A stretch of DNA of 57,622 bases from a virus. The stretch lies in the IMG/VR virus record IMGVR_UViG_3300048837_002337, positions 1-57,622 of that record. One strand, given 5' to 3'. Shown one piece after another: positions 1 through 57,622 of the stretch; within the stretch, counting starts at the first letter, position 1, and the number at the start of each line of letters is the position of its first letter. Below the pieces are notes generated by a model. The model saw only the letters and a list, made by a program, of their open reading frames with translations. It ran no database searches and was not told the origin of the DNA. Position numbers and translations under genes: made by a program.

Positions 1-252
1 TCACTTGACCTTTCTGACCCTTCCAGCCTTGCGCAGGAGATCGAGCATGGGGTTGCTCTCGTTGAGCACTTTGTCGAGCGCTATTTCGGCCTTGGACGCG
101 AGATCGAGAATCGACGGTCGAGGCTGAGGCGTGTCGCCGACCTTCTCGCGAAGGTCATCTCTGACCTCATCGACGAAGTCCTCCCAGGCTTGAGAAATTC
201 CGCTCGCAAGATACCCGCGGTTCCGCCACGCCGTCCGCAGAAGTCTTTTCAT
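1..252 (-). CDS. Hypothetical 83-aa protein downstream of integrase
   Basis: An 83-residue reading frame begins with ATG at 252 and its TGA occupies the first three bases of the window. Its ATG overlaps the integrase stop as ATGA, so it is probably translated by coupling to the integrase. The product is charged and mostly helical in composition, with no motif, membrane segment or signal that I recognise. A longer open frame through the same stop runs to 1032, but its upstream part is arginine- and proline-rich and antiparallel-looking shadow of the integrase, so I used the short start. Function unknown. Confidence 0.55.
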   Translation of the reverse strand: MKRLLRTAWRNRGYLASGISQAWEDFVDEVRDDLREKVGDTPQPRPSILDLASKAEIALDKVLNESNPMLDLLRKAGRVRKVK

Positions 253-1367
253 CTGGTCTTCCTCTCCATCGCCTCGACGGCGCTCTTCTGGTGGTCGGGG
301 TGGTGGTGGGCATAGACGCCTTCGAGCGTGTCCATGGAGACGCCAAAGAAGCCGCAGGCGTCCCATTTGTCGGCGCCGCGCTGCATCGCCCAGGTGATCG
401 CGGTATGGCGCAGGCTGTGAGGCGTCACGCCGGACAGGTCGATGGGGCTTTCGGCCTTGGCGGCCAGATCCTCGGCGATCTGGATCATGTTCGCCCAGCC
501 CTTCTTGATGTCGCCGATCCGGTTGCCCTCGTAGCTTTCCACCACCCAGCGGCAGCCCTTGGCCTTCCAGCGCCGCACATGCGCGAGAAACTGGCGCGGC
601 AGGCGCGCCGTCGGCTGGCGCTTCTTGGTGCGGCGTGCCTCGCGGCCGGCTCGGTAGAGCATGCCCTGTTCGGTGTCGACCCAGCCGTGATGCAGGGCGG
701 GGTGGTCGATGGCGAGCCCAAGCGTCGCGGTCCTGCGGGTGCCGGTGTAGAGCCCGGCCAGGATGAACTTGGAGAGATGCCGCCCGTCGATGCGGAGGTG
801 CCGAGTCGCGCGCAGCATCCAGGCCGCTTCGGTGCGGGTGAGCCAGCGTTCCTTTGGCGCGGGTTTCTCGGGTAGCGTCACCTGCGGCGCGGAGGTCAGG
901 TATCCCTCCTTGACGCAGTAGTTGAGTGCCGCCTGAAGCGTGCCGAGTTCGCGCCGGACAGTGCCAAGCCCGATCGGTTCGCGCCGCCCGTCCCGGTAGA
1001 TGCGCTCGCGGCTCGCGACATAGCGGCGGCATGTCGCCCCCTTGACCTCGGCCACAGGCAGGACACCCCAGAAGACATCGAGCGCGTCGATGGCATATCC
1101 GATGCGGGCCGGATCGGCCACATGCGGGGCGTGGTTCTCGCCGTAGATCGACAAGGCCTGCCCCACGGTCATGTCTTGGGGCGCAGCGGGACCACCAGGC
1201 CGGGTTCGACCTGCGGAGATGTAGCGCGCGAGAGCGATTTCAGCTTCGCCGCGGTCGCGAGCGCCGGTCGCGATCTCGATCCCGCCGGCGTCGAGGATGA
1301 CCCAGACGGGGCTGCGCCCCTTTCGTTTGCGCTGGTAGAGCCTTGCACCTTTGGACGGACGCGACAT
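249..1367 (-). CDS. int: Tyrosine recombinase (phage integrase)
   Basis: This 372-residue protein has the layout of a lambda-type integrase: a basic N-terminal arm-type region (about 1-60), a core-binding helical domain (about 65-165) and a C-terminal catalytic domain. Catalytic residues visible are Arg211 in YTGTRR, a Lys at 248-249, the HxxR box His317-Ser-Leu-Arg320, and the nucleophile Tyr352 in GVYAHH. The usual second His/Trp before the tyrosine is not obvious (the region reads GFFGVS). It would recombine attP with attB. The gene is read toward the left edge behind the excisionase-like gene. No attachment site could be recognised beside it. Confidence 0.95.
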   Translation of the reverse strand: MSRPSKGARLYQRKRKGRSPVWVILDAGGIEIATGARDRGEAEIALARYISAGRTRPGGPAAPQDMTVGQALSIYGENHAPHVADPARIGYAIDALDVFWGVLPVAEVKGATCRRYVASRERIYRDGRREPIGLGTVRRELGTLQAALNYCVKEGYLTSAPQVTLPEKPAPKERWLTRTEAAWMLRATRHLRIDGRHLSKFILAGLYTGTRRTATLGLAIDHPALHHGWVDTEQGMLYRAGREARRTKKRQPTARLPRQFLAHVRRWKAKGCRWVVESYEGNRIGDIKKGWANMIQIAEDLAAKAESPIDLSGVTPHSLRHTAITWAMQRGADKWDACGFFGVSMDTLEGVYAHHHPDHQKSAVEAMERKTR

Positions 1368-1522
1368 GCTTCGATCAACTCCTCTAACTCGTCGGGGTTC
1401 AGGCGCCGGGAGCCGCCGATCTGGATGATGAAGCCTTTTTCCTCGGCGGCTCGTTCCAGCGCCCGTTTCGGCACCTCAAGGTGCCGCGCCGCCTGCTCGA
1501 TTGTCCAGAGTCTAGTCGTCAT
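1169..1522 (-). CDS. Excisionase-like helix-turn-helix protein
   Basis: The 117-residue product starts with a MerR/excisionase-like helix-turn-helix (about residues 4-50: TIEQAARHLEVPKRALERA, then a wing-like segment with GGSRRLNP) followed by a Ser/Pro/Ala-rich tail. It sits directly upstream of the integrase, the usual place for a recombination directionality factor. I chose ATG 1522 because it overlaps the stop of the preceding gene; an upstream ATG at 1585 is possible. Its 3' 199 bases overlap the integrase gene out of frame, so the tail is encoded in the integrase N-terminal region. The excisionase role is inferred from fold and position. Confidence 0.7.
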   Translation of the reverse strand: MTTRLWTIEQAARHLEVPKRALERAAEEKGFIIQIGGSRRLNPDELEELIEACRVRPKVQGSTSANERGAAPSGSSSTPAGSRSRPALATAAKLKSLSRATSPQVEPGLVVPLRPKT

Positions 1523-1790
1523 CGGAAAGGGCCTTCCAGTGTCTGCAAGCCGGCGACCGCGCCCGGATGTCTGTCGCACCTCCACCTGTCCAGACGCGCT
1601 GCATGAGGCCGCACTTCAGGTAGGTCTTCGACATCCTCTTGCGACGAAGATGGTCACAAGAACCGCAAGTCTCACCTTCAGGGCCAGACCCGGGCGGGGC
1701 TGCATAGCCCTGCGGTTCAGTGCCGCGCCGCCTTCTCAGCAGCATCCGCGCTTCTTCCTCGGTGACTTCGTTGCCGAACCTGTCGCGCAT
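1512..1790 (-). CDS. Conserved small phage protein with Cys motif
   Basis: A 92-residue protein. It carries CGSCDHL at about 42-48 and KCGL at about 59-62, a spacing compatible with one metal site, followed by WTGG and a late Cys/His-free acidic tail. Proteins with this GETCGSC...YLKCGL...WTGG...DIRA pattern are, from memory, recurrent in alphaproteobacterial phages without an assigned function. The stop overlaps the start of the excisionase-like gene. A putative Zn-binding protein is as far as the sequence goes. Confidence 0.75.
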   Translation of the reverse strand: MRDRFGNEVTEEEARMLLRRRRGTEPQGYAAPPGSGPEGETCGSCDHLRRKRMSKTYLKCGLMQRVWTGGGATDIRARSPACRHWKALSDDD

Positions 1791-1817
1791 GGTCAGCGTC
1801 CCTAGTGCCGGCTCATC

Positions 1818-2087
1818 TCAGTTAACTCCGCAGCCGGAGTCGTCGTGCGGCTCTTCGCGGGTGCCATCCCTGAACTGCACGAGCGAGTCGATCATGCGGT
1901 TCAGACAGTCCTCGCAGATGCACCCCTCGCTGATGGTGTTGTTGATGAAATCGCCGTTCACGACCACGACCACGGACTTCACGGAATGGCCATTGCGGGC
2001 GGCCGCTTCCCTGATCTTTTCATCGAGAACCATGGCGGCCTTTACGACGTCCGGTTCCTGAAGTACGAACTTATGCCTGATCTTCAT
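1818..2087 (-). CDS. Hypothetical 89-aa protein with CxCxxC motif
   Basis: An 89-residue frame preceded by a good ribosome binding site (AAAGGAGACACC before the ATG). The middle is hydrophobic (KSVVVVVNGDF) and a CICEDC motif follows at about 56-61, suggestive of a small metal or redox site. It is the third gene of the leftward early operon. I do not recognise a family. Confidence 0.65.
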   Translation of the reverse strand: MKIRHKFVLQEPDVVKAAMVLDEKIREAAARNGHSVKSVVVVVNGDFINNTISEGCICEDCLNRMIDSLVQFRDGTREEPHDDSGCGVN

Positions 2088-2118
2088 GCTGGTGTCTCCT
2101 TTCAGGGTTTCGGCAGGA

Positions 2119-2373
2119 TCATGCCGCCCCTGCCTCGTTGGCTTCCTCTTCCGGCTGCGCCTTGCGTTTCGGCTGGCGCGCCTCGATCAGCGTCCAGAGC
2201 CGTTCGAGGCGGTCGTCGTCCAGCTTCAGGAGGAACATGAACGGGTCGCGGTTCAGCCGTTCCCAGCAGGAGCCGCCGACCTGTCCCGGCTTCAGCACGC
2301 CCGCCTCTTCGAGGACGTGCTTGTCGAGGTTCATGAGGATGCGGCAGGCGTTGACGAACTCGTGCGCGGTCAT
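2119..2373 (-). CDS. Hypothetical 84-aa protein
   Basis: The start at 2373 overlaps the stop of the exonuclease gene as ATGA, so the two are translationally coupled. The upstream in-frame extension is arginine/proline-rich shadow and was discarded. The product is helical with a C-terminal run rich in Gln, Lys and Glu, and has no recognisable motif. Its location behind the exonuclease and RecT suggests a recombination-operon accessory, by position only. Confidence 0.65.
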   Translation of the reverse strand: MTAHEFVNACRILMNLDKHVLEEAGVLKPGQVGGSCWERLNRDPFMFLLKLDDDRLERLWTLIEARQPKRKAQPEEEANEAGAA

Positions 2374-3194
2374 TCTGCGGCCTCCTGGGCGGCCTTGACG
2401 GGCGGGGTCTTGGCGTAATGCACCTTCGCCTCCGGCAGGCGGCCGTCGCGGATCAGGCGGGCGAGAATCTGGCGCGCAGCCTGGGCGTCTGCCATGGCCT
2501 CGTGCGCCTCGTCGAGCGGGATGCCGAAGTAGTCGCAAGCGACCTTCAGCTTCACGAAGCCGCCCCGCAGTTCAAGCCCCTCGTCCTTGTAGGGCTTCAG
2601 CGCCCGCATGACGCAGACGTTGGGCGTCTCCTCGAAGAGGTCGGGGCGCCCGGCGCGGCGCAGTTCAGCCCGCATCATCTTGGCGTCATGCTGGGCGTTG
2701 AAGCCGATCACGATCAGCCCGCCCTTGATATGGGCCTCGTACTCGTCGAGCACGGTCAGGACCGGCACGCCGTTCGCATCGAGGATGTCGGTCGAGAGCC
2801 CGTTGATCGCCTGCGCCTCGGGCGGCATGGTCCAGCCGTCGGGCTTGACCAGGTGGCGCACCGCCTCGATCTCCTCTCCGGCCGCGTCGCAGATGATGAA
2901 GGCGACGGCGGCGAGCCGCGGCTGGGACGGATCGTCGGCGGGCTTCTTGAAGTCGAAGAGGCCGGTCGTCTCGGTGTCGAGGACGAGGAAGGTCGGGGTC
3001 ATCGGGTCGATCCTTTCGTTGTGGGCCAGCCAGGCTGGCAGGGTGACGGTGACGGGATCGCCGCGCTGCGCGCCCGCGTCGAAGGCGATCAGGCGGCGCG
3101 GCAGTTCGCATTCCCGGCCGGAGGGCCGGGCGAAGGTGGCGGTTCTCTCGAACACGCCACCCATGCGCAGCCGGGCCTTAACCAGCCGCGGCAT
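2370..3194 (-). CDS. DnaQ-like DEDDh 3'-5' exonuclease with N-terminal extension
   Basis: Residues 65-274 form a DEDDh exonuclease: Exo I is LDTETTG (Asp73, Glu75), Exo II is FNAQHD (Asn166-Asp170), and Exo III is His231-x4-Asp236. Such enzymes partner phage recombination or repair systems, and the gene follows recT. Residues 1-64 look like a separate small phage protein fused in frame (Glu-Leu-Pro-Arg-Arg and Val-Thr-Leu-Pro-Ala-Trp elements). ATG 3194 overlaps the recT end, while an internal ATG at 3002 has its own AAAGGA site 8-9 bases upstream. Both a 274-aa fusion and a 210-aa exonuclease may therefore be made. Confidence 0.85.
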   Translation of the reverse strand: MPRLVKARLRMGGVFERTATFARPSGRECELPRRLIAFDAGAQRGDPVTVTLPAWLAHNERIDPMTPTFLVLDTETTGLFDFKKPADDPSQPRLAAVAFIICDAAGEEIEAVRHLVKPDGWTMPPEAQAINGLSTDILDANGVPVLTVLDEYEAHIKGGLIVIGFNAQHDAKMMRAELRRAGRPDLFEETPNVCVMRALKPYKDEGLELRGGFVKLKVACDYFGIPLDEAHEAMADAQAARQILARLIRDGRLPEAKVHYAKTPPVKAAQEAAE

Positions 3195-4350
3195 GGCCGG
3201 CGTTCTCGGCGGTGCGCGCCTGTTCGATCAGGAGCATGATCCGGTCGTAGAGGTCGGGCGCGTTCATCTTCAGTTGGTCGAGGTTTCCGGCGGTGTCGTG
3301 GTAGGTTTCGACAGCGTCGGCCATGCCGGTTTCTTCGAGATCCTTGGCGATGGCCATGAACAGGTCGCGCATCGGATCGCCGGCCGGTTCCGCCTCGTCC
3401 TCATCCTGCGTCGCGATGTCGGGGTCGGCCTGCTTCGGCTTCTCCTCGGCCTCGGCCTTGCTCTCCTGCGGCCTGGGCGCGGGCTTCTTCTCCTCGCGCG
3501 GCATCTGCGCGGGCTTCGGCTTGTCCTCGATCTGCGCGGCGCGCTTGTCGTCCTGCGTCTCGGCCTCGTCGACCTCGCCCTCGATGACCATGCCGTCATC
3601 GGGATTGAGGGCATAGGCGGCGTAGTCGACCGGCGTGTCGTCGGTGTCCATCGCCTCCATGAACTCGATCGACAGCGGCATCTCGCCCCGGTTCGCCAGC
3701 GCGCGGACGGCGGTCTTCGCCCACATGCGATCCTCATGGGTCGACCACGGGCTTTCGGCGGTCTTGTTGAACTTCTTCGCGGTGCGCCAGCCCTGCGAGA
3801 GGTCGCGGACCTTCAGGACTTCATCGGCTGGCAGGAAGACGAAGGCCTGCCCGTCCTTCAGGGTGACATGGCAATAGGCGCCCAGCTTGGTGCCCTTGCG
3901 CGGCCCCGGCTTGTGGCGCAGGTGCATGTTGGAGCCGTATTCGTAACTCCACAGTTCATCGTCGGAATAGACGACGTCGGCGTGCAGGCTGACCACCTGA
4001 CCGGAGCGGCGGGCCAGATCGGCGAAGCCCTTGTAGCCGATGATCAGTTGCACCTCGGTGATGCCCTTGCGGTTGTTCTTGAAGGGGATCAGGTAGGCGT
4101 GACCCAGGGGCGTGTTGGGTTCGAGGCCGAGGGCGGCGCAGTTCATCAGCGCGCCCAGCATCGACAGCGGCTGCACCTCCTGCAGCGAGGGCGTGGTGCG
4201 GATCGCATTGGCGACGACGCGCATCATGCGCTCGGGGTTCATGTGCCGCGCCGCGACGGCGGCAAGCTGGGTGCGGGCGTTCTCGTTGACGAGAAGTTCG
4301 CGGACGTCCTTGACCTGGCGCACCGGCGCCTTGCTCAACATGGTGCTCAT
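3178..4350 (-). CDS. recT: RecT-family single-strand annealing protein
   Basis: This 390-residue protein carries the RecT core in about residues 20-235 (CAALGLEPNTPLGHAYLIPF, then QLIIGYKGFADLARRSG), followed by a long acidic Glu/Lys/Pro-rich linker and a small helical C-terminal domain. RecT proteins anneal single strands and promote strand exchange during phage recombination or genome circularisation. The usual partner exonuclease RecE is not obvious; the DEDDh protein next to it is of another family. ATG 4350 overlaps the stop of the upstream gene as ATGA. Confidence 0.93.
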   Translation of the reverse strand: MSTMLSKAPVRQVKDVRELLVNENARTQLAAVAARHMNPERMMRVVANAIRTTPSLQEVQPLSMLGALMNCAALGLEPNTPLGHAYLIPFKNNRKGITEVQLIIGYKGFADLARRSGQVVSLHADVVYSDDELWSYEYGSNMHLRHKPGPRKGTKLGAYCHVTLKDGQAFVFLPADEVLKVRDLSQGWRTAKKFNKTAESPWSTHEDRMWAKTAVRALANRGEMPLSIEFMEAMDTDDTPVDYAAYALNPDDGMVIEGEVDEAETQDDKRAAQIEDKPKPAQMPREEKKPAPRPQESKAEAEEKPKQADPDIATQDEDEAEPAGDPMRDLFMAIAKDLEETGMADAVETYHDTAGNLDQLKMNAPDLYDRIMLLIEQARTAENAGHAAAG

Positions 4351-5126
4351 CTGGAAACCTGTCTGGTGATGGTGGTGGTGCCGGGGATGGCCTTGCCGTC
4401 AAAATCCTTCGCGCGGACATGGGCGTTGGCGAGGCGCTGCAGCACGTCGCGCACCGCTGGCGCCTCGCGGAAGAACATGAAGACATGGGCGAGGTTGTCG
4501 ATCTGCGCCTCGCGCACCTCGACCAGGGCCACGGTGCGACCGCCACCCGAAGCGGAAGCGACGCCGACCGCGACCGGGCGCCCGGCGCGGGCGGATTCCT
4601 TCGCCGCTTCCTTGGCCAGCCGCTCGGCCTCGACCTCGCCGGCGATGTCGTTGCGCGCCGCCGCCTGCGCGGCCAGCCGCTCGGCCTCCTGGCGCTTGGC
4701 CTCGGCCTCTTCCCGCTCGCGCCGCGCCTTCTCCTCGGCCTCGCGCTTCTTGCGTATCTGCCAGGGATTGAGGAGTGCGAGCGCCTTGGTGATCGAGGCC
4801 TCAAGGATGTCTCTCGGGCGCCCGGCGGCGGTCTGCACCGCCTTCGCTGCCTCGTCGTGCGGGCGCTTGGCCTCGACGCGCCACGCCTCGACACCCTTCA
4901 ACTGCTTGCGCGCGCCGGCGATGTAGTCGGCCAGGTACTCGGCCTGCGCCTCGGAGGTGATCTCCTTGAGGTCCAGCCATTCGCCGCCGGCGTCAGCGAA
5001 GGCCTGCGCCGACTGGATCAGCGCGGCCAGTTGGTCGGGATCGTAGGGGGGCGGGCGGTTGTGGCCGACGGGGGCGGGCGCGTCCTCGCGCGGCTTGATG
5101 TCGGACGGCTTCACGGGGCTGTTCAT
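4347..5126 (-). CDS. Coiled-coil phage protein of recT operon
   Basis: A 259-residue protein with a helical N-terminal half, a long charged coiled coil (about 120-185, repeated KREAEEKARREREEAE-type heptads) and a short C-terminal domain with RTVALVEV. It overlaps recT by ATGA and the next gene upstream also by ATGA. Similar coiled-coil proteins often precede recT in phages, and a role in DNA recombination or nuclease control is inferred from position only. Confidence 0.75.
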   Translation of the reverse strand: MNSPVKPSDIKPREDAPAPVGHNRPPPYDPDQLAALIQSAQAFADAGGEWLDLKEITSEAQAEYLADYIAGARKQLKGVEAWRVEAKRPHDEAAKAVQTAAGRPRDILEASITKALALLNPWQIRKKREAEEKARREREEAEAKRQEAERLAAQAAARNDIAGEVEAERLAKEAAKESARAGRPVAVGVASASGGGRTVALVEVREAQIDNLAHVFMFFREAPAVRDVLQRLANAHVRAKDFDGKAIPGTTTITRQVSR

Positions 5127-5446
5127 TCATCCTCTCCGATTTCCGAAAAATCCTCGTCATGCTCGATCTGCGCGCGCTCGCGGTATTCCAGAGGTCGCGC
5201 CGGGCGCGGGTCGCGGGCGGCGTAGTGATCCCTGGCAACCTCCTCAGACACGGGGCGCAGGGCGTAGATCGACGATGCGCCGTAGTATTCGGTGGCGTAT
5301 CTGTCGCCATCGGTCGGGATGTCGATCCGCAGCATCAGACCGCCGGCGACCTCCTCTTCCCGCGCGAGGCCGATCCGTTGGCGGTGGCCCATCAGTTCCA
5401 GCAGCACCCAGCCGAAGTCGCGCGGGGATTTGGCTTCTGTCGTCAT
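5123..5446 (-). CDS. Hypothetical 107-aa protein
   Basis: The chosen ATG 5446 begins MTTEAKSPRDFGWVLLEL; the upstream in-frame stretch is arginine-rich shadow. The C-terminal end is strongly acidic. The gene overlaps its downstream neighbour by ATGA. No domain or function is recognised. Confidence 0.65.
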   Translation of the reverse strand: MTTEAKSPRDFGWVLLELMGHRQRIGLAREEEVAGGLMLRIDIPTDGDRYATEYYGASSIYALRPVSEEVARDHYAARDPRPARPLEYRERAQIEHDEDFSEIGEDE

Positions 5447-5448
5447 GT

Positions 5449-5835
5449 TCACATCCTCGGTGGGCGTTGCGGGGTCTTGGCGAGATCGACCGCAACCATG
5501 GTCGCGGCCATCACGTCGTCGGTTTCGGCGCGCCGGCAGAGCGCCAGGAAGTCGGTGCGGGCGATCGGGTTGAGCCTGATCCAGATCGGCGCGGCGTCGA
5601 TCTCGCGGCCCTCGATCCGGGCCACCCAGCGCTCGTCCTCGGTCAGTTCGCCCGTCTCCGGGTCTACGACCTGGCGGCACACGATCTCGACCGCCACCCA
5701 GGGCCCGCCCTTGACGTGCCGCATGCGATACCATCCCGCCTGCGGAATGCCGTCATGGCGCTCCGGCTCGCGCCCGGCGAGCGCATCGGCGTGCCACTGG
5801 TAGATTTGCCGGACGGTCGAGGGCTGGCGGATCAT
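5449..5835 (-). CDS. Hypothetical 128-aa protein
   Basis: A 128-residue protein with several Trp residues and a YRMRH...GGPWVAVEI segment, then a WVARIEG...IDAAPIWIRL segment, probably a compact beta-rich fold. ATG 5835 overlaps the stop of the next upstream gene. The longer frame to 6192 is a shadow of two other genes. No family recognised. Confidence 0.65.
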   Translation of the reverse strand: MIRQPSTVRQIYQWHADALAGREPERHDGIPQAGWYRMRHVKGGPWVAVEIVCRQVVDPETGELTEDERWVARIEGREIDAAPIWIRLNPIARTDFLALCRRAETDDVMAATMVAVDLAKTPQRPPRM

Positions 5836-6032
5836 GGCGCGCGCCTCACCGCATAGTGCAGGCGTCCAGCGCGGGTGAACTGGCGCAGCGATGCCAGCGA
5901 CCAGTTCACCGCCCAGGACGGGGGCATCAAGCGGTCGTTGAAGTAGACCCAGCCGTCGTTGAGGATGTGGATCGAGGCAGCGGCCACGGTCGTGATCGCC
6001 TCGCCCTTCTCGAACTGCTTCTCGTTCACCAT
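5832..6032 (-). CDS. Hypothetical 66-aa protein
   Basis: A short protein with several aromatic residues in its middle (WVYFNDRLMPPSW). It is linked by overlapping start and stop codons with both neighbours in the leftward operon, which is the main support for it being real. Function unknown. Confidence 0.55.
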   Translation of the reverse strand: MVNEKQFEKGEAITTVAAASIHILNDGWVYFNDRLMPPSWAVNWSLASLRQFTRAGRLHYAVRRAP

Positions 6033-6247
6033 TTCCCGCGCCCTTCCTCGATCTGGTGGATGGTGATCGCGAGATTGCGGGCGCTCTTCTGCAGCGTGGC
6101 GCCCAGCGCCAGCAGGATGAAGAGCGCGACGGAGCCGCCGGCGAGGCCCTTGATGATCGCGACCCATGTGGCGCGCACGGCGTCGTCGACACGCTGCGCC
6201 CGGCGAAGCCGCTTCATCGCGTCCTGCATCTCGGAAGTCGTGGCCAT
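6026..6247 (-). CDS. Small membrane protein, one TM segment
   Basis: A 73-residue protein with a basic N-terminal half and one hydrophobic segment at about 30-53 (GLAGGSVALFILLALGAT), followed by a short polar tail. It is predicted to sit in the inner membrane. Early-operon small membrane proteins of temperate phages are often exclusion or lysis regulators, but nothing specific is visible here. Confidence 0.6.
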   Translation of the reverse strand: MATTSEMQDAMKRLRRAQRVDDAVRATWVAIIKGLAGGSVALFILLALGATLQKSARNLAITIHQIEEGRGKW

Positions 6248-6249
6248 GG

Positions 6250-6498
6250 TCACACCTTCAGCATCTTGAGGAGTTCGCGCGCCGTGACGTGGTCCTCGGC
6301 GCGGGCGGAATAGGACAGCAGCGTGCGGCAGGCCTCGGCCAGGGCGGCGTCGGAATGCCCGGCCGGGCTCGCGATGCGGCAGCGCGCCGCATCGAGATCG
6401 CAGCCCCCGGCGGGGAATGGTCCATGGGAGGGGTGGCCGCCGGGGGCCTCGCCTGGCCGGAGCAGATCGGCCGTCGCGATGGTGTTGGGATGGGTCAT
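6250..6498 (-). CDS. Hypothetical 82-aa protein, first gene of leftward operon
   Basis: ATG 6498 is preceded by TTGGAGGCAGAC, a clear ribosome binding site, so I prefer it to an in-frame ATG at 6537. It is the first gene behind the leftward promoter. The C-terminal half is helical (ACRTLLSYSARAEDHVTAREL). No recognised family. Confidence 0.6.
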   Translation of the reverse strand: MTHPNTIATADLLRPGEAPGGHPSHGPFPAGGCDLDAARCRIASPAGHSDAALAEACRTLLSYSARAEDHVTARELLKMLKV

Positions 6499-6521
6499 GT
6501 CTGCCTCCAAGTGTCGCGAAG

Positions 6522-6550
6522 ATAATGCACAAGGCATAGAGACAAGTCAA
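6522..6550 (-). promoter_or_regulatory. Leftward early promoter (PL-like)
   Basis: On the minus strand TTGACT (6550-6545) and CATTAT (6527-6522) are separated by 17 bases, a good sigma-70 arrangement facing the integrase-recT operon. Two 17-bp operators overlap it, one covering the -10 and one the -35, as expected for repressor control. Confidence 0.7.
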
Positions 6551-6582
6551 TACGAAACGCATAGACAATACAGATGGCATAG
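6523..6582. promoter_or_regulatory. Left operator cluster: three 17-bp repressor sites
   Basis: Three 17-bp sites each end in GCATAG: 6523-6539 (TAATGC-n5-GCATAG), 6548-6564 (CAATAC-n5-GCATAG) and 6566-6582 (CAATAC-n5-GCATAG). The same element occurs twice in inverse orientation at the repressor/cro boundary (7664-7699). Each is an imperfect dyad, size and number matching lambda-type OL sites. Binding by the repressor encoded at 6994-7641 is inferred. Confidence 0.75.
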
Positions 6583-6596
6583 ATTGAGGGAATCAG

Positions 6597-6625
6597 TTGA
6601 AGAGGCTCGTTTTCTTTCAAATGAT
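6597..6625 (+). promoter_or_regulatory. Candidate promoter of the lipoprotein gene
   Basis: TTGAAG (6597-6602), a 17-base spacer and AATGAT (6620-6625) give a 4/6 plus 4/6 match to sigma-70. It lies just outside the left operators and points at the lipoprotein gene. It could therefore be active in a lysogen. This is a moderate match only. Confidence 0.4.
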
Positions 6626-6678
6626 TGGCGGCAGTTCGGGCGCGATGGTCGCGCCGTGGTTTTGATCAGGAGTTCACG

Positions 6679-6987
6679 ATGAAGTATTTGGGGCTGCCGC
6701 TGCTGGCCGTAACCGTCGTCGCCTCGTGCACCTATGCCAATGTATCCTCGACGCCCGTTCTACTGCCTGACGGATCGACCGCGTACCGCTACACCGGTCG
6801 AGCCAACTACATTCACCAGCAGGCCGAGGCGGATCAGGTCATGGCTCAGACCTGTGCGGCGCAAGGCAAGACGCCGGTGATCGTGGCTCAGGATACAGCC
6901 ACAATCGGGGCGGGCGCCGTGTTCGGAAATGGCGTTGCGGCGCTGGGCGCCAACAGGCAGCAGGAAATCCTCTTCAGGTGTATCTGA
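6679..6987 (+). CDS. Small outer-membrane-type lipoprotein (candidate lysogenic conversion gene)
   Basis: The 102-residue product has a lipoprotein signal: basic start, hydrophobic core and a VVAS-Cys17 lipobox. The mature part holds a glycine/alanine-rich segment near 76-93 and two more cysteines. ATG 6679 follows CAGGAG at a good distance; the upstream extension to 6625 lacks a site. The gene is transcribed against the repressor and the leftward operon and has its own candidate promoter, the layout of a moron expressed from a prophage. Phage lipoproteins in such places often block superinfection at the envelope; that role is inferred. Confidence 0.8.
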   Translation: MKYLGLPLLAVTVVASCTYANVSSTPVLLPDGSTAYRYTGRANYIHQQAEADQVMAQTCAAQGKTPVIVAQDTATIGAGAVFGNGVAALGANRQQEILFRCI

Positions 6988-6997
6988 CGACCGTCAG
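6984..6997. other. 14-bp palindrome spanning two convergent stop codons
   Basis: CTGACG-AC-CGTCAG contains the stop of the lipoprotein gene on one strand and the stop of the repressor gene on the other. It may be a weak bidirectional hairpin, but no T-run follows, so termination is uncertain. Confidence 0.4.
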
Positions 6998-7641
6998 ACT
7001 TTCCGCCCGATCCAGATCACCCGGCCGATGACGTCGAGATCCTGGGCGCTGACGTCAAAGGCGTCGTAGGCCGGATTGTCGGACTTCACCCGGTACATTC
7101 TGGTCGCCGGGTTGAAGTCGATCCGCTTCACCCTGAGCACGTCATCATAGCGCAGGATAAAAAGACCATCGTAGTTGATGTTGCGCTTGGTGCGGTCGAC
7201 CAGCAGGGTGTCGCCGTCGGTGAGCGTGGGCAGCATGGAATCGCCCTTGGCGCGGATCACGAGGAGATCGTCGCCGCGGGCGCTCGTGATCGAACGGACC
7301 CAATCCTCCCGAAAGGCCAGCTCGTAAAGCGGCTCCTCGACAGTGACGACCGACCCGGCGCCGGCGCTCGCTTCTATGTCGAAGACGTCGACGAGACGGA
7401 AACCTGGCGGGCTATCCAGGCCAGCGGTTTCGCCTGCGGCTCTGCCGTAGAGCAGCCATTCCGGTGAAACCCGAAAGGCGCGCGAGTAGACGAGCGCCAT
7501 TTCATCGTCATAGCTGCGCGTCCCGTTCTCGTGGGACAGGTAGGTTGGAGCCTTCCACCCGAAACGTGCTGCAGCCTCCGAGGCGGACTTGAATCCTGCC
7601 TCCTCTCTCGCCTGCCGCAGTCTGTCAGGTTTCCCGGTCAT
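6994..7641 (-). CDS. CI/LexA-like repressor, XRE HTH plus S24 peptidase
   Basis: The 215-residue protein has an N-terminal XRE-type helix-turn-helix (about 5-65, with AAARFGWKAPTYLSHENG) and a C-terminal LexA/CI S24 autopeptidase domain. The Ser/Lys dyad is Ser135 in GDSMLPTL and Lys172 in VLRVKRI, and candidate Ala-Gly cleavage bonds lie at about 93-96. It should hold the lytic promoters off in the lysogen and be inactivated through host RecA. It is divergent from the cro-like gene and is flanked by five copies of a 17-bp operator, its likely targets. Confidence 0.93.
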   Translation of the reverse strand: MTGKPDRLRQAREEAGFKSASEAAARFGWKAPTYLSHENGTRSYDDEMALVYSRAFRVSPEWLLYGRAAGETAGLDSPPGFRLVDVFDIEASAGAGSVVTVEEPLYELAFREDWVRSITSARGDDLLVIRAKGDSMLPTLTDGDTLLVDRTKRNINYDGLFILRYDDVLRVKRIDFNPATRMYRVKSDNPAYDAFDVSAQDLDVIGRVIWIGRKV

Positions 7642-7663
7642 CCGCGGTGCCTAGCATGATCTT

Positions 7664-7699
7664 CTATGCAATGGGCATTGACCTATGCAATGCGTAGTG
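7664..7699. promoter_or_regulatory. Right operator pair between repressor and cro-like gene
   Basis: Two 17-bp sites, 7664-7680 (CTATGCAATGGGCATTG) and 7683-7699 (CTATGCAATGCGTAGTG), are the inverse of the left operators. The second lies between the -35 and -10 of the rightward promoter. The first overlaps its -35 and lies in the presumed leftward promoter of the repressor. This is an OR-like control region with two sites visible rather than three. Confidence 0.75.
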
Positions 7700-7705
7700 T
7701 ATAAG
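7678..7705 (+). promoter_or_regulatory. Rightward early promoter (PR-like), predicted leaderless transcript
   Basis: TTGACC (7678-7683) and TATAAG (7700-7705) are separated by 16 bases, the strongest sigma-70 match in the switch. The cro-like ATG starts at 7713, only 7 bases after the -10, so the transcript should begin at or next to the start codon. No ribosome binding site fits in that space. Confidence 0.75.
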
Positions 7706-7712
7706 TTCCAGC

Positions 7713-7946
7713 ATGGAACAGATATTCGACATCTGGCCGACAACGGCCGCCCTCGCGTCGGACATGCAGGTGCCATATCCGACAGCCCAAGCCTGGAAGC
7801 GGCGCGGGTCGCTTCCGGCGCATTACGATCTTGACCTGATCGCCGCGGCCCGAACGCGAGGTCGCGAACTCTCGCTCGAAGAGATCGCGCGCGCCAGGTG
7901 CGCCACCCAGCACAACTGCGCAACATCCGACGAGGGGCGTGACTGA
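7713..7946 (+). CDS. Cro-like DNA-binding protein
   Basis: A 77-residue protein whose N-terminal part has a helix-turn-helix of the short Cro/YdaS kind (TTAALASDMQVPYPTAQAWK, then RGSLPAHYD). Such proteins, opposite an S24 repressor, act as the second switch repressor. It starts almost at the predicted transcription start. The downstream gene begins at its stop (TGATG). Confidence 0.8.
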   Translation: MEQIFDIWPTTAALASDMQVPYPTAQAWKRRGSLPAHYDLDLIAAARTRGRELSLEEIARARCATQHNCATSDEGRD

Positions 7947-8287
7947 TGTTCATCTCGGGCGCCGACGGGGGTGAGGGGGGCCGCTTCAGGCTGCAATTCT
8001 CTGCCAGGTTCCAGGCAAAACCTTGCCGAAACGCACCGCCGCCCGACGAAGACCTCGACACTTTCGTGCGCGCGATGTGGAAGGCCTTTCCTGGCGCGCG
8101 CTCCGAGAACGAACTGGCCGACATGGTCGCCAACCACCTGACCACCGAGCGCCGCCGGATTACCAACCGCACCGTGCGCAACTGGCTCAGGAAGACCACC
8201 ACGCCGCATTTTCGCTACGTCACCCGCGTTCTGGCCGCCCTCGATGACGATCAGGTGGCGGCGATCCTGAAGGGGCGGCGGCCATGA
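7946..8287 (+). CDS. Putative HTH regulator, second gene of rightward operon
   Basis: A 113-residue protein with a C-terminal helical region that looks like a helix-turn-helix (ENELADMVANHLTTERRRI, NRTVRNWLRK). Position after cro suggests a CII-like activator or other early regulator, inferred from context. It overlaps cro by one base. The first 30 residues are Gly/Phe-rich and poorly conserved-looking, so a later start cannot be excluded. Confidence 0.65.
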   Translation: MFISGADGGEGGRFRLQFSARFQAKPCRNAPPPDEDLDTFVRAMWKAFPGARSENELADMVANHLTTERRRITNRTVRNWLRKTTTPHFRYVTRVLAALDDDQVAAILKGRRP

Positions 8288-8348
8288 GCGCGCGCCCGAA
8301 CACCGATCCCGGGCGCGCGGGTCATCGCGCCACCTCCCTGTTGGACCT

Positions 8349-8370
8349 CGGGCGGGGGCAACCCCGCCCG
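8349..8370 (+). terminator. GC-rich hairpin with GCAA tetraloop in early leader
   Basis: A perfect 9-bp stem CGGGCGGGG/CCCCGCCCG closes a GCAA (GNRA) tetraloop, followed closely by a small GGAAAA-AC-TTTTCC hairpin. No T-run directly follows. It lies in the 268-base stretch between two genes and could be an early terminator or attenuator. That stretch (8288-8555) otherwise shows only an unlikely 90-codon frame. Confidence 0.45.
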
Positions 8371-8555
8371 CCTTTCGGGGAAAAACTTTTCCGGAATCTG
8401 CCTGCGGCACGACCCTTTCAACAGCCCGGGTCTGGCAGATCGCGCCGGGCCTTCTCGCTGTCGGTCCCGGCGCGCGCCGCGCCTCTGATCATTGTCTCAA
8501 CCTGCCGCGGCGGTTCGGTATCCGCCGGCCGCCGCGGTCTTTTCGGGGGCCGGTG

Positions 8556-9188
8556 ATGCGCGCCGACCCGAAATGCAGCGGTGTCGGGATCGGGATCGAG
8601 AACGTCGGCGGGGTGACGCGCCAGTATCAGGCGATCCTCTGCTCCGAGTGCGGACGCATAGAGAAGATCCACGGAACCGGCGGCTACTACCCGGAACACA
8701 CGCTGATGAAGATGGGACATCAGAAGGGCTGGTCCATGCACAAGCGGGGCAAGCATCGCTGCCCGGACTGCGTCGAGAAGCAGAAGCAAAAGACGGAGAA
8801 AGCCGTGACCGACATCAGGATTGTCAAGCCGTCGCCGTCGGAATGCCCGCCGCGCGAGATGCAGCCGCAAGACCGGCGGCGCATCTTCAAGGCCATCGAC
8901 GAGGTCTATGACACCGCGAACGGCCGCTATCTGCGGGGCTATGGCGACGCCTCGATCGCCAAGGATCTCGCCTGCCCGCGCAAGTGGGTCGAGATCGTCC
9001 GCGATGAGGCGTTCGGGCCTGCCGGCGAAGATCCGGAACTGGCCATGATCCGCACCGAGATCGGCCGCGTCGAGGCCGACGTCAAGCGCGCAGCCAATGA
9101 CTGCGTCGAGATCATGGCGACCGCCGAAACGAAGCTGAAGGCCCTGAGCGAGCGGTTGAGCGCTCTCGAAAAGGTCGCGCGCCGCTAG
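8556..9188 (+). CDS. Zinc-ribbon protein with C-terminal coiled coil
   Basis: A 210-residue protein with a CSEC pair near residue 30 and a CPDC pair near 70, forming a probable zinc ribbon, then a helix-turn-helix-like segment (GDASIAKDLACPRKWVEIVRD) and a terminal coiled coil. It may be a DNA-binding early regulator. A GTG one codon upstream (8553) is an alternative start. I do not recognise the family. Confidence 0.7.
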   Translation: MRADPKCSGVGIGIENVGGVTRQYQAILCSECGRIEKIHGTGGYYPEHTLMKMGHQKGWSMHKRGKHRCPDCVEKQKQKTEKAVTDIRIVKPSPSECPPREMQPQDRRRIFKAIDEVYDTANGRYLRGYGDASIAKDLACPRKWVEIVRDEAFGPAGEDPELAMIRTEIGRVEADVKRAANDCVEIMATAETKLKALSERLSALEKVARR

Positions 9189-9209
9189 AGGGCGCGGAAG
9201 GAGGGACAG

Positions 9210-9488
9210 ATGGGACGCTATGCGACGAAGGATGAGGCTCTGGACGCGCTCGAAGCGGCGCGGGTCGAGTTCCTGGCCGCCGCCCGAACCTACATCGACC
9301 AGCACGACATCGGCGCCGAACTCACGATCGACGACGTCCGGACTGCGGTTCCGGTGCCGGAGGGCATCGACGGCCGCGTCATGGGCGCAGTCTTCCGCAA
9401 GAGCGACTGGGCGCCGGTCCGGTTCGTGAATTCCCGGCGCACCACCTGCCACAAGCGCCCGATCCGGGTGTTCCGGCGGGTCGCCTGA
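9210..9488 (+). CDS. Hypothetical small phage protein
   Basis: A 92-residue protein behind a perfect AAGGAGG site. The C-terminal half, with GRVMGAVFR, then FVNSRRTTCHKRPIRVFRR, resembles a recurrent small phage protein of unknown role found near early regulatory genes (from memory). It is basic and probably binds nucleic acid or a host factor. Confidence 0.7.
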   Translation: MGRYATKDEALDALEAARVEFLAAARTYIDQHDIGAELTIDDVRTAVPVPEGIDGRVMGAVFRKSDWAPVRFVNSRRTTCHKRPIRVFRRVA

Positions 9489-9532
9489 GAAGACGCGGCC
9501 GCGGCGCGCAGCGGCGATCAGAGGAGACGGAG

Positions 9533-9865
9533 ATGCAGCATCCAGGCAATTCCCATTTCCTGATGGCGCTGGGCCGGCACGATGCCGGCGGCGTCGTCGA
9601 CACGGCCGACGAGGCTCTGCGCGAGGTCATCCGCGCTGTCCTCAACACCGGCAAGTCGGGCAACGTGACGATCAAGATGGTCGTCGCGAAGAACGGCGAC
9701 AAGGGCCTTGAAGTGTCCTGCGAGGTGGCCGCCAAGGCGCCGCGTCTGGCCTTCGGCAAGGCCTTCTACTTCACCAACGGCAATGACGACCTGGTCCGCG
9801 ACGCGCCCAGACTGAACCTGGAACCGACCGGACCCGCCGTCTTCAAGGGAGGTCGCGATGACTGA
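9533..9865 (+). CDS. Conserved hypothetical protein upstream of DUF2303 gene
   Basis: A 110-residue protein with a long helix (DEALREVIRAVLNTG) and a beta-rich middle (GNVTIKMVVAKNG). Its stop overlaps the start of the DUF2303 gene by eight bases and the two are probably co-translated. The pair is common in phages; function unknown. Confidence 0.7.
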   Translation: MQHPGNSHFLMALGRHDAGGVVDTADEALREVIRAVLNTGKSGNVTIKMVVAKNGDKGLEVSCEVAAKAPRLAFGKAFYFTNGNDDLVRDAPRLNLEPTGPAVFKGGRDD

Positions 9866-10730
9866 CGACATCACCGGAAACTTCGTCGACTCCATCATCG
9901 CGAACGCCGCGGCGCGGCTGGTGCGCAACGGCATGGAAGATGGCGGCGGGGCGTATGTCGTCGCTCCTGACGACTGGCGGGCGCACTCGCTCGAAGAGTT
10001 TCAGGACCGGCCCAACCGGGTCACGGCGACACAAACCTTCAAGGATGTGGCCTCGCTGGTGGCCTACCTGAAGCGCTACGGCGTCCCGCGCAGCCTGCTT
10101 GTGAAGAGCAGCCAGAAGGCCGCGGCCATCACGGCCACGCTCGACTATCACGACCCGGCCTTCAAGTGCATCGAGATCGAGGAGGCCGTCACGCTCGGCG
10201 AAGGCCTCGCCGCCGCTCCTAATGCCCTGGGTGCGCCGTCGTGGTGCTCCCACACGGCCACCTTCAAGGCCGCCTTCCATCCCAAGTACGAGGAGTGGCG
10301 CAACACCAACCGCAAGTACCTGTCGCAGATCGACACGGGCGAATTCCTCGAAGACCGCGCCGAGGACATCGTCGAGCCGGCGGGCGCCGACGTCATGGAC
10401 ATGGTGATGAAGTTCGAGGCGCTGAAGAAGGTCAACTTCGCCTCGTCCAGCCGCCTGCGCGACGGCAACATCCAGTTGCTCTATCAGGAAGAGAACGACA
10501 GCGCCCGCGGCGCGCTCACCATCCCCGAGAAGATCACGCTCCTGCTGCCGGTCTACGAGGGCATGGAGCCGGAGCGCATCACCGTGCGCCTGCGCTTCCG
10601 CATCATAGAGGCGCGGCTGAAGTTCATGTTCGTCATCGCCAACATCGAGGACTTGGAGCGCAAGGCCTTCCAGCGCTGCGAGGACGCCTTCCGCATGGGC
10701 ATGCCGGACGTCGACCTCCTGAAGGTCTGA
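9858..10730 (+). CDS. DUF2303 family (YfdQ-like) protein
   Basis: A 290-residue protein with the hallmark pieces of DUF2303: a CSHTATF stretch, SQIDTGEFLEDRAEDI, NFASSSRLRDGN and a terminal LRFRIIEARLKFMF strand pair. Members are common in temperate phage early regions, often next to recombination genes, with unknown biochemical function. Family assignment is by pattern; function is not known. Confidence 0.8.
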   Translation: MTDDITGNFVDSIIANAAARLVRNGMEDGGGAYVVAPDDWRAHSLEEFQDRPNRVTATQTFKDVASLVAYLKRYGVPRSLLVKSSQKAAAITATLDYHDPAFKCIEIEEAVTLGEGLAAAPNALGAPSWCSHTATFKAAFHPKYEEWRNTNRKYLSQIDTGEFLEDRAEDIVEPAGADVMDMVMKFEALKKVNFASSSRLRDGNIQLLYQEENDSARGALTIPEKITLLLPVYEGMEPERITVRLRFRIIEARLKFMFVIANIEDLERKAFQRCEDAFRMGMPDVDLLKV

Positions 10731-10744
10731 GCGGACACGAAAAC

Positions 10745-10767
10745 GGGGCCCGGGCCAACCGGGCCCC
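10745..10767 (+). other. Strong intergenic GC hairpin
   Basis: GGGGCCCGG and CCGGGCCCC form a perfect 9-bp stem around a GCCAA loop in the 54-base gap before the nuclease gene. No T-run follows, so it is more likely an mRNA stability or Rho-related element than an intrinsic terminator. Confidence 0.5.
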
Positions 10768-10784
10768 CTACCAAGGGGCAGGAC

Positions 10785-11183
10785 ATGCAGAAGATCAGGG
10801 CTGCGGACGTCATTCCGACCGAACACGAGGAACAGGTGACGCTGGTCAACTGGTTCCGCTGGAAGTTCCCGGGCGTACTCATCCACGCGATTCCGAACGG
10901 CGCGCACCTCGCCGGCTCCACCCGCCTGCGCCAGGCGAAGGTGGTGCGGATGAAGCAGGAGGGGCTGGTTCCGGGCGTGCCGGATCTTCACGTCCCGGCC
11001 TGGGATCTCTGGATCGAGATGAAGCGCCGCAAGGGCGGGCGCCTGTCCGAGGATCAGCGCGAGCAGATCGCCTACCTGCAAAGCATCGGTGACACGGTCC
11101 TGATTGCCGAGGGCGTCGACGATGCCGTCGACCAGATCACCGCCCTGCGCGCCCGCCAGCGGGCCGAGGAGGCGCGGTCATGA
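10785..11183 (+). CDS. VRR-NUC domain nuclease
   Basis: The 132-residue protein is essentially one VRR-NUC domain: a Glu14/Glu15-x-Gln start, IPNG at 36-39, GVPDL with Asp67, and IEMKR with Glu78 and Lys80, then GGRLS and Gln91. These are PD-(D/E)xK nucleases, implicated in structure-specific cleavage in phage replication or recombination. It opens a run of coupled short genes. Confidence 0.9.
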   Translation: MQKIRAADVIPTEHEEQVTLVNWFRWKFPGVLIHAIPNGAHLAGSTRLRQAKVVRMKQEGLVPGVPDLHVPAWDLWIEMKRRKGGRLSEDQREQIAYLQSIGDTVLIAEGVDDAVDQITALRARQRAEEARS

Positions 11184-11377
11184 GCTTCGACAGCCCCGAC
11201 CCGCATTTCGAGCGCAAGCTGGCCACGATCCGCGACAGCGAGGAACTGCGCTGGTTCAATCACTACCTGACCGAGTTCCGCAAGGCCGACGGCACCGGCG
11301 TCAGCGCCGACGAGATGAAGGCTGTCCTTCAGCGCGGCGCGCTCCTGCGCCGGAGCGAGGGGAGGGCGGCGGCATGA
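11180..11377 (+). CDS. Hypothetical 65-aa protein
   Basis: Linked to the VRR-NUC gene by ATGA and to the next gene by ATGA. Charged and helical, no motif. The couplings are the main support. Confidence 0.6.
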   Translation: MSFDSPDPHFERKLATIRDSEELRWFNHYLTEFRKADGTGVSADEMKAVLQRGALLRRSEGRAAA

Positions 11378-11634
11378 TCGGTCACAGGATGGGCGGAAAG
11401 TGCGCGATGCCGGGGTGCGATCAGCCGATCGCCCGCAACAACATCTCGACCGTCTGCCAGGATCACCAGCACACCGAATACTGCCGCTGCCGTGCCTGCG
11501 ACGGGCGCCCGAAACAGCCCTCCGCCAAGCCCGGCTGCAAGATCGTCCACATTCCCTACGCGACATCGAACAGCGGCGTGAACCTCGCCGCCCCCGTCAC
11601 CCTGCGCGCTGCACCCTGGGAGGAGAAGAGATGA
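11374..11634 (+). CDS. Small Cys/His-rich (zinc-binding) protein
   Basis: An 86-residue protein with CAMPGC at 10-15, then C28, DHQH at 30-33, and CRCRAC at 37-42, enough ligands for two zinc sites. It may bind DNA or RNA. It starts within the stop of the previous gene. No named family recognised. Confidence 0.65.
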   Translation: MIGHRMGGKCAMPGCDQPIARNNISTVCQDHQHTEYCRCRACDGRPKQPSAKPGCKIVHIPYATSNSGVNLAAPVTLRAAPWEEKR

Positions 11635-11786
11635 TGGAGAAGGCCGAGATCATCACCGTCGAGGTGTCGCCCTACATCCTCGCGCAAGGCGAGCGCGCAC
11701 CCTGCGACCGGCCCGGCTATGCCGCGGTGAAGGACGGCGCGCAGGTCCATGTCGGCCGCCCGATCGAGCCGGTGCGGAAGGGCTGA
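11631..11786 (+). CDS. Hypothetical 51-aa protein
   Basis: A short frame beginning MMEKAEIITVEV, coupled to the gene before it by ATGA and lying two bases before the methyltransferase gene. Small and beta-rich; function unknown. Confidence 0.5.
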   Translation: MMEKAEIITVEVSPYILAQGERAPCDRPGYAAVKDGAQVHVGRPIEPVRKG

Positions 11787-11788
11787 CC

Positions 11789-12469
11789 ATGGCTGCGCCG
11801 TCCGCGAAAAACCTCTTCAAGGCCACGCGGCGCAAGGCCGATCCCCATCCTGAACTGATGGAGATCGAGGAGTCGCGTCGGCCGAAGGGCGCGCGGCGCG
11901 ATCTGGATTTCTATCCGACCGGCCAGCCGGACGCGATCCGCGCCCTTCTGGCGCGAGACGGCGAGCGCATTCAGGCCTGCGGGATGGTGTGGGAGCCGGC
12001 CGTCGGCGCCGGCGATCTGGCAAAGCCGATGATCGACGCCGGCCTGACGGTCGTCGGGTCGGATGTCGTGGATCGCGGCTGGCCCGATACGGCGGTCCGT
12101 TCCTTCTATGAATTCGAACGGGCAGAGGCCCCGGCGATCATCACCAATCCGCCCTACAGCGAGATCAACGCCCGCGACGGGCACGGCCGCTGGCTCAGGC
12201 ACACGCTCGCGCTGCCGGAGTGGGACTACTGCGCGCTTCTCCTGTCGTGGGACTGGCCCGCCGCCAAGCAGAACGGCCTGGGCGCGCTCCTCGACGAGAA
12301 CCCGTTTTCATACTGCTACCTGATGCGCTGGAAGCTGGACTTCACCGGCGAGGGAAGCCCGCCGCAGCGCAATGCCTGGTTCGTCTGGGATCGCCGCTGG
12401 ACGGGCAGGGAGCCGGCGTTCCGCTTCCTCGACCGCGTGGACGACCGGCAAGGGGAGATACCCCTGTGA
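11789..12469 (+). CDS. Phage N6-adenine methyltransferase-like protein
   Basis: The 226-residue protein has the two key motifs of an N6-adenine methyltransferase: the SAM-binding EPAVGAGD at 69-76 and the catalytic TNPPY at 119-123. It also carries DFYPT at 40-44, also seen before the methyltransferase domain of the giant gene. It likely methylates phage DNA against host restriction. There is no obvious separate target-recognition domain. The next gene starts inside its stop with GTG. Confidence 0.8.
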   Translation: MAAPSAKNLFKATRRKADPHPELMEIEESRRPKGARRDLDFYPTGQPDAIRALLARDGERIQACGMVWEPAVGAGDLAKPMIDAGLTVVGSDVVDRGWPDTAVRSFYEFERAEAPAIITNPPYSEINARDGHGRWLRHTLALPEWDYCALLLSWDWPAAKQNGLGALLDENPFSYCYLMRWKLDFTGEGSPPQRNAWFVWDRRWTGREPAFRFLDRVDDRQGEIPL

Positions 12470-12711
12470 TCCACACCCAGCGCCTGCACCTGCTGCCCCC
12501 GTGTCCCGCCACCGGCGTGATCCACCCGGCGGCGCTGCGCCTGTCACCGGAGCAGGCGGCCATCCTCGACCTCTGCGACCGCATCGAGGCCCTGACAGCC
12601 CGCGTCGCCACCCTCGAAGCCCTTCAGAACGGAGACGAACCATGTGGTTCTACGAATACCGCAACCTCGGGCGCTGGGCCCCTGCCGTTGTTCCGGAGCG
12701 TCCGGAGGTGA
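12466..12711 (+). CDS. Hypothetical 81-aa protein, GTG start
   Basis: Begins with GTG overlapping the methyltransferase stop. The middle (ILDLCDRIEALTARVATLEAL) is a short coiled coil. It overlaps the following gene by 70 bases, so its C-terminal Ser/Gly/Pro-rich end may not be real. Weak candidate. Confidence 0.4.
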   Translation: MIHTQRLHLLPPCPATGVIHPAALRLSPEQAAILDLCDRIEALTARVATLEALQNGDEPCGSTNTATSGAGPLPLFRSVRR

Positions 12712-12878
12712 CGCGGATCGCCGGCAAGATGCGCCTGAAGTGCGCGGTCGGCGTCGGCCAGGAGGTCCGCGCAACCCCCTGCAAGGTGCATCCGGCCCAT
12801 CACGTCCTGACCCTGGGCGCGCTCGCCGATCTCTACGGCGAGGACGGGCGCTTCCGCGCGACGACGAGGGAAGCGTGA
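12642..12878 (+). CDS. Hypothetical 78-aa protein
   Basis: ATG 12642 follows GGAGACGAACC. A compact protein rich in Arg and aromatic residues near its N-terminus (MWFYEYRNLGRW). The following gene starts on its stop (TGATG). No family recognised. Confidence 0.6.
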   Translation: MWFYEYRNLGRWAPAVVPERPEVTRIAGKMRLKCAVGVGQEVRATPCKVHPAHHVLTLGALADLYGEDGRFRATTREA

Positions 12879-13681
12879 TGTCGATCTATCACTTCGCCCA
12901 TGTCTGGCAGAACTCGGACGCGAAGGGCAGCACCTTGTTGGTCCTTCTGGCGCTGGCTGAGGCGGCCGATGCCGAGGGCTTGGTACGGGCGAGCCGCCAG
13001 AGCATTGCCGACCGGGCGCGCGTGACGACCTCGACGGCCTATGCCGCCATGGCGGCGCTTTTCAAATCTGGCGAATTGATGCGCTACGATGCGGAGGCGC
13101 CGGATTCCGCGCTTTGCATCGTGGTGTGCAGCCGCGGCCGTGACAAAACAGAGGCGTGCGACATTCCGAATTCCGGAATCCGGAAATTCGAGGCCGACGA
13201 TGCGGGCTGCGATGTTTCCGATTTTCGGAATCTCGAAGAACGCGGCACGGCACCGCGCCAAACTGAGGAAAAAAATCACCCCTTCGACGCGGTGATGGAT
13301 GACGACGCCGAGTTCGACGATGGCGACCTCCTCGAAGACGTCATCAAGGCCGCTGCGCGGATGGGCCCGCCCGATGTCATTCATGAACCCCTCGTCGAGG
13401 CGGTCCAGATCGCGCCGCCGCCGCCGCCCCGTCGCATGATCCCCAAGCATCTGCCGCCGGGCGATCTCGGCCTGGTCCTGGCCGCACTCGGGGTCGAGGA
13501 GGACATGCGCGGCCCGCTCTTCTGGTACAGGCGCGAGCACCGCGCCGACCTCGACGCCGTCCTGGCCGGCCTCGGGCGCATCGGTGCGGCCGATCTGGCG
13601 CGGATGATCACCGAGAAGGGCGTCAAGGCGCCCGACCTCGACCGCGTCTCGACCATCCTGAAACTGCTGAAGCGGAGATAG
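12878..13681 (+). CDS. Winged-helix phage replication-type protein
   Basis: The first 75 residues form a winged helix (LLALAEAADAEGLV, then QSIADRARVTTSTAYAAMAAL) like the DNA-binding domain of phage O-type replication initiators. A variable acidic and proline-rich linker follows, and then a C-terminal helical domain (about 195-267). Position before the DUF1376 gene fits a replication module. The origin-binding role is inferred. Confidence 0.7.
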   Translation: MSIYHFAHVWQNSDAKGSTLLVLLALAEAADAEGLVRASRQSIADRARVTTSTAYAAMAALFKSGELMRYDAEAPDSALCIVVCSRGRDKTEACDIPNSGIRKFEADDAGCDVSDFRNLEERGTAPRQTEEKNHPFDAVMDDDAEFDDGDLLEDVIKAAARMGPPDVIHEPLVEAVQIAPPPPPRRMIPKHLPPGDLGLVLAALGVEEDMRGPLFWYRREHRADLDAVLAGLGRIGAADLARMITEKGVKAPDLDRVSTILKLLKRR

Positions 13682-13690
13682 GGGCGCGCC

Positions 13691-14497
13691 GTGGCCGAAT
13701 ACTTCAAGCACGAGATCGCGAAGTGGAACGTCGCCACGGACGACCTGACGCTTGAGCAGGAGGCAGCTTACCATCGCGCCATTTCGCAGATCCGCCTCTA
13801 TGAACGGCCGTTCCGCGAAAACTATCGCGTCCTGGCCGGGCTCTGGCGCTGCAATGAGCGCAAGGCGAAGCGGCTTCTTGAGGAACTTGTCGCCGCCGGA
13901 AAGCTGCACCTGGAAGGCGGCTTCATCATTGATGAAAAGGCCGTGAATGATGCGTCGACTCTCCGTCAATTGCGAATTGACCGCGCATCGGCGGGCCGTC
14001 GGGGCGGGATCGAAAGCGGAAACACGCGCCGCAAGTCATTGGAAAACAACGAAACAGGGGAAGCACTTGCTTCAACCAGAGAAGAGAAGAGAAGAGAAGA
14101 TATAAGGAGTAGTCGGAGTAGTGCGCAGGCGCGCGAGGGCGAGGACGTTCCGGATCAGCCTGCCGAAGTGATCCCGCAAGGTCAGGCCGACGAGGCTTCC
14201 ATCGAACTCTACGAGCGCGTTCTCGCCGCCGTCGGGCTTCAGTCCCGGGGACAGTTGCCGGCCTACTGGATGCCGCCTTCCGCCATCTTCCATGTCGCCC
14301 GCTGGCGCGGCCTCGGCCTCTTCGACGACGAGATCGTCGAGGTGGCGCGCCAGTCCCGCCGCAAGCATCCCGAACCGCCAGGCGGGCCCAAGGCGCTCGA
14401 CCGCGCGATGCACATCACCGCCGGCGTCAAGAACTTGCCGAAACTCGAACCAAAGCCCGCAGCAGGAGGCGGATATGAACGACCAGCGACTACCTAA
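13691..14497 (+). CDS. DUF1376 (YdaU-like) phage replication protein
   Basis: Starts with GTG at 13691. The N-terminal 75 residues match DUF1376 (YFKHEIAKWNVATDDLTLEQ, then AYHRAI and RENYRVLAGLWRC), a winged-helix domain typical of replication genes of temperate phages. The linker contains an Arg/Glu/Lys run encoded by a pentanucleotide repeat (GAGAA repeated near 14080-14100). A C-terminal helical domain with PAYWMPPSAIFHVARW follows. It probably cooperates with the preceding winged-helix protein. Confidence 0.8.
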   Translation: MAEYFKHEIAKWNVATDDLTLEQEAAYHRAISQIRLYERPFRENYRVLAGLWRCNERKAKRLLEELVAAGKLHLEGGFIIDEKAVNDASTLRQLRIDRASAGRRGGIESGNTRRKSLENNETGEALASTREEKRREDIRSSRSSAQAREGEDVPDQPAEVIPQGQADEASIELYERVLAAVGLQSRGQLPAYWMPPSAIFHVARWRGLGLFDDEIVEVARQSRRKHPEPPGGPKALDRAMHITAGVKNLPKLEPKPAAGGGYERPATT

Positions 14498-14957
14498 AAA
14501 AACGACAGCCTCAGACGCATCATTCAGGCCGCAGCGCAAGGCACGACGTGAAGCCCTCGGGGTGCGTGTCGTCGCCATGATGGGGAACTACTGGCGCAAC
14601 GACGAGACGCCGGAAGCCATCAAGGCAATCGAGGTCGAAACCTGGCTCGACGTGCTTGAGGAATTCACCGACGACGAGATCCACGCGGCCTGGACGGAGT
14701 ACCAGCGCACCGGCCCCAGAACGGCCCGCGGCGCCCTCTACAAGCCCGATCCCGGCGCCCTCTACCACATCATCCAGAACCGCCGCGCCCCGGCCCGCGA
14801 AGCCGCCTACCGCCGCATGCTGGACGAGGAACTGGCCAAGAAGGCCAGAGAGGATGCCGAGCGCAAGGCCTCGGTTCCGACGCTCGAACGCGCCAAGCAG
14901 ATCATCGCCGAGGTGTCAGCCAAGCTGACGGACAAGCCGCAGGGGGAGGAAAAGTGA
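14475..14957 (+). CDS. Conserved hypothetical replication-region protein
   Basis: The 160-residue product begins after an AGGAGGCGGAT site and overlaps the end of the DUF1376 gene. It has a helical body with DDEIHAAWTEYQRTGPRTARG and a C-terminal coiled coil. Proteins of this form often follow DUF1376 genes and may be helicase-loader-like; that is inferred from context. Confidence 0.65.
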   Translation: MNDQRLPKKTTASDASFRPQRKARREALGVRVVAMMGNYWRNDETPEAIKAIEVETWLDVLEEFTDDEIHAAWTEYQRTGPRTARGALYKPDPGALYHIIQNRRAPAREAAYRRMLDEELAKKAREDAERKASVPTLERAKQIIAEVSAKLTDKPQGEEK

Positions 14958-15460
14958 ACGATCGCTTCAAATTCGCCATCTTCGACAGCGCCGGCTTCTG
15001 CAAGTGGCTGAAGTCGGCCCTGCCGGGCGAGTTGCGCATCTACCACGCCGGCAATCTCGGGGTCGACCGGGTCGACGACCAGGAACTGAACGTCCTGGCC
15101 GACCTCGTCCTGCTGATGACCGAACTGGGGGCGGTCACGACGACCCAGTACCGCCAGTACCTCAACATCATCGACGTCTGGGTCTACGTCGCCGTGCGCC
15201 GCAGGGGCGGGCTCCTGCCCAAGGCCATCGTCAACCGCTCGCTCACCTCGATCGAGTACCGGGCCCTGCGCGCCATCCGTGACCGCGACGCCGACATCTC
15301 CGCGGCCCGCGCCATCCGCGACGCGCTGTCCTCGACCCTCACCTCGTCCGACGTCGAGGCGCACCGCATCCTGGAAGGTCTGAAGGCGCGCAACTTCGTC
15401 GAGGAAGCGCCCGGCAAGGGCTGGCAACTGAGCGCGCCCGGGCTGCGCGTGATGACGTGA
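14954..15460 (+). CDS. Hypothetical 168-aa protein, GTG start
   Basis: GTGA overlap with the previous stop and a strong GGGGGAGGAAAA site support the GTG start. The product is helical with a winged-helix-like end (DVEAHRILEGLKARNFVEEAPG). Possibly a late-gene regulator or replication accessory; unknown. Confidence 0.65.
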   Translation: MNDRFKFAIFDSAGFCKWLKSALPGELRIYHAGNLGVDRVDDQELNVLADLVLLMTELGAVTTTQYRQYLNIIDVWVYVAVRRRGGLLPKAIVNRSLTSIEYRALRAIRDRDADISAARAIRDALSSTLTSSDVEAHRILEGLKARNFVEEAPGKGWQLSAPGLRVMT

Positions 15461-15479
15461 TCTGGAAGTCAGGAAGAAT

Positions 15480-15800
15480 ATGACCAAGCCATCGCCATAT
15501 CTCCTGCCGGACGGCAACGTGCAAATCGCTTTCTCGGGCGGGCGCACCTCGGCCTACATGCTGCACCACCTTCTCGAAGCGAACGGATCTCTGCCCGACC
15601 AGGCGGCCTGGTGGGAGCGAATGGAGGCTCTGGCCTCGGACCTGTCCAACGCGAAGGGCCAAACGCCGGGGCGCGGGGCGTGGTTCTCGAAGCGGTACAC
15701 CCGGCGCGAGATGCGCGAGTTCATGGAGCGGCAAGGAGACTGGGCGCTCTCCACCGAGGGCGTCCTATGTCAAGCCGATGACGGGGAGTGCATGGCATGA
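15480..15800 (+). CDS. Internally deleted PAPS-reductase-like protein
   Basis: The 106-residue frame joins the N-terminus of a phage PAPS-reductase/ATP-pyrophosphatase-like protein to its C-terminus. The N-terminal part is VQIAFSGGRTSAYMLHHLL with the P-loop-like SGGRTS at 19-24. The C-terminal part is WWERME, then REMREFMERQGDW and LCQADDGEC. Full-length relatives are usually about 250-290 residues (from memory), so roughly 150-180 residues of the catalytic middle are missing, with the join near residue 40 (NGSLP/DQAAWW). The frame is intact and coupled to the terminase gene, but it can hardly be active as a reductase. Confidence 0.75.
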   Translation: MTKPSPYLLPDGNVQIAFSGGRTSAYMLHHLLEANGSLPDQAAWWERMEALASDLSNAKGQTPGRGAWFSKRYTRREMREFMERQGDWALSTEGVLCQADDGECMA

Positions 15801-16330
15801 CCCGCAAGCGTGCCAACATCATGCTGATCGGCCAACAGCCCGGCGAAGAGGGCAGGGCGCTGAAGTATCGCCCGGAATTCTGCGACGCGGTCAGGCTCAT
15901 GGCCAACGAGGGCATGTTTCCGGAAGAGTGGTGCGCGCAGATCGGCGTCACCATGTCGACGCTCTTCAACTGGGCCAACACCTATCCTGACTTCGAGCGG
16001 GCGGTGAGCGAGGCCTGGCACATCCTCAACGCGCACTGGACGAAGAAGGCGCGCGAGATCGTGTCCCGCCCGGCGCTCTGGTCGGATCTGAAGGCCACCG
16101 TCTTCCTCGAAATCCTGCGCAAGCGCTTCCCTGAAACCTGGGGGAAGAACGCCCGCAACACCCAGGAGACGTTCGAGAACCGCAGGACCGAGATGGACGA
16201 GGAGGCCGGGCGCAGCTCCTCGCCGCTCTTCGACCAGGATTCGATCCGCCGCGCTGCGACCGAGGACATCGAGCGGCGCATCGCCGAACTGGAAGCCCGC
16301 CGCGAGGCCATGAAGGACAGGAAACCATGA
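15797..16330 (+). CDS. Terminase small subunit
   Basis: A 177-residue protein with an N-terminal helix-turn-helix (MFPEEWCAQIGVTMSTLFNW) and a following helical oligomerisation region, then an acidic and charged C-terminal tail. The HTH and its place a short way upstream of the large terminase subunit support the DNA-recognition subunit that selects the packaging site. ATG 15797 is chosen because it overlaps the previous stop; a GTG at 15788 is possible. Confidence 0.8.
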   Translation: MTRKRANIMLIGQQPGEEGRALKYRPEFCDAVRLMANEGMFPEEWCAQIGVTMSTLFNWANTYPDFERAVSEAWHILNAHWTKKAREIVSRPALWSDLKATVFLEILRKRFPETWGKNARNTQETFENRRTEMDEEAGRSSSPLFDQDSIRRAATEDIERRIAELEARREAMKDRKP

Positions 16331-16632
16331 GCGAGGAGGCACGGAAAATGGGATGCGTCGTTCAAATCTGGTTGGAGCGCGAGGAGGAGGACAAGCACAA
16401 GCGCTGGCCCTTCACCATCATCGAAACCGACTTCGAGGACTTTGCGGCCTTCCTCGAAGCCGTCGACGCCGACCGCCTCATCTGCGCCTCGCGCCTCGAC
16501 ACCACCTGGGGCGAGGGCAAGGGCGAACGTGTCGTCATGCGCCGGGTGCCGATTGCCTTTCGCGGCCGGTCCATGCAGCGCGCGGAACTGCCGACATGGT
16601 CGTTCGTCGAGGTGAAGGGAACCATCGAATGA
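16327..16632 (+). CDS. Hypothetical 101-aa protein
   Basis: Coupled by ATGA to the terminase small subunit. Predicted alpha/beta fold with a EDFAAFLEAVDADRLICASRL segment. Unknown function. Confidence 0.65.
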   Translation: MSEEARKMGCVVQIWLEREEEDKHKRWPFTIIETDFEDFAAFLEAVDADRLICASRLDTTWGEGKGERVVMRRVPIAFRGRSMQRAELPTWSFVEVKGTIE

Positions 16633-16664
16633 GCACCAAGGACTACACCTGGAAGGAGGTTTCC

Positions 16665-16892
16665 ATGGGTATCAACCTGAGCCGCGAGGCGGTCGAGGAG
16701 CACCTGTTCCAGCGCATCCGCGATCCCTGGTGGCGCCGCCCGCTGGTCTGGGCGCGCATCCTGAAGCCGCGCTATCGCAAGATCACCCTGGGCGAGGCGT
16801 TGGGTCTGATGATCTACGGCGACGCCGCCGAGGTGCCGGACCAGTTCCAAGGGCTGCAGCGGCCGATCCTGGGCGAGGAGGGCGAGGAATGA
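16665..16892 (+). CDS. Hypothetical 75-aa protein
   Basis: ATG 16665 is preceded by AAGGAGGTTTCC, a perfect ribosome binding site, so I prefer it. An in-frame ATG at 16629, coupled to the previous stop, would add 12 residues, and the two starts may both be used. Basic, Trp/Arg-rich segment (DPWWRRPLVWARILKPRYRK). Unknown function. Confidence 0.6.
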   Translation: MGINLSREAVEEHLFQRIRDPWWRRPLVWARILKPRYRKITLGEALGLMIYGDAAEVPDQFQGLQRPILGEEGEE

Positions 16893-17080
16893 CCGTCATC
16901 GCTCTCCTCCTCGTTGCCCTCTACCTCGCCGTCGCCTACGGCTGCTGGCTGCGCATCGGCGCCGTCACCCGCGGCAAGGAGATCGAGGACAAGCCCATGG
17001 CCATCGCGCTCGCGCTCGCCTGGCCGGTCCTGCTGGGCGTCATCATCGTGCGCGGCGTCGAGGGGGGGCATGGCCGGTGA
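16889..17080 (+). CDS. Small protein with two TM segments
   Basis: A 63-residue protein with hydrophobic segments at about 2-20 and 37-56 separated by a charged loop. It overlaps both neighbours. It could be a small holin-like or envelope protein, but lies away from the lysis cassette, so no function is assigned. Confidence 0.55.
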   Translation: MTVIALLLVALYLAVAYGCWLRIGAVTRGKEIEDKPMAIALALAWPVLLGVIIVRGVEGGHGR

Positions 17081-17390
17081 TGTCGAGCGCTTCCTGGCCG
17101 CGCTGCGGTCGGCGCATCCGGATATGGAGGCGCTGTTCCTGCGCGGCCAGTGCTATGCGCTCTGGCTCATCCTGCGCACGCTCTGGCCGGAGGCGCAGCC
17201 GCTCTACTCGGCGAGCGAGGGGCATGTCTACGTCCGCATCGCCGGGGGTGTCTACGACATCCGCGGGCGCCACCTGCGACTGCCGCGCGATCTGCGCCCG
17301 CTCGGCCACCGCGATTCCGACAAGCCGCACCGCTGGGGCCGACGGGACCGCCGCCGCCTCGTCGAAATCGGTGTAAGACGGATCTCGTGA
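17070..17390 (+). CDS. Hypothetical 106-aa protein upstream of TerL
   Basis: Alpha/beta composition with a YSASEGHVYVRIAGGVYDI segment and a very basic C-terminal third. Starts inside the preceding gene after a G-rich site. No family recognised. Confidence 0.6.
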   Translation: MAGDVERFLAALRSAHPDMEALFLRGQCYALWLILRTLWPEAQPLYSASEGHVYVRIAGGVYDIRGRHLRLPRDLRPLGHRDSDKPHRWGRRDRRRLVEIGVRRIS

Positions 17391-17405
17391 CGCGGGGCAG
17401 GGCAG

Positions 17406-18959
17406 ATGACGATCCATCCATCCGAGATCGAGGAGCGTCTGAAACTCCTCGACGAGATCGACCGCAGGAAGGCCAAGGACAGTTTCCTCGCCTTCTACAT
17501 GCGGATGACCGGATTCCTGCCGCCCGACCACCTGCGCCTCGTGGCCAAGCTGTTGCAGTCGATGGAGGAGGACAAGGTCGACCGGGCGATGATCTTCGCG
17601 CCGCCCCGGCACGCCAAGACCCTGACCGCGACCATCCTATTCCCGGCCTGGCTGATGGGCCGGCACCCGACCACGGCGCTGATGAGCGTCGTCCACACCC
17701 AGGACTACGCCGGCAAGGTCGGCCGCAAGGTCCGCAACCTGCTGCGCTCGACCGCCTGGCCCTTCGACGAGGTCGGCCTGTCCGACGACAGCCAGGCCCG
17801 CGAGCACTGGACCACGCCGCACGGGGGCGAATACAACGGCTTCGGCGCCACCGCCGGCAACCAGCACGGCAACCCGGCCGAATGGCTCTTCATGGACGAC
17901 CTGGTGAAGGGCCGGAAGATCGCCATGTCGGCGCACATGCGCGACGAGGTCTGGGAGAACTACACCACCGACATGCTCTCGCGCCTTCAGGGCCGCGCCA
18001 AGCAGTTGATGACCTTCACCCGCTGGCACCAGGACGACCCGGCGGGCCGCATCCTGCCCGAGGACTTCGACGGCCGCACCGGCTGGTACAAGGACCGCAA
18101 CACCGGCGAGAAGTGGTTCGTGCTCTGCCTGCCGGCCGTCTGCGAGCGCGATGACGACCCGCTGGGGCGCGCCAAGGGCGACTGGCTCTGGCCGGATCGG
18201 TTCGGCGAGGACAAGCTGGGCGGCATGCAGAAGCGCGGCGGCTGGCGCTGGTCGGCGCTCTACCAGCAACGCCCGAGCCCGGAAGAAGGCCTCCTCTTCA
18301 CCAAGGACCACATCGGCTGGTACAACCCCGGCACCCTCGACCGCACCCGGCTGCAAATCTACGGCTCCTCGGACTATGCCGTCACCGCCGAGGCCGGCGC
18401 GCACGATCCGGATTACACCGTGCACCTGGTCTGGGGTGTCGACGATGACTGGAACCTCTACCTCCTCGATGGCTGGCGCGGGCGCACCGAGTCCGACGCC
18501 TGGGTGAGCGAGTTCTGCCGCCTGGTGCGGCTCTGGAAGCCCCTGCGCTGGTTCGAGGAACAGGGGCAGATCATCAAGGGCATCGGCCCCTTCCTGCGCC
18601 GCCAGATGGCGCTCGAACACGCCTATGTCGACCGGGTGCAACTGACCTCCTCGACCTCGAAGGAACAGCGCGCGCAGTCGCTCCTCGGCATGGCCGCGAT
18701 GGGCAAGATGCTGCTGCCGATGCGGGCCGGCCTGTCGAAGGACATGATCCTGCTGGTCGACGCCATCGAATCCGAACTGCTGCAATTCCCGACCGGCAAG
18801 CACGACGACACCGTCGACGCCGCCACCCTCTTCGGGCGCGGGCTCGACCGCATCATCGAGGGCGTCGCGCCGAAGCGGGGGCAGGCAAAGCCGGGCGGCG
18901 AAACGCTGGACGACCTCTTCGAGCGCCACGACGCCGAACTGCGCCGGCGCGAGGACTGA
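17406..18959 (+). CDS. terL: Terminase large subunit
   Basis: The 517-residue protein has an N-terminal ATPase with Walker A PPRHAKT (66-72) and a Walker B-like WLFMDDL (about 160-166). Its C-terminal RNase H-fold nuclease has acidic residues in GSSDYA (about 320-325) and KHDDTVDA (about 465-472). It pumps and cuts DNA during head filling. The length is usual for the family. Confidence 0.95.
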   Translation: MTIHPSEIEERLKLLDEIDRRKAKDSFLAFYMRMTGFLPPDHLRLVAKLLQSMEEDKVDRAMIFAPPRHAKTLTATILFPAWLMGRHPTTALMSVVHTQDYAGKVGRKVRNLLRSTAWPFDEVGLSDDSQAREHWTTPHGGEYNGFGATAGNQHGNPAEWLFMDDLVKGRKIAMSAHMRDEVWENYTTDMLSRLQGRAKQLMTFTRWHQDDPAGRILPEDFDGRTGWYKDRNTGEKWFVLCLPAVCERDDDPLGRAKGDWLWPDRFGEDKLGGMQKRGGWRWSALYQQRPSPEEGLLFTKDHIGWYNPGTLDRTRLQIYGSSDYAVTAEAGAHDPDYTVHLVWGVDDDWNLYLLDGWRGRTESDAWVSEFCRLVRLWKPLRWFEEQGQIIKGIGPFLRRQMALEHAYVDRVQLTSSTSKEQRAQSLLGMAAMGKMLLPMRAGLSKDMILLVDAIESELLQFPTGKHDDTVDAATLFGRGLDRIIEGVAPKRGQAKPGGETLDDLFERHDAELRRRED

Positions 18960-19026
18960 CCCTCTCGCCCCTGTTTCGCCGCACGAGCGCAAGCCGGCTT
19001 CCTATGGTCCACCTCGCAACGGAAAC

Positions 19027-21279
19027 ATGCGGGCGGGCTTCATGGTCAAGCGGGACATCGTGTCATCGACACAGGCGGGGCGCGACGGCGCGGAGATTGT
19101 CCCGGCCGAGAACATCCGCGAATTGACCCTGCCCGAGATCCCCGAAACCTCCGACGAGGCGGAAGAGCGCGGCCCGGATGAGGAGTGGGTCTTCTGGTCG
19201 CGCCAGATCAGTGCCGGCTTGGTCGGCGAACGCCGCTTCCGCCAGGAAGCCCTGGCCAGCGAGATGACCTATTTCGGCCCCGACAACGACGTCGGCGAGG
19301 GCAAGGCCGACGAGGTGTCGAAGGAAAACCGCATCGACGACAAGACCTCCTACATCCACTCCAACATCGACGTCCTGAAGCCGCTCATCTTCTCGGAAAC
19401 CCCGCAGCCGGTCGTGCGCCGGCGCTACCATGGCGACGGGCGGGCCGATGAAACCGACCTGATGGCGGCCGAGGCGGGCCAGCGGCTCGCCACCTACCTG
19501 CTCGACACCGAACCCTTCGACGAGGCGATGAAAGGCGCCCGCGATGACTGGCTCATCGCCGGGCGCGGCACCGCCCGCGTCGTCTACAAGGCCGATTTCG
19601 TGCAGGAGGTGGTCGACGGGATCGTCGTCGAGAAGCGCCGCAACGAGCGCGTGTGTCCGCGCCACGTCGAATGGCGCCGCTTCCTCACCGCACCGGGGCA
19701 TTCCTGGTACGACACGCCTTGGATCGCCATCGAGGTGATGATGACGCGGTCCAAGGTGGAGAAGCGCTTTCCGGACCACGCCCCCAAGTTCACCTATGAC
19801 AAGAAGGGCCTGGTCGACGCCGACCGGGCGCATGGCGACGAGGACCGCGACAAGGGCGGATTCAGCGCGCCCACCGAGGAGAGCGGCGACCCCGGCAACA
19901 ACCCCTTCGACACCGCCCCGGTCTGGGAAATCTGGAACCGCGAGAACAAGAGCACGATCTGGTGGTCGGGCTCCTGCAAGGGCGTCGTGCTCGACAAGGT
20001 CTCCGACATGCTGGGGCTGGAAGAGTTCTTCCCGATGGCGCGGCCGCTGACCGCCACCACCCGCGGCCAGGCGATGACGCCCCGGCCCGACATCCGCTAC
20101 TACGAGAAGCGCGCGCAGGAGATCAAGAAGGCCTCCGACAAGATCGACAGCATCCTCTCGGCGCTCTCCGTCTCCGGCCTGATCCCGGCCACCCTGACCG
20201 ACGAGTTGAAGAAGCTCTTCGACGGCGCCAACAAGATCATCCCGGTACAGTCGTGGATCACCTTCATGGAGAAGGGCGGCGTCGCCAACCTGATCCAGTG
20301 GCTGCCGCTCGAACCGATGATCCAGGCGCTCAACGCGCTGGTGCTGATGCGCGAGCAGTCGAAGCAGACGATGTTCGAGTATTCCGGCGTCTCCGACATC
20401 ATGCGGGCCCAGGGCGATCCCAACGAAACCGCCACCGCGCAGCGCATGAAGGGCAACTATGCCGGGCTGCGCCTCTCCGACCGCCAGCGCACGATGGCGA
20501 TCTTCGCGCTCGACACGCTGCGGCTCATGGTCGAGATCGCGCTAGAGCATTTCGAGCCCGACTATCTCTTCGACATCCTCGGCCTCGACATCCCGCGCAC
20601 CGAGGCCGAACGCCTGGCCGAGATCCAGCGCCGCCAGCAGATCATGGCGCTGCACGCGCAGAAGGTGCAGTTGCACCAGGCCGCGACGATGATGGCGCAG
20701 CAGGAACAGCAGGCCGGCCAGCAACCCAGCATCAACCCGGGCCCGCCGCCGGAGGAGCCGAAGTTCGAGCGCCTGCCGGAAACCTCCTGGGAACTGGTGC
20801 ACGCGCGCCTGAAGACCGACCTCGGGCGCAAGATCACCATCTCCATCGAGACGGATTCCACCATCCTCGCCGACGAACAGGCCGACAAGGAAGCCCGGAT
20901 CGAATTCCTCGGCGCCTTCGCCACCTTCGTGCAGCAACTGATGCCGCTGGTCGGCACCGGCCAGTTCGACCTCAAGACGATCAAGGAACTCCTCCTCTTC
21001 GGCATCCGCGGCTTCCCGAAGAGCCGCACCCTCGAAGGCATGATCGCCTCGCTGCCCGACGAGCCCCAGGGCGCGCCCTCCGAGGATACCCAAGTCACCG
21101 TCGCCAAGATCAAGGGCCAGATCGACAAGGAGATCGAGGCGATGCGGTCGAGCGACAAGGAGAAGGACCGTCAGCACGAGTTGCGCCTGAAGGGCGTCGA
21201 TCTGATGGAAGGCCTCGCCGACAAGGCCCACGAGGACGCCAGCCCGAAGAACGCCCCCACCCCAGCAAAAGGCAAGTGA
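19027..21279 (+). CDS. Portal protein, P22-like
   Basis: At 750 residues it is close to the P22 portal in length. The middle has the portal-typical SGVSDIMRAQGDPNETATAQ stretch at about 455-476, followed by a helical region. The C-terminal part is long, with Gln-rich and acidic helical stretches, as in P22-type portals where it forms the barrel. It forms the dodecameric vertex through which DNA enters. ATG 19042 is a possible later start. Confidence 0.9.
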   Translation: MRAGFMVKRDIVSSTQAGRDGAEIVPAENIRELTLPEIPETSDEAEERGPDEEWVFWSRQISAGLVGERRFRQEALASEMTYFGPDNDVGEGKADEVSKENRIDDKTSYIHSNIDVLKPLIFSETPQPVVRRRYHGDGRADETDLMAAEAGQRLATYLLDTEPFDEAMKGARDDWLIAGRGTARVVYKADFVQEVVDGIVVEKRRNERVCPRHVEWRRFLTAPGHSWYDTPWIAIEVMMTRSKVEKRFPDHAPKFTYDKKGLVDADRAHGDEDRDKGGFSAPTEESGDPGNNPFDTAPVWEIWNRENKSTIWWSGSCKGVVLDKVSDMLGLEEFFPMARPLTATTRGQAMTPRPDIRYYEKRAQEIKKASDKIDSILSALSVSGLIPATLTDELKKLFDGANKIIPVQSWITFMEKGGVANLIQWLPLEPMIQALNALVLMREQSKQTMFEYSGVSDIMRAQGDPNETATAQRMKGNYAGLRLSDRQRTMAIFALDTLRLMVEIALEHFEPDYLFDILGLDIPRTEAERLAEIQRRQQIMALHAQKVQLHQAATMMAQQEQQAGQQPSINPGPPPEEPKFERLPETSWELVHARLKTDLGRKITISIETDSTILADEQADKEARIEFLGAFATFVQQLMPLVGTGQFDLKTIKELLLFGIRGFPKSRTLEGMIASLPDEPQGAPSEDTQVTVAKIKGQIDKEIEAMRSSDKEKDRQHELRLKGVDLMEGLADKAHEDASPKNAPTPAKGK

Positions 21280-21281
21280 CC

Positions 21282-21548
21282 ATGTTTCACATGAAACGGA
21301 ACGAGAACAAACCGACCTGGAACGCCGCGCAGAGACTGATGGACAGCTTCCACGGCATCCGCCTGCGCTCCGGCCTCTACCTGCCGCAACCCGGCGCCGG
21401 CGTGCAGCGCGCCGCCCTGCGCCTCGCTGCCCACCGGGATGCACAGGCCAAGCGCCTGGCGAACACCGCCCCCCTGTGGGCGTCCATCCCCGAGTCCCGC
21501 CAGGTGCGCCGCGCCCGGATGCGCAATGCCATGAAGCGCCTGCGCTGA
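21282..21548 (+). CDS. Small basic protein with parS-like sequence at its start
   Basis: An 88-residue basic protein starting MFHMKRN. The first codons are encoded by a near-parS palindrome. The rest is helical and Arg-rich. Not recognised. Confidence 0.55.
   Translation: MFHMKRNENKPTWNAAQRLMDSFHGIRLRSGLYLPQPGAGVQRAALRLAAHRDAQAKRLANTAPLWASIPESRQVRRARMRNAMKRLR
21283..21298. promoter_or_regulatory. parS-like 16-bp palindrome
   Basis: TGTTTCACATGAAACG differs from the alphaproteobacterial parS consensus TGTTTCACGTGAAACA at two positions, one in the centre and one at the end. It could be a ParB binding site captured by host ParB, or chance coding of MFHMK. Confidence 0.35.
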
Positions 21549-21582
21549 CCCCACCACCCACCCCCAGAGGAGCACCCCGAAG

Positions 21583-22014
21583 ATGACCACCCAAGGCGAA
21601 TACCGCGTCGGCATCGACTTCAACCCGTCCGGCGACGACATGGTCGGCCAGATCAAGCGCGCCGCCGCCGATCTGATCGACCTCGTCGGCACGATCGACA
21701 GCAGCGGCCCGATGGACGGCGAGAAGGCGCGCCTGAAGGCGCTGGCGCAAACCCACATCGAGGACGCCGCCATGTGGGCGGTGAAGGCCGCGACCAAGAA
21801 GGCACCGCCGGTCGCCTTCGACGTGCCAGCCGCGGGACGCCCCGACGAGAGCGACCCGTTCCTGCAGGCGGTGCGCGAGGCCCTGGCGTCGCCCGCAGGC
21901 CAGCGCGGCGCCGATGAGGACCACATCCGCGCCCATCTGCGCCGCCGCGGCTTCCTCGCCGTCGCCGATGCGGATCTCGACACCGCCATCGCCACCATCA
22001 AGCTGAAGGGCTGA
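21583..22014 (+). CDS. Acb2-like anti-CBASS nucleotide sponge with C-terminal extension
   Basis: Residues 7-71 match the Acb2/Tad1 hairpin pattern as I know it: YRVGIDFNPS at 7-16, VGQIKRAAADLIDL at 21-34 and AQTHIEDAAMWAVKAAT at 55-71. Acb2 proteins sequester cyclic oligonucleotides that activate CBASS effectors, and some also bind Thoeris signals. This protein is 143 residues, longer than the usual 90-100, with an extra Pro-rich linker and a helical domain (about 85-143) of unknown role. It lies in the portal-scaffold gap close to a Tad2-like gene. Assignment is by pattern; function inferred. Confidence 0.65.
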   Translation: MTTQGEYRVGIDFNPSGDDMVGQIKRAAADLIDLVGTIDSSGPMDGEKARLKALAQTHIEDAAMWAVKAATKKAPPVAFDVPAAGRPDESDPFLQAVREALASPAGQRGADEDHIRAHLRRRGFLAVADADLDTAIATIKLKG

Positions 22015-22017
22015 CCC

Positions 22018-22263
22018 ATGGAAGACCGTGAAGCCATCGAAATGATGACCCGCTGCATGGAAGCAATCCGCGGCCAGCGGCGGCACATCCAGGCCATTGA
22101 GCCGCAGGCTGAGGCCTTCCGCGTGATTTCGAAGATCGTCGGGCTGATCCCAGGTCCAAGCCAGGGCTACGGCGAAGACCTCGCCTGGATGCTCGAAAAG
22201 CGCATCAAGGAGCTTAAGGCCAACGAGGCCGACGGCAACATCAAGTGCGAGCCGGAGGGCTGA
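22018..22263 (+). CDS. Hypothetical 81-aa helical protein
   Basis: Starts three bases after the Acb2-like gene. All-helical composition with a RRHIQAIEPQAEAF segment and acidic C-terminus. Unknown, but its position makes it part of the candidate counter-defence cluster. Confidence 0.6.
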   Translation: MEDREAIEMMTRCMEAIRGQRRHIQAIEPQAEAFRVISKIVGLIPGPSQGYGEDLAWMLEKRIKELKANEADGNIKCEPEG

Positions 22264-22266
22264 GAG

Positions 22267-22743
22267 ATGCGGGCCGTCGATCTGTCGAAAGCGGACTTCG
22301 AGCGCGTCTTCGGCCCGCGCGAGCCGATGGAGGCGGGAACGCGCAAGCGCTCCTGCCGCTCCTGCGGCGGCTGGCACGACCTCAACAAGCCCTGGCCGCA
22401 CAACTGCCGCCCGCCGGCGCCGCCGAAGAACCCGGATCTTGCCACGCCGCAGATCGCGCCACCGTTCCAGGCCTTCAAGACCGGGGAACTGGACGGCGCC
22501 GAGATCATCACCAACCGGCACGAGAAGCGCGAGTACATGGAGCGCCACGACCTCGTCGAGTACGACGCCGGCGTGAAGCCCGACAACCCGTCCGAGCGTG
22601 AGATCGAGCGCGAGTACGTCCAGGACTTCAAGCGCTTCATGGAAACCGACCCGCTCAACATCGAGCCGATCGACCGCGTCGGCGAGATGGACAACGACGG
22701 GGCAGGGGACATCACCGTCGACGACATCGAGGTGGCAAAATGA
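22267..22743 (+). CDS. Zinc-ribbon-like 158-aa protein
   Basis: The N-terminal part has CRSCGGWH at about 30-37 and PHNC at about 44-47, a plausible single zinc site. The rest is charged (EREIEREYVQDFKRFME). It precedes, by an ATGA overlap, a small helical gene. Unknown function. Confidence 0.65.
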   Translation: MRAVDLSKADFERVFGPREPMEAGTRKRSCRSCGGWHDLNKPWPHNCRPPAPPKNPDLATPQIAPPFQAFKTGELDGAEIITNRHEKREYMERHDLVEYDAGVKPDNPSEREIEREYVQDFKRFMETDPLNIEPIDRVGEMDNDGAGDITVDDIEVAK

Positions 22744-23042
22744 GCCGGGGCAAGCCGCAGGACATCCTGCCCAGACGACCAGGCGAAACCGACCGCGAGC
22801 GCCGCTTCCGCGAAACCATCAACCTGCATTGCGGCAAGGCGGTGGCGACGCTCGACGAGTTCATCCAGTTGCGCACGGCGGATTCCGCGCCCGCCCGCGC
22901 CCGGCACATCGCGCGCGGCCACATCGTCGATTTCGCGATCAAGGCGCTCTACGCCTATTCCCTCACGGTCGCGGTCGACGACAAGACAGGAGAGACAGAT
23001 GAAGCGCCTGAAGGACTACAAGCCCGAACCCATCGCGCCTGA
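22740..23042 (+). CDS. Hypothetical 100-aa helical protein
   Basis: Coupled by ATGA. A helical protein with RHIARGHIVDFAIKALYAYS. It overlaps the Tad2-like gene by 44 bases. Unknown. Confidence 0.55.
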   Translation: MSRGKPQDILPRRPGETDRERRFRETINLHCGKAVATLDEFIQLRTADSAPARARHIARGHIVDFAIKALYAYSLTVAVDDKTGETDEAPEGLQARTHRA

Positions 23043-23259
23043 CCCCGAGCAGATCGCGAAACTCGACAAGACCCGCTCGAAGACCGGCGTCCGCGTCGGC
23101 ATCGGCACCGCCGCCTGGGCGCTCGACTGCGCGCTCTCCGGCCTCACCATGAAGCGGGCGGGATGGGTCGGCGCCAAGATCCTCGTCCTCGGCACGCAGC
23201 CCGGAAAGATCACGCTCACCGACGAGGACATCCGCGCCCAGGACTGGGTCATCGCCTGA
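22999..23259 (+). CDS. Tad2/DUF2829-like anti-Thoeris candidate
   Basis: The 86-residue protein has the DUF2829 layout: a TAAWALDCALSG helix at about 37-48, KRAGWVG at 52-58 and the terminal LTDEDIRAQDW at 73-83. Tad2 proteins bind cyclic ADP-ribose-type signals to block Thoeris. The segment between the two conserved blocks is short, so the fold may be reduced. The gene overlaps the preceding one and is followed by an intrinsic terminator, which closes the cluster. Confidence 0.65.
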   Translation: MKRLKDYKPEPIAPDPEQIAKLDKTRSKTGVRVGIGTAAWALDCALSGLTMKRAGWVGAKILVLGTQPGKITLTDEDIRAQDWVIA

Positions 23260-23293
23260 CCGCCCGCAAGGGGGTTTCGCCGCACAGGGACAG

Positions 23294-23322
23294 AACGCCC
23301 GGCCATCGTTGCCGGGCGTTTT
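23294..23322 (+). terminator. Intrinsic terminator before scaffold gene
   Basis: A perfect 10-bp stem AACGCCCGGC/GCCGGGCGTT with a 7-base loop is followed by further T residues. It would separate the portal-anti-defence transcript from scaffold and coat. Confidence 0.75.
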
Positions 23323-23348
23323 CACATCCCCACGCGAAGGAACCAGCC

Positions 23349-24542
23349 ATGAGCGGCACCGAAGACACCCAGAAGGACATCGACCTTTCCATCGAGGACG
23401 ACGAGGACGACGACCTGTCCGCAGTCATCCGCAAGGCGATCTCCGAACAGGAAGAGCAGGCCGAGGCCAAGGATGACGCCGGCCTCGACGCCCCCCTCGA
23501 CGACGCCCCCGACACCCGCAAGACGGTGAGCCAGGAAGACGGGCTCGAACTCGCCGACAAGGCGCGCTTCTCCTCGAAGCGGGCCGAGAAGGCGCTGCAG
23601 GACCAGATCGACGCAGGAGGGAAGACCGATGACCAGACGCCGCCCGCTGACGCTGCCAAGGCACCTGCCAAGGCCGAGGGAGCGGAAGGCGAGACGGCGC
23701 AAACGCAAGGCGCGGCTGACGACCTGACCAAGGCGTCGCCCGACACCCTCCTCGATGGCCTCGATGAGGGCCGCAAGGGCGAGATCGCCCGCCGCCTCGG
23801 CGCCGCCGACAAGGTCATGGACCTCTTCAAGGGCCGCGACGAGGAACTGAAGATCCACGGCGTCAGCGCGCAGCAGGCGATGGAACGGCTGCTCTACCTC
23901 AACTCCTTCGCCCAGCAGAAGCCCGACGAATACCTCGCCTGGGTGGCGCAGCAGGTGGGCGGGTCGGAGCCGCAGAAGGTGCTGGAACGCGCCGCCAAGC
24001 TGCACGGCTACAGGCTGGTGAAGGAGGCCGACGAGGACGACATCTTCGCCGATCCCGACGCCAAGCCCGCGCCCGCGAAGACCGACTTCGGCCCCGACAA
24101 CCCGGCCGAGGTGTCGCGTCGCGCCGCCGAACGCTCGCTCTCCGACTTCGTGAATGCCAAGGACGAGTCCGGCCGGCTGAAGCATCCGAACTTCCAGGCG
24201 CTGCATCCGCGCATCGCGCAGATGGCGGCCGAACACGTCCGCACCACCGGCAACTACGTCACCGGCGACGACCTGGCGCGCTTCTACGGCGAGGCCGAGG
24301 CCGAGATGCGCAAGACCTTCGGCGACGCCGATCCGGCGCCTCAGCCCGCGAAAGACACATCTGCCGCACAGCCCGCACAGCCCGTGGCAGACAAGACCCA
24401 GACACAGGCGGCAGACCCGCAGGCCAAGGCCCGGGCAGCCAGCAAGAACATTGACGGAGGTGGCCAGGGTGCCAGCCGTCGCCCCGCGCTGTCGGAAGAC
24501 GCCGATCTTGAGGATGTCATCAGACATCACGCCGGCCTCTGA
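23349..24542 (+). CDS. Scaffolding-like protein
   Basis: The 397-residue product has a very acidic N-terminus, long charged and Ala/Gln-rich low-complexity stretches and helical segments. This composition, and its place between portal and coat, fits a head scaffolding protein as in P22. There is no visible catalytic motif. Inferred mainly from position. Confidence 0.65.
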   Translation: MSGTEDTQKDIDLSIEDDEDDDLSAVIRKAISEQEEQAEAKDDAGLDAPLDDAPDTRKTVSQEDGLELADKARFSSKRAEKALQDQIDAGGKTDDQTPPADAAKAPAKAEGAEGETAQTQGAADDLTKASPDTLLDGLDEGRKGEIARRLGAADKVMDLFKGRDEELKIHGVSAQQAMERLLYLNSFAQQKPDEYLAWVAQQVGGSEPQKVLERAAKLHGYRLVKEADEDDIFADPDAKPAPAKTDFGPDNPAEVSRRAAERSLSDFVNAKDESGRLKHPNFQALHPRIAQMAAEHVRTTGNYVTGDDLARFYGEAEAEMRKTFGDADPAPQPAKDTSAAQPAQPVADKTQTQAADPQAKARAASKNIDGGGQGASRRPALSEDADLEDVIRHHAGL

Positions 24543-24584
24543 CCAACCCGGCTGACCGCGGGCCCGCTTATGGAAGGATAGATC

Positions 24585-25544
24585 ATGAGCAACCCGAACT
24601 GGGGCGAAGTGGCGACGGCGACCCTGGCGCACCGCCGCAAGAAGATCGCCGACGCGGTCAGCCGCAACAACATCCTGTTCTACGAACTGAAGCGCCGGGG
24701 CCGCATGCGCACCATCGGCGGCGGGCGCACGATCACCACGCCGCTGATGATGGGGGACGAGAATGCCAACTTCCAGTGGTACATTGGGCGCGAAACGCTC
24801 AATGTCGCCGGCCAGGAAGTCCTGACCTCGGCGGAATTCCCGTGGAAGCAGTATGCCTGCGGCGTCTCGCTGTCGGGCCTCGAAATGCTGCAGAACGACG
24901 GCGCCGAACAAGTCATCTCGATGATGCGGGCTCGCACCATGCACGCCGAGAAGACGATCCAGAACCAGCTTCATTCGGCTGGCCATGGCGACGGCACCGC
25001 CTCCGGCGGCAAGGTCTTCGGCGGCCTCTCGCTCCTCGTCTCCTCGACGGCGGGCGCGACCGTGGGCGGGATCAACTCCGGCACCGCGACCTGGTGGGAC
25101 AACCAGCGCAACGCCATCGGCGGCGTCGCCCCCGACAAGGCGACGATCTACGGTGACATGCTGGACCTGTTCCTCGACACCTGCCGCGGCTCCGACAAGC
25201 CCAACCTGATCATCTCGGATAACGAGTGGTATTCCACCTTCTCCCAGGCCCTGCAGGCGCAACAGCGCTTCATGGACAAGGCCCTGGCGTCGGCGGGCTT
25301 CCCGAACCTCATGTTCGAGACGGTTCCGGTCGTGGCAGACGGCGGCCAGGGCGGCTATGCGCCGGCCGGCATGAAGTTCCTCAACCTCGAAACCATCGAG
25401 ATGATCATGCACAAGAACCGCAACAACGTGGTGCTTGGCGGCCCGCGCCGTCCTCTGACCGAGGACTCGGACACGATCATCATGGCCGGGATGGGCAACT
25501 TCGTGAACGACAACCGGAAATTGAACGGCATCCTGACCCTCTGA
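24585..25544 (+). CDS. Major capsid (coat) protein
   Basis: A 319-residue protein directly after the scaffold and followed by a terminator, which is the usual place of the coat gene and would allow high expression. It has an N-terminal helical arm, a mixed alpha/beta body and a C-terminal KFLNLETIEM, then GGPRRPLTEDSDT region. HK97-type fold is expected but not visible in sequence. Confidence 0.8.
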   Translation: MSNPNWGEVATATLAHRRKKIADAVSRNNILFYELKRRGRMRTIGGGRTITTPLMMGDENANFQWYIGRETLNVAGQEVLTSAEFPWKQYACGVSLSGLEMLQNDGAEQVISMMRARTMHAEKTIQNQLHSAGHGDGTASGGKVFGGLSLLVSSTAGATVGGINSGTATWWDNQRNAIGGVAPDKATIYGDMLDLFLDTCRGSDKPNLIISDNEWYSTFSQALQAQQRFMDKALASAGFPNLMFETVPVVADGGQGGYAPAGMKFLNLETIEMIMHKNRNNVVLGGPRRPLTEDSDTIIMAGMGNFVNDNRKLNGILTL

Positions 25545-25561
25545 CCGAGGGCTGAAACACC

Positions 25562-25591
25562 GGCCGGGGGCGGCACCGCCCCTGGCCTTTT
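25562..25591 (+). terminator. Intrinsic terminator after coat gene
   Basis: A 12-bp stem (one G-U pair) around a two-base loop, GGCCGGGGGCGG/CCGCCCCTGGCC, is followed by TTTT. It is a strong candidate for attenuating transcription after the coat gene. Confidence 0.75.
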
Positions 25592-25612
25592 CTCCATCAT
25601 CGGGACAGACCC

Positions 25613-26422
25613 ATGCAACCCTTCACCACCCCCCTCGTCAACATCCAGAACCAGCAGGCGCAGCGCCGCACCGGCGTCGGCTACGCCCGCGACTATTCCG
25701 ACATCGACCTGTCCGGCGATCTGCGCTCGGTCAGTTCCCGCGGCGGGCTCAACGTCCAGTTCTTCTGGATGCGGGTCCAGACCAAGAGCCGCAACGCCCG
25801 CACCAACGGGCGCATGGAAACCCGCCTCTGCGTGGCGCTGCAGCCGAAGGGCGATTCCAAGACCATCGCCACCCGCTTCATCACCGAACCGCAGGCGCAG
25901 CGCGAATTCCCGATCGAATGGGCGCAGTTCAAGGAGTACCAGGAGACGCCGACCGCCGGCACGCCGCTGCACGAACTGCCCGGCATTTCGCAGTCCCAGA
26001 TCGCGCTCCTCGCGCTCCACGGGCTGCGCAGCGTCGAGGATCTGGCCGAGGTGCCCGAGGACGTCGTCTCGCAGATCGGCTACGACGCCACCCAGGCCCG
26101 CAAGATCGCCACGCACTGGCTGTCGCGCCGCGAGGTCAACCTGCCGCTCATCTCGGCGGCCGAGGTGCAGGCCCGCGCCGACATCGAGAGCAAGACCCTG
26201 CGCGACCAGATCGCCGCCCTCGAACACCAGATCGCGGTCCTGAGCGCCGCGCAGCAGGTGCAGGCCGGCGCGACGGCAGGGGCGGCCTCCACCGGCGTGA
26301 TCGAGGTCGCGAACGAAGCCCCGACCGCCCGCGAGGTGCCCTTCGAATTCGGCCCCTCCGACGTCGTCGCCGGGTCCGACGACCTCAACGCGGGCGCCGA
26401 TCCCGACCCCCTGGCAGACTGA
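25613..26422 (+). CDS. Virion-region protein with helix-hairpin-helix segment
   Basis: The 269-residue product has a beta-rich N-terminal part (about 1-105). A helix-hairpin-helix-like stretch follows (LPGISQSQIALLALHGL, then VSQIGYDATQARKIA, about 121-165), and then a coiled coil and acidic tail. HhH motifs bind DNA non-specifically. Head completion or DNA interaction role is inferred from position. Confidence 0.65.
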   Translation: MQPFTTPLVNIQNQQAQRRTGVGYARDYSDIDLSGDLRSVSSRGGLNVQFFWMRVQTKSRNARTNGRMETRLCVALQPKGDSKTIATRFITEPQAQREFPIEWAQFKEYQETPTAGTPLHELPGISQSQIALLALHGLRSVEDLAEVPEDVVSQIGYDATQARKIATHWLSRREVNLPLISAAEVQARADIESKTLRDQIAALEHQIAVLSAAQQVQAGATAGAASTGVIEVANEAPTAREVPFEFGPSDVVAGSDDLNAGADPDPLAD

Positions 26423-26431
26423 GAGGTCATC

Positions 26432-27376
26432 ATGGCGCGATCCATCCTTCAGATCGCCCAGGAAGCCGCGGAGCGGGACAAGACGGCGCCCGCTCCGGCG
26501 CAGCTTTTCGGCACCAATGACCGCATCGCCCGCATCCTGCGGGTCGCTGCCAAGGACACCTGCCGCGACCTGATGCGGCAGACGGCCTGGATGGGCCTGT
26601 CCGAGTTCCAGAGCACCTGGGTGCTGGCGCTTGAGGCCGGCAAATACGCCTATCCGCTGCCCGAGGACTACCTGCGCTCGATCGTCAACACCGAACACCG
26701 CAACGGCTGGCCGATGGGGCTGATCGGCCCGGCGACGCCGCAGGTGTGGTCGGCCTGGCTCGCCAACGCGCAGACCGTGGCAACGCCGCTGGGCTGGCGC
26801 ATCCGCAACAACATCCTCTTCATCGACCCGACGCCGACGGCGGCCGAACTGGTGACGATGGAGTACATCTCCCGCTACCTCGTCGTCTCCGAGATCGAGG
26901 CGGGCGACTATGACGCCTCGGTGCCGCCGAACGCGATCTCGCCGACGGTGCCGCGCGACGGCGTGATCACCGGCGATGCTTCCGAACTGGTCTACGAGGA
27001 CACCGGGTCCGAATTCGCCTATGGCGCCGCGCCCGGCTGGGATGCCGCCGTCTGGGCGGCCGAACTCTCCGACATCCTGAAGCGGATCAACCCGCTCTCG
27101 CTCGCCGCCCCGGCGCCGCAGGTGCGCCGCGCCGAATTCACCGCCGACGCCGACAAGCCCGCCTTCGAGGACGATTACGTCCTCTCGCTGGGGATGACCT
27201 ACCGCCTGCGCCGCGCGCTCGGCAAACCCTATGTCGAGCATGCGGCCGAGTACGAGGCCGAACTGGACACCAAGATCGGCACCGACGCCGGCCATGCGCG
27301 CCCGTTCCACATCGGATCGCGTGAAACCATCGACGACGTCGTCCCGCTCGGCGGCGGCACCTGGATGGTGTCCTGA
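26432..27376 (+). CDS. P22 gp4-like head-tail adaptor
   Basis: The 314-residue protein has an N-terminal helical region (DTCRDLMRQTAWMGLSEFQ), then beta-rich segments with YAYPLPEDYLRS and RIRNNILFIDPTP. These fit the tail accessory factor family that closes the portal in podoviruses. The last codon overlaps the next gene. Confidence 0.75.
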   Translation: MARSILQIAQEAAERDKTAPAPAQLFGTNDRIARILRVAAKDTCRDLMRQTAWMGLSEFQSTWVLALEAGKYAYPLPEDYLRSIVNTEHRNGWPMGLIGPATPQVWSAWLANAQTVATPLGWRIRNNILFIDPTPTAAELVTMEYISRYLVVSEIEAGDYDASVPPNAISPTVPRDGVITGDASELVYEDTGSEFAYGAAPGWDAAVWAAELSDILKRINPLSLAAPAPQVRRAEFTADADKPAFEDDYVLSLGMTYRLRRALGKPYVEHAAEYEAELDTKIGTDAGHARPFHIGSRETIDDVVPLGGGTWMVS

Positions 27377-28839
27377 TGCGGCGCCAGGCGCAGATGCGCG
27401 CCGCGCGCGGGCAGGGCTATGGCGTGGGACGGGAAGTCAGCCTTCCCCTGCCCACGAACGGCATTCATGTAAATGGCAAAAATGCTGAAATATCAAACGT
27501 CTATGCGTCGGAGTTGAACAACTTTCGCACCGACGGCATTGACCTCGAACTGCGCCGCTCGGTGTCCTACGGGCCCGGCGACGAGATCGCCCTGCAGCGC
27601 ATCCCCTACGAATTCGGGGCGACGCCGGCCTATATCGAACTGCGCTTCGACCGGGCGCAATGCCTCGGCGCCGAACTGATGCGGCCCTTCTACGCCGATG
27701 CGATGGTCGGCTATCTCTCCGGCACCGCCATTCTCGCCGACGGCCACGGCGACCCCGTCTCCTGGAACGGCACCGCCTTCGCGACCTCGGCCTTCACCAC
27801 CGGCACCTCCGTGTCGCCGGCCGATCTCGACGGGATCGTCGTCCACCATGACCGCGTGTTCCTGTGGAAGACCGGGGGCGATCTCGAATTCTACTATGGC
27901 GATGTCGGCGCCGTCACCGGCGCGCTCACCCGCTTCCCGCTCGGGCGGCTCGGCAACATCACCGGGCGCCTGCAGATGATGATGCAGGTGACGATGGACG
28001 CGGGCCAGAACTCCAACGACGCGCTCTGCATCTTCACCACCACCGGCGACGTGGTGATCTACGAGGGCCTGAACCCGGGCGACGCGAACGACTGGAATCT
28101 GGTATCCCGGCTGCGGGTGGCGCCGCCGCTCACCCGCTACGGCACGACGCGGGTCGGCTCCGACGTCTGGTTCCTGACCGCGAACGGCGTCGCCTCGATC
28201 CTCAACACCATCTCCCAGGGCGTCCTCGCGCTGGTCAGCCCCTTCACCCGCCCGATCGCCGCCGATGTGCGCGCGCTGGTCGCGGCGGGCGGGCTCGAAT
28301 GGGGGCTGCACGCGACCGCCGACGGCTCGGCGGTCCTCATCAACGGCTATGATCCGGTCGCCGGCACCGGCACGCAATTCGTCTACGACAGCGAAAGCCA
28401 GGCCTGGACCACCTCGGATCTTCCGGCCCGGTTCTGGCACAACCTCGACCTGACCACCGAATTCACCCATGGCGACGGCCGCCTCGGCACGGTCGCCGCG
28501 GTGCAGGGCGGCGGCGAGAGCATCACCGCACGCTGGGCGACAAGCTGGATGCGGCTCGGCGGCGGCGAACTTGCCTACATCAAGCCCACGATCATCGCCA
28601 AGGGCGCGCTCGCGGTGACGGTGACGGTGCTGTCCAACCACGACGAAACCGCCTCCGACATCGCCGAAGCGGTGCAGGCGGTGACGATCCAGCCCGACAA
28701 CACCCCCGACGCCGGCGGCGGCCTCGTCTCGCTCGACGAGGAGATCGGCGTCGACGCCGTCGGCGACAGCTACAAACTCATCATCGAGATCACCGCGCAA
28801 TGGGCGAAGATCGTGAACCTGACGGCGGGCGTGATCTGA
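27376..28839 (+). CDS. P22 gp10-like tail accessory (beta-propeller) protein
   Basis: A 487-residue, beta-strand-rich protein with SELNNFRTD, DLDGIVVHHDRVFLW and NGVASILNT segments, the repeated propeller-blade feel of packaged-DNA stabilisation proteins. It should form the tail needle-side hub under the gp4-like ring. The next gene starts 40 bases before its end. Confidence 0.75.
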   Translation: MRRQAQMRAARGQGYGVGREVSLPLPTNGIHVNGKNAEISNVYASELNNFRTDGIDLELRRSVSYGPGDEIALQRIPYEFGATPAYIELRFDRAQCLGAELMRPFYADAMVGYLSGTAILADGHGDPVSWNGTAFATSAFTTGTSVSPADLDGIVVHHDRVFLWKTGGDLEFYYGDVGAVTGALTRFPLGRLGNITGRLQMMMQVTMDAGQNSNDALCIFTTTGDVVIYEGLNPGDANDWNLVSRLRVAPPLTRYGTTRVGSDVWFLTANGVASILNTISQGVLALVSPFTRPIAADVRALVAAGGLEWGLHATADGSAVLINGYDPVAGTGTQFVYDSESQAWTTSDLPARFWHNLDLTTEFTHGDGRLGTVAAVQGGGESITARWATSWMRLGGGELAYIKPTIIAKGALAVTVTVLSNHDETASDIAEAVQAVTIQPDNTPDAGGGLVSLDEEIGVDAVGDSYKLIIEITAQWAKIVNLTAGVI

Positions 28840-29315
28840 CCCCGCCACCCCCCCGCATCGTCGACGGCGTGCTTTACGGCGCCGATGTGCCGGTCGCGCG
28901 CTGGGTCGAACGCCGCGTCGCCGGCTACACGCTCCACGGCGGCGAGCGCGCCCTGGGCGTGCTGAGGGGCGAGAAACTGGTCGCGGGCGTCATCTACGAC
29001 CGCTTCAACGGCATCCACATCGAGGCCACCATCGCCGCCGAAGCGGGCTCGGCCTGGGCCCGGCGCGCGGTGCTGCGCCACCTCTTCGGCTACCCGTTTC
29101 ACCAGTTGGGCTGCCTGGCGATTTCCGTGGTCGTTCCCTCGACGAACCTGGCCAGCCTGAACCTCGCGACCAAGCTGGGTTTCACCCCGGAGGCCATCGT
29201 CAGGTTCGCCGCACACGACGGGTCGTCGTTGGTAGTGCTCAAGATGTTCCGCGACAACTGCAAATGGATCGGCGATCATGGGCAAGAAGAGCAGCAAGGC
29301 ACCGGCGGCGCCTGA
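28800..29315 (+). CDS. GNAT-like acetyltransferase of the tail-gene region
   Basis: The protein has a GNAT-like C-terminal half: AISVVVPSTNLASLNLATKL, then GFTPEAIVRF, the typical acetyl-CoA-domain pair of strands and helix. Such GNAT proteins are recurrent beside P22-like tail genes. Their substrate is unknown. The ATG at 28800 overlaps the previous gene by 40 bases and the start is not certain (a GTG at 28869 is in frame). Confidence 0.65.
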   Translation: MGEDREPDGGRDLTPPPPRIVDGVLYGADVPVARWVERRVAGYTLHGGERALGVLRGEKLVAGVIYDRFNGIHIEATIAAEAGSAWARRAVLRHLFGYPFHQLGCLAISVVVPSTNLASLNLATKLGFTPEAIVRFAAHDGSSLVVLKMFRDNCKWIGDHGQEEQQGTGGA

Positions 29316-30345
29316 TCCGCAGAAGACCGCAGCGGCCGAAGCGCAGTACAACCGCCTCGACACCTACAGCCCGACCGGCTCCGGCGAGCGCTACGGCTAC
29401 ACCGATGCGAGCGGCAACTTCGTGCAGGGCGTGGCGCCGACCGGCATGCAGTCGGCGGTCAAGATCCTTGAGAGCCCGCAGGAGGCGCTTCTGCGCTCGA
29501 TGCTGGAACCGGCCTCGATCTCGCTCACCCAGCGCGTCATCGACGACAACGTCGCCGGCATGCCGGATGCGGCGCGCGTCCAGGACCGCTCCGACGTCGC
29601 CTCCGACATCTTCAACCGCAACTTCTCGCTGATGAAGCCCGCCATCGAGCAGGGCCAGACCCGGCTCCTCACCAACCTGCAGTCGCGCGGCATCCCGATC
29701 GGCTCCGAGGCCTTCAGCGAGGCCTATGGCGCGCAGCAGCGCGAAACCGAGGACACCATCTCGCGCCTTGCGCAGGATGCGAACGTCGCGGCGGGCCAGG
29801 AACAGTCGCGCCAGTTCGGCCTCGACTCCGCGGCGCGCCAGGGCTCCATCGCCGAACTGGTGGCGGCCCTCGGCGGCGGCTACAACCCGCCCTCGCCGGT
29901 GCCCTCCGGCAATGCGCCCAGCATCAACTACTCCGGCATGGTCAACCAGAAGTACCAGGCCGACCTCAACGCCTACAATTCGGCGCAGCAGAGCAAGGCG
30001 CAGTCGGCCGGCGCCCTCGGCTCGATCGCGGGCGGGCTCCTGATGAAGTCGACGCGGACCTCGAAGAGCCTGCACGGGCAGGTCAACATCACCGCCGCCG
30101 CCGATGCCATCCAGAAGATGCCGCTCCTCGTCTGGCGCTACCTCGAAAGCCAGCGCCCGCCGGGCGACCGCGGCGATGTCCACATCGGGCCGATGGCCGA
30201 GGCCTTCCACGGCCTCACCGGGCTGGGCGACGACAAGACCATCTCGGTGATCGACTTCCTCGGCCTTCTCGCCGCGGCGCTGCAGCACACGCTCCTCCGG
30301 GTGCAGATGCTTGAGGCGAAGGAGATGGCGGGGAGGGTGCACTGA
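29278..30345 (+). CDS. Virion protein with S74-type C-terminal domain
   Basis: A 355-residue helical protein, Gln/Ala/Ser-rich, with a C-terminal domain (about 255-350) resembling the peptidase S74 intramolecular chaperone: ...LLVWRYLES, DVHIGPMAEAFH and ISVIDFLGLLAAALQ. S74 domains self-cleave after trimer assembly of fibres, using a Ser/Lys dyad. Here a TSKS segment stands where the dyad is expected. The N-terminal part may be an ejected virion protein. Overlaps the previous gene by 38 bases. Confidence 0.6.
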   Translation: MGKKSSKAPAAPDPQKTAAAEAQYNRLDTYSPTGSGERYGYTDASGNFVQGVAPTGMQSAVKILESPQEALLRSMLEPASISLTQRVIDDNVAGMPDAARVQDRSDVASDIFNRNFSLMKPAIEQGQTRLLTNLQSRGIPIGSEAFSEAYGAQQRETEDTISRLAQDANVAAGQEQSRQFGLDSAARQGSIAELVAALGGGYNPPSPVPSGNAPSINYSGMVNQKYQADLNAYNSAQQSKAQSAGALGSIAGGLLMKSTRTSKSLHGQVNITAAADAIQKMPLLVWRYLESQRPPGDRGDVHIGPMAEAFHGLTGLGDDKTISVIDFLGLLAAALQHTLLRVQMLEAKEMAGRVH

Positions 30346-31049
30346 TGAACCTGCTTGGCAAGATGGGCGGCGGCGCGTCCGGCGGCATGCCCCGCCCGGT
30401 CCCGCGGCCCTCCTCCTTCGACATGCCCGGCCAGGAACGCACAGCCGGCGGCCTCTTCGGCTCCATGTCCTCGCAGCAGCGCTACGACCTCGCCCGCTCG
30501 ATGCTGGAACAGGGCATGGCGCAAGCCTCCGGCTCGACCAGCCCGCTCCTGCAGTTCCTCGCCCCGGTCGTGGGCGCGATGGGCATGGGGCGTCTGGAAG
30601 CCAAGCACGGCGCCGCCCGCGACGCCGAGATCGCCGCGATGACCGGGAAGCTGAACGGCGGCCAGCCGCTCGACCCGGCGATGCAGGGCTATGCCGACAT
30701 CCTCAACAACGAGAACGCGCCCGAGTACCTGCGCACGCTGGCGAAGGAACGGCTTCTCGAAACCATGCGGCCCTCGAAGGCGGGCGGCGGCGGCTCGGCC
30801 GCGCCCGGGCGCGCGCCCTCGAACACCGACGCGCTTCTCGCCTCGATGTTCTACAACGCCGGGCTTGAGACGAGCGACGGCGGCGTCGCGATCACGCCCG
30901 CCGAACAGGCCCGCATCGACGCCGTGACCCGCGCCCGCAGCCGGTCCAGCAGCGTCTCCTACGACTACGGGGCGCCTTCCGTCGGCTCCGAGAGCGACCC
31001 GCTGATGATCTCGCCCACCCCCGACAACGATCCGCTTGGAATCCGCTGA
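30345..31049 (+). CDS. Hypothetical virion-region protein
   Basis: A 234-residue protein, Gly/Ser/Met-rich near the N-terminus, helical in the middle, acidic at the end. It starts on the last base of the previous stop (overlap of one base) and the giant gene starts on its stop. Likely an injected or internal virion component, by position. Confidence 0.55.
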   Translation: MNLLGKMGGGASGGMPRPVPRPSSFDMPGQERTAGGLFGSMSSQQRYDLARSMLEQGMAQASGSTSPLLQFLAPVVGAMGMGRLEAKHGAARDAEIAAMTGKLNGGQPLDPAMQGYADILNNENAPEYLRTLAKERLLETMRPSKAGGGGSAAPGRAPSNTDALLASMFYNAGLETSDGGVAITPAEQARIDAVTRARSRSSSVSYDYGAPSVGSESDPLMISPTPDNDPLGIR

Positions 31050-34000
31050 TGGCTGACCTGACGATTGCCGACGTTCGCGCCAAGTTCCCGCAGTACGACG
31101 ACCTGTCGGACCAGCAGCTTGCGGACGCGGTGCACCAGAAGTTCTACGCCGACGTGCCGCGCCCTGACTTCTACGCCCGGATCGGCCTCGCGGTGGCGCC
31201 CTCGGCCGCCAATCCGACCGCGGCCCCGGAAGACACCGCCGGCTTCTCCTCGGATCTCCTCGCGGCAATGGGTGGTAGCACCCCGGCACCGCCCAGGACG
31301 CCCGCCCCGGCGCAGATCGACGCGCCCGCCGCGCGCCCGATGCAGCCCGGAAGCCTCATCGAGGCGATGACCGGGCATGACGCGGCCCCGGTGATCGACC
31401 GGACCCGCCCGCCGAGCCCGCCCGTGCGCCCGCGCGAGGGCGGGCTCGAATTCGGCATGATGGGTGGTGCCTCGCCGGAGACGGAGGCCTGGGCGCGGCG
31501 CGAGATCGCACGTCAGGAGGCCGAACGCATTGATTTGGTTCGACCGAAGGACTCCCCCGGCATTGCCCCGGCATTGCAGCGGCAAGCCACCACCGCCGCG
31601 CCGGACCCGTTCGCGGGCGAGGGCATGGGCGATATGGCCGCCCGTCGTGGCCAGCAGTTCGCGCGCGGCGCCACCACCGTCATCGCCTCGGTGCCGGAGG
31701 CGCTGGAACTTCTCGGCCGCGACATCGTGCGCACGCGCCTGCCGACCTTCAACCAGGCCGGCGCGGCGCTGTCGGCCGAGCGCGAAACCCTTCTCGGGAT
31801 CATCGAGGCCGAGGGCGCGGAGAGCCAGCGCGGCCGTGCCGCCGCGTTGCGGCTGCAGGCGGTCGATGGCGAACTGATCCGCGCCGCCCGCCTCGTCCAG
31901 GAGGACGCGGCGCGCCTCGAAATCCCGCTCGAAGACACCAAGGGCTTCAAGGCCGGGAAGGCGCTGCGCGCCGCCTCCGAGGAGACGTTCGGGACGCCCG
32001 ACCCGCGCGACACCGGCTTCTGGGCCAAGCTGGCCGAGGGCGGCGGCAGCGTCGCGGGCTTCGCCGGCGCCTCGCTTCTCGGCGCCCCCCTGGGCCCCGG
32101 CGGCGTCCTCCTCAGCGGCGGGCTGACGGGTGCCGCGACGAATTCTTCGCAACTATACCAGGAGGCCATCCAGGCGGGTGCGGACGAGGAAACCGCCCTG
32201 CGCGCGGCGCGCATCGGCGGCCTCGTCGGCTCCTCCGAGGTGCTGCCGATCGGGCGGGCGCTGAAACTCCTGCCCAAGGGCATGCGCAACAAGGTCGGCG
32301 GCTTCTTCTTCAAGCGCCTCACCCATATCGCGGAATCGGCCGGCGAGGAAGCGGCGCAGGAATTTGCGATGCAGGTGGCCAACAACTGGGTTGCCAAGGG
32401 GTTGTATGACCCGGAGCGCGGCTGGTTCGATGGTGCAGGCGAAAGCGCCCTGATCGGCGCCATCCTCGGCGGCGGCATGGGTGCCATCGGCTCCGCGCGT
32501 GGCGAGGGCAAGGCCGACCAACTGCCCATGCGCACGCCGGACGAACCGCGCGAGCGGCAACCGCAGCAACCGCCCGCGCCGCTGACCGACCCGCTCCTGG
32601 CGGCGATGGGCGCTCCGGCACCTGAAGCCCCGGCTCCTGCGCAGCCCGCGCCCGCGCAACCGCAGGCCCCGGCTCCGGAGGCGGCACCGGTCCAGCCCGC
32701 GGCTACAACAAAGGCGCCGGAAGCAGCACCCGCGGCGCCGGAAGCCCAGCCGCAGGCCGATGCCGGCCGCTACGAGATCATGGACGAGGTCGAGACGGTC
32801 GACGGCGAGACGCGCCCGACCGGTCGCAAGGTCCGCATCGACATGGAGACAGGACAGGCGTCCGTGGTGGACGCCAACGAGGCCGCGGCGGGTTCCGACG
32901 CTGCAGGCGCGCCTGGTGGCGCTGATGCTGGTCAGCAAGGCCAGGAGAGCCAGCCGCAGGGCAGGGAGGCGAAAGGGGTGACGTCGCCCGCGCCCGCGGC
33001 TGGCGGCGCGCGCCCGGCGCCGCAGCGCAAGTTCCTCTCCCACGAGGAGACGCTGGCCATCGAAACCGACCCCGACACCTTCCAGTACAAGGGCGGATCG
33101 GACACCGAGGGCGTCACCAGCGCCCTCAAGGGCGTCAGCCGCTTCGATCCCAACCGCGCCGGCCAAGTGGTGATCTTCGAGACGAAGGACGGCCGCCGCA
33201 TCGTCGCCGACGGCCACCAGCGCACCGGGCTCGCCCGCCGCATGGCGGATGCCGGGCAGGAGGATGTCGGCGGCATGGCGGCGGTGATCTACCGCGAGGC
33301 CGACGGCTACACGCCCGAGGAGGTGATGGCGCTCGCCGCGCTGAAGAACATCGGCGAGGGCTCCGGTTCGGCGGTCGATGCCGCCCGCGTCCTGCGCAGC
33401 CGCAGCGAGACGATCGAGGATCTGGGCCTGCCGCCGAATTCCGCCCTGGTGCGCGATGCCGAGGGGCTGCGCCGCCTCTCCGTCGACGCCTTCGGCATGG
33501 TGGTGAACGGGGCGGCGAGCGAGCAGCACGGCGCCATCGTCGGCCGCGCGGTGCCGAACCAGGAGGTGCAGGCCAATATCCTCGGCCTGCTTTCCCGGCT
33601 GAAGCCCGCGAACGCCTTCCAGGCCGAAACCATCGCCCGCCAGGCGGCGGCCGAGACGACCACCGAGACGCAGGACTCGCTGTTCGGCCCCGAGGAGATC
33701 GCCACCAGCCTCTACCTCGAACGCGCCAAGGTGCTCGACGGCGCCGTGAAGGCGATCCGCGACGACATCCGCACCCTGACCGACCGCGCCGATGCGATCA
33801 CCGGCGCCGGTAACGTGCTGGCGAAGGACGAAAACACCCGCCGACTGGACGCAGACGCGAAATTGCGCGACTATCTGACGTCCCAGGCCAACATGAAGGG
33901 GCCAATCAGCGATGCACTCGGACAAGCAGCCCGCGCCGTCAAGGACGGAACGCCCGTCGCAGCGGCAACTCGACGCTTTGTCGAAGATGTCCGCAGAGCG

Positions 34001-37000
34001 CTTGAAGGCGATGGGACAGGAGGCCAAGCGTCTTCGGGAGGAAGAGGCGAGCCTGAAGGCCAGCCGCGCCAAGAGCCGGTAAGCCCGCCCGAGGGCGATC
34101 TGCTGGCCGCCATGGGGGCGACGCCGCAGACGCAGACGCCCGCCGCGAAGCCCGAACCGGATCTTCTCGCCGCGATGGGGGCGGCACCGGCGAAAAACCC
34201 GGAGCCGGATGCGAAGGCGAAGGCCGAGGCCCAGGTCAAGGCGAAGCAGTCGAAGATGGGCACGACGACGCCGCAGGGCGACGCCGGTCCGCTCTTCAAC
34301 GCGCAAGCCGACATCGAGGACGCCAAACCCGCGCTCGCGACGACAGCCGCCGTGCGTCGCGCCGCTCTCATCGACGAACACACCAAGGGCCCGGAAACCC
34401 CGCCGGAGGAATTCGCCGACCTCTTCGACCAGCCCGAAGGGCAGAAGCTGATCGCGAAGATGGAGGGCAAGACCCCGAAGGAGCGCCGCGCCATCGCCGA
34501 TGACTGGGTGCTGAAGACGGGTCGCAAGGCCGGATCAGAACACCTCGTCGTCTTCGACGCGCAGGGCGTGCCGGTCATCATCGCCCGCGGCGGTCGCGCC
34601 TCCATCTGGGTGCCGGAATGGGCCTATTTTGCCGGCGACGCCGGCGATCTCGGCTATGCGACCCACAACCACCCCGGCGACGGCGGGCTGTCGGCGCAAG
34701 ACCTCGTCTCGATGATGGCGATGCAGATCGAGATCAAGGCGATGGGGCACGCGGACGTCGTCCACGGGGCCAAGCCGGGTCCGGTCAAGCCCAGGAACGG
34801 GCTGCCGCCGCACAGCGAACGCACGCTCACCTTCAGCGAGGCGATCCGCTATGGCGCCGACCGCGTCCACGCCGGACTTCAGGACCGCATCAATGGCCTG
34901 ACGGGAGACGCCTTCACGCAGAGGGCGGCGCTCTACAAGCGGGCGCACTATGCCATCCTCAACGTCATCCTTCACCGGATGGGCATCATCGAATACACTG
35001 GCGACGCCGACAGGGTGATCGCCGAAGCGGGAGTTCAGGTCGATGACTTCATCGAAACAGTCGAAGCGGTCGTTCTTGATGGGTTTGGACGGGCCGGATT
35101 CCTTGTCTCCGAGATCCGAGATCACCTCCGCGCTGGAAAGCCTGAAGGCGATGGAGCCGACACCGGCGGTCGAGGCCGAGCGGAAGCGGCTGAACCGGCT
35201 GATGGAGACGGCGACCGAGGCGGGCGGGTTCGCCAGGACGGCAAGCCAGAGGTAAAGGACGACTTCGGCGCCGCGCTCGATGACCTCTTCGGCGCGAAGC
35301 CGGAGAAGCCCGCGCGCTCGAAATCAGACATCGCGAAAGACCTGGGCGACATCTTCGGCGAGGATGGCGACCTCTTCAACATGCCGGAACAGCCGAAATC
35401 CGGCCTGACGGCGCGCGAGCGGGCCGAGATCGAGGCGCGCCAGCGGCAAAGCAAGATCCGCCGCGCCAACCAGACCCGGGTCGAGGACGACCTGCAAAGC
35501 CTCTTCGGTCACGACCGCCAGGGCAACCTGTTCGGCGAGGGCGACATCGACGAGGCCAAGTACGCGCGCGCTGCGCCGGTCTTCAAGGAGGCCCTGGCCG
35601 ACATCGACGTCGCGAACACGCCGCGCAAGGACGTCTTCATCGCCATGATCCGCCCGCTCATCGCGGCCGGGCTCAATCGCCAGGCGATCGAGAACATGCG
35701 CCCCTACTTTGAGCGCTTCTTGAACGACGTCGACCGTGGTATCATCTCTCTTGCGAAGGGAACGGAAGATGCACAACGCACCGACGGCAATCTGGAACGC
35801 GATCGCGGAGACGCAGCCGCTCAAGACGGCCTGGGCAAAGCAGATGTTCCCGCTGCCGGAAGACCTGATGGAAAAGGCGCTGGAACGGGAAGAGGCGCGC
35901 CTGATCAAGGAGACGGGCGACAGCCGGGTGGCGAGCGCCTACCTTCTGGTGATGCCGCTCCTGTGGGAACAGAAGGCAATCCGCCGGTTCAAGGAAGCCG
36001 GGGGGCCGGGAAACAGCCTGCCGATGGTGGAAACCGCGCAGCAGGCCGCAATCCTCGCGAGCCGGGAATATCCCCTGACGAAAGCGCAACTGAAGCTACT
36101 GTCCGACATGCTCAGGACGGCCCCGAACTAAAGGGCCGCGCCGCCGCGCAACGCGCCGCCGACGAGCGGGCCCGGCGCGGCATCAAGCTGGGCGACGAGG
36201 AGGACGTGCGGGCCACCCTGCCGCTCCTCAAGCCCGAACAGCAGGACGACGTCGTCAAGATCGAGCGCCGCTTCGCCAAGCCGGACGGCCACGGCATGAT
36301 GCTGACCAACGGCACCGGCACCGGCAAGACCTATTCCGGCGGCGGTGTGATCAAGCGCTTCGCCCAGGCCGGCAAGACCAACATCCTCGTCATCGCCCCC
36401 TCCCAGGGCATCCTCGACCACTGGGCCGAGGCGCTGCACGATCTCGGGCTGAAGGCGAGCAAGCTGGACGACACGAAGACGGCCGGCGAGGGGATCGTGC
36501 TGACCACCTACGCCAACGTCGGCAAAAACCGCGCGCTGGCCTCGCGCGAATGGGATTTGATCGTTTCCGACGAGGCCCACAAGTTGAGCCAGAACGCGCA
36601 AGGCGACGCCACCTCGGCGCTCGACACGCTCCGCGCCATCTCGCACCGGCCGTCCGACCTCTGGCGCAAGTCCGAGATGATGCGCGCCGCGGAATGGGAC
36701 CGGCTGCGGGCGATGAAGGACGGCGAGGCCAAGACCGCGCTCGCCCATCGCCTCTACGAACAGCGCAAGCAGGACGTCGAACGGCTCTCGCAGCGCCCGC
36801 GCGCGAAGGTGCTCTTCCTCTCGGCCACGCCCTTCGCCTACGTCAAGAACACCGACTATGCCGAAGGCTACCTCTTCGACTATCCGAAGGATGGCCATGT
36901 CGGGAACAGCCGCCAGGGCGGGCAAGCGCTCTTCATGGTGGAGAACTTCGGCTACCGCATCCGCTATCACAAACTGACCCGGCCGGACGCGAACGTCGAC

Positions 37001-40000
37001 ACCGGCGTCTTCGAGCGCGAGTTCCACGAGAAGCTGAAGCGCGAGGGCGTGCTGTCGGGCCGTCACCTCGATGTCGAACCGGACTACGAGCGCCGCTTCG
37101 TGCAGACCGAGGACGCGCAGGGCACGCTGATCGACGACATCCTCAAGTTCATCCGCGAACAGGCCTACGGGCAGGGGCCGGACAAGGACGCCTATGCGGC
37201 GCTTCTGACCTCTGTCGGGAAAAGTTTCAACTATCTCAAGCGCATGCAGCTTCTGGAAGCGATCAAGGCGAAGATCGCGCAGCAGGACATCGACAAGCAT
37301 CTGGCCATGGGCCGGAAGGTCGTCCTGTTCCATGATTTCAACCGGGGGGGCGGATTTAACCCCTTCGCGCCGCACGACGAGGCGGCGCTTGAAGGCTATG
37401 CGAAACTGCTCGCGGCGCGCCCAGAGGTCGCCGATCTGAACTTCCGCGGCTACCTGCCGCCGGTCCAGGAACTGAAGCAGCGCTACGGCAAGCGCGCTGT
37501 GATCTACAACGGCACGATCCCGAACAAGGAGCGCGACAAGGCGAAGACGGCCTTCAACACCGACGGCTCCGGCACCGACATCATGATCGTGCAATCGGCC
37601 GCCGGCGAGGCCGGGATTTCGCTCCACGACATCAGCGGCGGCCACCAGCGCGTGCTGATCAACCTCGGCATGCCGACCCGGCCGACGACGGCGCTGCAGG
37701 AGGAGGGCCGCATCCGCCGCGAGGGCTCCGTCTCCGACGCGCTCTTCCACTACTACACCATCGGCACCACCTGGGAGCGCCAGGCCTTCGCCCGCAAGAT
37801 CGCTGAACGCTCCGGCACGGTCGAGAACCTGGCGCTGGGCAACGAGGCGCGCACCATCCGCGACGCCTTCATCGACGCCTATGAGGAGGCTTCGCCCTGG
37901 GCCCCGGGCGAGGGTGACGGCAAGGGCGGCAAGGAGCGCGACCGGGCGGTCGCCAAGGCCTCGCCCTACGAGATCGCCAAGACCCACTACTTCGGGCGCA
38001 TGAAGACGGCGGGCCGGCGCGACCAGCGCCAGGGCATCGACTTCTACCCGACGCCGGAACCGCTCGCCTTCAAGATGGTGGAATGGGCGCAGATCCGGCC
38101 CTACGAGCGCGTCCTGGAACCCAGCGCGGGCGATGGCTCGATCGCGCGCTACTTCCCCGACCACTCCGACCGCACCATCGTGGAGCCGTCGGTGGAACTC
38201 CTGTCCAAGGCGGAACTCCGGGCGATCGGCGCGCGGGCGGTAAACTCGACCTTCGAGGCCTATCACGTCGTCAACAAGCATCATGCGATCATCATGAACC
38301 CGCCCTTCGGCTCGGGCGGCAAGACGGCGATCGAGCATCTGGCCAAGGCCGCCACCCATCTCAGGCCCGGGGGGCGCATTGTGGCGCTCATCCCGACAGG
38401 GCCGGCGGCCGACAAGCGCTTCGATGCCTGGTGGGACAGTGACGAAAGCGAAGGCCTGTGGCGTTCCGCCGAGGTTGCGCTTCCTGCCGTCACCTTCGAG
38501 AAGGCCGGGACGGCGGTCGCCGCGCGCATCCTCATCATCGACAAGGTCGATCCGGTCGCCAGCGACCTCCTCGGCTCCACCAGCCGCATCAACATGACCG
38601 GCGCGCAGAGCATCGGCCAGTTCTTCGACCGCCTCGAAGGCATCGCGGCTCCGGCCCGGCCGAAGGCAGCGCGCGAGGCGGTGGAAGAACTCCTCGACGA
38701 GCAGGAAGAGGCCAACCCGGCCCTGGCCGCGCCCGAACGCCCGGCCCAGCCGCTGCCGGATCAGGGCTTCAGCCTGGCGCAGACCACGCACGGCAAGACC
38801 GGCGAGGCGCTGTTCGTCGCCACCGCCACCGCGCGCGTCAGCGACGAGGCCTTCAAGGCCACGGTCGCGGTCGCGAAGCGTCACGGCGGCTGGTACTCGT
38901 CCTTCCGCGGCAAGGGCGCGGTTCCCGGCTACCAGTTCAAGAGCGAGGCGCAGCGCCAGGCCTTCCTCGACGACATGGGGAAGCCGACGACCGGGCTGCA
39001 GGAAGAGGCCGCCGGCTTTGCCCGGCCGGTCTTCTTCTCGCCGCTCCTGCGCGCGGTCGAAGGCGCCAAGCAGGCCCGCGCACCGGCGAAGGACTGGAAG
39101 GCGATCATCGCCAAGCTGCCGGGCGTGAAGAAGGCGGAAATGGAGTGGACCGGCGTTCTCGACTGGCTCGACACCGCCGACGGCCAGGTCGAACGCGCCG
39201 ACATCGTGGCCTTCCTGCGCGCCAACCAGATCGAGATCATCGAGGAGCGCCAGACCGAGGAGGGCGAGGACTTCGATCCGGACGAACAGGCGGCCGAGGA
39301 GGCGCTGGGGCACGACCTCATCGAGGAGCCGGACTTCGAAATCTCCGATGGCGAGCCGCTCTATCCGGACGACTGGGACGACGAGGCGGAGTTCTATCTC
39401 GACGAGGCGCGGGAAACGCTGGCCGAGGAGGCGATGGAGGACTGGGACGAGGAGGAGATGGGCGAATTCGATCCCGCGTCGATCGCCGATGACGAGGTCA
39501 TGGACCTCGCCAGGCAGATCGCCGAGGAGCGCTACGAGCCGCATGAGTATTCCGTCACGCTCTACGACCGCAACGGCGATGCCTCCTACGACGGCTACTG
39601 GAACGCCGACGACCGCAGCTATTACTTCCCCGCCCTGTCGGACGAGAACATCGACCACAGCGATGCGCTGAACCTCGCCACCGCGCCGATCATGGAGGCC
39701 CGCCAGAAACAGGTCGAGGAGAAGCTGAAGGAGTTGCTGGCCGAGCACAAGGCCAGCCAGGAGCGCCAGAGGGCCGAGGACGGCTTCGCGGTGGTCGGGT
39801 CGGCGCGGTGGCGCACCTACACCCAGGGCGGCGGCGAGAACTACCAGGAGGTGCTGCTGCGCATCCCGCTCCTGCACAAGATCGGCAAGAACCGGACTGT
39901 GCCCGTGCAGGACGTGGCGGAACTCAAGCGGATCGAATCCGAGATGGACCGCCTCATCAAGGAGAAGGGAACCCGTGTAAAGTACACCGAAGAGTACATG

Positions 40001-43000
40001 GCCCTGCAACGGCAGTCGACGGCGCTCACCGATGGCGTGATGGGCAAAATCCCCTTCGTGCAGTCCTCGCACTTCAGCCGCACCAACGTCGTCGTGCATG
40101 CGCGGATCAAGGACCGCCAGGACAAGGCCGGCAACCGCGTGCTCTTCATCGAGGAAATCCAGTCCGACCTGGCCTCGAAATGGCGGGAGAACACCGAGAG
40201 TGTCGAGGTCACACTTCGCAGACGCGCCCTTGAGGAGGCGTTCGAGAATCTGGCGGCAGCCGACAGGGAGGACTGGAACATCCTCGAAAACGCCGTGTCG
40301 GAACATGCCAGGGCAGCCGGCGCGAACACATGGAAGGCTTCGGTGAATGAGTTTTTGGGGAACTCCACCCCGAGCGAGCCGGACTATTTCCACAGCGACA
40401 AGACGCGCGCCGCTGTAGCCTCGTTCAATGCCGATCCGAAGGTGCAGCGCGCGGTCGAGCGGATGAAGCGCAGGGGAGGCGAGAGGACGCAGTTGAGGGG
40501 TGAACTGACCGCCCTCGGCACCGAGAAGCGCATCGACCCGATGGTGCCGCAATCGCCCTTCTCCGACCCGGAACAGTACACCGTCATGGTCAAGCGGCTC
40601 CTGCGCGAGGCGGCGGCCAGGGGCTACGGCAAGATCGCCTGGACGCCCGGCTACATGCAGGCCGAGCGCTGGAACAACGCCGCGCAAAGCGTTGTGTCGC
40701 GGATCGAATGGGAGCCCTCGACGTCCGGCACCGCGGGCGCGTCCCGCGACGTGCTCTTCCTCATGGCCGGCGGCGGCAGGGAATTTTCCGCAACGGTCGA
40801 CGCCGAGGGCAAGATCCTCGCGACCGATGCCGAACCGTTCCAGGGCAAGACCCTGCAGGCGATCATCGGGCCTTCGCTGGCCAAGCAGGTGCTTGGCGAG
40901 GAGAAGGGCAACGTCGGCGGGCAGAAGATCGTGCTGCCGGATTCCGGCTATGCCATCGCCTATGACGGCCACATCCGCCGCGCCGTCGACAAGCTGACCC
41001 GCGTCCACGGCGTCAAGGCCGAGCCCGACACCTCGATCTACGACCTGATCACCGACCGGCTGGGCGCGCGCTCGACCTATCTCGAAGGCCTGACCACCGA
41101 GGAGATCATCGACCGCATCGCCAATGTCGAGCCAGCCCGCACCGAGCGGCTGCGCAACCTTCTGCGCGAAGACCCGACCAACGAGCCCTATATCCGCTCC
41201 ATCGCCACGGAGCCGATTTCCGACGCCGCTTTCGTGCGCCTCTTCCGCGACAGGATGGAGGACGGCCCGCAAGTCTGGTCGGTCGAGATCAACGACGCGC
41301 TGCGTGCCGCGGCGACCGAGCCGATGCCGCTTTTCCAGCGCCAGGCGCTGCGCCGCACCAGGCCGGTTTCGCGGGAAACCATCCGCCGCATGATGCCCAG
41401 GCTCAGGGCCGAACTGGACCGCCTCGATCTGAAGCGCGTGCACCTCTTCGAGGTCGACCCGGCGCGCTATCCGATGGGCGGGCAGGACGACTGGCAGGGT
41501 CTCGTCCAGCACGGCGAGAACGGCGATCTGGAAATCATCATCGGCGCCTCGCTCGATCCGATGAAGACGATCCATCACGAGGTTATCCACATCCTGCGGG
41601 GGATGAACCTGTTCACGCCCGAGGAGTGGCGCGCGCTCGAACTATCGGCCGCGCGCAAGTGGGTGAAGGAATTCGACATCGTCGCGCGCTATCCAAACCT
41701 CACGCCCTCCGAGCAGATCGAGGAGGCCATCGCCGAGGCCTTCGCCGAGGCCGTGGCGACGAAGAAGGCGCCCGCCGGGTCGGCCGTCATCCGCGCCTTC
41801 AACAAGATCGCGCGGCTCCTCAAGGCCATCGCCAACGTCTTCCGCGGCGCGGGCTTCAACACCGTCGAGGACGTTTTCGGGCGGGTGATCGCGGGCGAAC
41901 TCAGCCGCCGCAACGCCGCCAACACCGGCGCCCTGGCGATGCAGCGCGGCAGCAAGGCACAAGCCGCCCGTGTTCCGAACCGCCAGGCCCGCGCCCACAT
42001 GGCAACCGCCATGGGCGGCAACGCGGCCCATATCCCCGACCGGCGCGTCTGGGAGGAACTGACCCGCACCGGGGCGCCGATCTGGCAGCGCCTGCGCCAG
42101 GGCGCCGGGGCCGCGCATGACGCCGTCGACAAGGCGCGGATCAAGATGCAGGACCGTTTCCTGCCCGTGCTCCGGGCCCAGGAGGCGGTGGTGCGCACGA
42201 CCGGCGCCACCCTCAGCGCGGACCAGAACGCCTACCTGAAGGAAACCACCTTCTCCGGCAAGGTCGGCCGCCACCTCTTCGAGATCGACGAGGAATACAC
42301 CAAGCCGATCATCGACATCATCGCGAAGACCAAGGGCGCGCTGACCTCGGAGGCCGTCGGCGAATGGCTCTACGCCCGCCATGCGATCGAGCGCAACGCG
42401 CGCATCGCCGCCATCAACCCGCGCATGCCGGACGGCGGGTCGGGGATGACGGATGCCGAGGCGCAGCAGATCCTCGCCGATGCCGCCGCGGGCCCCTTCG
42501 CGGCCGATCTGGACCGGATCGGCACCCTGATCGACGGGCTGCGCGAGCGGACGCTGAAACTGCGCGAGGATGCGGGCCTGATCACGCATCGCGAGGCGAA
42601 CCTGTGGCGCCACCAGTACCGGCACTATGTCCCGCTCAAGGGCTTTTCCGAGACGGATCACAGCGAAGCCGTGCTCGACATCGCCGGGGTCGGGCGCCGC
42701 TTCAACACCCGCGGGGCCGAGTCGCGCCGCGCGCTGGGGCGTCGGTCGGAGGCCTTCAACCCGCTTCAGGCGGCGATCACCCAGGCGCAGGAAGTGTCCA
42801 TCCGCGCCGAGAAGAACCGGGTCGGCCAGGCGCTCTACAATCTGGCAAAGGATTTCCCGTCCAAGGCGCTATGGTCGGTGAAGAAGCCGAAGATGAAGCA
42901 GGTCTACAACCGCACGACCGGCCTCGTCGAAAGCCGTCTCGAAGATCCGGTATCGCTCCTGATGGACCCGAACGAAATGGCGGTGAAGATTTCCGGCAAG

Positions 43001-44674
43001 GAGGTGCGCATCGTCTTCCACGATCCGCGCCTGGCACAGGCCGCCGGCAGCGTCGGCGCCGACCAGATCGGCTGGTTCGTCGGCTTCATGTCGATGGCCT
43101 CCCGCTTCTTCAGTTCCATCAACACGATGCTCGACCCGGAATTCGTGGTGCGCAACGCGGCCAGGGACATGACGGCCGCGCAACTGAACATCCGCAACTT
43201 CGGCGAGGCCGACCGCAACGCCATCGCGAAGGCGATGATCCGGAACTGGCCCAAGGCCTTCGTCGGCGCCTTCCGGGGCCAGGGCTACAAGGCCGACAGC
43301 ACCTGGACGCGCTACTATCGCGAATTCGAGAAGGCCGGCGCCAAGGTGTCGTTCTGGAAGCTGGAACAGCCCGAGGCGGGCAAGTCGGATCTCGACAAGC
43401 GCATCCGCCTGGCCGGCGGCTCGCGCCTGGGACCGGTCAGCCGCTTCGTGCGCCTCTCGACCCGCGACAATCCCGTGCTGGGCTTCATCGAGCGGACCAA
43501 CCTCGCGGTCGACAACGCCGTGCGCCTCGCCGCCTTCGTCGCCGCCCGCCAGCGCGGGTGGAGCGCCCAGGACGCCGCGGCCCTCTCGAAGAACCTCACG
43601 GTCAACTTCAACCGCCGCGGCGAATGGGGGGCGACGATCAACGCGCTCTATCCCTTCGCCAATGCCGCCACCCAGGGCTCGCAGGTGCTCCTGCGCGCGA
43701 TCACGCACAAGCGCATGGCCAAATATACCATTGGCCTCATTGCCTTGGGTGTCATTCTTGATGCAGTCAACGCGGGCCTTTCCGGCGAGGATGACGACGG
43801 CGAACTGGCTTATGACAAGATCCCCGACTTCAAGAACCAGACCAACATGGTGGTGATGCTGGGGCCCGACTCCGACAACGGCGCGACGCTCTGGATGCCC
43901 TACGGCTGGAACCTCTTCCCCTACATCGGCCAGCAGATCGGCAAGGTGCGGCGCGGGGTGAAGGGGATGGACGAGGCGCTGGGTGATGTCGCCACCGCCT
44001 TCTTCACCGCCTTCTCGCCGATCCAGGGCGGGTCGCTTCAGTCTGTCATCACGCCCACCATGCTCGACCCGATCAACGAGATGGCGATGAACGAGGACTG
44101 GCTGGGCCGCCCGATCCGGCCGGAGAACGCCTATTCCGACTACGGGCCCGACGCCTACAAGTTCTTCGGCGGCGCCTCGGAGGCCTCGAAACTCCTCGCC
44201 GACACGATGAACCGCGCCACCGGCGGCACCATCGGCGAGAGCGGCGCGGTCGACATCTCGCCGGAGTACATCGACCACTTCTTCGGCTTCATCACCGGCG
44301 GGGCAGGGCGCTTCGTCGGCCGCGTGTCCGACCTGGTGGCGAAGGCCGCGGCGGGGAATTTCGAGGAGATCGAGCAAAGGGATGTTCCCGTCGCGCGCTC
44401 GCTCTACTATGAAACCGGAGACTGGCTCGACCGCGACCGCTACTATCGCTTCCGCGACGAGGTCAGGGAAGCCAATGCCGCGGCGAAGGCCTATCAGGAG
44501 GCGGGGGACAGGGTGCCGGATCATGTGAAGCGGCTCGCGGCGCTCTATCCGACGATGCTGCAGGCCGAACGGGCGATCAAGGCGATGAAGAAGGCCGGTT
44601 CCCAGGACCAGGGCAAGGTGTTCATCGCCTTCAACCGTCGCTTCCTCTCGGTGATGGGGAAGCAGGGTGAGTAA
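31049..44674 (+). CDS. Giant polyvalent virion-injected protein (DarB-like core), 4541 aa
   Basis: One uninterrupted frame. In order: virion-type N-terminus (1-45); glycine-rich membrane-like region (about 320-485); ParB-like domain with VADGHQR (about 719-725); JAB/JAMM-like HNHP at 1206-1209 with Ser1215 and Asp1218; SF2 helicase with GTGTGKT 1755-1761, DEAH 1841-1844 and QEEGRIRR 2217-2224; N6-adenine methyltransferase with EPSAGDG 2357-2363 and NPPF 2417-2420; associated domains with FIEEIQSDL (about 3045); HEVIH 3510-3514; long C-terminus (about 3650-4541). Helicase plus methyltransferase recalls P1 DarB, which protects injected DNA from restriction. DLLAAMG-type motifs recur at 69, 514, 1017 and 1038. 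Three linkers are overprinted by small +1-frame ORFs. Confidence 0.9.
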   Translation: MADLTIADVRAKFPQYDDLSDQQLADAVHQKFYADVPRPDFYARIGLAVAPSAANPTAAPEDTAGFSSDLLAAMGGSTPAPPRTPAPAQIDAPAARPMQPGSLIEAMTGHDAAPVIDRTRPPSPPVRPREGGLEFGMMGGASPETEAWARREIARQEAERIDLVRPKDSPGIAPALQRQATTAAPDPFAGEGMGDMAARRGQQFARGATTVIASVPEALELLGRDIVRTRLPTFNQAGAALSAERETLLGIIEAEGAESQRGRAAALRLQAVDGELIRAARLVQEDAARLEIPLEDTKGFKAGKALRAASEETFGTPDPRDTGFWAKLAEGGGSVAGFAGASLLGAPLGPGGVLLSGGLTGAATNSSQLYQEAIQAGADEETALRAARIGGLVGSSEVLPIGRALKLLPKGMRNKVGGFFFKRLTHIAESAGEEAAQEFAMQVANNWVAKGLYDPERGWFDGAGESALIGAILGGGMGAIGSARGEGKADQLPMRTPDEPRERQPQQPPAPLTDPLLAAMGAPAPEAPAPAQPAPAQPQAPAPEAAPVQPAATTKAPEAAPAAPEAQPQADAGRYEIMDEVETVDGETRPTGRKVRIDMETGQASVVDANEAAAGSDAAGAPGGADAGQQGQESQPQGREAKGVTSPAPAAGGARPAPQRKFLSHEETLAIETDPDTFQYKGGSDTEGVTSALKGVSRFDPNRAGQVVIFETKDGRRIVADGHQRTGLARRMADAGQEDVGGMAAVIYREADGYTPEEVMALAALKNIGEGSGSAVDAARVLRSRSETIEDLGLPPNSALVRDAEGLRRLSVDAFGMVVNGAASEQHGAIVGRAVPNQEVQANILGLLSRLKPANAFQAETIARQAAAETTTETQDSLFGPEEIATSLYLERAKVLDGAVKAIRDDIRTLTDRADAITGAGNVLAKDENTRRLDADAKLRDYLTSQANMKGPISDALGQAARAVKDGTPVAAATRRFVEDVRRALEGDGTGGQASSGGRGEPEGQPRQEPVSPPEGDLLAAMGATPQTQTPAAKPEPDLLAAMGAAPAKNPEPDAKAKAEAQVKAKQSKMGTTTPQGDAGPLFNAQADIEDAKPALATTAAVRRAALIDEHTKGPETPPEEFADLFDQPEGQKLIAKMEGKTPKERRAIADDWVLKTGRKAGSEHLVVFDAQGVPVIIARGGRASIWVPEWAYFAGDAGDLGYATHNHPGDGGLSAQDLVSMMAMQIEIKAMGHADVVHGAKPGPVKPRNGLPPHSERTLTFSEAIRYGADRVHAGLQDRINGLTGDAFTQRAALYKRAHYAILNVILHRMGIIEYTGDADRVIAEAGVQVDDFIETVEAVVLDGFGRAGFLVSEIRDHLRAGKPEGDGADTGGRGRAEAAEPADGDGDRGGRVRQDGKPEVKDDFGAALDDLFGAKPEKPARSKSDIAKDLGDIFGEDGDLFNMPEQPKSGLTARERAEIEARQRQSKIRRANQTRVEDDLQSLFGHDRQGNLFGEGDIDEAKYARAAPVFKEALADIDVANTPRKDVFIAMIRPLIAAGLNRQAIENMRPYFERFLNDVDRGIISLAKGTEDAQRTDGNLERDRGDAAAQDGLGKADVPAAGRPDGKGAGTGRGAPDQGDGRQPGGERLPSGDAAPVGTEGNPPVQGSRGAGKQPADGGNRAAGRNPREPGISPDESATEATVRHAQDGPELKGRAAAQRAADERARRGIKLGDEEDVRATLPLLKPEQQDDVVKIERRFAKPDGHGMMLTNGTGTGKTYSGGGVIKRFAQAGKTNILVIAPSQGILDHWAEALHDLGLKASKLDDTKTAGEGIVLTTYANVGKNRALASREWDLIVSDEAHKLSQNAQGDATSALDTLRAISHRPSDLWRKSEMMRAAEWDRLRAMKDGEAKTALAHRLYEQRKQDVERLSQRPRAKVLFLSATPFAYVKNTDYAEGYLFDYPKDGHVGNSRQGGQALFMVENFGYRIRYHKLTRPDANVDTGVFEREFHEKLKREGVLSGRHLDVEPDYERRFVQTEDAQGTLIDDILKFIREQAYGQGPDKDAYAALLTSVGKSFNYLKRMQLLEAIKAKIAQQDIDKHLAMGRKVVLFHDFNRGGGFNPFAPHDEAALEGYAKLLAARPEVADLNFRGYLPPVQELKQRYGKRAVIYNGTIPNKERDKAKTAFNTDGSGTDIMIVQSAAGEAGISLHDISGGHQRVLINLGMPTRPTTALQEEGRIRREGSVSDALFHYYTIGTTWERQAFARKIAERSGTVENLALGNEARTIRDAFIDAYEEASPWAPGEGDGKGGKERDRAVAKASPYEIAKTHYFGRMKTAGRRDQRQGIDFYPTPEPLAFKMVEWAQIRPYERVLEPSAGDGSIARYFPDHSDRTIVEPSVELLSKAELRAIGARAVNSTFEAYHVVNKHHAIIMNPPFGSGGKTAIEHLAKAATHLRPGGRIVALIPTGPAADKRFDAWWDSDESEGLWRSAEVALPAVTFEKAGTAVAARILIIDKVDPVASDLLGSTSRINMTGAQSIGQFFDRLEGIAAPARPKAAREAVEELLDEQEEANPALAAPERPAQPLPDQGFSLAQTTHGKTGEALFVATATARVSDEAFKATVAVAKRHGGWYSSFRGKGAVPGYQFKSEAQRQAFLDDMGKPTTGLQEEAAGFARPVFFSPLLRAVEGAKQARAPAKDWKAIIAKLPGVKKAEMEWTGVLDWLDTADGQVERADIVAFLRANQIEIIEERQTEEGEDFDPDEQAAEEALGHDLIEEPDFEISDGEPLYPDDWDDEAEFYLDEARETLAEEAMEDWDEEEMGEFDPASIADDEVMDLARQIAEERYEPHEYSVTLYDRNGDASYDGYWNADDRSYYFPALSDENIDHSDALNLATAPIMEARQKQVEEKLKELLAEHKASQERQRAEDGFAVVGSARWRTYTQGGGENYQEVLLRIPLLHKIGKNRTVPVQDVAELKRIESEMDRLIKEKGTRVKYTEEYMALQRQSTALTDGVMGKIPFVQSSHFSRTNVVVHARIKDRQDKAGNRVLFIEEIQSDLASKWRENTESVEVTLRRRALEEAFENLAAADREDWNILENAVSEHARAAGANTWKASVNEFLGNSTPSEPDYFHSDKTRAAVASFNADPKVQRAVERMKRRGGERTQLRGELTALGTEKRIDPMVPQSPFSDPEQYTVMVKRLLREAAARGYGKIAWTPGYMQAERWNNAAQSVVSRIEWEPSTSGTAGASRDVLFLMAGGGREFSATVDAEGKILATDAEPFQGKTLQAIIGPSLAKQVLGEEKGNVGGQKIVLPDSGYAIAYDGHIRRAVDKLTRVHGVKAEPDTSIYDLITDRLGARSTYLEGLTTEEIIDRIANVEPARTERLRNLLREDPTNEPYIRSIATEPISDAAFVRLFRDRMEDGPQVWSVEINDALRAAATEPMPLFQRQALRRTRPVSRETIRRMMPRLRAELDRLDLKRVHLFEVDPARYPMGGQDDWQGLVQHGENGDLEIIIGASLDPMKTIHHEVIHILRGMNLFTPEEWRALELSAARKWVKEFDIVARYPNLTPSEQIEEAIAEAFAEAVATKKAPAGSAVIRAFNKIARLLKAIANVFRGAGFNTVEDVFGRVIAGELSRRNAANTGALAMQRGSKAQAARVPNRQARAHMATAMGGNAAHIPDRRVWEELTRTGAPIWQRLRQGAGAAHDAVDKARIKMQDRFLPVLRAQEAVVRTTGATLSADQNAYLKETTFSGKVGRHLFEIDEEYTKPIIDIIAKTKGALTSEAVGEWLYARHAIERNARIAAINPRMPDGGSGMTDAEAQQILADAAAGPFAADLDRIGTLIDGLRERTLKLREDAGLITHREANLWRHQYRHYVPLKGFSETDHSEAVLDIAGVGRRFNTRGAESRRALGRRSEAFNPLQAAITQAQEVSIRAEKNRVGQALYNLAKDFPSKALWSVKKPKMKQVYNRTTGLVESRLEDPVSLLMDPNEMAVKISGKEVRIVFHDPRLAQAAGSVGADQIGWFVGFMSMASRFFSSINTMLDPEFVVRNAARDMTAAQLNIRNFGEADRNAIAKAMIRNWPKAFVGAFRGQGYKADSTWTRYYREFEKAGAKVSFWKLEQPEAGKSDLDKRIRLAGGSRLGPVSRFVRLSTRDNPVLGFIERTNLAVDNAVRLAAFVAARQRGWSAQDAAALSKNLTVNFNRRGEWGATINALYPFANAATQGSQVLLRAITHKRMAKYTIGLIALGVILDAVNAGLSGEDDDGELAYDKIPDFKNQTNMVVMLGPDSDNGATLWMPYGWNLFPYIGQQIGKVRRGVKGMDEALGDVATAFFTAFSPIQGGSLQSVITPTMLDPINEMAMNEDWLGRPIRPENAYSDYGPDAYKFFGGASEASKLLADTMNRATGGTIGESGAVDISPEYIDHFFGFITGGAGRFVGRVSDLVAKAAAGNFEEIEQRDVPVARSLYYETGDWLDRDRYYRFRDEVREANAAAKAYQEAGDRVPDHVKRLAALYPTMLQAERAIKAMKKAGSQDQGKVFIAFNRRFLSVMGKQGE
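33912..34082 (+). CDS. Nested 56-aa ORF in +1 frame of the giant gene
   Basis: A 56-residue frame (MHSDKQPAPSRTERPSQ..., then SAERLKAMGQEAKRLREEE) that looks like a real helical protein. Most of its third codon positions are G or C, whereas the giant frame here reads a Gly/Arg/Glu/Pro-rich linker with many A/T third positions. It starts near the end of the ParB-like region. Ribosome site is weak. Function unknown. Confidence 0.5.
   Translation: MHSDKQPAPSRTERPSQRQLDALSKMSAERLKAMGQEAKRLREEEASLKASRAKSR
35043..35255 (+). CDS. Nested 70-aa ORF in +1 frame of the giant gene
   Basis: Starts with ATG after GGAGTTCAGGTCG, just at the end of the JAB-like region. The product has a helical end (SEITSALESLKAMEP, then VEAERKRLNRLMETATEAGG). 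The giant frame across the same bases from about 35130 is a Gly/Asp/Arg-rich linker. Coding signal from ~35130 on is in this frame. Confidence 0.5.
   Translation: MTSSKQSKRSFLMGLDGPDSLSPRSEITSALESLKAMEPTPAVEAERKRLNRLMETATEAGGFARTASQR
35769..36131 (+). CDS. Nested 120-aa ORF in +1 frame of the giant gene
   Basis: The strongest of three nested frames. The product is a balanced helical protein (PLKTAWAKQMFPLPEDLME, VASAYLLVMPLLWEQKAI, LTKAQLKLLSDMLR). Its third positions are mostly G/C. The giant frame here encodes a Gly/Ala/Asp/Arg linker with many A/T third positions. It has GGAAG immediately before ATG and AAGGGA 10 bases upstream; a GTG at 35736 is an alternative. It ends just before the helicase domain. 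No family recognised. Confidence 0.65.
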   Translation: MHNAPTAIWNAIAETQPLKTAWAKQMFPLPEDLMEKALEREEARLIKETGDSRVASAYLLVMPLLWEQKAIRRFKEAGGPGNSLPMVETAQQAAILASREYPLTKAQLKLLSDMLRTAPN

Positions 44675-44948
44675 CCGGGACGCCTCGATGGCCCTGGCTC
44701 TGGCCATGATCCTCCTGTCGATGGGCCTGGCCTACAAGGCCGGCGTCGCCGCGGGCCTGCGCCAGGCGCCGGAGCACTTCGCCCACAAGGCCTCGATCGC
44801 GGCCTCCGACGCGGCCTTCTGGGAGCGGATGGACGCCACCTTCGGCCAGACCGACACCTGCGCGGCGATCTACGATCTGGTCGCGGATGACCTGGTCGGA
44901 TCGGAGTACGCGCCCGGAGCGGTTTCGCCGCACAGCGATGAGCGCTGA
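44667..44948 (+). CDS. Small membrane-anchored protein, GTG start
   Basis: A 93-residue frame starting with GTG within the end of the giant gene. A hydrophobic segment near residues 7-30 (ALALAMILLSMGLAYKAGVAAG) would be a TM anchor; the rest is polar. Unknown function. Confidence 0.55.
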   Translation: MSNRDASMALALAMILLSMGLAYKAGVAAGLRQAPEHFAHKASIAASDAAFWERMDATFGQTDTCAAIYDLVADDLVGSEYAPGAVSPHSDER

Positions 44949-44978
44949 CGACATAGTCGGCCCTGCGTAGCGCCCGGC

Positions 44979-45000
44979 AAGGTTCCCGGGCGGAACCTTT
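44979..45000 (+). terminator. Hairpin between membrane protein and decoration-like gene
   Basis: AAGGTTCC and GGAACCTT form a perfect 8-bp stem around CGGGC. Only three T residues follow, so it is a weak intrinsic terminator candidate. Confidence 0.4.
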
Positions 45001-45014
45001 GCAGGGGAATGACC

Positions 45015-45899
45015 ATGAGCAAACACGACAGCATCGCGCATACGCTCGTCTCGGCGGTGAGCGCCGGCGCCAGCTTCACTGTCTCCTATCCGTCGGGCAA
45101 ATCGGCAGACGACTACCTCGGCGGCAGCGATCACATGATCGTCACGCACACGATCCGCACGCTCTTCGCCAAGTCGGGCGATTTCTCGGTGGCCTTCGGC
45201 GCCTCGAACATCACCGTGACGATGGCCTCCGGCCTGGCGCTGCCGGCGGGCGCGGTGATCTATCTCAACGTCGACCGCGCCGAGCGGGATGATCCGACCA
45301 CGCTTGCGGACACCTCGAAGATGGCCGAGATGACGCTGGTCAAGATCGGCCTCGGGGCACCGGCGACGGCGGATGCCGATGGCGTCTGCGCCTCGCAGGC
45401 GCTCAATACCGGCGTCGACGGGGTGATCGCCGGGGCGCTGGCCGCGGACGGTGTCGCCACCTTCGACAAGCCGCGCAACGTCGTGGCGGCGTGGACCAAC
45501 GCGGCGGTGATCACCGTCACCGGCACCGACGAGTACGGCGAAACCGTGGTCGAGTCCTCGGCCTCCGGTACGTCCTTCACCGGCAAGAAGGCCTTCAAGA
45601 CCGTGACCCAGGTCCGTGTCTCGGCCAACGTGACCGGCCTCACCGTCGGCTCTGGCGTCGTCCTCGGCCTGCCGTGCTTCCTCGCCGATGTCGCCGACGT
45701 GGTGAAGGAGATCATGGACGGCGTCGCGCCGACGGCCGGCACCTTCGTGGCGGGCGACAACACGACCGCGACCGCGACCACCGGAGATGTGCGCGGCACG
45801 CTCTCGCCGAACAGCGCGCCGAACGGCTCGCGCGTCTACGAGGTGATCGCGGCCGTCCGCTCTGCCGCCTACACGGGCGCCGCGCAATACGCCGGCTGA
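45015..45899 (+). CDS. Putative virion structural protein
   Basis: A 294-residue protein rich in Ala, Thr, Val and Gly with strand-type alternation. It may decorate the head or be part of the tail. ATG 45015 has GCAGGGG at a better distance than ATG 45009. Not recognised further. Confidence 0.6.
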   Translation: MSKHDSIAHTLVSAVSAGASFTVSYPSGKSADDYLGGSDHMIVTHTIRTLFAKSGDFSVAFGASNITVTMASGLALPAGAVIYLNVDRAERDDPTTLADTSKMAEMTLVKIGLGAPATADADGVCASQALNTGVDGVIAGALAADGVATFDKPRNVVAAWTNAAVITVTGTDEYGETVVESSASGTSFTGKKAFKTVTQVRVSANVTGLTVGSGVVLGLPCFLADVADVVKEIMDGVAPTAGTFVAGDNTTATATTGDVRGTLSPNSAPNGSRVYEVIAAVRSAAYTGAAQYAG

Positions 45900-45965
45900 T
45901 CTGACGCAGGCGGCGGGATGACCGCCGCCTGACCCTTTCCCGACAGCGCCAGAGGCCCGCACAGC

Positions 45966-47141
45966 ATGCCATTCAACGGAACATCGAAGCGGCTTGAACG
46001 CATCTGGGCCTTCGTCGACCAGTTCATTGCTGGCGAGAACGCGGAGCGAGCCGATTTCGACGTCGTCTTCAATGACGTGGTCAATTCCACCAATGACGCC
46101 GTGGCCTATCTCGAAGGCCTCATCGCCGCGATCAACATCACCGATGCCCGCTTCCTCGGCCTGAAGGCCACGGCGCCGACGACCAGGAACGATGCCTCGG
46201 CGCTGCAGGACGGCGACCAGTATGTCAGTTCCGCCGCCGCCGACCTGGGCGTGATCTATGTCCGCAACTCCGGCGCCTGGATACGGGCGACCGACTACAC
46301 CGCGCCAAGCACCTTCTTCAAGACGCTTCTCGGGGCCGCAGATGCCGCAACGCTGCGCGGGCTCATCGGGCTCGGCAGCGCCGCCACCTCTGCCTCATCG
46401 GCCTTCGCCACATCGGCGCAGGGCACGAAGGCAGACGCCGCGGTACAGGCGCCCGGCGGGATCGCCAACACGATCACCGACTGGAACGACGTCCAGACCT
46501 CCGGCACCGGCTTCTATATCGGCGACGCCGCTGCGGCCAATACGCCGACGGCGCACACCTACACCGGCTACTACATCAAGGCCAATGCGACGAACGGCAT
46601 TCTCATGGCCTTCAGCCCCTCGACTGCGGTCGCGTACAGGCGCTTCTACACAGCGGGCGTCTGGGGCTCCTGGTCAGAGGTGCCGCACGGCGCGGCGCTT
46701 CTCGAACTTCAGGCGCTGGTCCGCACCCGCGGCGATCTCGTCGTCGGCGGCGCCTCGGCCTGGGAACGGCTGGCGATCGGCGCGGCGGATCAGGCGCTTT
46801 ATTCGAACGGAACTGATGCGGGTTGGCAAACCGCCTACCGCTGCCGCGCATGGGTGAAGTTTCAGGTCTCGGCGGGCACGCCCAGCATACTTGCGTCTGG
46901 GAATGTGGCGTCGATCACCGACAACGGCGTCGGGGATTACACGGTGAATTTCCAGACCGCTTTACCGGATGCGAACTATGCCGTCGCAGCGATGTGCTCG
47001 AACAGCGCTTCGAACAGTTCGGTGGTTCTGTTCGACAGCGGCAATCTTCCGACTGCATCTGCGTACCGCTTCACGGCGCGGAATGCGAACACCGGGGGTG
47101 CGCTCGATCCGAGCATCGTCAGTCTCGTTTTCTTCAGGTGA
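45966..47141 (+). CDS. Tail fibre protein with pyocin-knob-like domain
   Basis: A 391-residue protein with an N-terminal helical part, then Ala/Thr-rich shaft and a pyocin-knob-like domain near 175-238 (TDWNDVQTSGTGFYIG, ending WGSWSEVP). A C-terminal beta-rich tip (about 295-391) follows. Such proteins contact the host surface. The fibre chaperone-like gene follows directly. Confidence 0.8.
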   Translation: MPFNGTSKRLERIWAFVDQFIAGENAERADFDVVFNDVVNSTNDAVAYLEGLIAAINITDARFLGLKATAPTTRNDASALQDGDQYVSSAAADLGVIYVRNSGAWIRATDYTAPSTFFKTLLGAADAATLRGLIGLGSAATSASSAFATSAQGTKADAAVQAPGGIANTITDWNDVQTSGTGFYIGDAAAANTPTAHTYTGYYIKANATNGILMAFSPSTAVAYRRFYTAGVWGSWSEVPHGAALLELQALVRTRGDLVVGGASAWERLAIGAADQALYSNGTDAGWQTAYRCRAWVKFQVSAGTPSILASGNVASITDNGVGDYTVNFQTALPDANYAVAAMCSNSASNSSVVLFDSGNLPTASAYRFTARNANTGGALDPSIVSLVFFR

Positions 47142-47148
47142 GGGTGCC

Positions 47149-47661
47149 ATGCAAGTGATCGTCTTTGACAACGGGAACGGCGTTTCGGTGCTGCACCCTA
47201 CCGCTGACGCCAACCTGGACCAGGTGGAGGCGCGGGTGGTTCCTGCCGAAGCTGCGCGGATCAGGATCGAGGCAAGCAACCTGCCGGATCGCGCAACGCG
47301 AGATCGCTGGCGTCTCTCTGGCGGAGTGATCGAGATCGGACCGGAGGACTTGGGTCAGAGACGGGCCGCCGCCATCCTTGAAAAGGGGGCATTCTGCTCG
47401 ATGCTCAAGCCGACGCGCGCCAACATTCTGTCGGTGAGCGAGGCAGTTCAAGCGGCGCGGGGCGACTGGCCGGCGACCTTCGCGGCCTTCACCGCGTCTC
47501 TGCCAGAGGACGTGGCGGCCGACGCGCAGATCAAGTGGGCGGCGGCAACCGAGATCCACTATGCCGATCCGCTCCTGCAGGCGCTCGCCCTGCATTGGGC
47601 GAATGGAGATCAGGCCGCGGCGACGGCGGTCCTCGATCAGATATTCGGGATAGCGCCATGA
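47149..47661 (+). CDS. Tail fibre assembly-like protein
   Basis: The 170-residue product starts MQVIVFDNGNGVSVLHPTAD and has VPAEAARIRIEASNLPD, a pattern of fibre-assembly or fibre-associated proteins next to fibre genes. The C-terminal half is helical. Position right after the fibre gene supports a chaperone-like role. Confidence 0.6.
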   Translation: MQVIVFDNGNGVSVLHPTADANLDQVEARVVPAEAARIRIEASNLPDRATRDRWRLSGGVIEIGPEDLGQRRAAAILEKGAFCSMLKPTRANILSVSEAVQAARGDWPATFAAFTASLPEDVAADAQIKWAAATEIHYADPLLQALALHWANGDQAAATAVLDQIFGIAP

Positions 47662-47981
47662 GCCGGCGCGATCTCTGGCCTCTGATGGTCTTCATGGCCA
47701 CTGGCACGCTGACCGCGGCGATGTATCTCGCCTTCGCGGTCGGATACATCGTCCACGGGCGCCTGCCGGCCTGGGCGCAGCCGCTCTGGAAGTACAGCTA
47801 CGGCGCTGTCTTCGTGCTGGCCGATGTCCTCTACAACCTGACGATCGGCTCGCTGATGTGGATCGAGCGACCGACTTTCGAGACATTCACCGCCCGGCTC
47901 ACCCGCAAGAAGGAAACCCACGCCTTCGCGCGCTGGCTTTGCGAGTGCCTGTCGATCTTCGACCCCAACCATTGCCGATAG
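47658..47981 (+). CDS. Membrane protein, two TM segments
   Basis: A 107-residue protein coupled by ATGA. Hydrophobic segments near 8-32 and 46-68, then a basic Arg/Lys/Thr region and Cys-rich end. Possibly a lysis or exclusion protein; unknown. Confidence 0.6.
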   Translation: MSRRDLWPLMVFMATGTLTAAMYLAFAVGYIVHGRLPAWAQPLWKYSYGAVFVLADVLYNLTIGSLMWIERPTFETFTARLTRKKETHAFARWLCECLSIFDPNHCR

Positions 47982-47990
47982 GAGGCCGCC

Positions 47991-48215
47991 ATGGCTGAAG
48001 TCACACTTGCGCAGAACGACACCGGCAACACCGCCGCCCTCACCGAGGACAATGTCTTCGCCGTGACCAAGGGGGCGGTCCTCTTCTCGACCGATGCCGG
48101 GACCACCTGGATTCAATGGTCCGAGGGCGAGAAGGTCATCTTCGCCACCGGGCGCCAGGTCTACTGGAAGAACGAGCGCACCAAGGAAGCCACCTTCAAG
48201 TACATGGCGATCTGA
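47991..48215 (+). CDS. Small conserved structural-region protein
   Basis: A 74-residue beta-rich protein (NVFAVTKGAVLFSTDAGTTW). The next gene starts on its stop (TGATG). A small virion or tail component is likely from context. Confidence 0.55.
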   Translation: MAEVTLAQNDTGNTAALTEDNVFAVTKGAVLFSTDAGTTWIQWSEGEKVIFATGRQVYWKNERTKEATFKYMAI

Positions 48216-48694
48216 TGGGCATCCTGTCGAAACTTCTGGGGCGCCCCGCGCCCGCCGCAGCCGAAGCCGTCGAGGAGATCGAGCGCCGCGGCGCCATGGT
48301 GTGCCTGGCCGGCGATACCTGGCGGATCGAGCCCGCGCCCAAGGTGGTGCAGATCAAGATCGCCTCCACCGCCGACCCGGCGGATTTCACCCGCCAACTG
48401 GTGGGCGAGATGCAGCGCCGGGGCGTGCCGATGCGCTACCTCGAACGCATGATCGACGCCGTCGGCACGAAGATCGGGCCGAACGTGGATCTTGTCTTCC
48501 ACGCCTGGAAGAGCCCGGAGCGCGATCACCGCATCTACCAGCGCCGCATCGTCATGGAACCGAACCCGGGCACGGGCGCGATGGAGCCGCATGAACGGAT
48601 GCTCCTGGTGGAAATCGTCGATGGCGACGAGGAGATGGCCATTCGCAGGGCCAGGCAACTGATGAAGGGAGAAGACAATGGCGTTCATCCTTGA
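48215..48694 (+). CDS. Hypothetical 159-aa protein
   Basis: Mixed alpha/beta protein with VVQIKIASTADPADFTRQL and LVFHAWKSPERDHRIY. The next gene starts 17 bases before its end. Unknown; virion-region by context. Confidence 0.55.
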   Translation: MGILSKLLGRPAPAAAEAVEEIERRGAMVCLAGDTWRIEPAPKVVQIKIASTADPADFTRQLVGEMQRRGVPMRYLERMIDAVGTKIGPNVDLVFHAWKSPERDHRIYQRRIVMEPNPGTGAMEPHERMLLVEIVDGDEEMAIRRARQLMKGEDNGVHP

Positions 48695-49052
48695 CGCTGC
48701 GCTCGACGCCGGGCTGAACCGCGCGCTCGACACCGTGGAAAACATGTACATCTGCTCGCAGGAGCCGACGACCTTCACCGAGGCCTCGTCGACCTACAAG
48801 CTGGGCACCAAGGCGACACCGACTATCGCGGCGGCGGCCAACGGCACGCCGAACGGGCGGTCGCGCTCGATCCAGACCTTCACCGACGGCACGGTCGACG
48901 CGAGCGGCACCGCGACACACTGGGCGCTCACCGACAACAGCCTGAGCGAACTGGACGTCACCGGCGCGCTCTCGGCGTCGCAGGCCGTCACCTCCGGAAA
49001 CTCCTGGTCCCTGACCGGGGCGGTCGCGATCCGGTTCGCCGACGCCGCCTGA
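48678..49052 (+). CDS. Conserved virion-region protein
   Basis: A 124-residue beta-rich protein with MYICSQEPTTFTEASS and TATHWALTD. Similar small proteins are common in tail regions of alphaproteobacterial phages (from memory). Likely structural. Confidence 0.6.
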   Translation: MAFILDAALDAGLNRALDTVENMYICSQEPTTFTEASSTYKLGTKATPTIAAAANGTPNGRSRSIQTFTDGTVDASGTATHWALTDNSLSELDVTGALSASQAVTSGNSWSLTGAVAIRFADAA

Positions 49053-49073
49053 TCCTCCCGGGGAGGCGCGCCC

Positions 49074-51734
49074 ATGGCGTTGCAGTATGTCGGCGGCGCC
49101 ACAGCCTCCAAGGCCGGAAGCACCAGCGGCACCAGCACGATCAACCTGACAGCCCTGACCGGCGGCATCGCAAGTGCCGCCGCTGCGGGCGATCTGGTCA
49201 TTGCGCTGTTCGTCACCGGGTCGAATACCGACCGCACGCTGTCGATCACGGATGGCTCGACGGACTACACGCTGATCGCGTCGGAGCTTTACTCCAACGG
49301 ATCGACCAGCGACACGAACCTGCGCGCCGCCTACAAGTTCATGGGGGTGACGCCGGACACGAGCGTCACATTCGGGGCCACGGGGAACAACCAGGACGCG
49401 GGCGCGATGATCGTCCACGTCTGGCGCGGCGTCGATCCGACAACCCCGCTGGACGTGGCGGCCGTCACAGCGACCGGGACAGGGACGGCGCGCCCCAACC
49501 CGGCGGCGATCACGCCAACGACGACGGGCGCCGTGGTCATCGTCGCCTGTGGCGGCGGGTCCGGCACCAGCACGACCTTCACGATGTCGGGCCTGTCGAA
49601 TTTCCTGACCATCGCGCAGGCGGACAGCTTCGACGCGACGGCGGGCATGGGATCGTTCGCCTGGACCTCCGGTTCGTATGACCCTGCCGCCTCGACGACC
49701 GGCAACACCAACGCCGGGAATAGCTGGGCCGCGATCACGCTGGCGCTGCGTCCGGCGGTTTTCGATGAGGTGGCCGCTGACGGCGTCACCGTTTCTCCCT
49801 CGGTCCCGACCGCGACCATCGGGCAGAACCATCAACTGAGCATCGGCGGCGGCGATGCGACCGCCTCGGTCAACGTGCTGACCACGGGTAAGTCGGCAAC
49901 CGACATCACCACGCCGTTCCAACTGACCACGGCCTCGATCACGGTGACGGCCGGGCGGCCGGTCCTGATCGCGATCAGCGCAGAATATGTGAGCGGGTTC
50001 GATAACCCGCCCTTGTCGCTCACGATCTCGGGCGCGGGCCAGACCTGGACGGAACTCGCGAAGACCCAGATCGACGCGGGCGACCCGGAGTGGGGGCATT
50101 GCCACCTGTGGACCTCCGACGCGGCCAGCGGCGGGTCTGGTGCGCTCACCATCACCTTCCCCGAAGGGGTCGATGACTACGCCTATTCGATCATCGAGAT
50201 CGAGCCCTCCGCGGGCGCCGAAGCCGCCATTGGCACGGCCGACATCTCGGCGGGTGGCGGAACGGCGACGAGCATCAGCGACACGATCAGCGCGGTCGGG
50301 GCGAGCGACTACCAGATCGCCTACACAGGTGTTCGGGCAGACGGCACGACACAGGTCACGCCCCGGTCGGGCTGGACCGACGTCTCGGAAGTCATTCAGC
50401 TTGAGGCAAGTTGGTCCTCGATCGTCCACCTGCAAATCTCGCCGCAGGGCGGGGATACCACGGCCTCGGCAAGCTTCGACGGCTCGCCGAGCGAAAGCCG
50501 CATCATCACGGTCCCGATCACGGTTACGGGCGGCGGTGGTGACGGCCTCACCGTCACCACCCATGTCGCAGATGCCACGATCGCGCATCTCGAAGGCTTC
50601 ACCGCGCCCGAAGTGGTCATCAGCCCGTCGGTCGGCACCGCCTCGATCAGCCAGAACCATGCGCTGGCCGGAGACGCCCAGGCGGTCCAGCCGACCGTTC
50701 CGGCCGCTCCCATCTCACAGACTCATGCCCTCGCCGGGACCGGACTGACCGTCGACGCCAGCATCGGCGCGGCCTCGATCTCCCAGGTGCACGCGCTCGC
50801 CGGATCTTCGGTGGTCGTGCAGCCCTCCGTGCCGACGGCCGCCCTGGCGCAGGCACATGCGCTCGCAGCCGGCGACGCCTCGATCTCGGCCATGGTCGCA
50901 GAGGCGCAGATCGCGCAGAACCATGCTCTGGCCGGCGTGGGCGCTGACGTCTCCGGCGCGGTCGGCGACGGGACGATCTCGACCTCCGACCCGATCACCG
51001 CCTCGCCGGTGACGATCTACGCGGCCGTCGACGCGGCCAGCATCGCCCAGGCGCACGGGCTGGCCGCGCAAGGCGTCGCCGTGCAGCCCGCGACTGACGC
51101 CGCAACAATCACCCAGGCGCATGCGCTCGCCGCCACGGGCCTTGCCAGCCTCGCCTCGGTGCCCGATGCCAGCATCGCGACCGGCTACGGTCTTGCGGGC
51201 GCAGGTGTCTCCGTCGCACCCAGCGTCGAGGGCGCGCAGATCGCGCAGGCGCACGCGCTCGCCGGTGCGGGCGTGACCGTTGCGGGCGAGATCGGACCGG
51301 CCTCGATCGCACAGAACCACGGCCTTGCCGGCGTCGGGATCGTCGTTCAGCCGTCGGTTCCGACCGCTCCCGTCGGCGTCCTGGCGCATGAGATCGCGGC
51401 AGACGGGGTCGCCTCAAGCCTGTCGGTCGAAGCGGCCACCATCGCCGCCCTGTCCAATCTCGCGGCGAGCGGGCTGCTGGTTCAGCCCTCGGTCGGCGCC
51501 GCGGCGATCACGCAGAACCACGGTTTCGCCGCATCGGAGGCGCTGGTTGCGGCATTTGTGGAACAGGCTGCCATGGCGCAGGTTCACCAGTTTTCCGGGG
51601 TCGAGGCCCTGGTGTCGATCTCGGTCGGCGAGGCCTGGCTTGATGGGCTTCCCGGCCTGCCGGCATCGGGCTTCCTTCACGACAAGCGCAACACAGGCAA
51701 GAAGTTCCGCAGGATCATGACGAGCCGTAGATGA
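49074..51734 (+). CDS. Fibre/adhesin-like protein with 22-residue tandem repeats
   Basis: An 886-residue protein. Two Ser/Thr/Gly-rich beta modules (about 1-225 and 260-490) precede sixteen tandem copies of a 22-residue unit (about residues 514-865) built on V-x-P-S-V-x-x-A-x-I-x-Q-x-H-A-L-A-G. A lone copy occurs near 228-249. The unit is a likely beta-strand repeat of a fibre shaft. The end is short and basic. The next gene starts in its stop (ATGA). Confidence 0.8.
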   Translation: MALQYVGGATASKAGSTSGTSTINLTALTGGIASAAAAGDLVIALFVTGSNTDRTLSITDGSTDYTLIASELYSNGSTSDTNLRAAYKFMGVTPDTSVTFGATGNNQDAGAMIVHVWRGVDPTTPLDVAAVTATGTGTARPNPAAITPTTTGAVVIVACGGGSGTSTTFTMSGLSNFLTIAQADSFDATAGMGSFAWTSGSYDPAASTTGNTNAGNSWAAITLALRPAVFDEVAADGVTVSPSVPTATIGQNHQLSIGGGDATASVNVLTTGKSATDITTPFQLTTASITVTAGRPVLIAISAEYVSGFDNPPLSLTISGAGQTWTELAKTQIDAGDPEWGHCHLWTSDAASGGSGALTITFPEGVDDYAYSIIEIEPSAGAEAAIGTADISAGGGTATSISDTISAVGASDYQIAYTGVRADGTTQVTPRSGWTDVSEVIQLEASWSSIVHLQISPQGGDTTASASFDGSPSESRIITVPITVTGGGGDGLTVTTHVADATIAHLEGFTAPEVVISPSVGTASISQNHALAGDAQAVQPTVPAAPISQTHALAGTGLTVDASIGAASISQVHALAGSSVVVQPSVPTAALAQAHALAAGDASISAMVAEAQIAQNHALAGVGADVSGAVGDGTISTSDPITASPVTIYAAVDAASIAQAHGLAAQGVAVQPATDAATITQAHALAATGLASLASVPDASIATGYGLAGAGVSVAPSVEGAQIAQAHALAGAGVTVAGEIGPASIAQNHGLAGVGIVVQPSVPTAPVGVLAHEIAADGVASSLSVEAATIAALSNLAASGLLVQPSVGAAAITQNHGFAASEALVAAFVEQAAMAQVHQFSGVEALVSISVGEAWLDGLPGLPASGFLHDKRNTGKKFRRIMTSRR
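50613..51668 (+). repeat. Sixteen tandem 66-bp coding repeats
   Basis: Each 66-bp unit encodes one 22-residue repeat of the fibre shaft. Copies are diverged, with the Q-x-H-x-L core best kept. No frame disruption is seen. Copy number is likely to vary between related phages. Confidence 0.8.
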
Positions 51735-53119
51735 AGAAAAAAGACGACATCATCCTCGCGAAGAACAGGAACGCGCAGTTCGGTTCGGTGCTCTGGAAGG
51801 GCGGCGTGTCAGCGCCTGTTCCGCCTGCGTTCCTCGACGCCGTCATCGTCCGCGCGGTTGCGTCCGATTGGGGCGGGTCGTCGCTGGTCGGCGAGGGGGT
51901 CACCCTAGCGCCGGTTTCCACATCCCCAACGCTGTCCGGCGACGCGCTGGTATTCGATGGCACCGCGGACGTCCTGACGGGGGCGGTTGATTTTGACCTG
52001 AACAGCAAGGCGCTTTTGGTCTGCGGCAAGGCGACGGGGGTCGACAACGCATCCGATGCCCTTGTGACCCTGACCGGCGGCCTTGGGTCGATCAACCTAG
52101 AAGCGCAGACCATCGGAACCTTCAAAGGCCGAATGCGGTCTGTCGCGGGCTACGGCTTCGGGGCAACGCTGGTCAACCCGGCTGACGGGCTGAACGCGGT
52201 CGAGGACATGCTGAACAAGCGCGCGGTCTATGTGTGGAAGTTCGGCACCACGCAGGCAAAGATCACGTCCGGCGCCTATGGGGCCGCGACGACGACCATG
52301 ACCGAAATCGCGCGGGCCATCACCTCGATGACGATTGGCCGCAACGCCACGACGAACTACCTTGGCGGCGAGTTTTACGAGTTGATGGTGCTGGACACCA
52401 CAGACGACGCCGTAATCGCATCGGCGGCGGAATATCTCCGGTCCCTCTACACCGCCGACGCAGCATATATAACGGCCCTGCTGGACGGGAATATTTCAAA
52501 CTGCGGCGACAGCATTTCCGTGGGCGTCGGGGCGACCGGGTCAAACTCCTGGGCGCAACAGACGGCGCGGAACTTCACCTGTTCGCGGACAAACTACGGC
52601 TTTGCCGGTGCGCAGGTGTCGCCGTTCGGCCTGACGCCAGGCGTGGACGACAGCCAGATCGCCGCTTGCTGGTCGCGGGTCACGGCGACGGCCGGAAACT
52701 TCAGCGGCAACGTCGCCGCGTTCCTGTTCGCCGGCACCAACGACTACGGAAACGGAGATGTCCCGCTCGGGACGATCGCCGACACCGACGAGATGACGTT
52801 CTACGGCGCCCTGAATGTGGGCTGGACAGCCTTCCTGGCCAATGCGCCCGCCGCCATGCCGCTGTTCATCTTCACCCCGATCTACCGGACGACCGAGACT
52901 GCCAATGGCGCGGGCCTGACGCTGGAGGACTACCGGGCGGCCATCCGCGCCTGGGTGACGGCCAAGGCCAGCGCGCGGATCAAGCTGGTCGAAATGTCCG
53001 GGTCCGGCATCACCGACGCTGACCTGACCGATGGCCTGCACCCGTCCGACGCCGGGCACGCGAAAATCACCGCCGCCGCCACGCCGCAGATCGCGGCCTT
53101 CTACGGGATCGCTCGATGA
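51731..53119 (+). CDS. Tailspike-like SGNH hydrolase with lectin-like domain
   Basis: The first about 240 residues look like a laminin-G/concanavalin-type lectin fold. The C-terminal half is a GDSL/SGNH hydrolase: GDS with Ser261, GTND with Asn337 and the terminal DGLHP with Asp434 and His437. Such tailspike enzymes deacetylate or cut surface polysaccharide esters during adsorption. Coupled by ATGA to the fibre gene. Confidence 0.85.
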   Translation: MKKKDDIILAKNRNAQFGSVLWKGGVSAPVPPAFLDAVIVRAVASDWGGSSLVGEGVTLAPVSTSPTLSGDALVFDGTADVLTGAVDFDLNSKALLVCGKATGVDNASDALVTLTGGLGSINLEAQTIGTFKGRMRSVAGYGFGATLVNPADGLNAVEDMLNKRAVYVWKFGTTQAKITSGAYGAATTTMTEIARAITSMTIGRNATTNYLGGEFYELMVLDTTDDAVIASAAEYLRSLYTADAAYITALLDGNISNCGDSISVGVGATGSNSWAQQTARNFTCSRTNYGFAGAQVSPFGLTPGVDDSQIAACWSRVTATAGNFSGNVAAFLFAGTNDYGNGDVPLGTIADTDEMTFYGALNVGWTAFLANAPAAMPLFIFTPIYRTTETANGAGLTLEDYRAAIRAWVTAKASARIKLVEMSGSGITDADLTDGLHPSDAGHAKITAAATPQIAAFYGIAR

Positions 53120-53463
53120 TGACAAAGACCTCTTTCGTGGACTCCATCCTGGCCTGGCTCTCGACCGACCCGGGGAAAGCGGTGATCGCCGGCGGCCTCG
53201 GTGGCGTCGTCCGCTGGCTGACCCTGCGCCACAGTCTCGCCGAGGGTATCGTCACCATCGTGATCGGCGGCATATGCGCGATGTTCCTGGGGCCTCTGAC
53301 AACCCCGATCCTCGAACCAACCATCGGCAAGATCGCACCCGTGGGCAACGCGGCCGGGCTTGGCGCCTTCATCGTCGGCATGGCCGGGGTCAGCCTGTCG
53401 GGCCTGATCATGGACATCTTCGAGCGCAAGCGCCGGGGGGCCAACGATGTCGACAAGGATTAA
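53116..53463 (+). CDS. Holin-like membrane protein
   Basis: A 115-residue protein with about three hydrophobic segments (GKAVIAGGLGGVV, IVTIVIGGICAMFLG, AFIVGMAGVSLSGLIM) and a basic C-terminus. It directly precedes the endolysin genes. Holin identity is inferred from position and topology. ATG 53119 is an alternative start. Confidence 0.7.
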   Translation: MMTKTSFVDSILAWLSTDPGKAVIAGGLGGVVRWLTLRHSLAEGIVTIVIGGICAMFLGPLTTPILEPTIGKIAPVGNAAGLGAFIVGMAGVSLSGLIMDIFERKRRGANDVDKD

Positions 53464-53584
53464 GCGCGAGGCGCGCGTCTGGGCCATCGTGGCGCTGATG
53501 ACGGCATCCTACCTGGCCGGCTCGGCGAACAGCGATTGCTGGGGCTGGCTCGATCGCTTCACCATCGAAAGGGGCGCGCAATGA
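53447..53584 (+). CDS. 45-aa single-TM protein of the lysis cassette
   Basis: Begins inside the holin-like gene and overlaps the muramidase start by ATGA. A hydrophobic segment (VWAIVALMTASYLAGSA) makes it a likely small membrane lysis accessory. Too short for a family call. Confidence 0.5.
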   Translation: MSTRIKREARVWAIVALMTASYLAGSANSDCWGWLDRFTIERGAQ

Positions 53585-54204
53585 TCCCGTCGGACTTCAA
53601 GGGCAAGGCCAAGCGTCTCGATCAATGGGACTTCGGGCGCATCGGTCGCCTGCTGGGCGTCGGGGAGGACGAGATCCGCGCCGTGGCCGAGGTCGAGACG
53701 CGCGGCGGCGGCTTTGATGCTCTCGGCCGCCCGAAGATGCTCTTCGAGCCGCACATCTTCTGGCGTGAACTCGGCGAGATCAAGCGCGCCAGGGCGGAAC
53801 GGGCCGGGCTTGCCTATCGCAAGTGGGGCAGCGCGCCCTATCCGCGGGACAGCTATCCGCGCCTGGCGGCGGCGATCAGGATCGACCGGCCCGCCGCGCT
53901 GCGGTCGGCCTCCTGGGGCCTCGGGCAGATCATGGGCTTCAACTGCCGCCTCGCGGGCTATGGCACCGCCGAGGAGATGATCGCGGACTTCCTCGATGAC
54001 GAGGAGCGGCACCTGGTCGCGATGGTGGAATTCATCGAGGCGACCGGCCTCGACGACGACCTGCGCCGCCACGACTGGACCGGATTCGCGCGCGGCTACA
54101 ACGGGCCGGGCTACGCGAAGCACGGCTACCACACAGACCTCGCCGCCGCCTTCGCCAAATGGTCGAAGCGCGCCGACACGCCGGAACCGAAGGGGGGCGC
54201 CTGA
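53581..54204 (+). CDS. N-acetylmuramidase endolysin
   Basis: The 207-residue protein matches the phage N-acetylmuramidase (DUF3380) family: AVAEVETRGGGF with the likely catalytic Glu39, RPKMLFEPHIFWREL, SASWGLGQIMGFN and a terminal YNGPGYAKHGYHTDLAAAF. It degrades the cell wall at lysis. No signal peptide; the holin-like protein would release it. Confidence 0.9.
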   Translation: MIPSDFKGKAKRLDQWDFGRIGRLLGVGEDEIRAVAEVETRGGGFDALGRPKMLFEPHIFWRELGEIKRARAERAGLAYRKWGSAPYPRDSYPRLAAAIRIDRPAALRSASWGLGQIMGFNCRLAGYGTAEEMIADFLDDEERHLVAMVEFIEATGLDDDLRRHDWTGFARGYNGPGYAKHGYHTDLAAAFAKWSKRADTPEPKGGA

Positions 54205-54461
54205 TGCCGGACACGATCAAACTGGACATTCCGAAAGATGCGGCCGTGCGCGCGCTCATCGCGGATCTGCGCAAGATGTTCGACGGGCTGGCCGCGATGG
54301 GGCTCAAGGCGCACCGCATCGAGGATGCGATCAAGAAGCTGAACGACCAGGCGCTTGAGATCGAGCACCTGAAATCTGATCCGCCCTACATCGTCGGCCG
54401 CCGGGATGGGTGGGATGCTGCTTTCGCCTCTGGCGTTCCGGGTGAAGAGGGGGCCGCATGA
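54204..54461 (+). CDS. Hypothetical 85-aa lysis-region protein
   Basis: Starts on the muramidase stop. Helical protein (RALIADLRKMFDGLAAMGL) with acidic end. It lies between endolysin and spanins. Function unknown. Confidence 0.6.
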   Translation: MPDTIKLDIPKDAAVRALIADLRKMFDGLAAMGLKAHRIEDAIKKLNDQALEIEHLKSDPPYIVGRRDGWDAAFASGVPGEEGAA

Positions 54462-54781
54462 TGTTCGGACTTCTCCCAAACCCGACGATGATCCTGGGCG
54501 GCGCGCTTCTTCTCGTGACCGCCTATGCCGTGGTCGACACCCGCGCCTACCACCGGGGCGAAGCCGCCTGCGAGGGCCGTCACGCCGCCGCCCTGGCGCG
54601 TGCGCAGGCCGATACGATCCGCGCCGCCGACCTGGCCAGCCGCATCGAGGCCGAGCGCCTGGCGACCGAGGAAGAAGCCGAGCGCCTGGCGCTCGAATTG
54701 GAGGATGCCGCCCATGCGGACCCTGATGCTGACCGCCAGTGCCTGTCTGCTGACAGCGTGCGGCGGCTCAACCTTCGCTGA
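54458..54781 (+). CDS. Rz-like inner-membrane spanin
   Basis: A 107-residue protein with an N-terminal TM segment (about 11-27) and a long charged periplasmic coiled coil (ADLASRIEAERLATEEEAER). It contains the Rz1-like gene in another frame, the standard spanin arrangement. It would fuse inner and outer membranes in the last lysis step. Confidence 0.8.
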   Translation: MMFGLLPNPTMILGGALLLVTAYAVVDTRAYHRGEAACEGRHAAALARAQADTIRAADLASRIEAERLATEEEAERLALELEDAAHADPDADRQCLSADSVRRLNLR

Positions 54782-54965
54782 GGCACCGAAGCGCCCCGCG
54801 CCGCCGCCGTCGATGACGCAGGCCTGCAGCGCGCCCCAGCGGCTTCCGGAGCGCGCCCTGAGCCAGTCGGAAGTGGAAACCCTCTGGGGCCGCGACCGTG
54901 GTGCCCTGCGCGCCTGCGGCGGGCGTCATGGGGCGTTAGCGGGCTGGGTGGTGCAGGTGCCGTAG
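54714..54965 (+). CDS. Rz1-like outer-membrane spanin lipoprotein
   Basis: An 83-residue lipoprotein that starts within the Rz-like gene and runs past its stop. The signal ends in the lipobox LTAC with Cys16, and the mature part is proline-rich (KRPAPPPS). ATG 54714 fits GGAGG nine bases upstream. Pairing with the enclosing Rz-like protein is expected. Confidence 0.8.
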   Translation: MRTLMLTASACLLTACGGSTFAEAPKRPAPPPSMTQACSAPQRLPERALSQSEVETLWGRDRGALRACGGRHGALAGWVVQVP

Positions 54966-54972
54966 AGGCACG

Positions 54973-55614
54973 TCACCCGTCCTTCCCTTCGCGGATGGCG
55001 GCGCGGTCCAGCCGCTCGATCTCGGCGAGGATCAGCGCGCCGGCCTTGACTAGCATCCGACGCAACGGGCCGTACTTTAGCCAGGACTTCGCCCATGTCC
55101 TTGGCCATAGGTATTCGATGGCTTGTCTGGACCAGACGCCAGAGCCCAGCAGGGCATAGCAGGCTGCGGCGGTTGCCAACTCGCCTATGTCGTGAGCGTC
55201 GTCGTGTTCAGGGGTCCACCCTTCTGCGCTGATCTGCCGTGCGCGTTCGGTCAACACATCACGCGCGGCGTCTGTAGCCACGGCCTGCGCCACATCGGGC
55301 GCGGCTGCCAGCGCGGCCTCGGCCTTCTCGGCGCGGGCCTCCGACTCCTTCACCCGCTCGACCAGTTCCGACACGAGGGAGCGGGATGCGGCGATGAAGC
55401 GGGCGTTGGCCACCAGATCAGGTGAACCTACACCCGGCGGATAATCATCATACACACACGCCCATCCTTCCGATTTGCTGGCATATGACGGTCGTGGAAA
55501 CGGCCCAACTCGATGGCACACACCGCACGACGTTCTGACCGTTTCCATCTGCCAAGGCCCCTCGGTCGTGCCTTCCATCGCCTCCTCGGCGCGCTTGATC
55601 AGGTCATCGGTCAT
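54973..55614 (-). CDS. Ead/Ea22-like phage accessory protein
   Basis: The 213-residue protein starts MTDDLIKRAEEAMEGTTEGPW and has NARFIAASRSLVSELVERV, typical of Ea22-like phage proteins. A helical middle follows, and then a C-terminal domain with GWTPEHDDAHDIGELATAA and RRMLVKAGALILAEIERLDR, a widespread phage module. Role in the host is unknown. It opens toward the lysis cassette, convergent with it. Confidence 0.75.
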   Translation of the reverse strand: MTDDLIKRAEEAMEGTTEGPWQMETVRTSCGVCHRVGPFPRPSYASKSEGWACVYDDYPPGVGSPDLVANARFIAASRSLVSELVERVKESEARAEKAEAALAAAPDVAQAVATDAARDVLTERARQISAEGWTPEHDDAHDIGELATAAACYALLGSGVWSRQAIEYLWPRTWAKSWLKYGPLRRMLVKAGALILAEIERLDRAAIREGKDG

Positions 55615-55871
55615 TTCAGGGCCTCATATGCTGCGAGGGCTCGCAGAAGCGGTTGCCTCACGCGAAATTCGAATACGTCAGGGCGCTTGGCCTGCGTCGG
55701 CAACTCGTCAAAAGCTCGAAAGGCTCGCAGCGCCTCCACCAGCGCCACCAGTTCCGGGGCGTCGCGGCGGATGTATGTCTCTACCGTTCCCTGCCCATTG
55801 ACGTGCCAGCCGCCAGCGTTGGTCTTCCCGTTCCAGAGCCAAGCCTTGATCCGTTCCGGCATGTCGCTCAT
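55611..55871 (-). CDS. Hypothetical 86-aa protein
   Basis: ATG 55871 is preceded by AGGAGGACGGA. The protein has a WNGKTNAGGWHV element and a helical body. Coupled by ATGA to the Ea22-like gene. Unknown. Confidence 0.65.
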   Translation of the reverse strand: MSDMPERIKAWLWNGKTNAGGWHVNGQGTVETYIRRDAPELVALVEALRAFRAFDELPTQAKRPDVFEFRVRQPLLRALAAYEALK

Positions 55872-55893
55872 TCCGTCCTCCTGTTCAGGCGCT

Positions 55894-56082
55894 TCACTGT
55901 CTCGGTCCCTGATGGTCGCGAAGATTCTGCCCCATTTTGTCCACGAGCAGCGATCTGCTATGCCGATCAATCTGCGCTCGCTCGAACGGCGAGACGTAAT
56001 CGCCCCGACGGTCACGGCACCATTTGCACTGGCATCCGCCGCAGGTGCATTCGTTCTCCCAGCCGCAAAGCTCGCACAGCAT
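55894..56082 (-). CDS. Small Cys-rich (zinc-binding) protein
   Basis: A 62-residue protein with eight cysteines in the first 22 residues: CELC, C12, C14, CQC and CKWC. Two zinc sites are likely. ATG 56082 is preceded by GAGGACAGGGTG. Possibly a DNA- or RNA-binding regulator. Confidence 0.6.
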   Translation of the reverse strand: MLCELCGWENECTCGGCQCKWCRDRRGDYVSPFERAQIDRHSRSLLVDKMGQNLRDHQGPRQ

Positions 56083-56151
56083 CACCCTGTCCTCCTCATC
56101 TGAGCCTCTTGCAGCGCGTGGTCGCCCCACTGGATGGTCATGCCTCGGCCA

Positions 56152-57171
56152 TCATGCTTCACCCCCGAAAAGGTCCATCTGCATCGGCGCCGCAGTCTCC
56201 ATCGGTGGCGTCCAGATCCAAGGCCCGGAGGCCGTGGGAAGATGCGAGAGAGCGGAACGCATGGCCTGCTGCCAGAGGACAAACTCCGTTTCCGAGCAGT
56301 CGCAGAGCGCGTGACCTGGCGGCCAGCCCATGAGCCATTCGACGAAGATCTGGTTCAGCCGCCGCTTGTCCCGCGACTTCAACAGCCGCCGCCACGTCCC
56401 GCGCCCATGCGAGGCAATCACCGAGGCTCGTAGCTGGCGCCAGATACGGAGCAGTTGCGAGAGTGTCGGCCCATCCGGACCGGTCGCCGGGGCCGGGTGG
56501 GAAAAGCCCTGTTCCGCGGCGTAGTGCAGAATGTCCATGCGGGTCTTGCCATCCGCCCGCGTCACGCTGTCCGGTGACGATCTCTTGACGTTCTGCGCCG
56601 CTGGCGTCGGCCATTGCGCCGTCTGTGCCGGAAGCGGTATCCCGCCCGCCCCGAAGGTCTGGTTCGGCCCGCCCTTCTCCGCGTCCGATGCGCGGGGCGT
56701 TGACCATTGCATCGCCTGCCCCGATAGTTTCGGCTCCCCGCGGCTGTTGATCTTGCCCTTGGCACGATCCGGCGCGTCGTCCGACACTGGCGTTTGCCAC
56801 AGCCCCCGCGCCAATTCCTCCGCCTTCCGCGAGAAGTCCGAGTTGCCTGCCGCGCTGTTGCCGTTCTGTGCCGGCGTTCCGGCCATCGGCGTGGGCCACT
56901 TCTTCTCGGCCACAGTTGCTAGGCTGTCCGACTGCGCCGCCGTGTTGTGTGTCGCCCCTTGTGCATGATAATCCCGCGTTGCTGCGGTGGGCCACATCGC
57001 CGCCGCTGCGCCCAGACTCAGCCCGAAGCCGTTTCCCGTGTAGTGCTTGCCCTTGGCCAGCGTTTGCGACCTGACATCCTTTTGCCGCTCCTCTATCTCC
57101 TCCGCCGTCCACCCCTCGCGCGTGCTGAATGTCGTAGCGGTGGGCCACGATGAAGACCCGGAGCCGTTCAT
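56152..57171 (-). CDS. WPTP-repeat protein overlapping the methyltransferase
   Basis: A 339-residue frame shifted by one base from the methyltransferase on the same strand. It carries six WPTP-like repeats (WPTATT, WPTAAT, WPTPMA, WQTPVS, WSTPRA, WPTPAA) and a terminal NQIFVEWLMGWPPGH. Third codon positions from about 57140 on are mostly G/C in this frame and poor in the other. The N-terminal extension beyond 57171 is a Ser/Pro/Thr shadow and was left out. Similar WPTP proteins recur in phages from memory. Whether it is a true separate protein or a conserved shadow is open. Confidence 0.5.
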   Translation of the reverse strand: MNGSGSSSWPTATTFSTREGWTAEEIEERQKDVRSQTLAKGKHYTGNGFGLSLGAAAAMWPTAATRDYHAQGATHNTAAQSDSLATVAEKKWPTPMAGTPAQNGNSAAGNSDFSRKAEELARGLWQTPVSDDAPDRAKGKINSRGEPKLSGQAMQWSTPRASDAEKGGPNQTFGAGGIPLPAQTAQWPTPAAQNVKRSSPDSVTRADGKTRMDILHYAAEQGFSHPAPATGPDGPTLSQLLRIWRQLRASVIASHGRGTWRRLLKSRDKRRLNQIFVEWLMGWPPGHALCDCSETEFVLWQQAMRSALSHLPTASGPWIWTPPMETAAPMQMDLFGGEA

Positions 57172-57622
57172 GCGGCGCGCCAACTTCAGACGCCGAGAAT
57201 AGGCCAGCCGCAGGCGTCCAGCCCATGTCCCATAAGTCTCGCAACACGGTTTCAAGGCCGAGGCTGACATGCCCGGCGACGTTTTCGAGGAAGACCCATT
57301 CCGGCTCGACTTCGCGGACGATGCGGGCAACGTCTGGCCAGAGGTGGCGTTCGTCGTCTGCCCCCTTCCGCTGTCCCGCGGCGCTGAAAGGCTGACAAGG
57401 GTATCCTGCGATGATGGTGTCGATCGCTCCCCGGAAAGGACGCCCGTCGAAGGTGGTGACATCATCCCAGATCGGGGCGGGAGCGAAGTATCCGGCGCGC
57501 TGGCCTGCGATGATGGACTGTCTGGGGTAGTCCTCCCATTCGACAAAGCAGCGGGTGTGGAATCCGGGTTCTGCGAGCATGAGGCCAAGATCAAGGCCAG
57601 CGCCTCCTGCGCAGAGGGATAG
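56159..57622 (-). CDS. DNA cytosine-5 methyltransferase, 5' end cut by window edge
   Basis: The frame runs off the right edge, and in-frame codons there read LSLCAGGAGLDLGL, which is motif I for SAM binding. Motif IV PCQPFS (57383-57400) carries the catalytic Cys, motif VI is ENV (about 57280-57288), motif VIII is GAPHERLRVF, and a C-terminal LLGNGV (about 56280-56297) fits motif X. The part between is the target-recognition region. Codon usage is poor after about 57140, where the WPTP frame takes over. It would protect phage DNA by m5C. The start codon is outside the window. Confidence 0.85.
   Translation of the reverse strand, partial: LSLCAGGAGLDLGLMLAEPGFHTRCFVEWEDYPRQSIIAGQRAGYFAPAPIWDDVTTFDGRPFRGAIDTIIAGYPCQPFSAAGQRKGADDERHLWPDVARIVREVEPEWVFLENVAGHVSLGLETVLRDLWDMGWTPAAGLFSASEVGAPHERLRVFIVAHRYDIQHARGVDGGGDRGAAKGCQVANAGQGQALHGKRLRAESGRSGGDVAHRSNAGLSCTRGDTQHGGAVGQPSNCGREEVAHADGRNAGTERQQRGRQLGLLAEGGGIGAGAVANASVGRRAGSCQGQDQQPRGAETIGAGDAMVNAPRIGRGEGRAEPDLRGGRDTASGTDGAMADASGAERQEIVTGQRDAGGWQDPHGHSALRRGTGLFPPGPGDRSGWADTLATAPYLAPATSLGDCLAWARDVAAAVEVAGQAAAEPDLRRMAHGLAARSRALRLLGNGVCPLAAGHAFRSLASSHGLRALDLDATDGDCGADADGPFRG

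Follow-up and report, generated by a model that had tools for sequence, protein, structure and literature searches.

The locus raises the question of whether three short ORFs lying inside one very long phage gene are genes in their own right, and how they came to be there. The largest gene in the stretch of viral DNA analyzed here (the window; 57,622 bases, 67% GC) is a giant ORF whose translation matches the Pfam families ResIII (E 1.5e-12), Helicase_C (E 3e-6), and LPD38 (E 3.4e-43), with a weak match to MTS. Giants of the polyvalent or DarB-like antirestriction type have been described (Iyer et al. 2017, PMC5512222; gp69 of phage JC1, PMC9144972), and the JC1 homologue of the window giant has been detected in virions by mass spectrometry (PMC9144972). 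The window gene resembles these giants in carrying LPD38, an SF2 helicase, and a methylase-like domain and in belonging to a late virion module. Its LPD plus helicase/methylase multidomain makeup in a phage indicates that it is a DarB-like polyvalent gene. A preliminary description had noticed three +1 ORFs, here termed n1, n2, and n3, in the linkers of this gene and interpreted them as survivors of separate genes fused by read-through. Their reported coordinates and lengths proved exact (Table 1). Each begins with ATG, and each is in the +1 frame relative to the giant ORF.

Table 1. Features of the giant gene and of the ORFs nested in it (window coordinates)
Feature	Positions	Strand	Basis
Giant DarB-like polyvalent gene	31049..44674	+	4541 aa, single unbroken frame; SF2 helicase, methyltransferase-like, and LPD38 domains
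Shine-Dalgarno-like gaaggg ahead of n1	33896..33901	+	Sequence; comparable purine-rich element ahead of n1 in L015, L016, and L018
n1, nested +1 ORF, 56 aa	33912..34082	+	Phase switch; codon score 15.7; homologues in L015, L016, and L018
Shine-Dalgarno-like ggag ahead of n2	35030..35033	+	Sequence
n2, nested +1 ORF, 70 aa	35043..35255	+	Phase switch; homologues in 6 further loci
Shine-Dalgarno-like AAGGGAACGG ahead of n3	35756..35765	+	Sequence; family-wide SD statistics
n3, nested +1 gene, 120 aa, predicted compact all-helical protein	35769..36131	+	Conservation, codon score, SD, model
SF2 helicase type A module	36206..38005	+	Giant frame, immediately 3' of n3; co-occurs with n3
Methyltransferase-like (MTS) match	38234..38386	+	Giant frame; weak, E 0.0034
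LPD38, large polyvalent protein associated domain	43808..44392	+	E 3.4e-43

In the phase plot, the third-position GC content (GC3) of the giant frame is ~0.8–0.97 almost everywhere, and it drops to ~0.59–0.63 over n1, ~0.56–0.67 over n2, and ~0.41–0.47 over n3. Within these intervals, GC3 of the nested frame is ~0.73–0.87. The G/C-rich third positions ascribed earlier to the +1 frame are thus borne out by a switch of phase in precisely the three intervals. The sole other dip of the giant frame (~32489–32669) is an A/P-rich linker without a scoring nested ORF. When the giant and nested frames were compared by a codon log-likelihood scan, n1 (15.7), n2 (10.4), and n3 (75.5) were the only ORFs of the window giant above the threshold, and codon statistics favored the nested frame there. 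No nested ORF was found by the same scan in 30 synonymous shuffles of the window giant or in 30 shuffles each of 13 other giants. The low-complexity character attributed to the giant frame was also evident, with G/D/R/A/P/E making up 67–72% of its translation in the overlaps, as compared with 52% of the whole giant and 43–50% of the nested proteins. The claim that each ORF starts at the end of a domain was too simple: n1 and n2 begin inside the C-terminal helix, itself still conserved, of the giant domain ahead of them, and their first 30–40 codons are dual-coding, not pure linker.

Homologues of n3 were found by tblastn and motif scans in phages of Ruegeria, Pseudomonas, Klebsiella, Serratia, and Vibrio and also in IMG/VR and prophage-like contigs, with family identities of 27–62%. 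In Pseudomonas phage Skulduggery, n3 occupies NC_070827 33577–33966. Among 56 further loci, 55 have n3 in the +1 frame of a giant ORF that is open throughout the overlap; the loci include some phages present in two collections, and the number of distinct n3 sequences is 47. These loci span GC contents of 0.40–0.67. Recoding of each n3 protein with the codon usage of its own locus gave an expectation of ~238 giant-frame stops across the 56 nested copies (window included), and none was observed, whereas the third frame contains 539. Where the GC content is 0.47 or less (seven loci, 0.40–0.47), recoding left the giant frame open in at most ~1/4000 trials. The giant frame has therefore been selected to stay open over n3. 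The numbers of substitutions at nested positions 1, 2, and 3 in independent close pairs are 157/136/289, and in most pairs the amino acid identity of the nested protein exceeds that of the overlapping giant segment. These patterns indicate that purifying selection acts on the frame of n3 itself and that the nested frame is more constrained than the giant frame. Judged by these comparisons, n3 is a real protein-coding gene. Long chance ORFs are plentiful in a window of 67% GC, and functionless open frames in GC-rich linker DNA could in principle look alike, but conservation over dozens of divergent loci with AT-rich members, the Shine-Dalgarno (SD) sequences, the third-position substitutions, and the synonymous-shuffle nulls make the probability of such an origin next to negligible.

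The SD statistics also bear on how n3 would be translated. An SD match of at least 4 nt precedes 87% of the 47 distinct n3 sequences, as compared with 22% of 4245 out-of-frame ATGs within the same giants, which served as the background (p 6e-21). Purine-rich SD-like elements can also stimulate ribosomal frameshifting, and the one just 5' of the overlap could promote a shift into the nested frame, yielding a truncated giant with the nested sequence as its tail. However, the ATG of n3 is nearly invariant, and the SD spacing suits initiation. Furthermore, 26 of the 47 distinct sequences have a nested-frame stop that is no farther than ~30 nt 5' of the ATG and often abuts it (TGA/TAA-ATG), so that these members must start at their own ATG. 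Frameshifting is accordingly a highly improbable account, and a programmed frameshift product is ruled against by the upstream stops. One group has another small nested gene whose stop codon abuts the n3 ATG, so that the two form a nested tandem pair.

The homologues of n1 and n2 were taken from loci recovered through n3. Six other loci have n2 at the syntenic place and in each case in the +1 frame; 16.3 giant-frame stops were expected in this family, and none was found. Over the seven loci, the identity values are 0.38/0.36 for the nested frame and 0.29/0.27 for the giant frame, with substitutions nearly flat across codon positions. n2 is thus more conserved than the part of the giant with which it overlaps, and it is very probably a real gene. 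n1 has homologues in three other loci, all in the +1 frame and at the same place. Its second half is more similar in the nested frame (0.40) than in the giant frame (0.32; four loci), whereas the order is reversed in the first half (0.46 versus 0.60), which overlaps the conserved end of a giant domain. n1 is likely to be a real gene as well, the weakest case of the three, and the giant frame would explain part of its conservation. The relatives keep the nested frames open. Neither finding named in the preliminary description as refuting it, stops in the nested frames of close relatives or codon statistics in favor of the giant frame, was encountered. A chance origin retains a small probability for n1 and n2 only. 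Both have few homologues, and their codon signals are weaker than that of n3.

The AlphaFold model of n3 is compact, with seven helices (mean pLDDT 95, pTM 0.88), and n3 is confidently predicted to fold as a globular all-helical protein. A fold search against the PDB and BFVD gave no match at E 0.001 or better, the sequence-profile matches in the PDB were weak and helical (e.g. a designed protein and TOM5), and no family was assigned from Pfam, PHROGs, or PADLOC. The lack of a distant homologue in Pfam, PHROGs, PDB, and BFVD would suit an origin of the nested genes by de novo overprinting of a pre-existing giant linker. However, the nested frame is the more conserved one, and the low-complexity shadow composition and the atypical codon use belong to the giant frame. 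n3 also stands alone as a gene in one locus (L062), and the second nested family described below resembles a known protein family, albeit below the cut-off. We therefore regard de novo overprinting as very improbable.

The DarB-like gene of Erwinia phage PEp14 contains a different nested +1 gene, nB (105 aa), for which no remote homology to n3 was detected. nB occupies the same linker in other DarB-like giants; it is nested in 9/9 phage loci, although the giant of PBC5 has a broken frame upstream, and it is likewise nested in 53 of 55 IMG/VR loci, which overlap in part with these phages, the remaining two being cut by contig ends. In the IMG/VR loci, 235.6 giant-frame stops were expected, and none was found. 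For n3 and nB, a chance or GC artifact is ruled out by the synonymous shuffles, recoding, and stop counts. The predicted structure of nB is helical, with residues 1–70 modeled confidently. Sub-threshold similarity to TnpV (PF14198) was seen in 19 of 32 nB members (best E 3.6e-5); PEp14 nB scores 20.7 bits, below the Pfam gathering cut-off of 27. The distant likeness is confined to nB and is absent from n3, and we know of no established role for TnpV. A third nested family, nC, is present in JC1 and Bcep22-like phages (9/9); the nested ORF of JC1 is at OM283127 49303–49641 (112 aa). The nested arrangement is thus general, with ~100 related phage sequences keeping the same kind of layout.

Each of the two larger families is associated with its own downstream module. 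Downstream of n3, helicase type A is present in nearly all loci, with L058, L063, and the stand-alone copy of L062 as exceptions, and n3 is found in each of the eight phage records that have helicase A. Module B, of the N6-methylase/SNF2 type, follows nB, and no mixed pairing was seen. A direct comparison is provided by the Klebsiella phages ZX1 (n3 and A) and LASTA (nB and B): their aligned upstream DNA is 81–95% identical, the alignment stops exactly at the nested ATG, and nucleotide matches resume only on the far side of the module. In Parlo and PEp14, this pattern recurs with the breakpoint within 6 nt of the nested ATG. In 15 loci, n3 distances correlate with helicase distances (r 0.91; 0.74 as partial correlation given LPD38), and n3 tracks the helicase better than it tracks LPD38. 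These observations show that the nested gene and the following module behave as a single exchangeable cassette with its breakpoint at the nested ATG. In three gut contigs and a streptococcal element, the region 5' of module B contained no recognizable candidate for a partner gene.

A functional tie between the nested protein and its module is the best inference from the co-occurrence, the breakpoints, and the distance correlation, and physical linkage alone could yield part of this signal. The nested genes may instead be real but mere positional passengers with virion or late functions, having no functional tie to the neighboring module. n3 is nested without helicase A in L058 and L063 and stands alone without it in L062, and several nested families lie at various linkers, as such passengers might. 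The unmixed pairing of n3 with helicase A and nB with module B, the breakpoints at the nested ATG, and the closer tracking of the helicase than of LPD38 all speak for a tie, and we consider passengers rather unlikely.

Here, we propose how the nested genes would work. They would be translated by internal initiation at their own SD sequences on a shared late mRNA. The giant would be an ejected-type (DarB-like) protein, and the nested small protein a dedicated partner of the adjoining helicase or methylase module, contributing to its folding, its loading into the head, or its control until ejection. Continuity of the giant would be kept by reading the shadow frame of the partner gene as a flexible, disordered linker rich in G/D/R/A/P/E. 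On the present comparative data, internally initiated genes for small partners of the adjacent module, with their shadow frame serving as the linker of the giant, are a reasonably probable explanation.

For the partner role, we propose a functional analogy with the small Dar accessory proteins that serve P1 DarB, companions of a DarB-type protein in the virion head. Among them, Ulx, a 17 kDa protein, is listed with the function "Aids DarB localization" (PMC9024508), and Hdf is a small P1 protein associated with DarA (PMC12810830). Unlike n3 and nB, the accessory genes of P1 are separate, and hhalign gave Ulx a probability below 1 for homology to n3 or nB. Homologues of these P1 proteins were looked for in the JC1 study as well, without success (PMC9144972).

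The common phase of the nested genes has a simple codon-level explanation. In the +1 arrangement, each giant-frame stop needs a T at a nested third position, and such a stop can be removed without changing the nested protein because NNT to NNC is silent for every amino acid. In the other phase, an ATG followed by A, for example, gives an unavoidable TGA. The +1 phase is thus the only one in which such nesting is easy, and sharing it need not mean a common history, since codon structure already favors it.

As to the origin by fusion, the proposal that small genes survive inside the giant is upheld by the codon statistics and the open frames of the relatives, whereas read-through fusion itself is a possible history. 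n3 occurs alone in L062, where a small integrated element with tRNA-Pro on one side of it and an integrase on the other has no helicase A nearby. n1 and n2, used alone as queries, matched nothing in IMG/VR. Among 399 genomes of the order of L062, n3 was found in L062 itself alone, and no intact relative was seen to have separate genes in place of the giant. The stand-alone copy, together with the normal coding composition of the nested frame, would suit an origin of n3 as an independent gene. Read-through fusion is consistent with this copy, the higher conservation of the nested frame, and the cassette exchange at the nested ATG; the insertion or exchange of ready-made nested cassettes fits the data equally well. 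The broader notion that polyvalent giants are fused operons, with partner genes alive in the linkers, cassettes exchanged at the nested start, and the nested proteins acting as antirestriction subunits, is tentative, and we rate it slightly below an even chance. If it is true, this would be a general route to gene fusion, with the linker of the fused protein supplied by the shadow frame of a partner gene, and virion-borne methylase/helicase antirestriction machines would contain the nested proteins as unrecognized subunits.

Nested genes as such are known. Rz1 embedded in Rz, mentioned for JC1 in PMC9144972, is likewise a complete out-of-frame gene with its own start. In contrast to Rz/Rz1, several families are found here, they lie in linkers of giant genes, the nested gene is the more constrained one, and it is exchanged, as part of a cassette, together with the domain that follows it in its host protein. 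The published polyvalent and DarB-like giants differ from those studied here in that the available passages of PMC5512222 and PMC9144972 mention no nested genes. The earlier statement that no such case had been described in polyvalent genes agrees with our searches: no description of nesting in the linkers of DarB-like giants was found in the literature searched. Should the proteins be made, subunits of the DarB-like antirestriction machinery have so far been missed. For dsDNA phages, the system also constitutes a rare and well-sampled natural test of long dual coding, in which the phase has a simple codon-level reason, and a test of the growth of multidomain giants by fusion. The nested genes are unannotated in the records examined, including JC1, BcepIL02, Skulduggery, Parlo, and Klebsiella phages, because every one of them is entirely contained in a longer ORF, and the overlapped linkers are in records annotated merely as DarB-like, PLxRFG, methylase, or hypothetical protein. 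Further candidate nested genes were noticed in phages 8P, USP_18, and Y7 and in a Bacteroides phage.

The nested +1-frame gene n3 may be accompanied by a second nested gene. In locus L032, and at the equivalent position in L033–L037, L040, and L043–L048, the two lie in tandem; across these loci, the first is an ORF of 49–54 aa of the MTDSNGKSSKPASNK type, whose stop codon abuts the ATG of n3. In one example (L062, Burkholderiales MAG contig JAFLDG010000003.1), n3 stands alone, outside any DarB-like giant gene, with a small ORF preceded by a Shine–Dalgarno sequence immediately 5′ of it. Both are located within a small integrated element that is flanked by tRNA-Pro on one side and an integrase on the other, and contains primase-like genes; on this one example, the element is satellite-like.

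Nested +1 ORFs and related loci (coordinates within each locus)
Feature	Locus and position	Remark
Tandem nested pair	L032:8845-9390	
Stand-alone n3	L062:8819-9555	
DTLETW-type nested +1 ORF	L008:7461-7613	by eye
DTLETW-type nested +1 ORF	L055:8146-8316	by eye
DTLETW-type nested +1 ORF	L022:13138-13284	by eye
DTLETW-type nested +1 ORF	L070:17589-17798	by eye
Candidate nested +1 ORF	L081, about 5651-5917	Bacteroides phage BKO1-TP3, DarB-like giant
Candidate nested +1 ORF	L077:4465-4761	Pseudoalteromonas phage Y7, DarB-like giant
Divided DarB-like gene	L073:4716-11309	Sinorhizobium phage PBC5, NC_003324
DarB-like giant	L069:5987-18323	Pseudomonas phage Itty13, NC_070969

Another nested +1 family (DTLETW..FL..L....A..VI.EK) was recognized by eye only. 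Across its four loci, the occupied linker differs from giant to giant, as though a nested gene were able to pass from one linker to another. The candidate ORFs in phages BKO1-TP3 and Y7 lie immediately 5′ of the methylase/helicase module, and their giants are AT-richer.

The first DarB-like ORF of the two in PBC5 terminates in the same frame as the nested gene nB; the cause is either an error in the sequencing or a genuine break in the frame, by which this ORF and nB are fused. The Itty13 giant appears to have escaped annotation; what the annotation shows there instead is three long antisense ORFs.

The linkers of the window giant protein contain LLAAMG four times (window positions 31256, 32594, 34100, and 34163, giant frame), accompanied by the relatives DLFG, DLFN, and DLFD; LLAAMG is perhaps a short binding motif.
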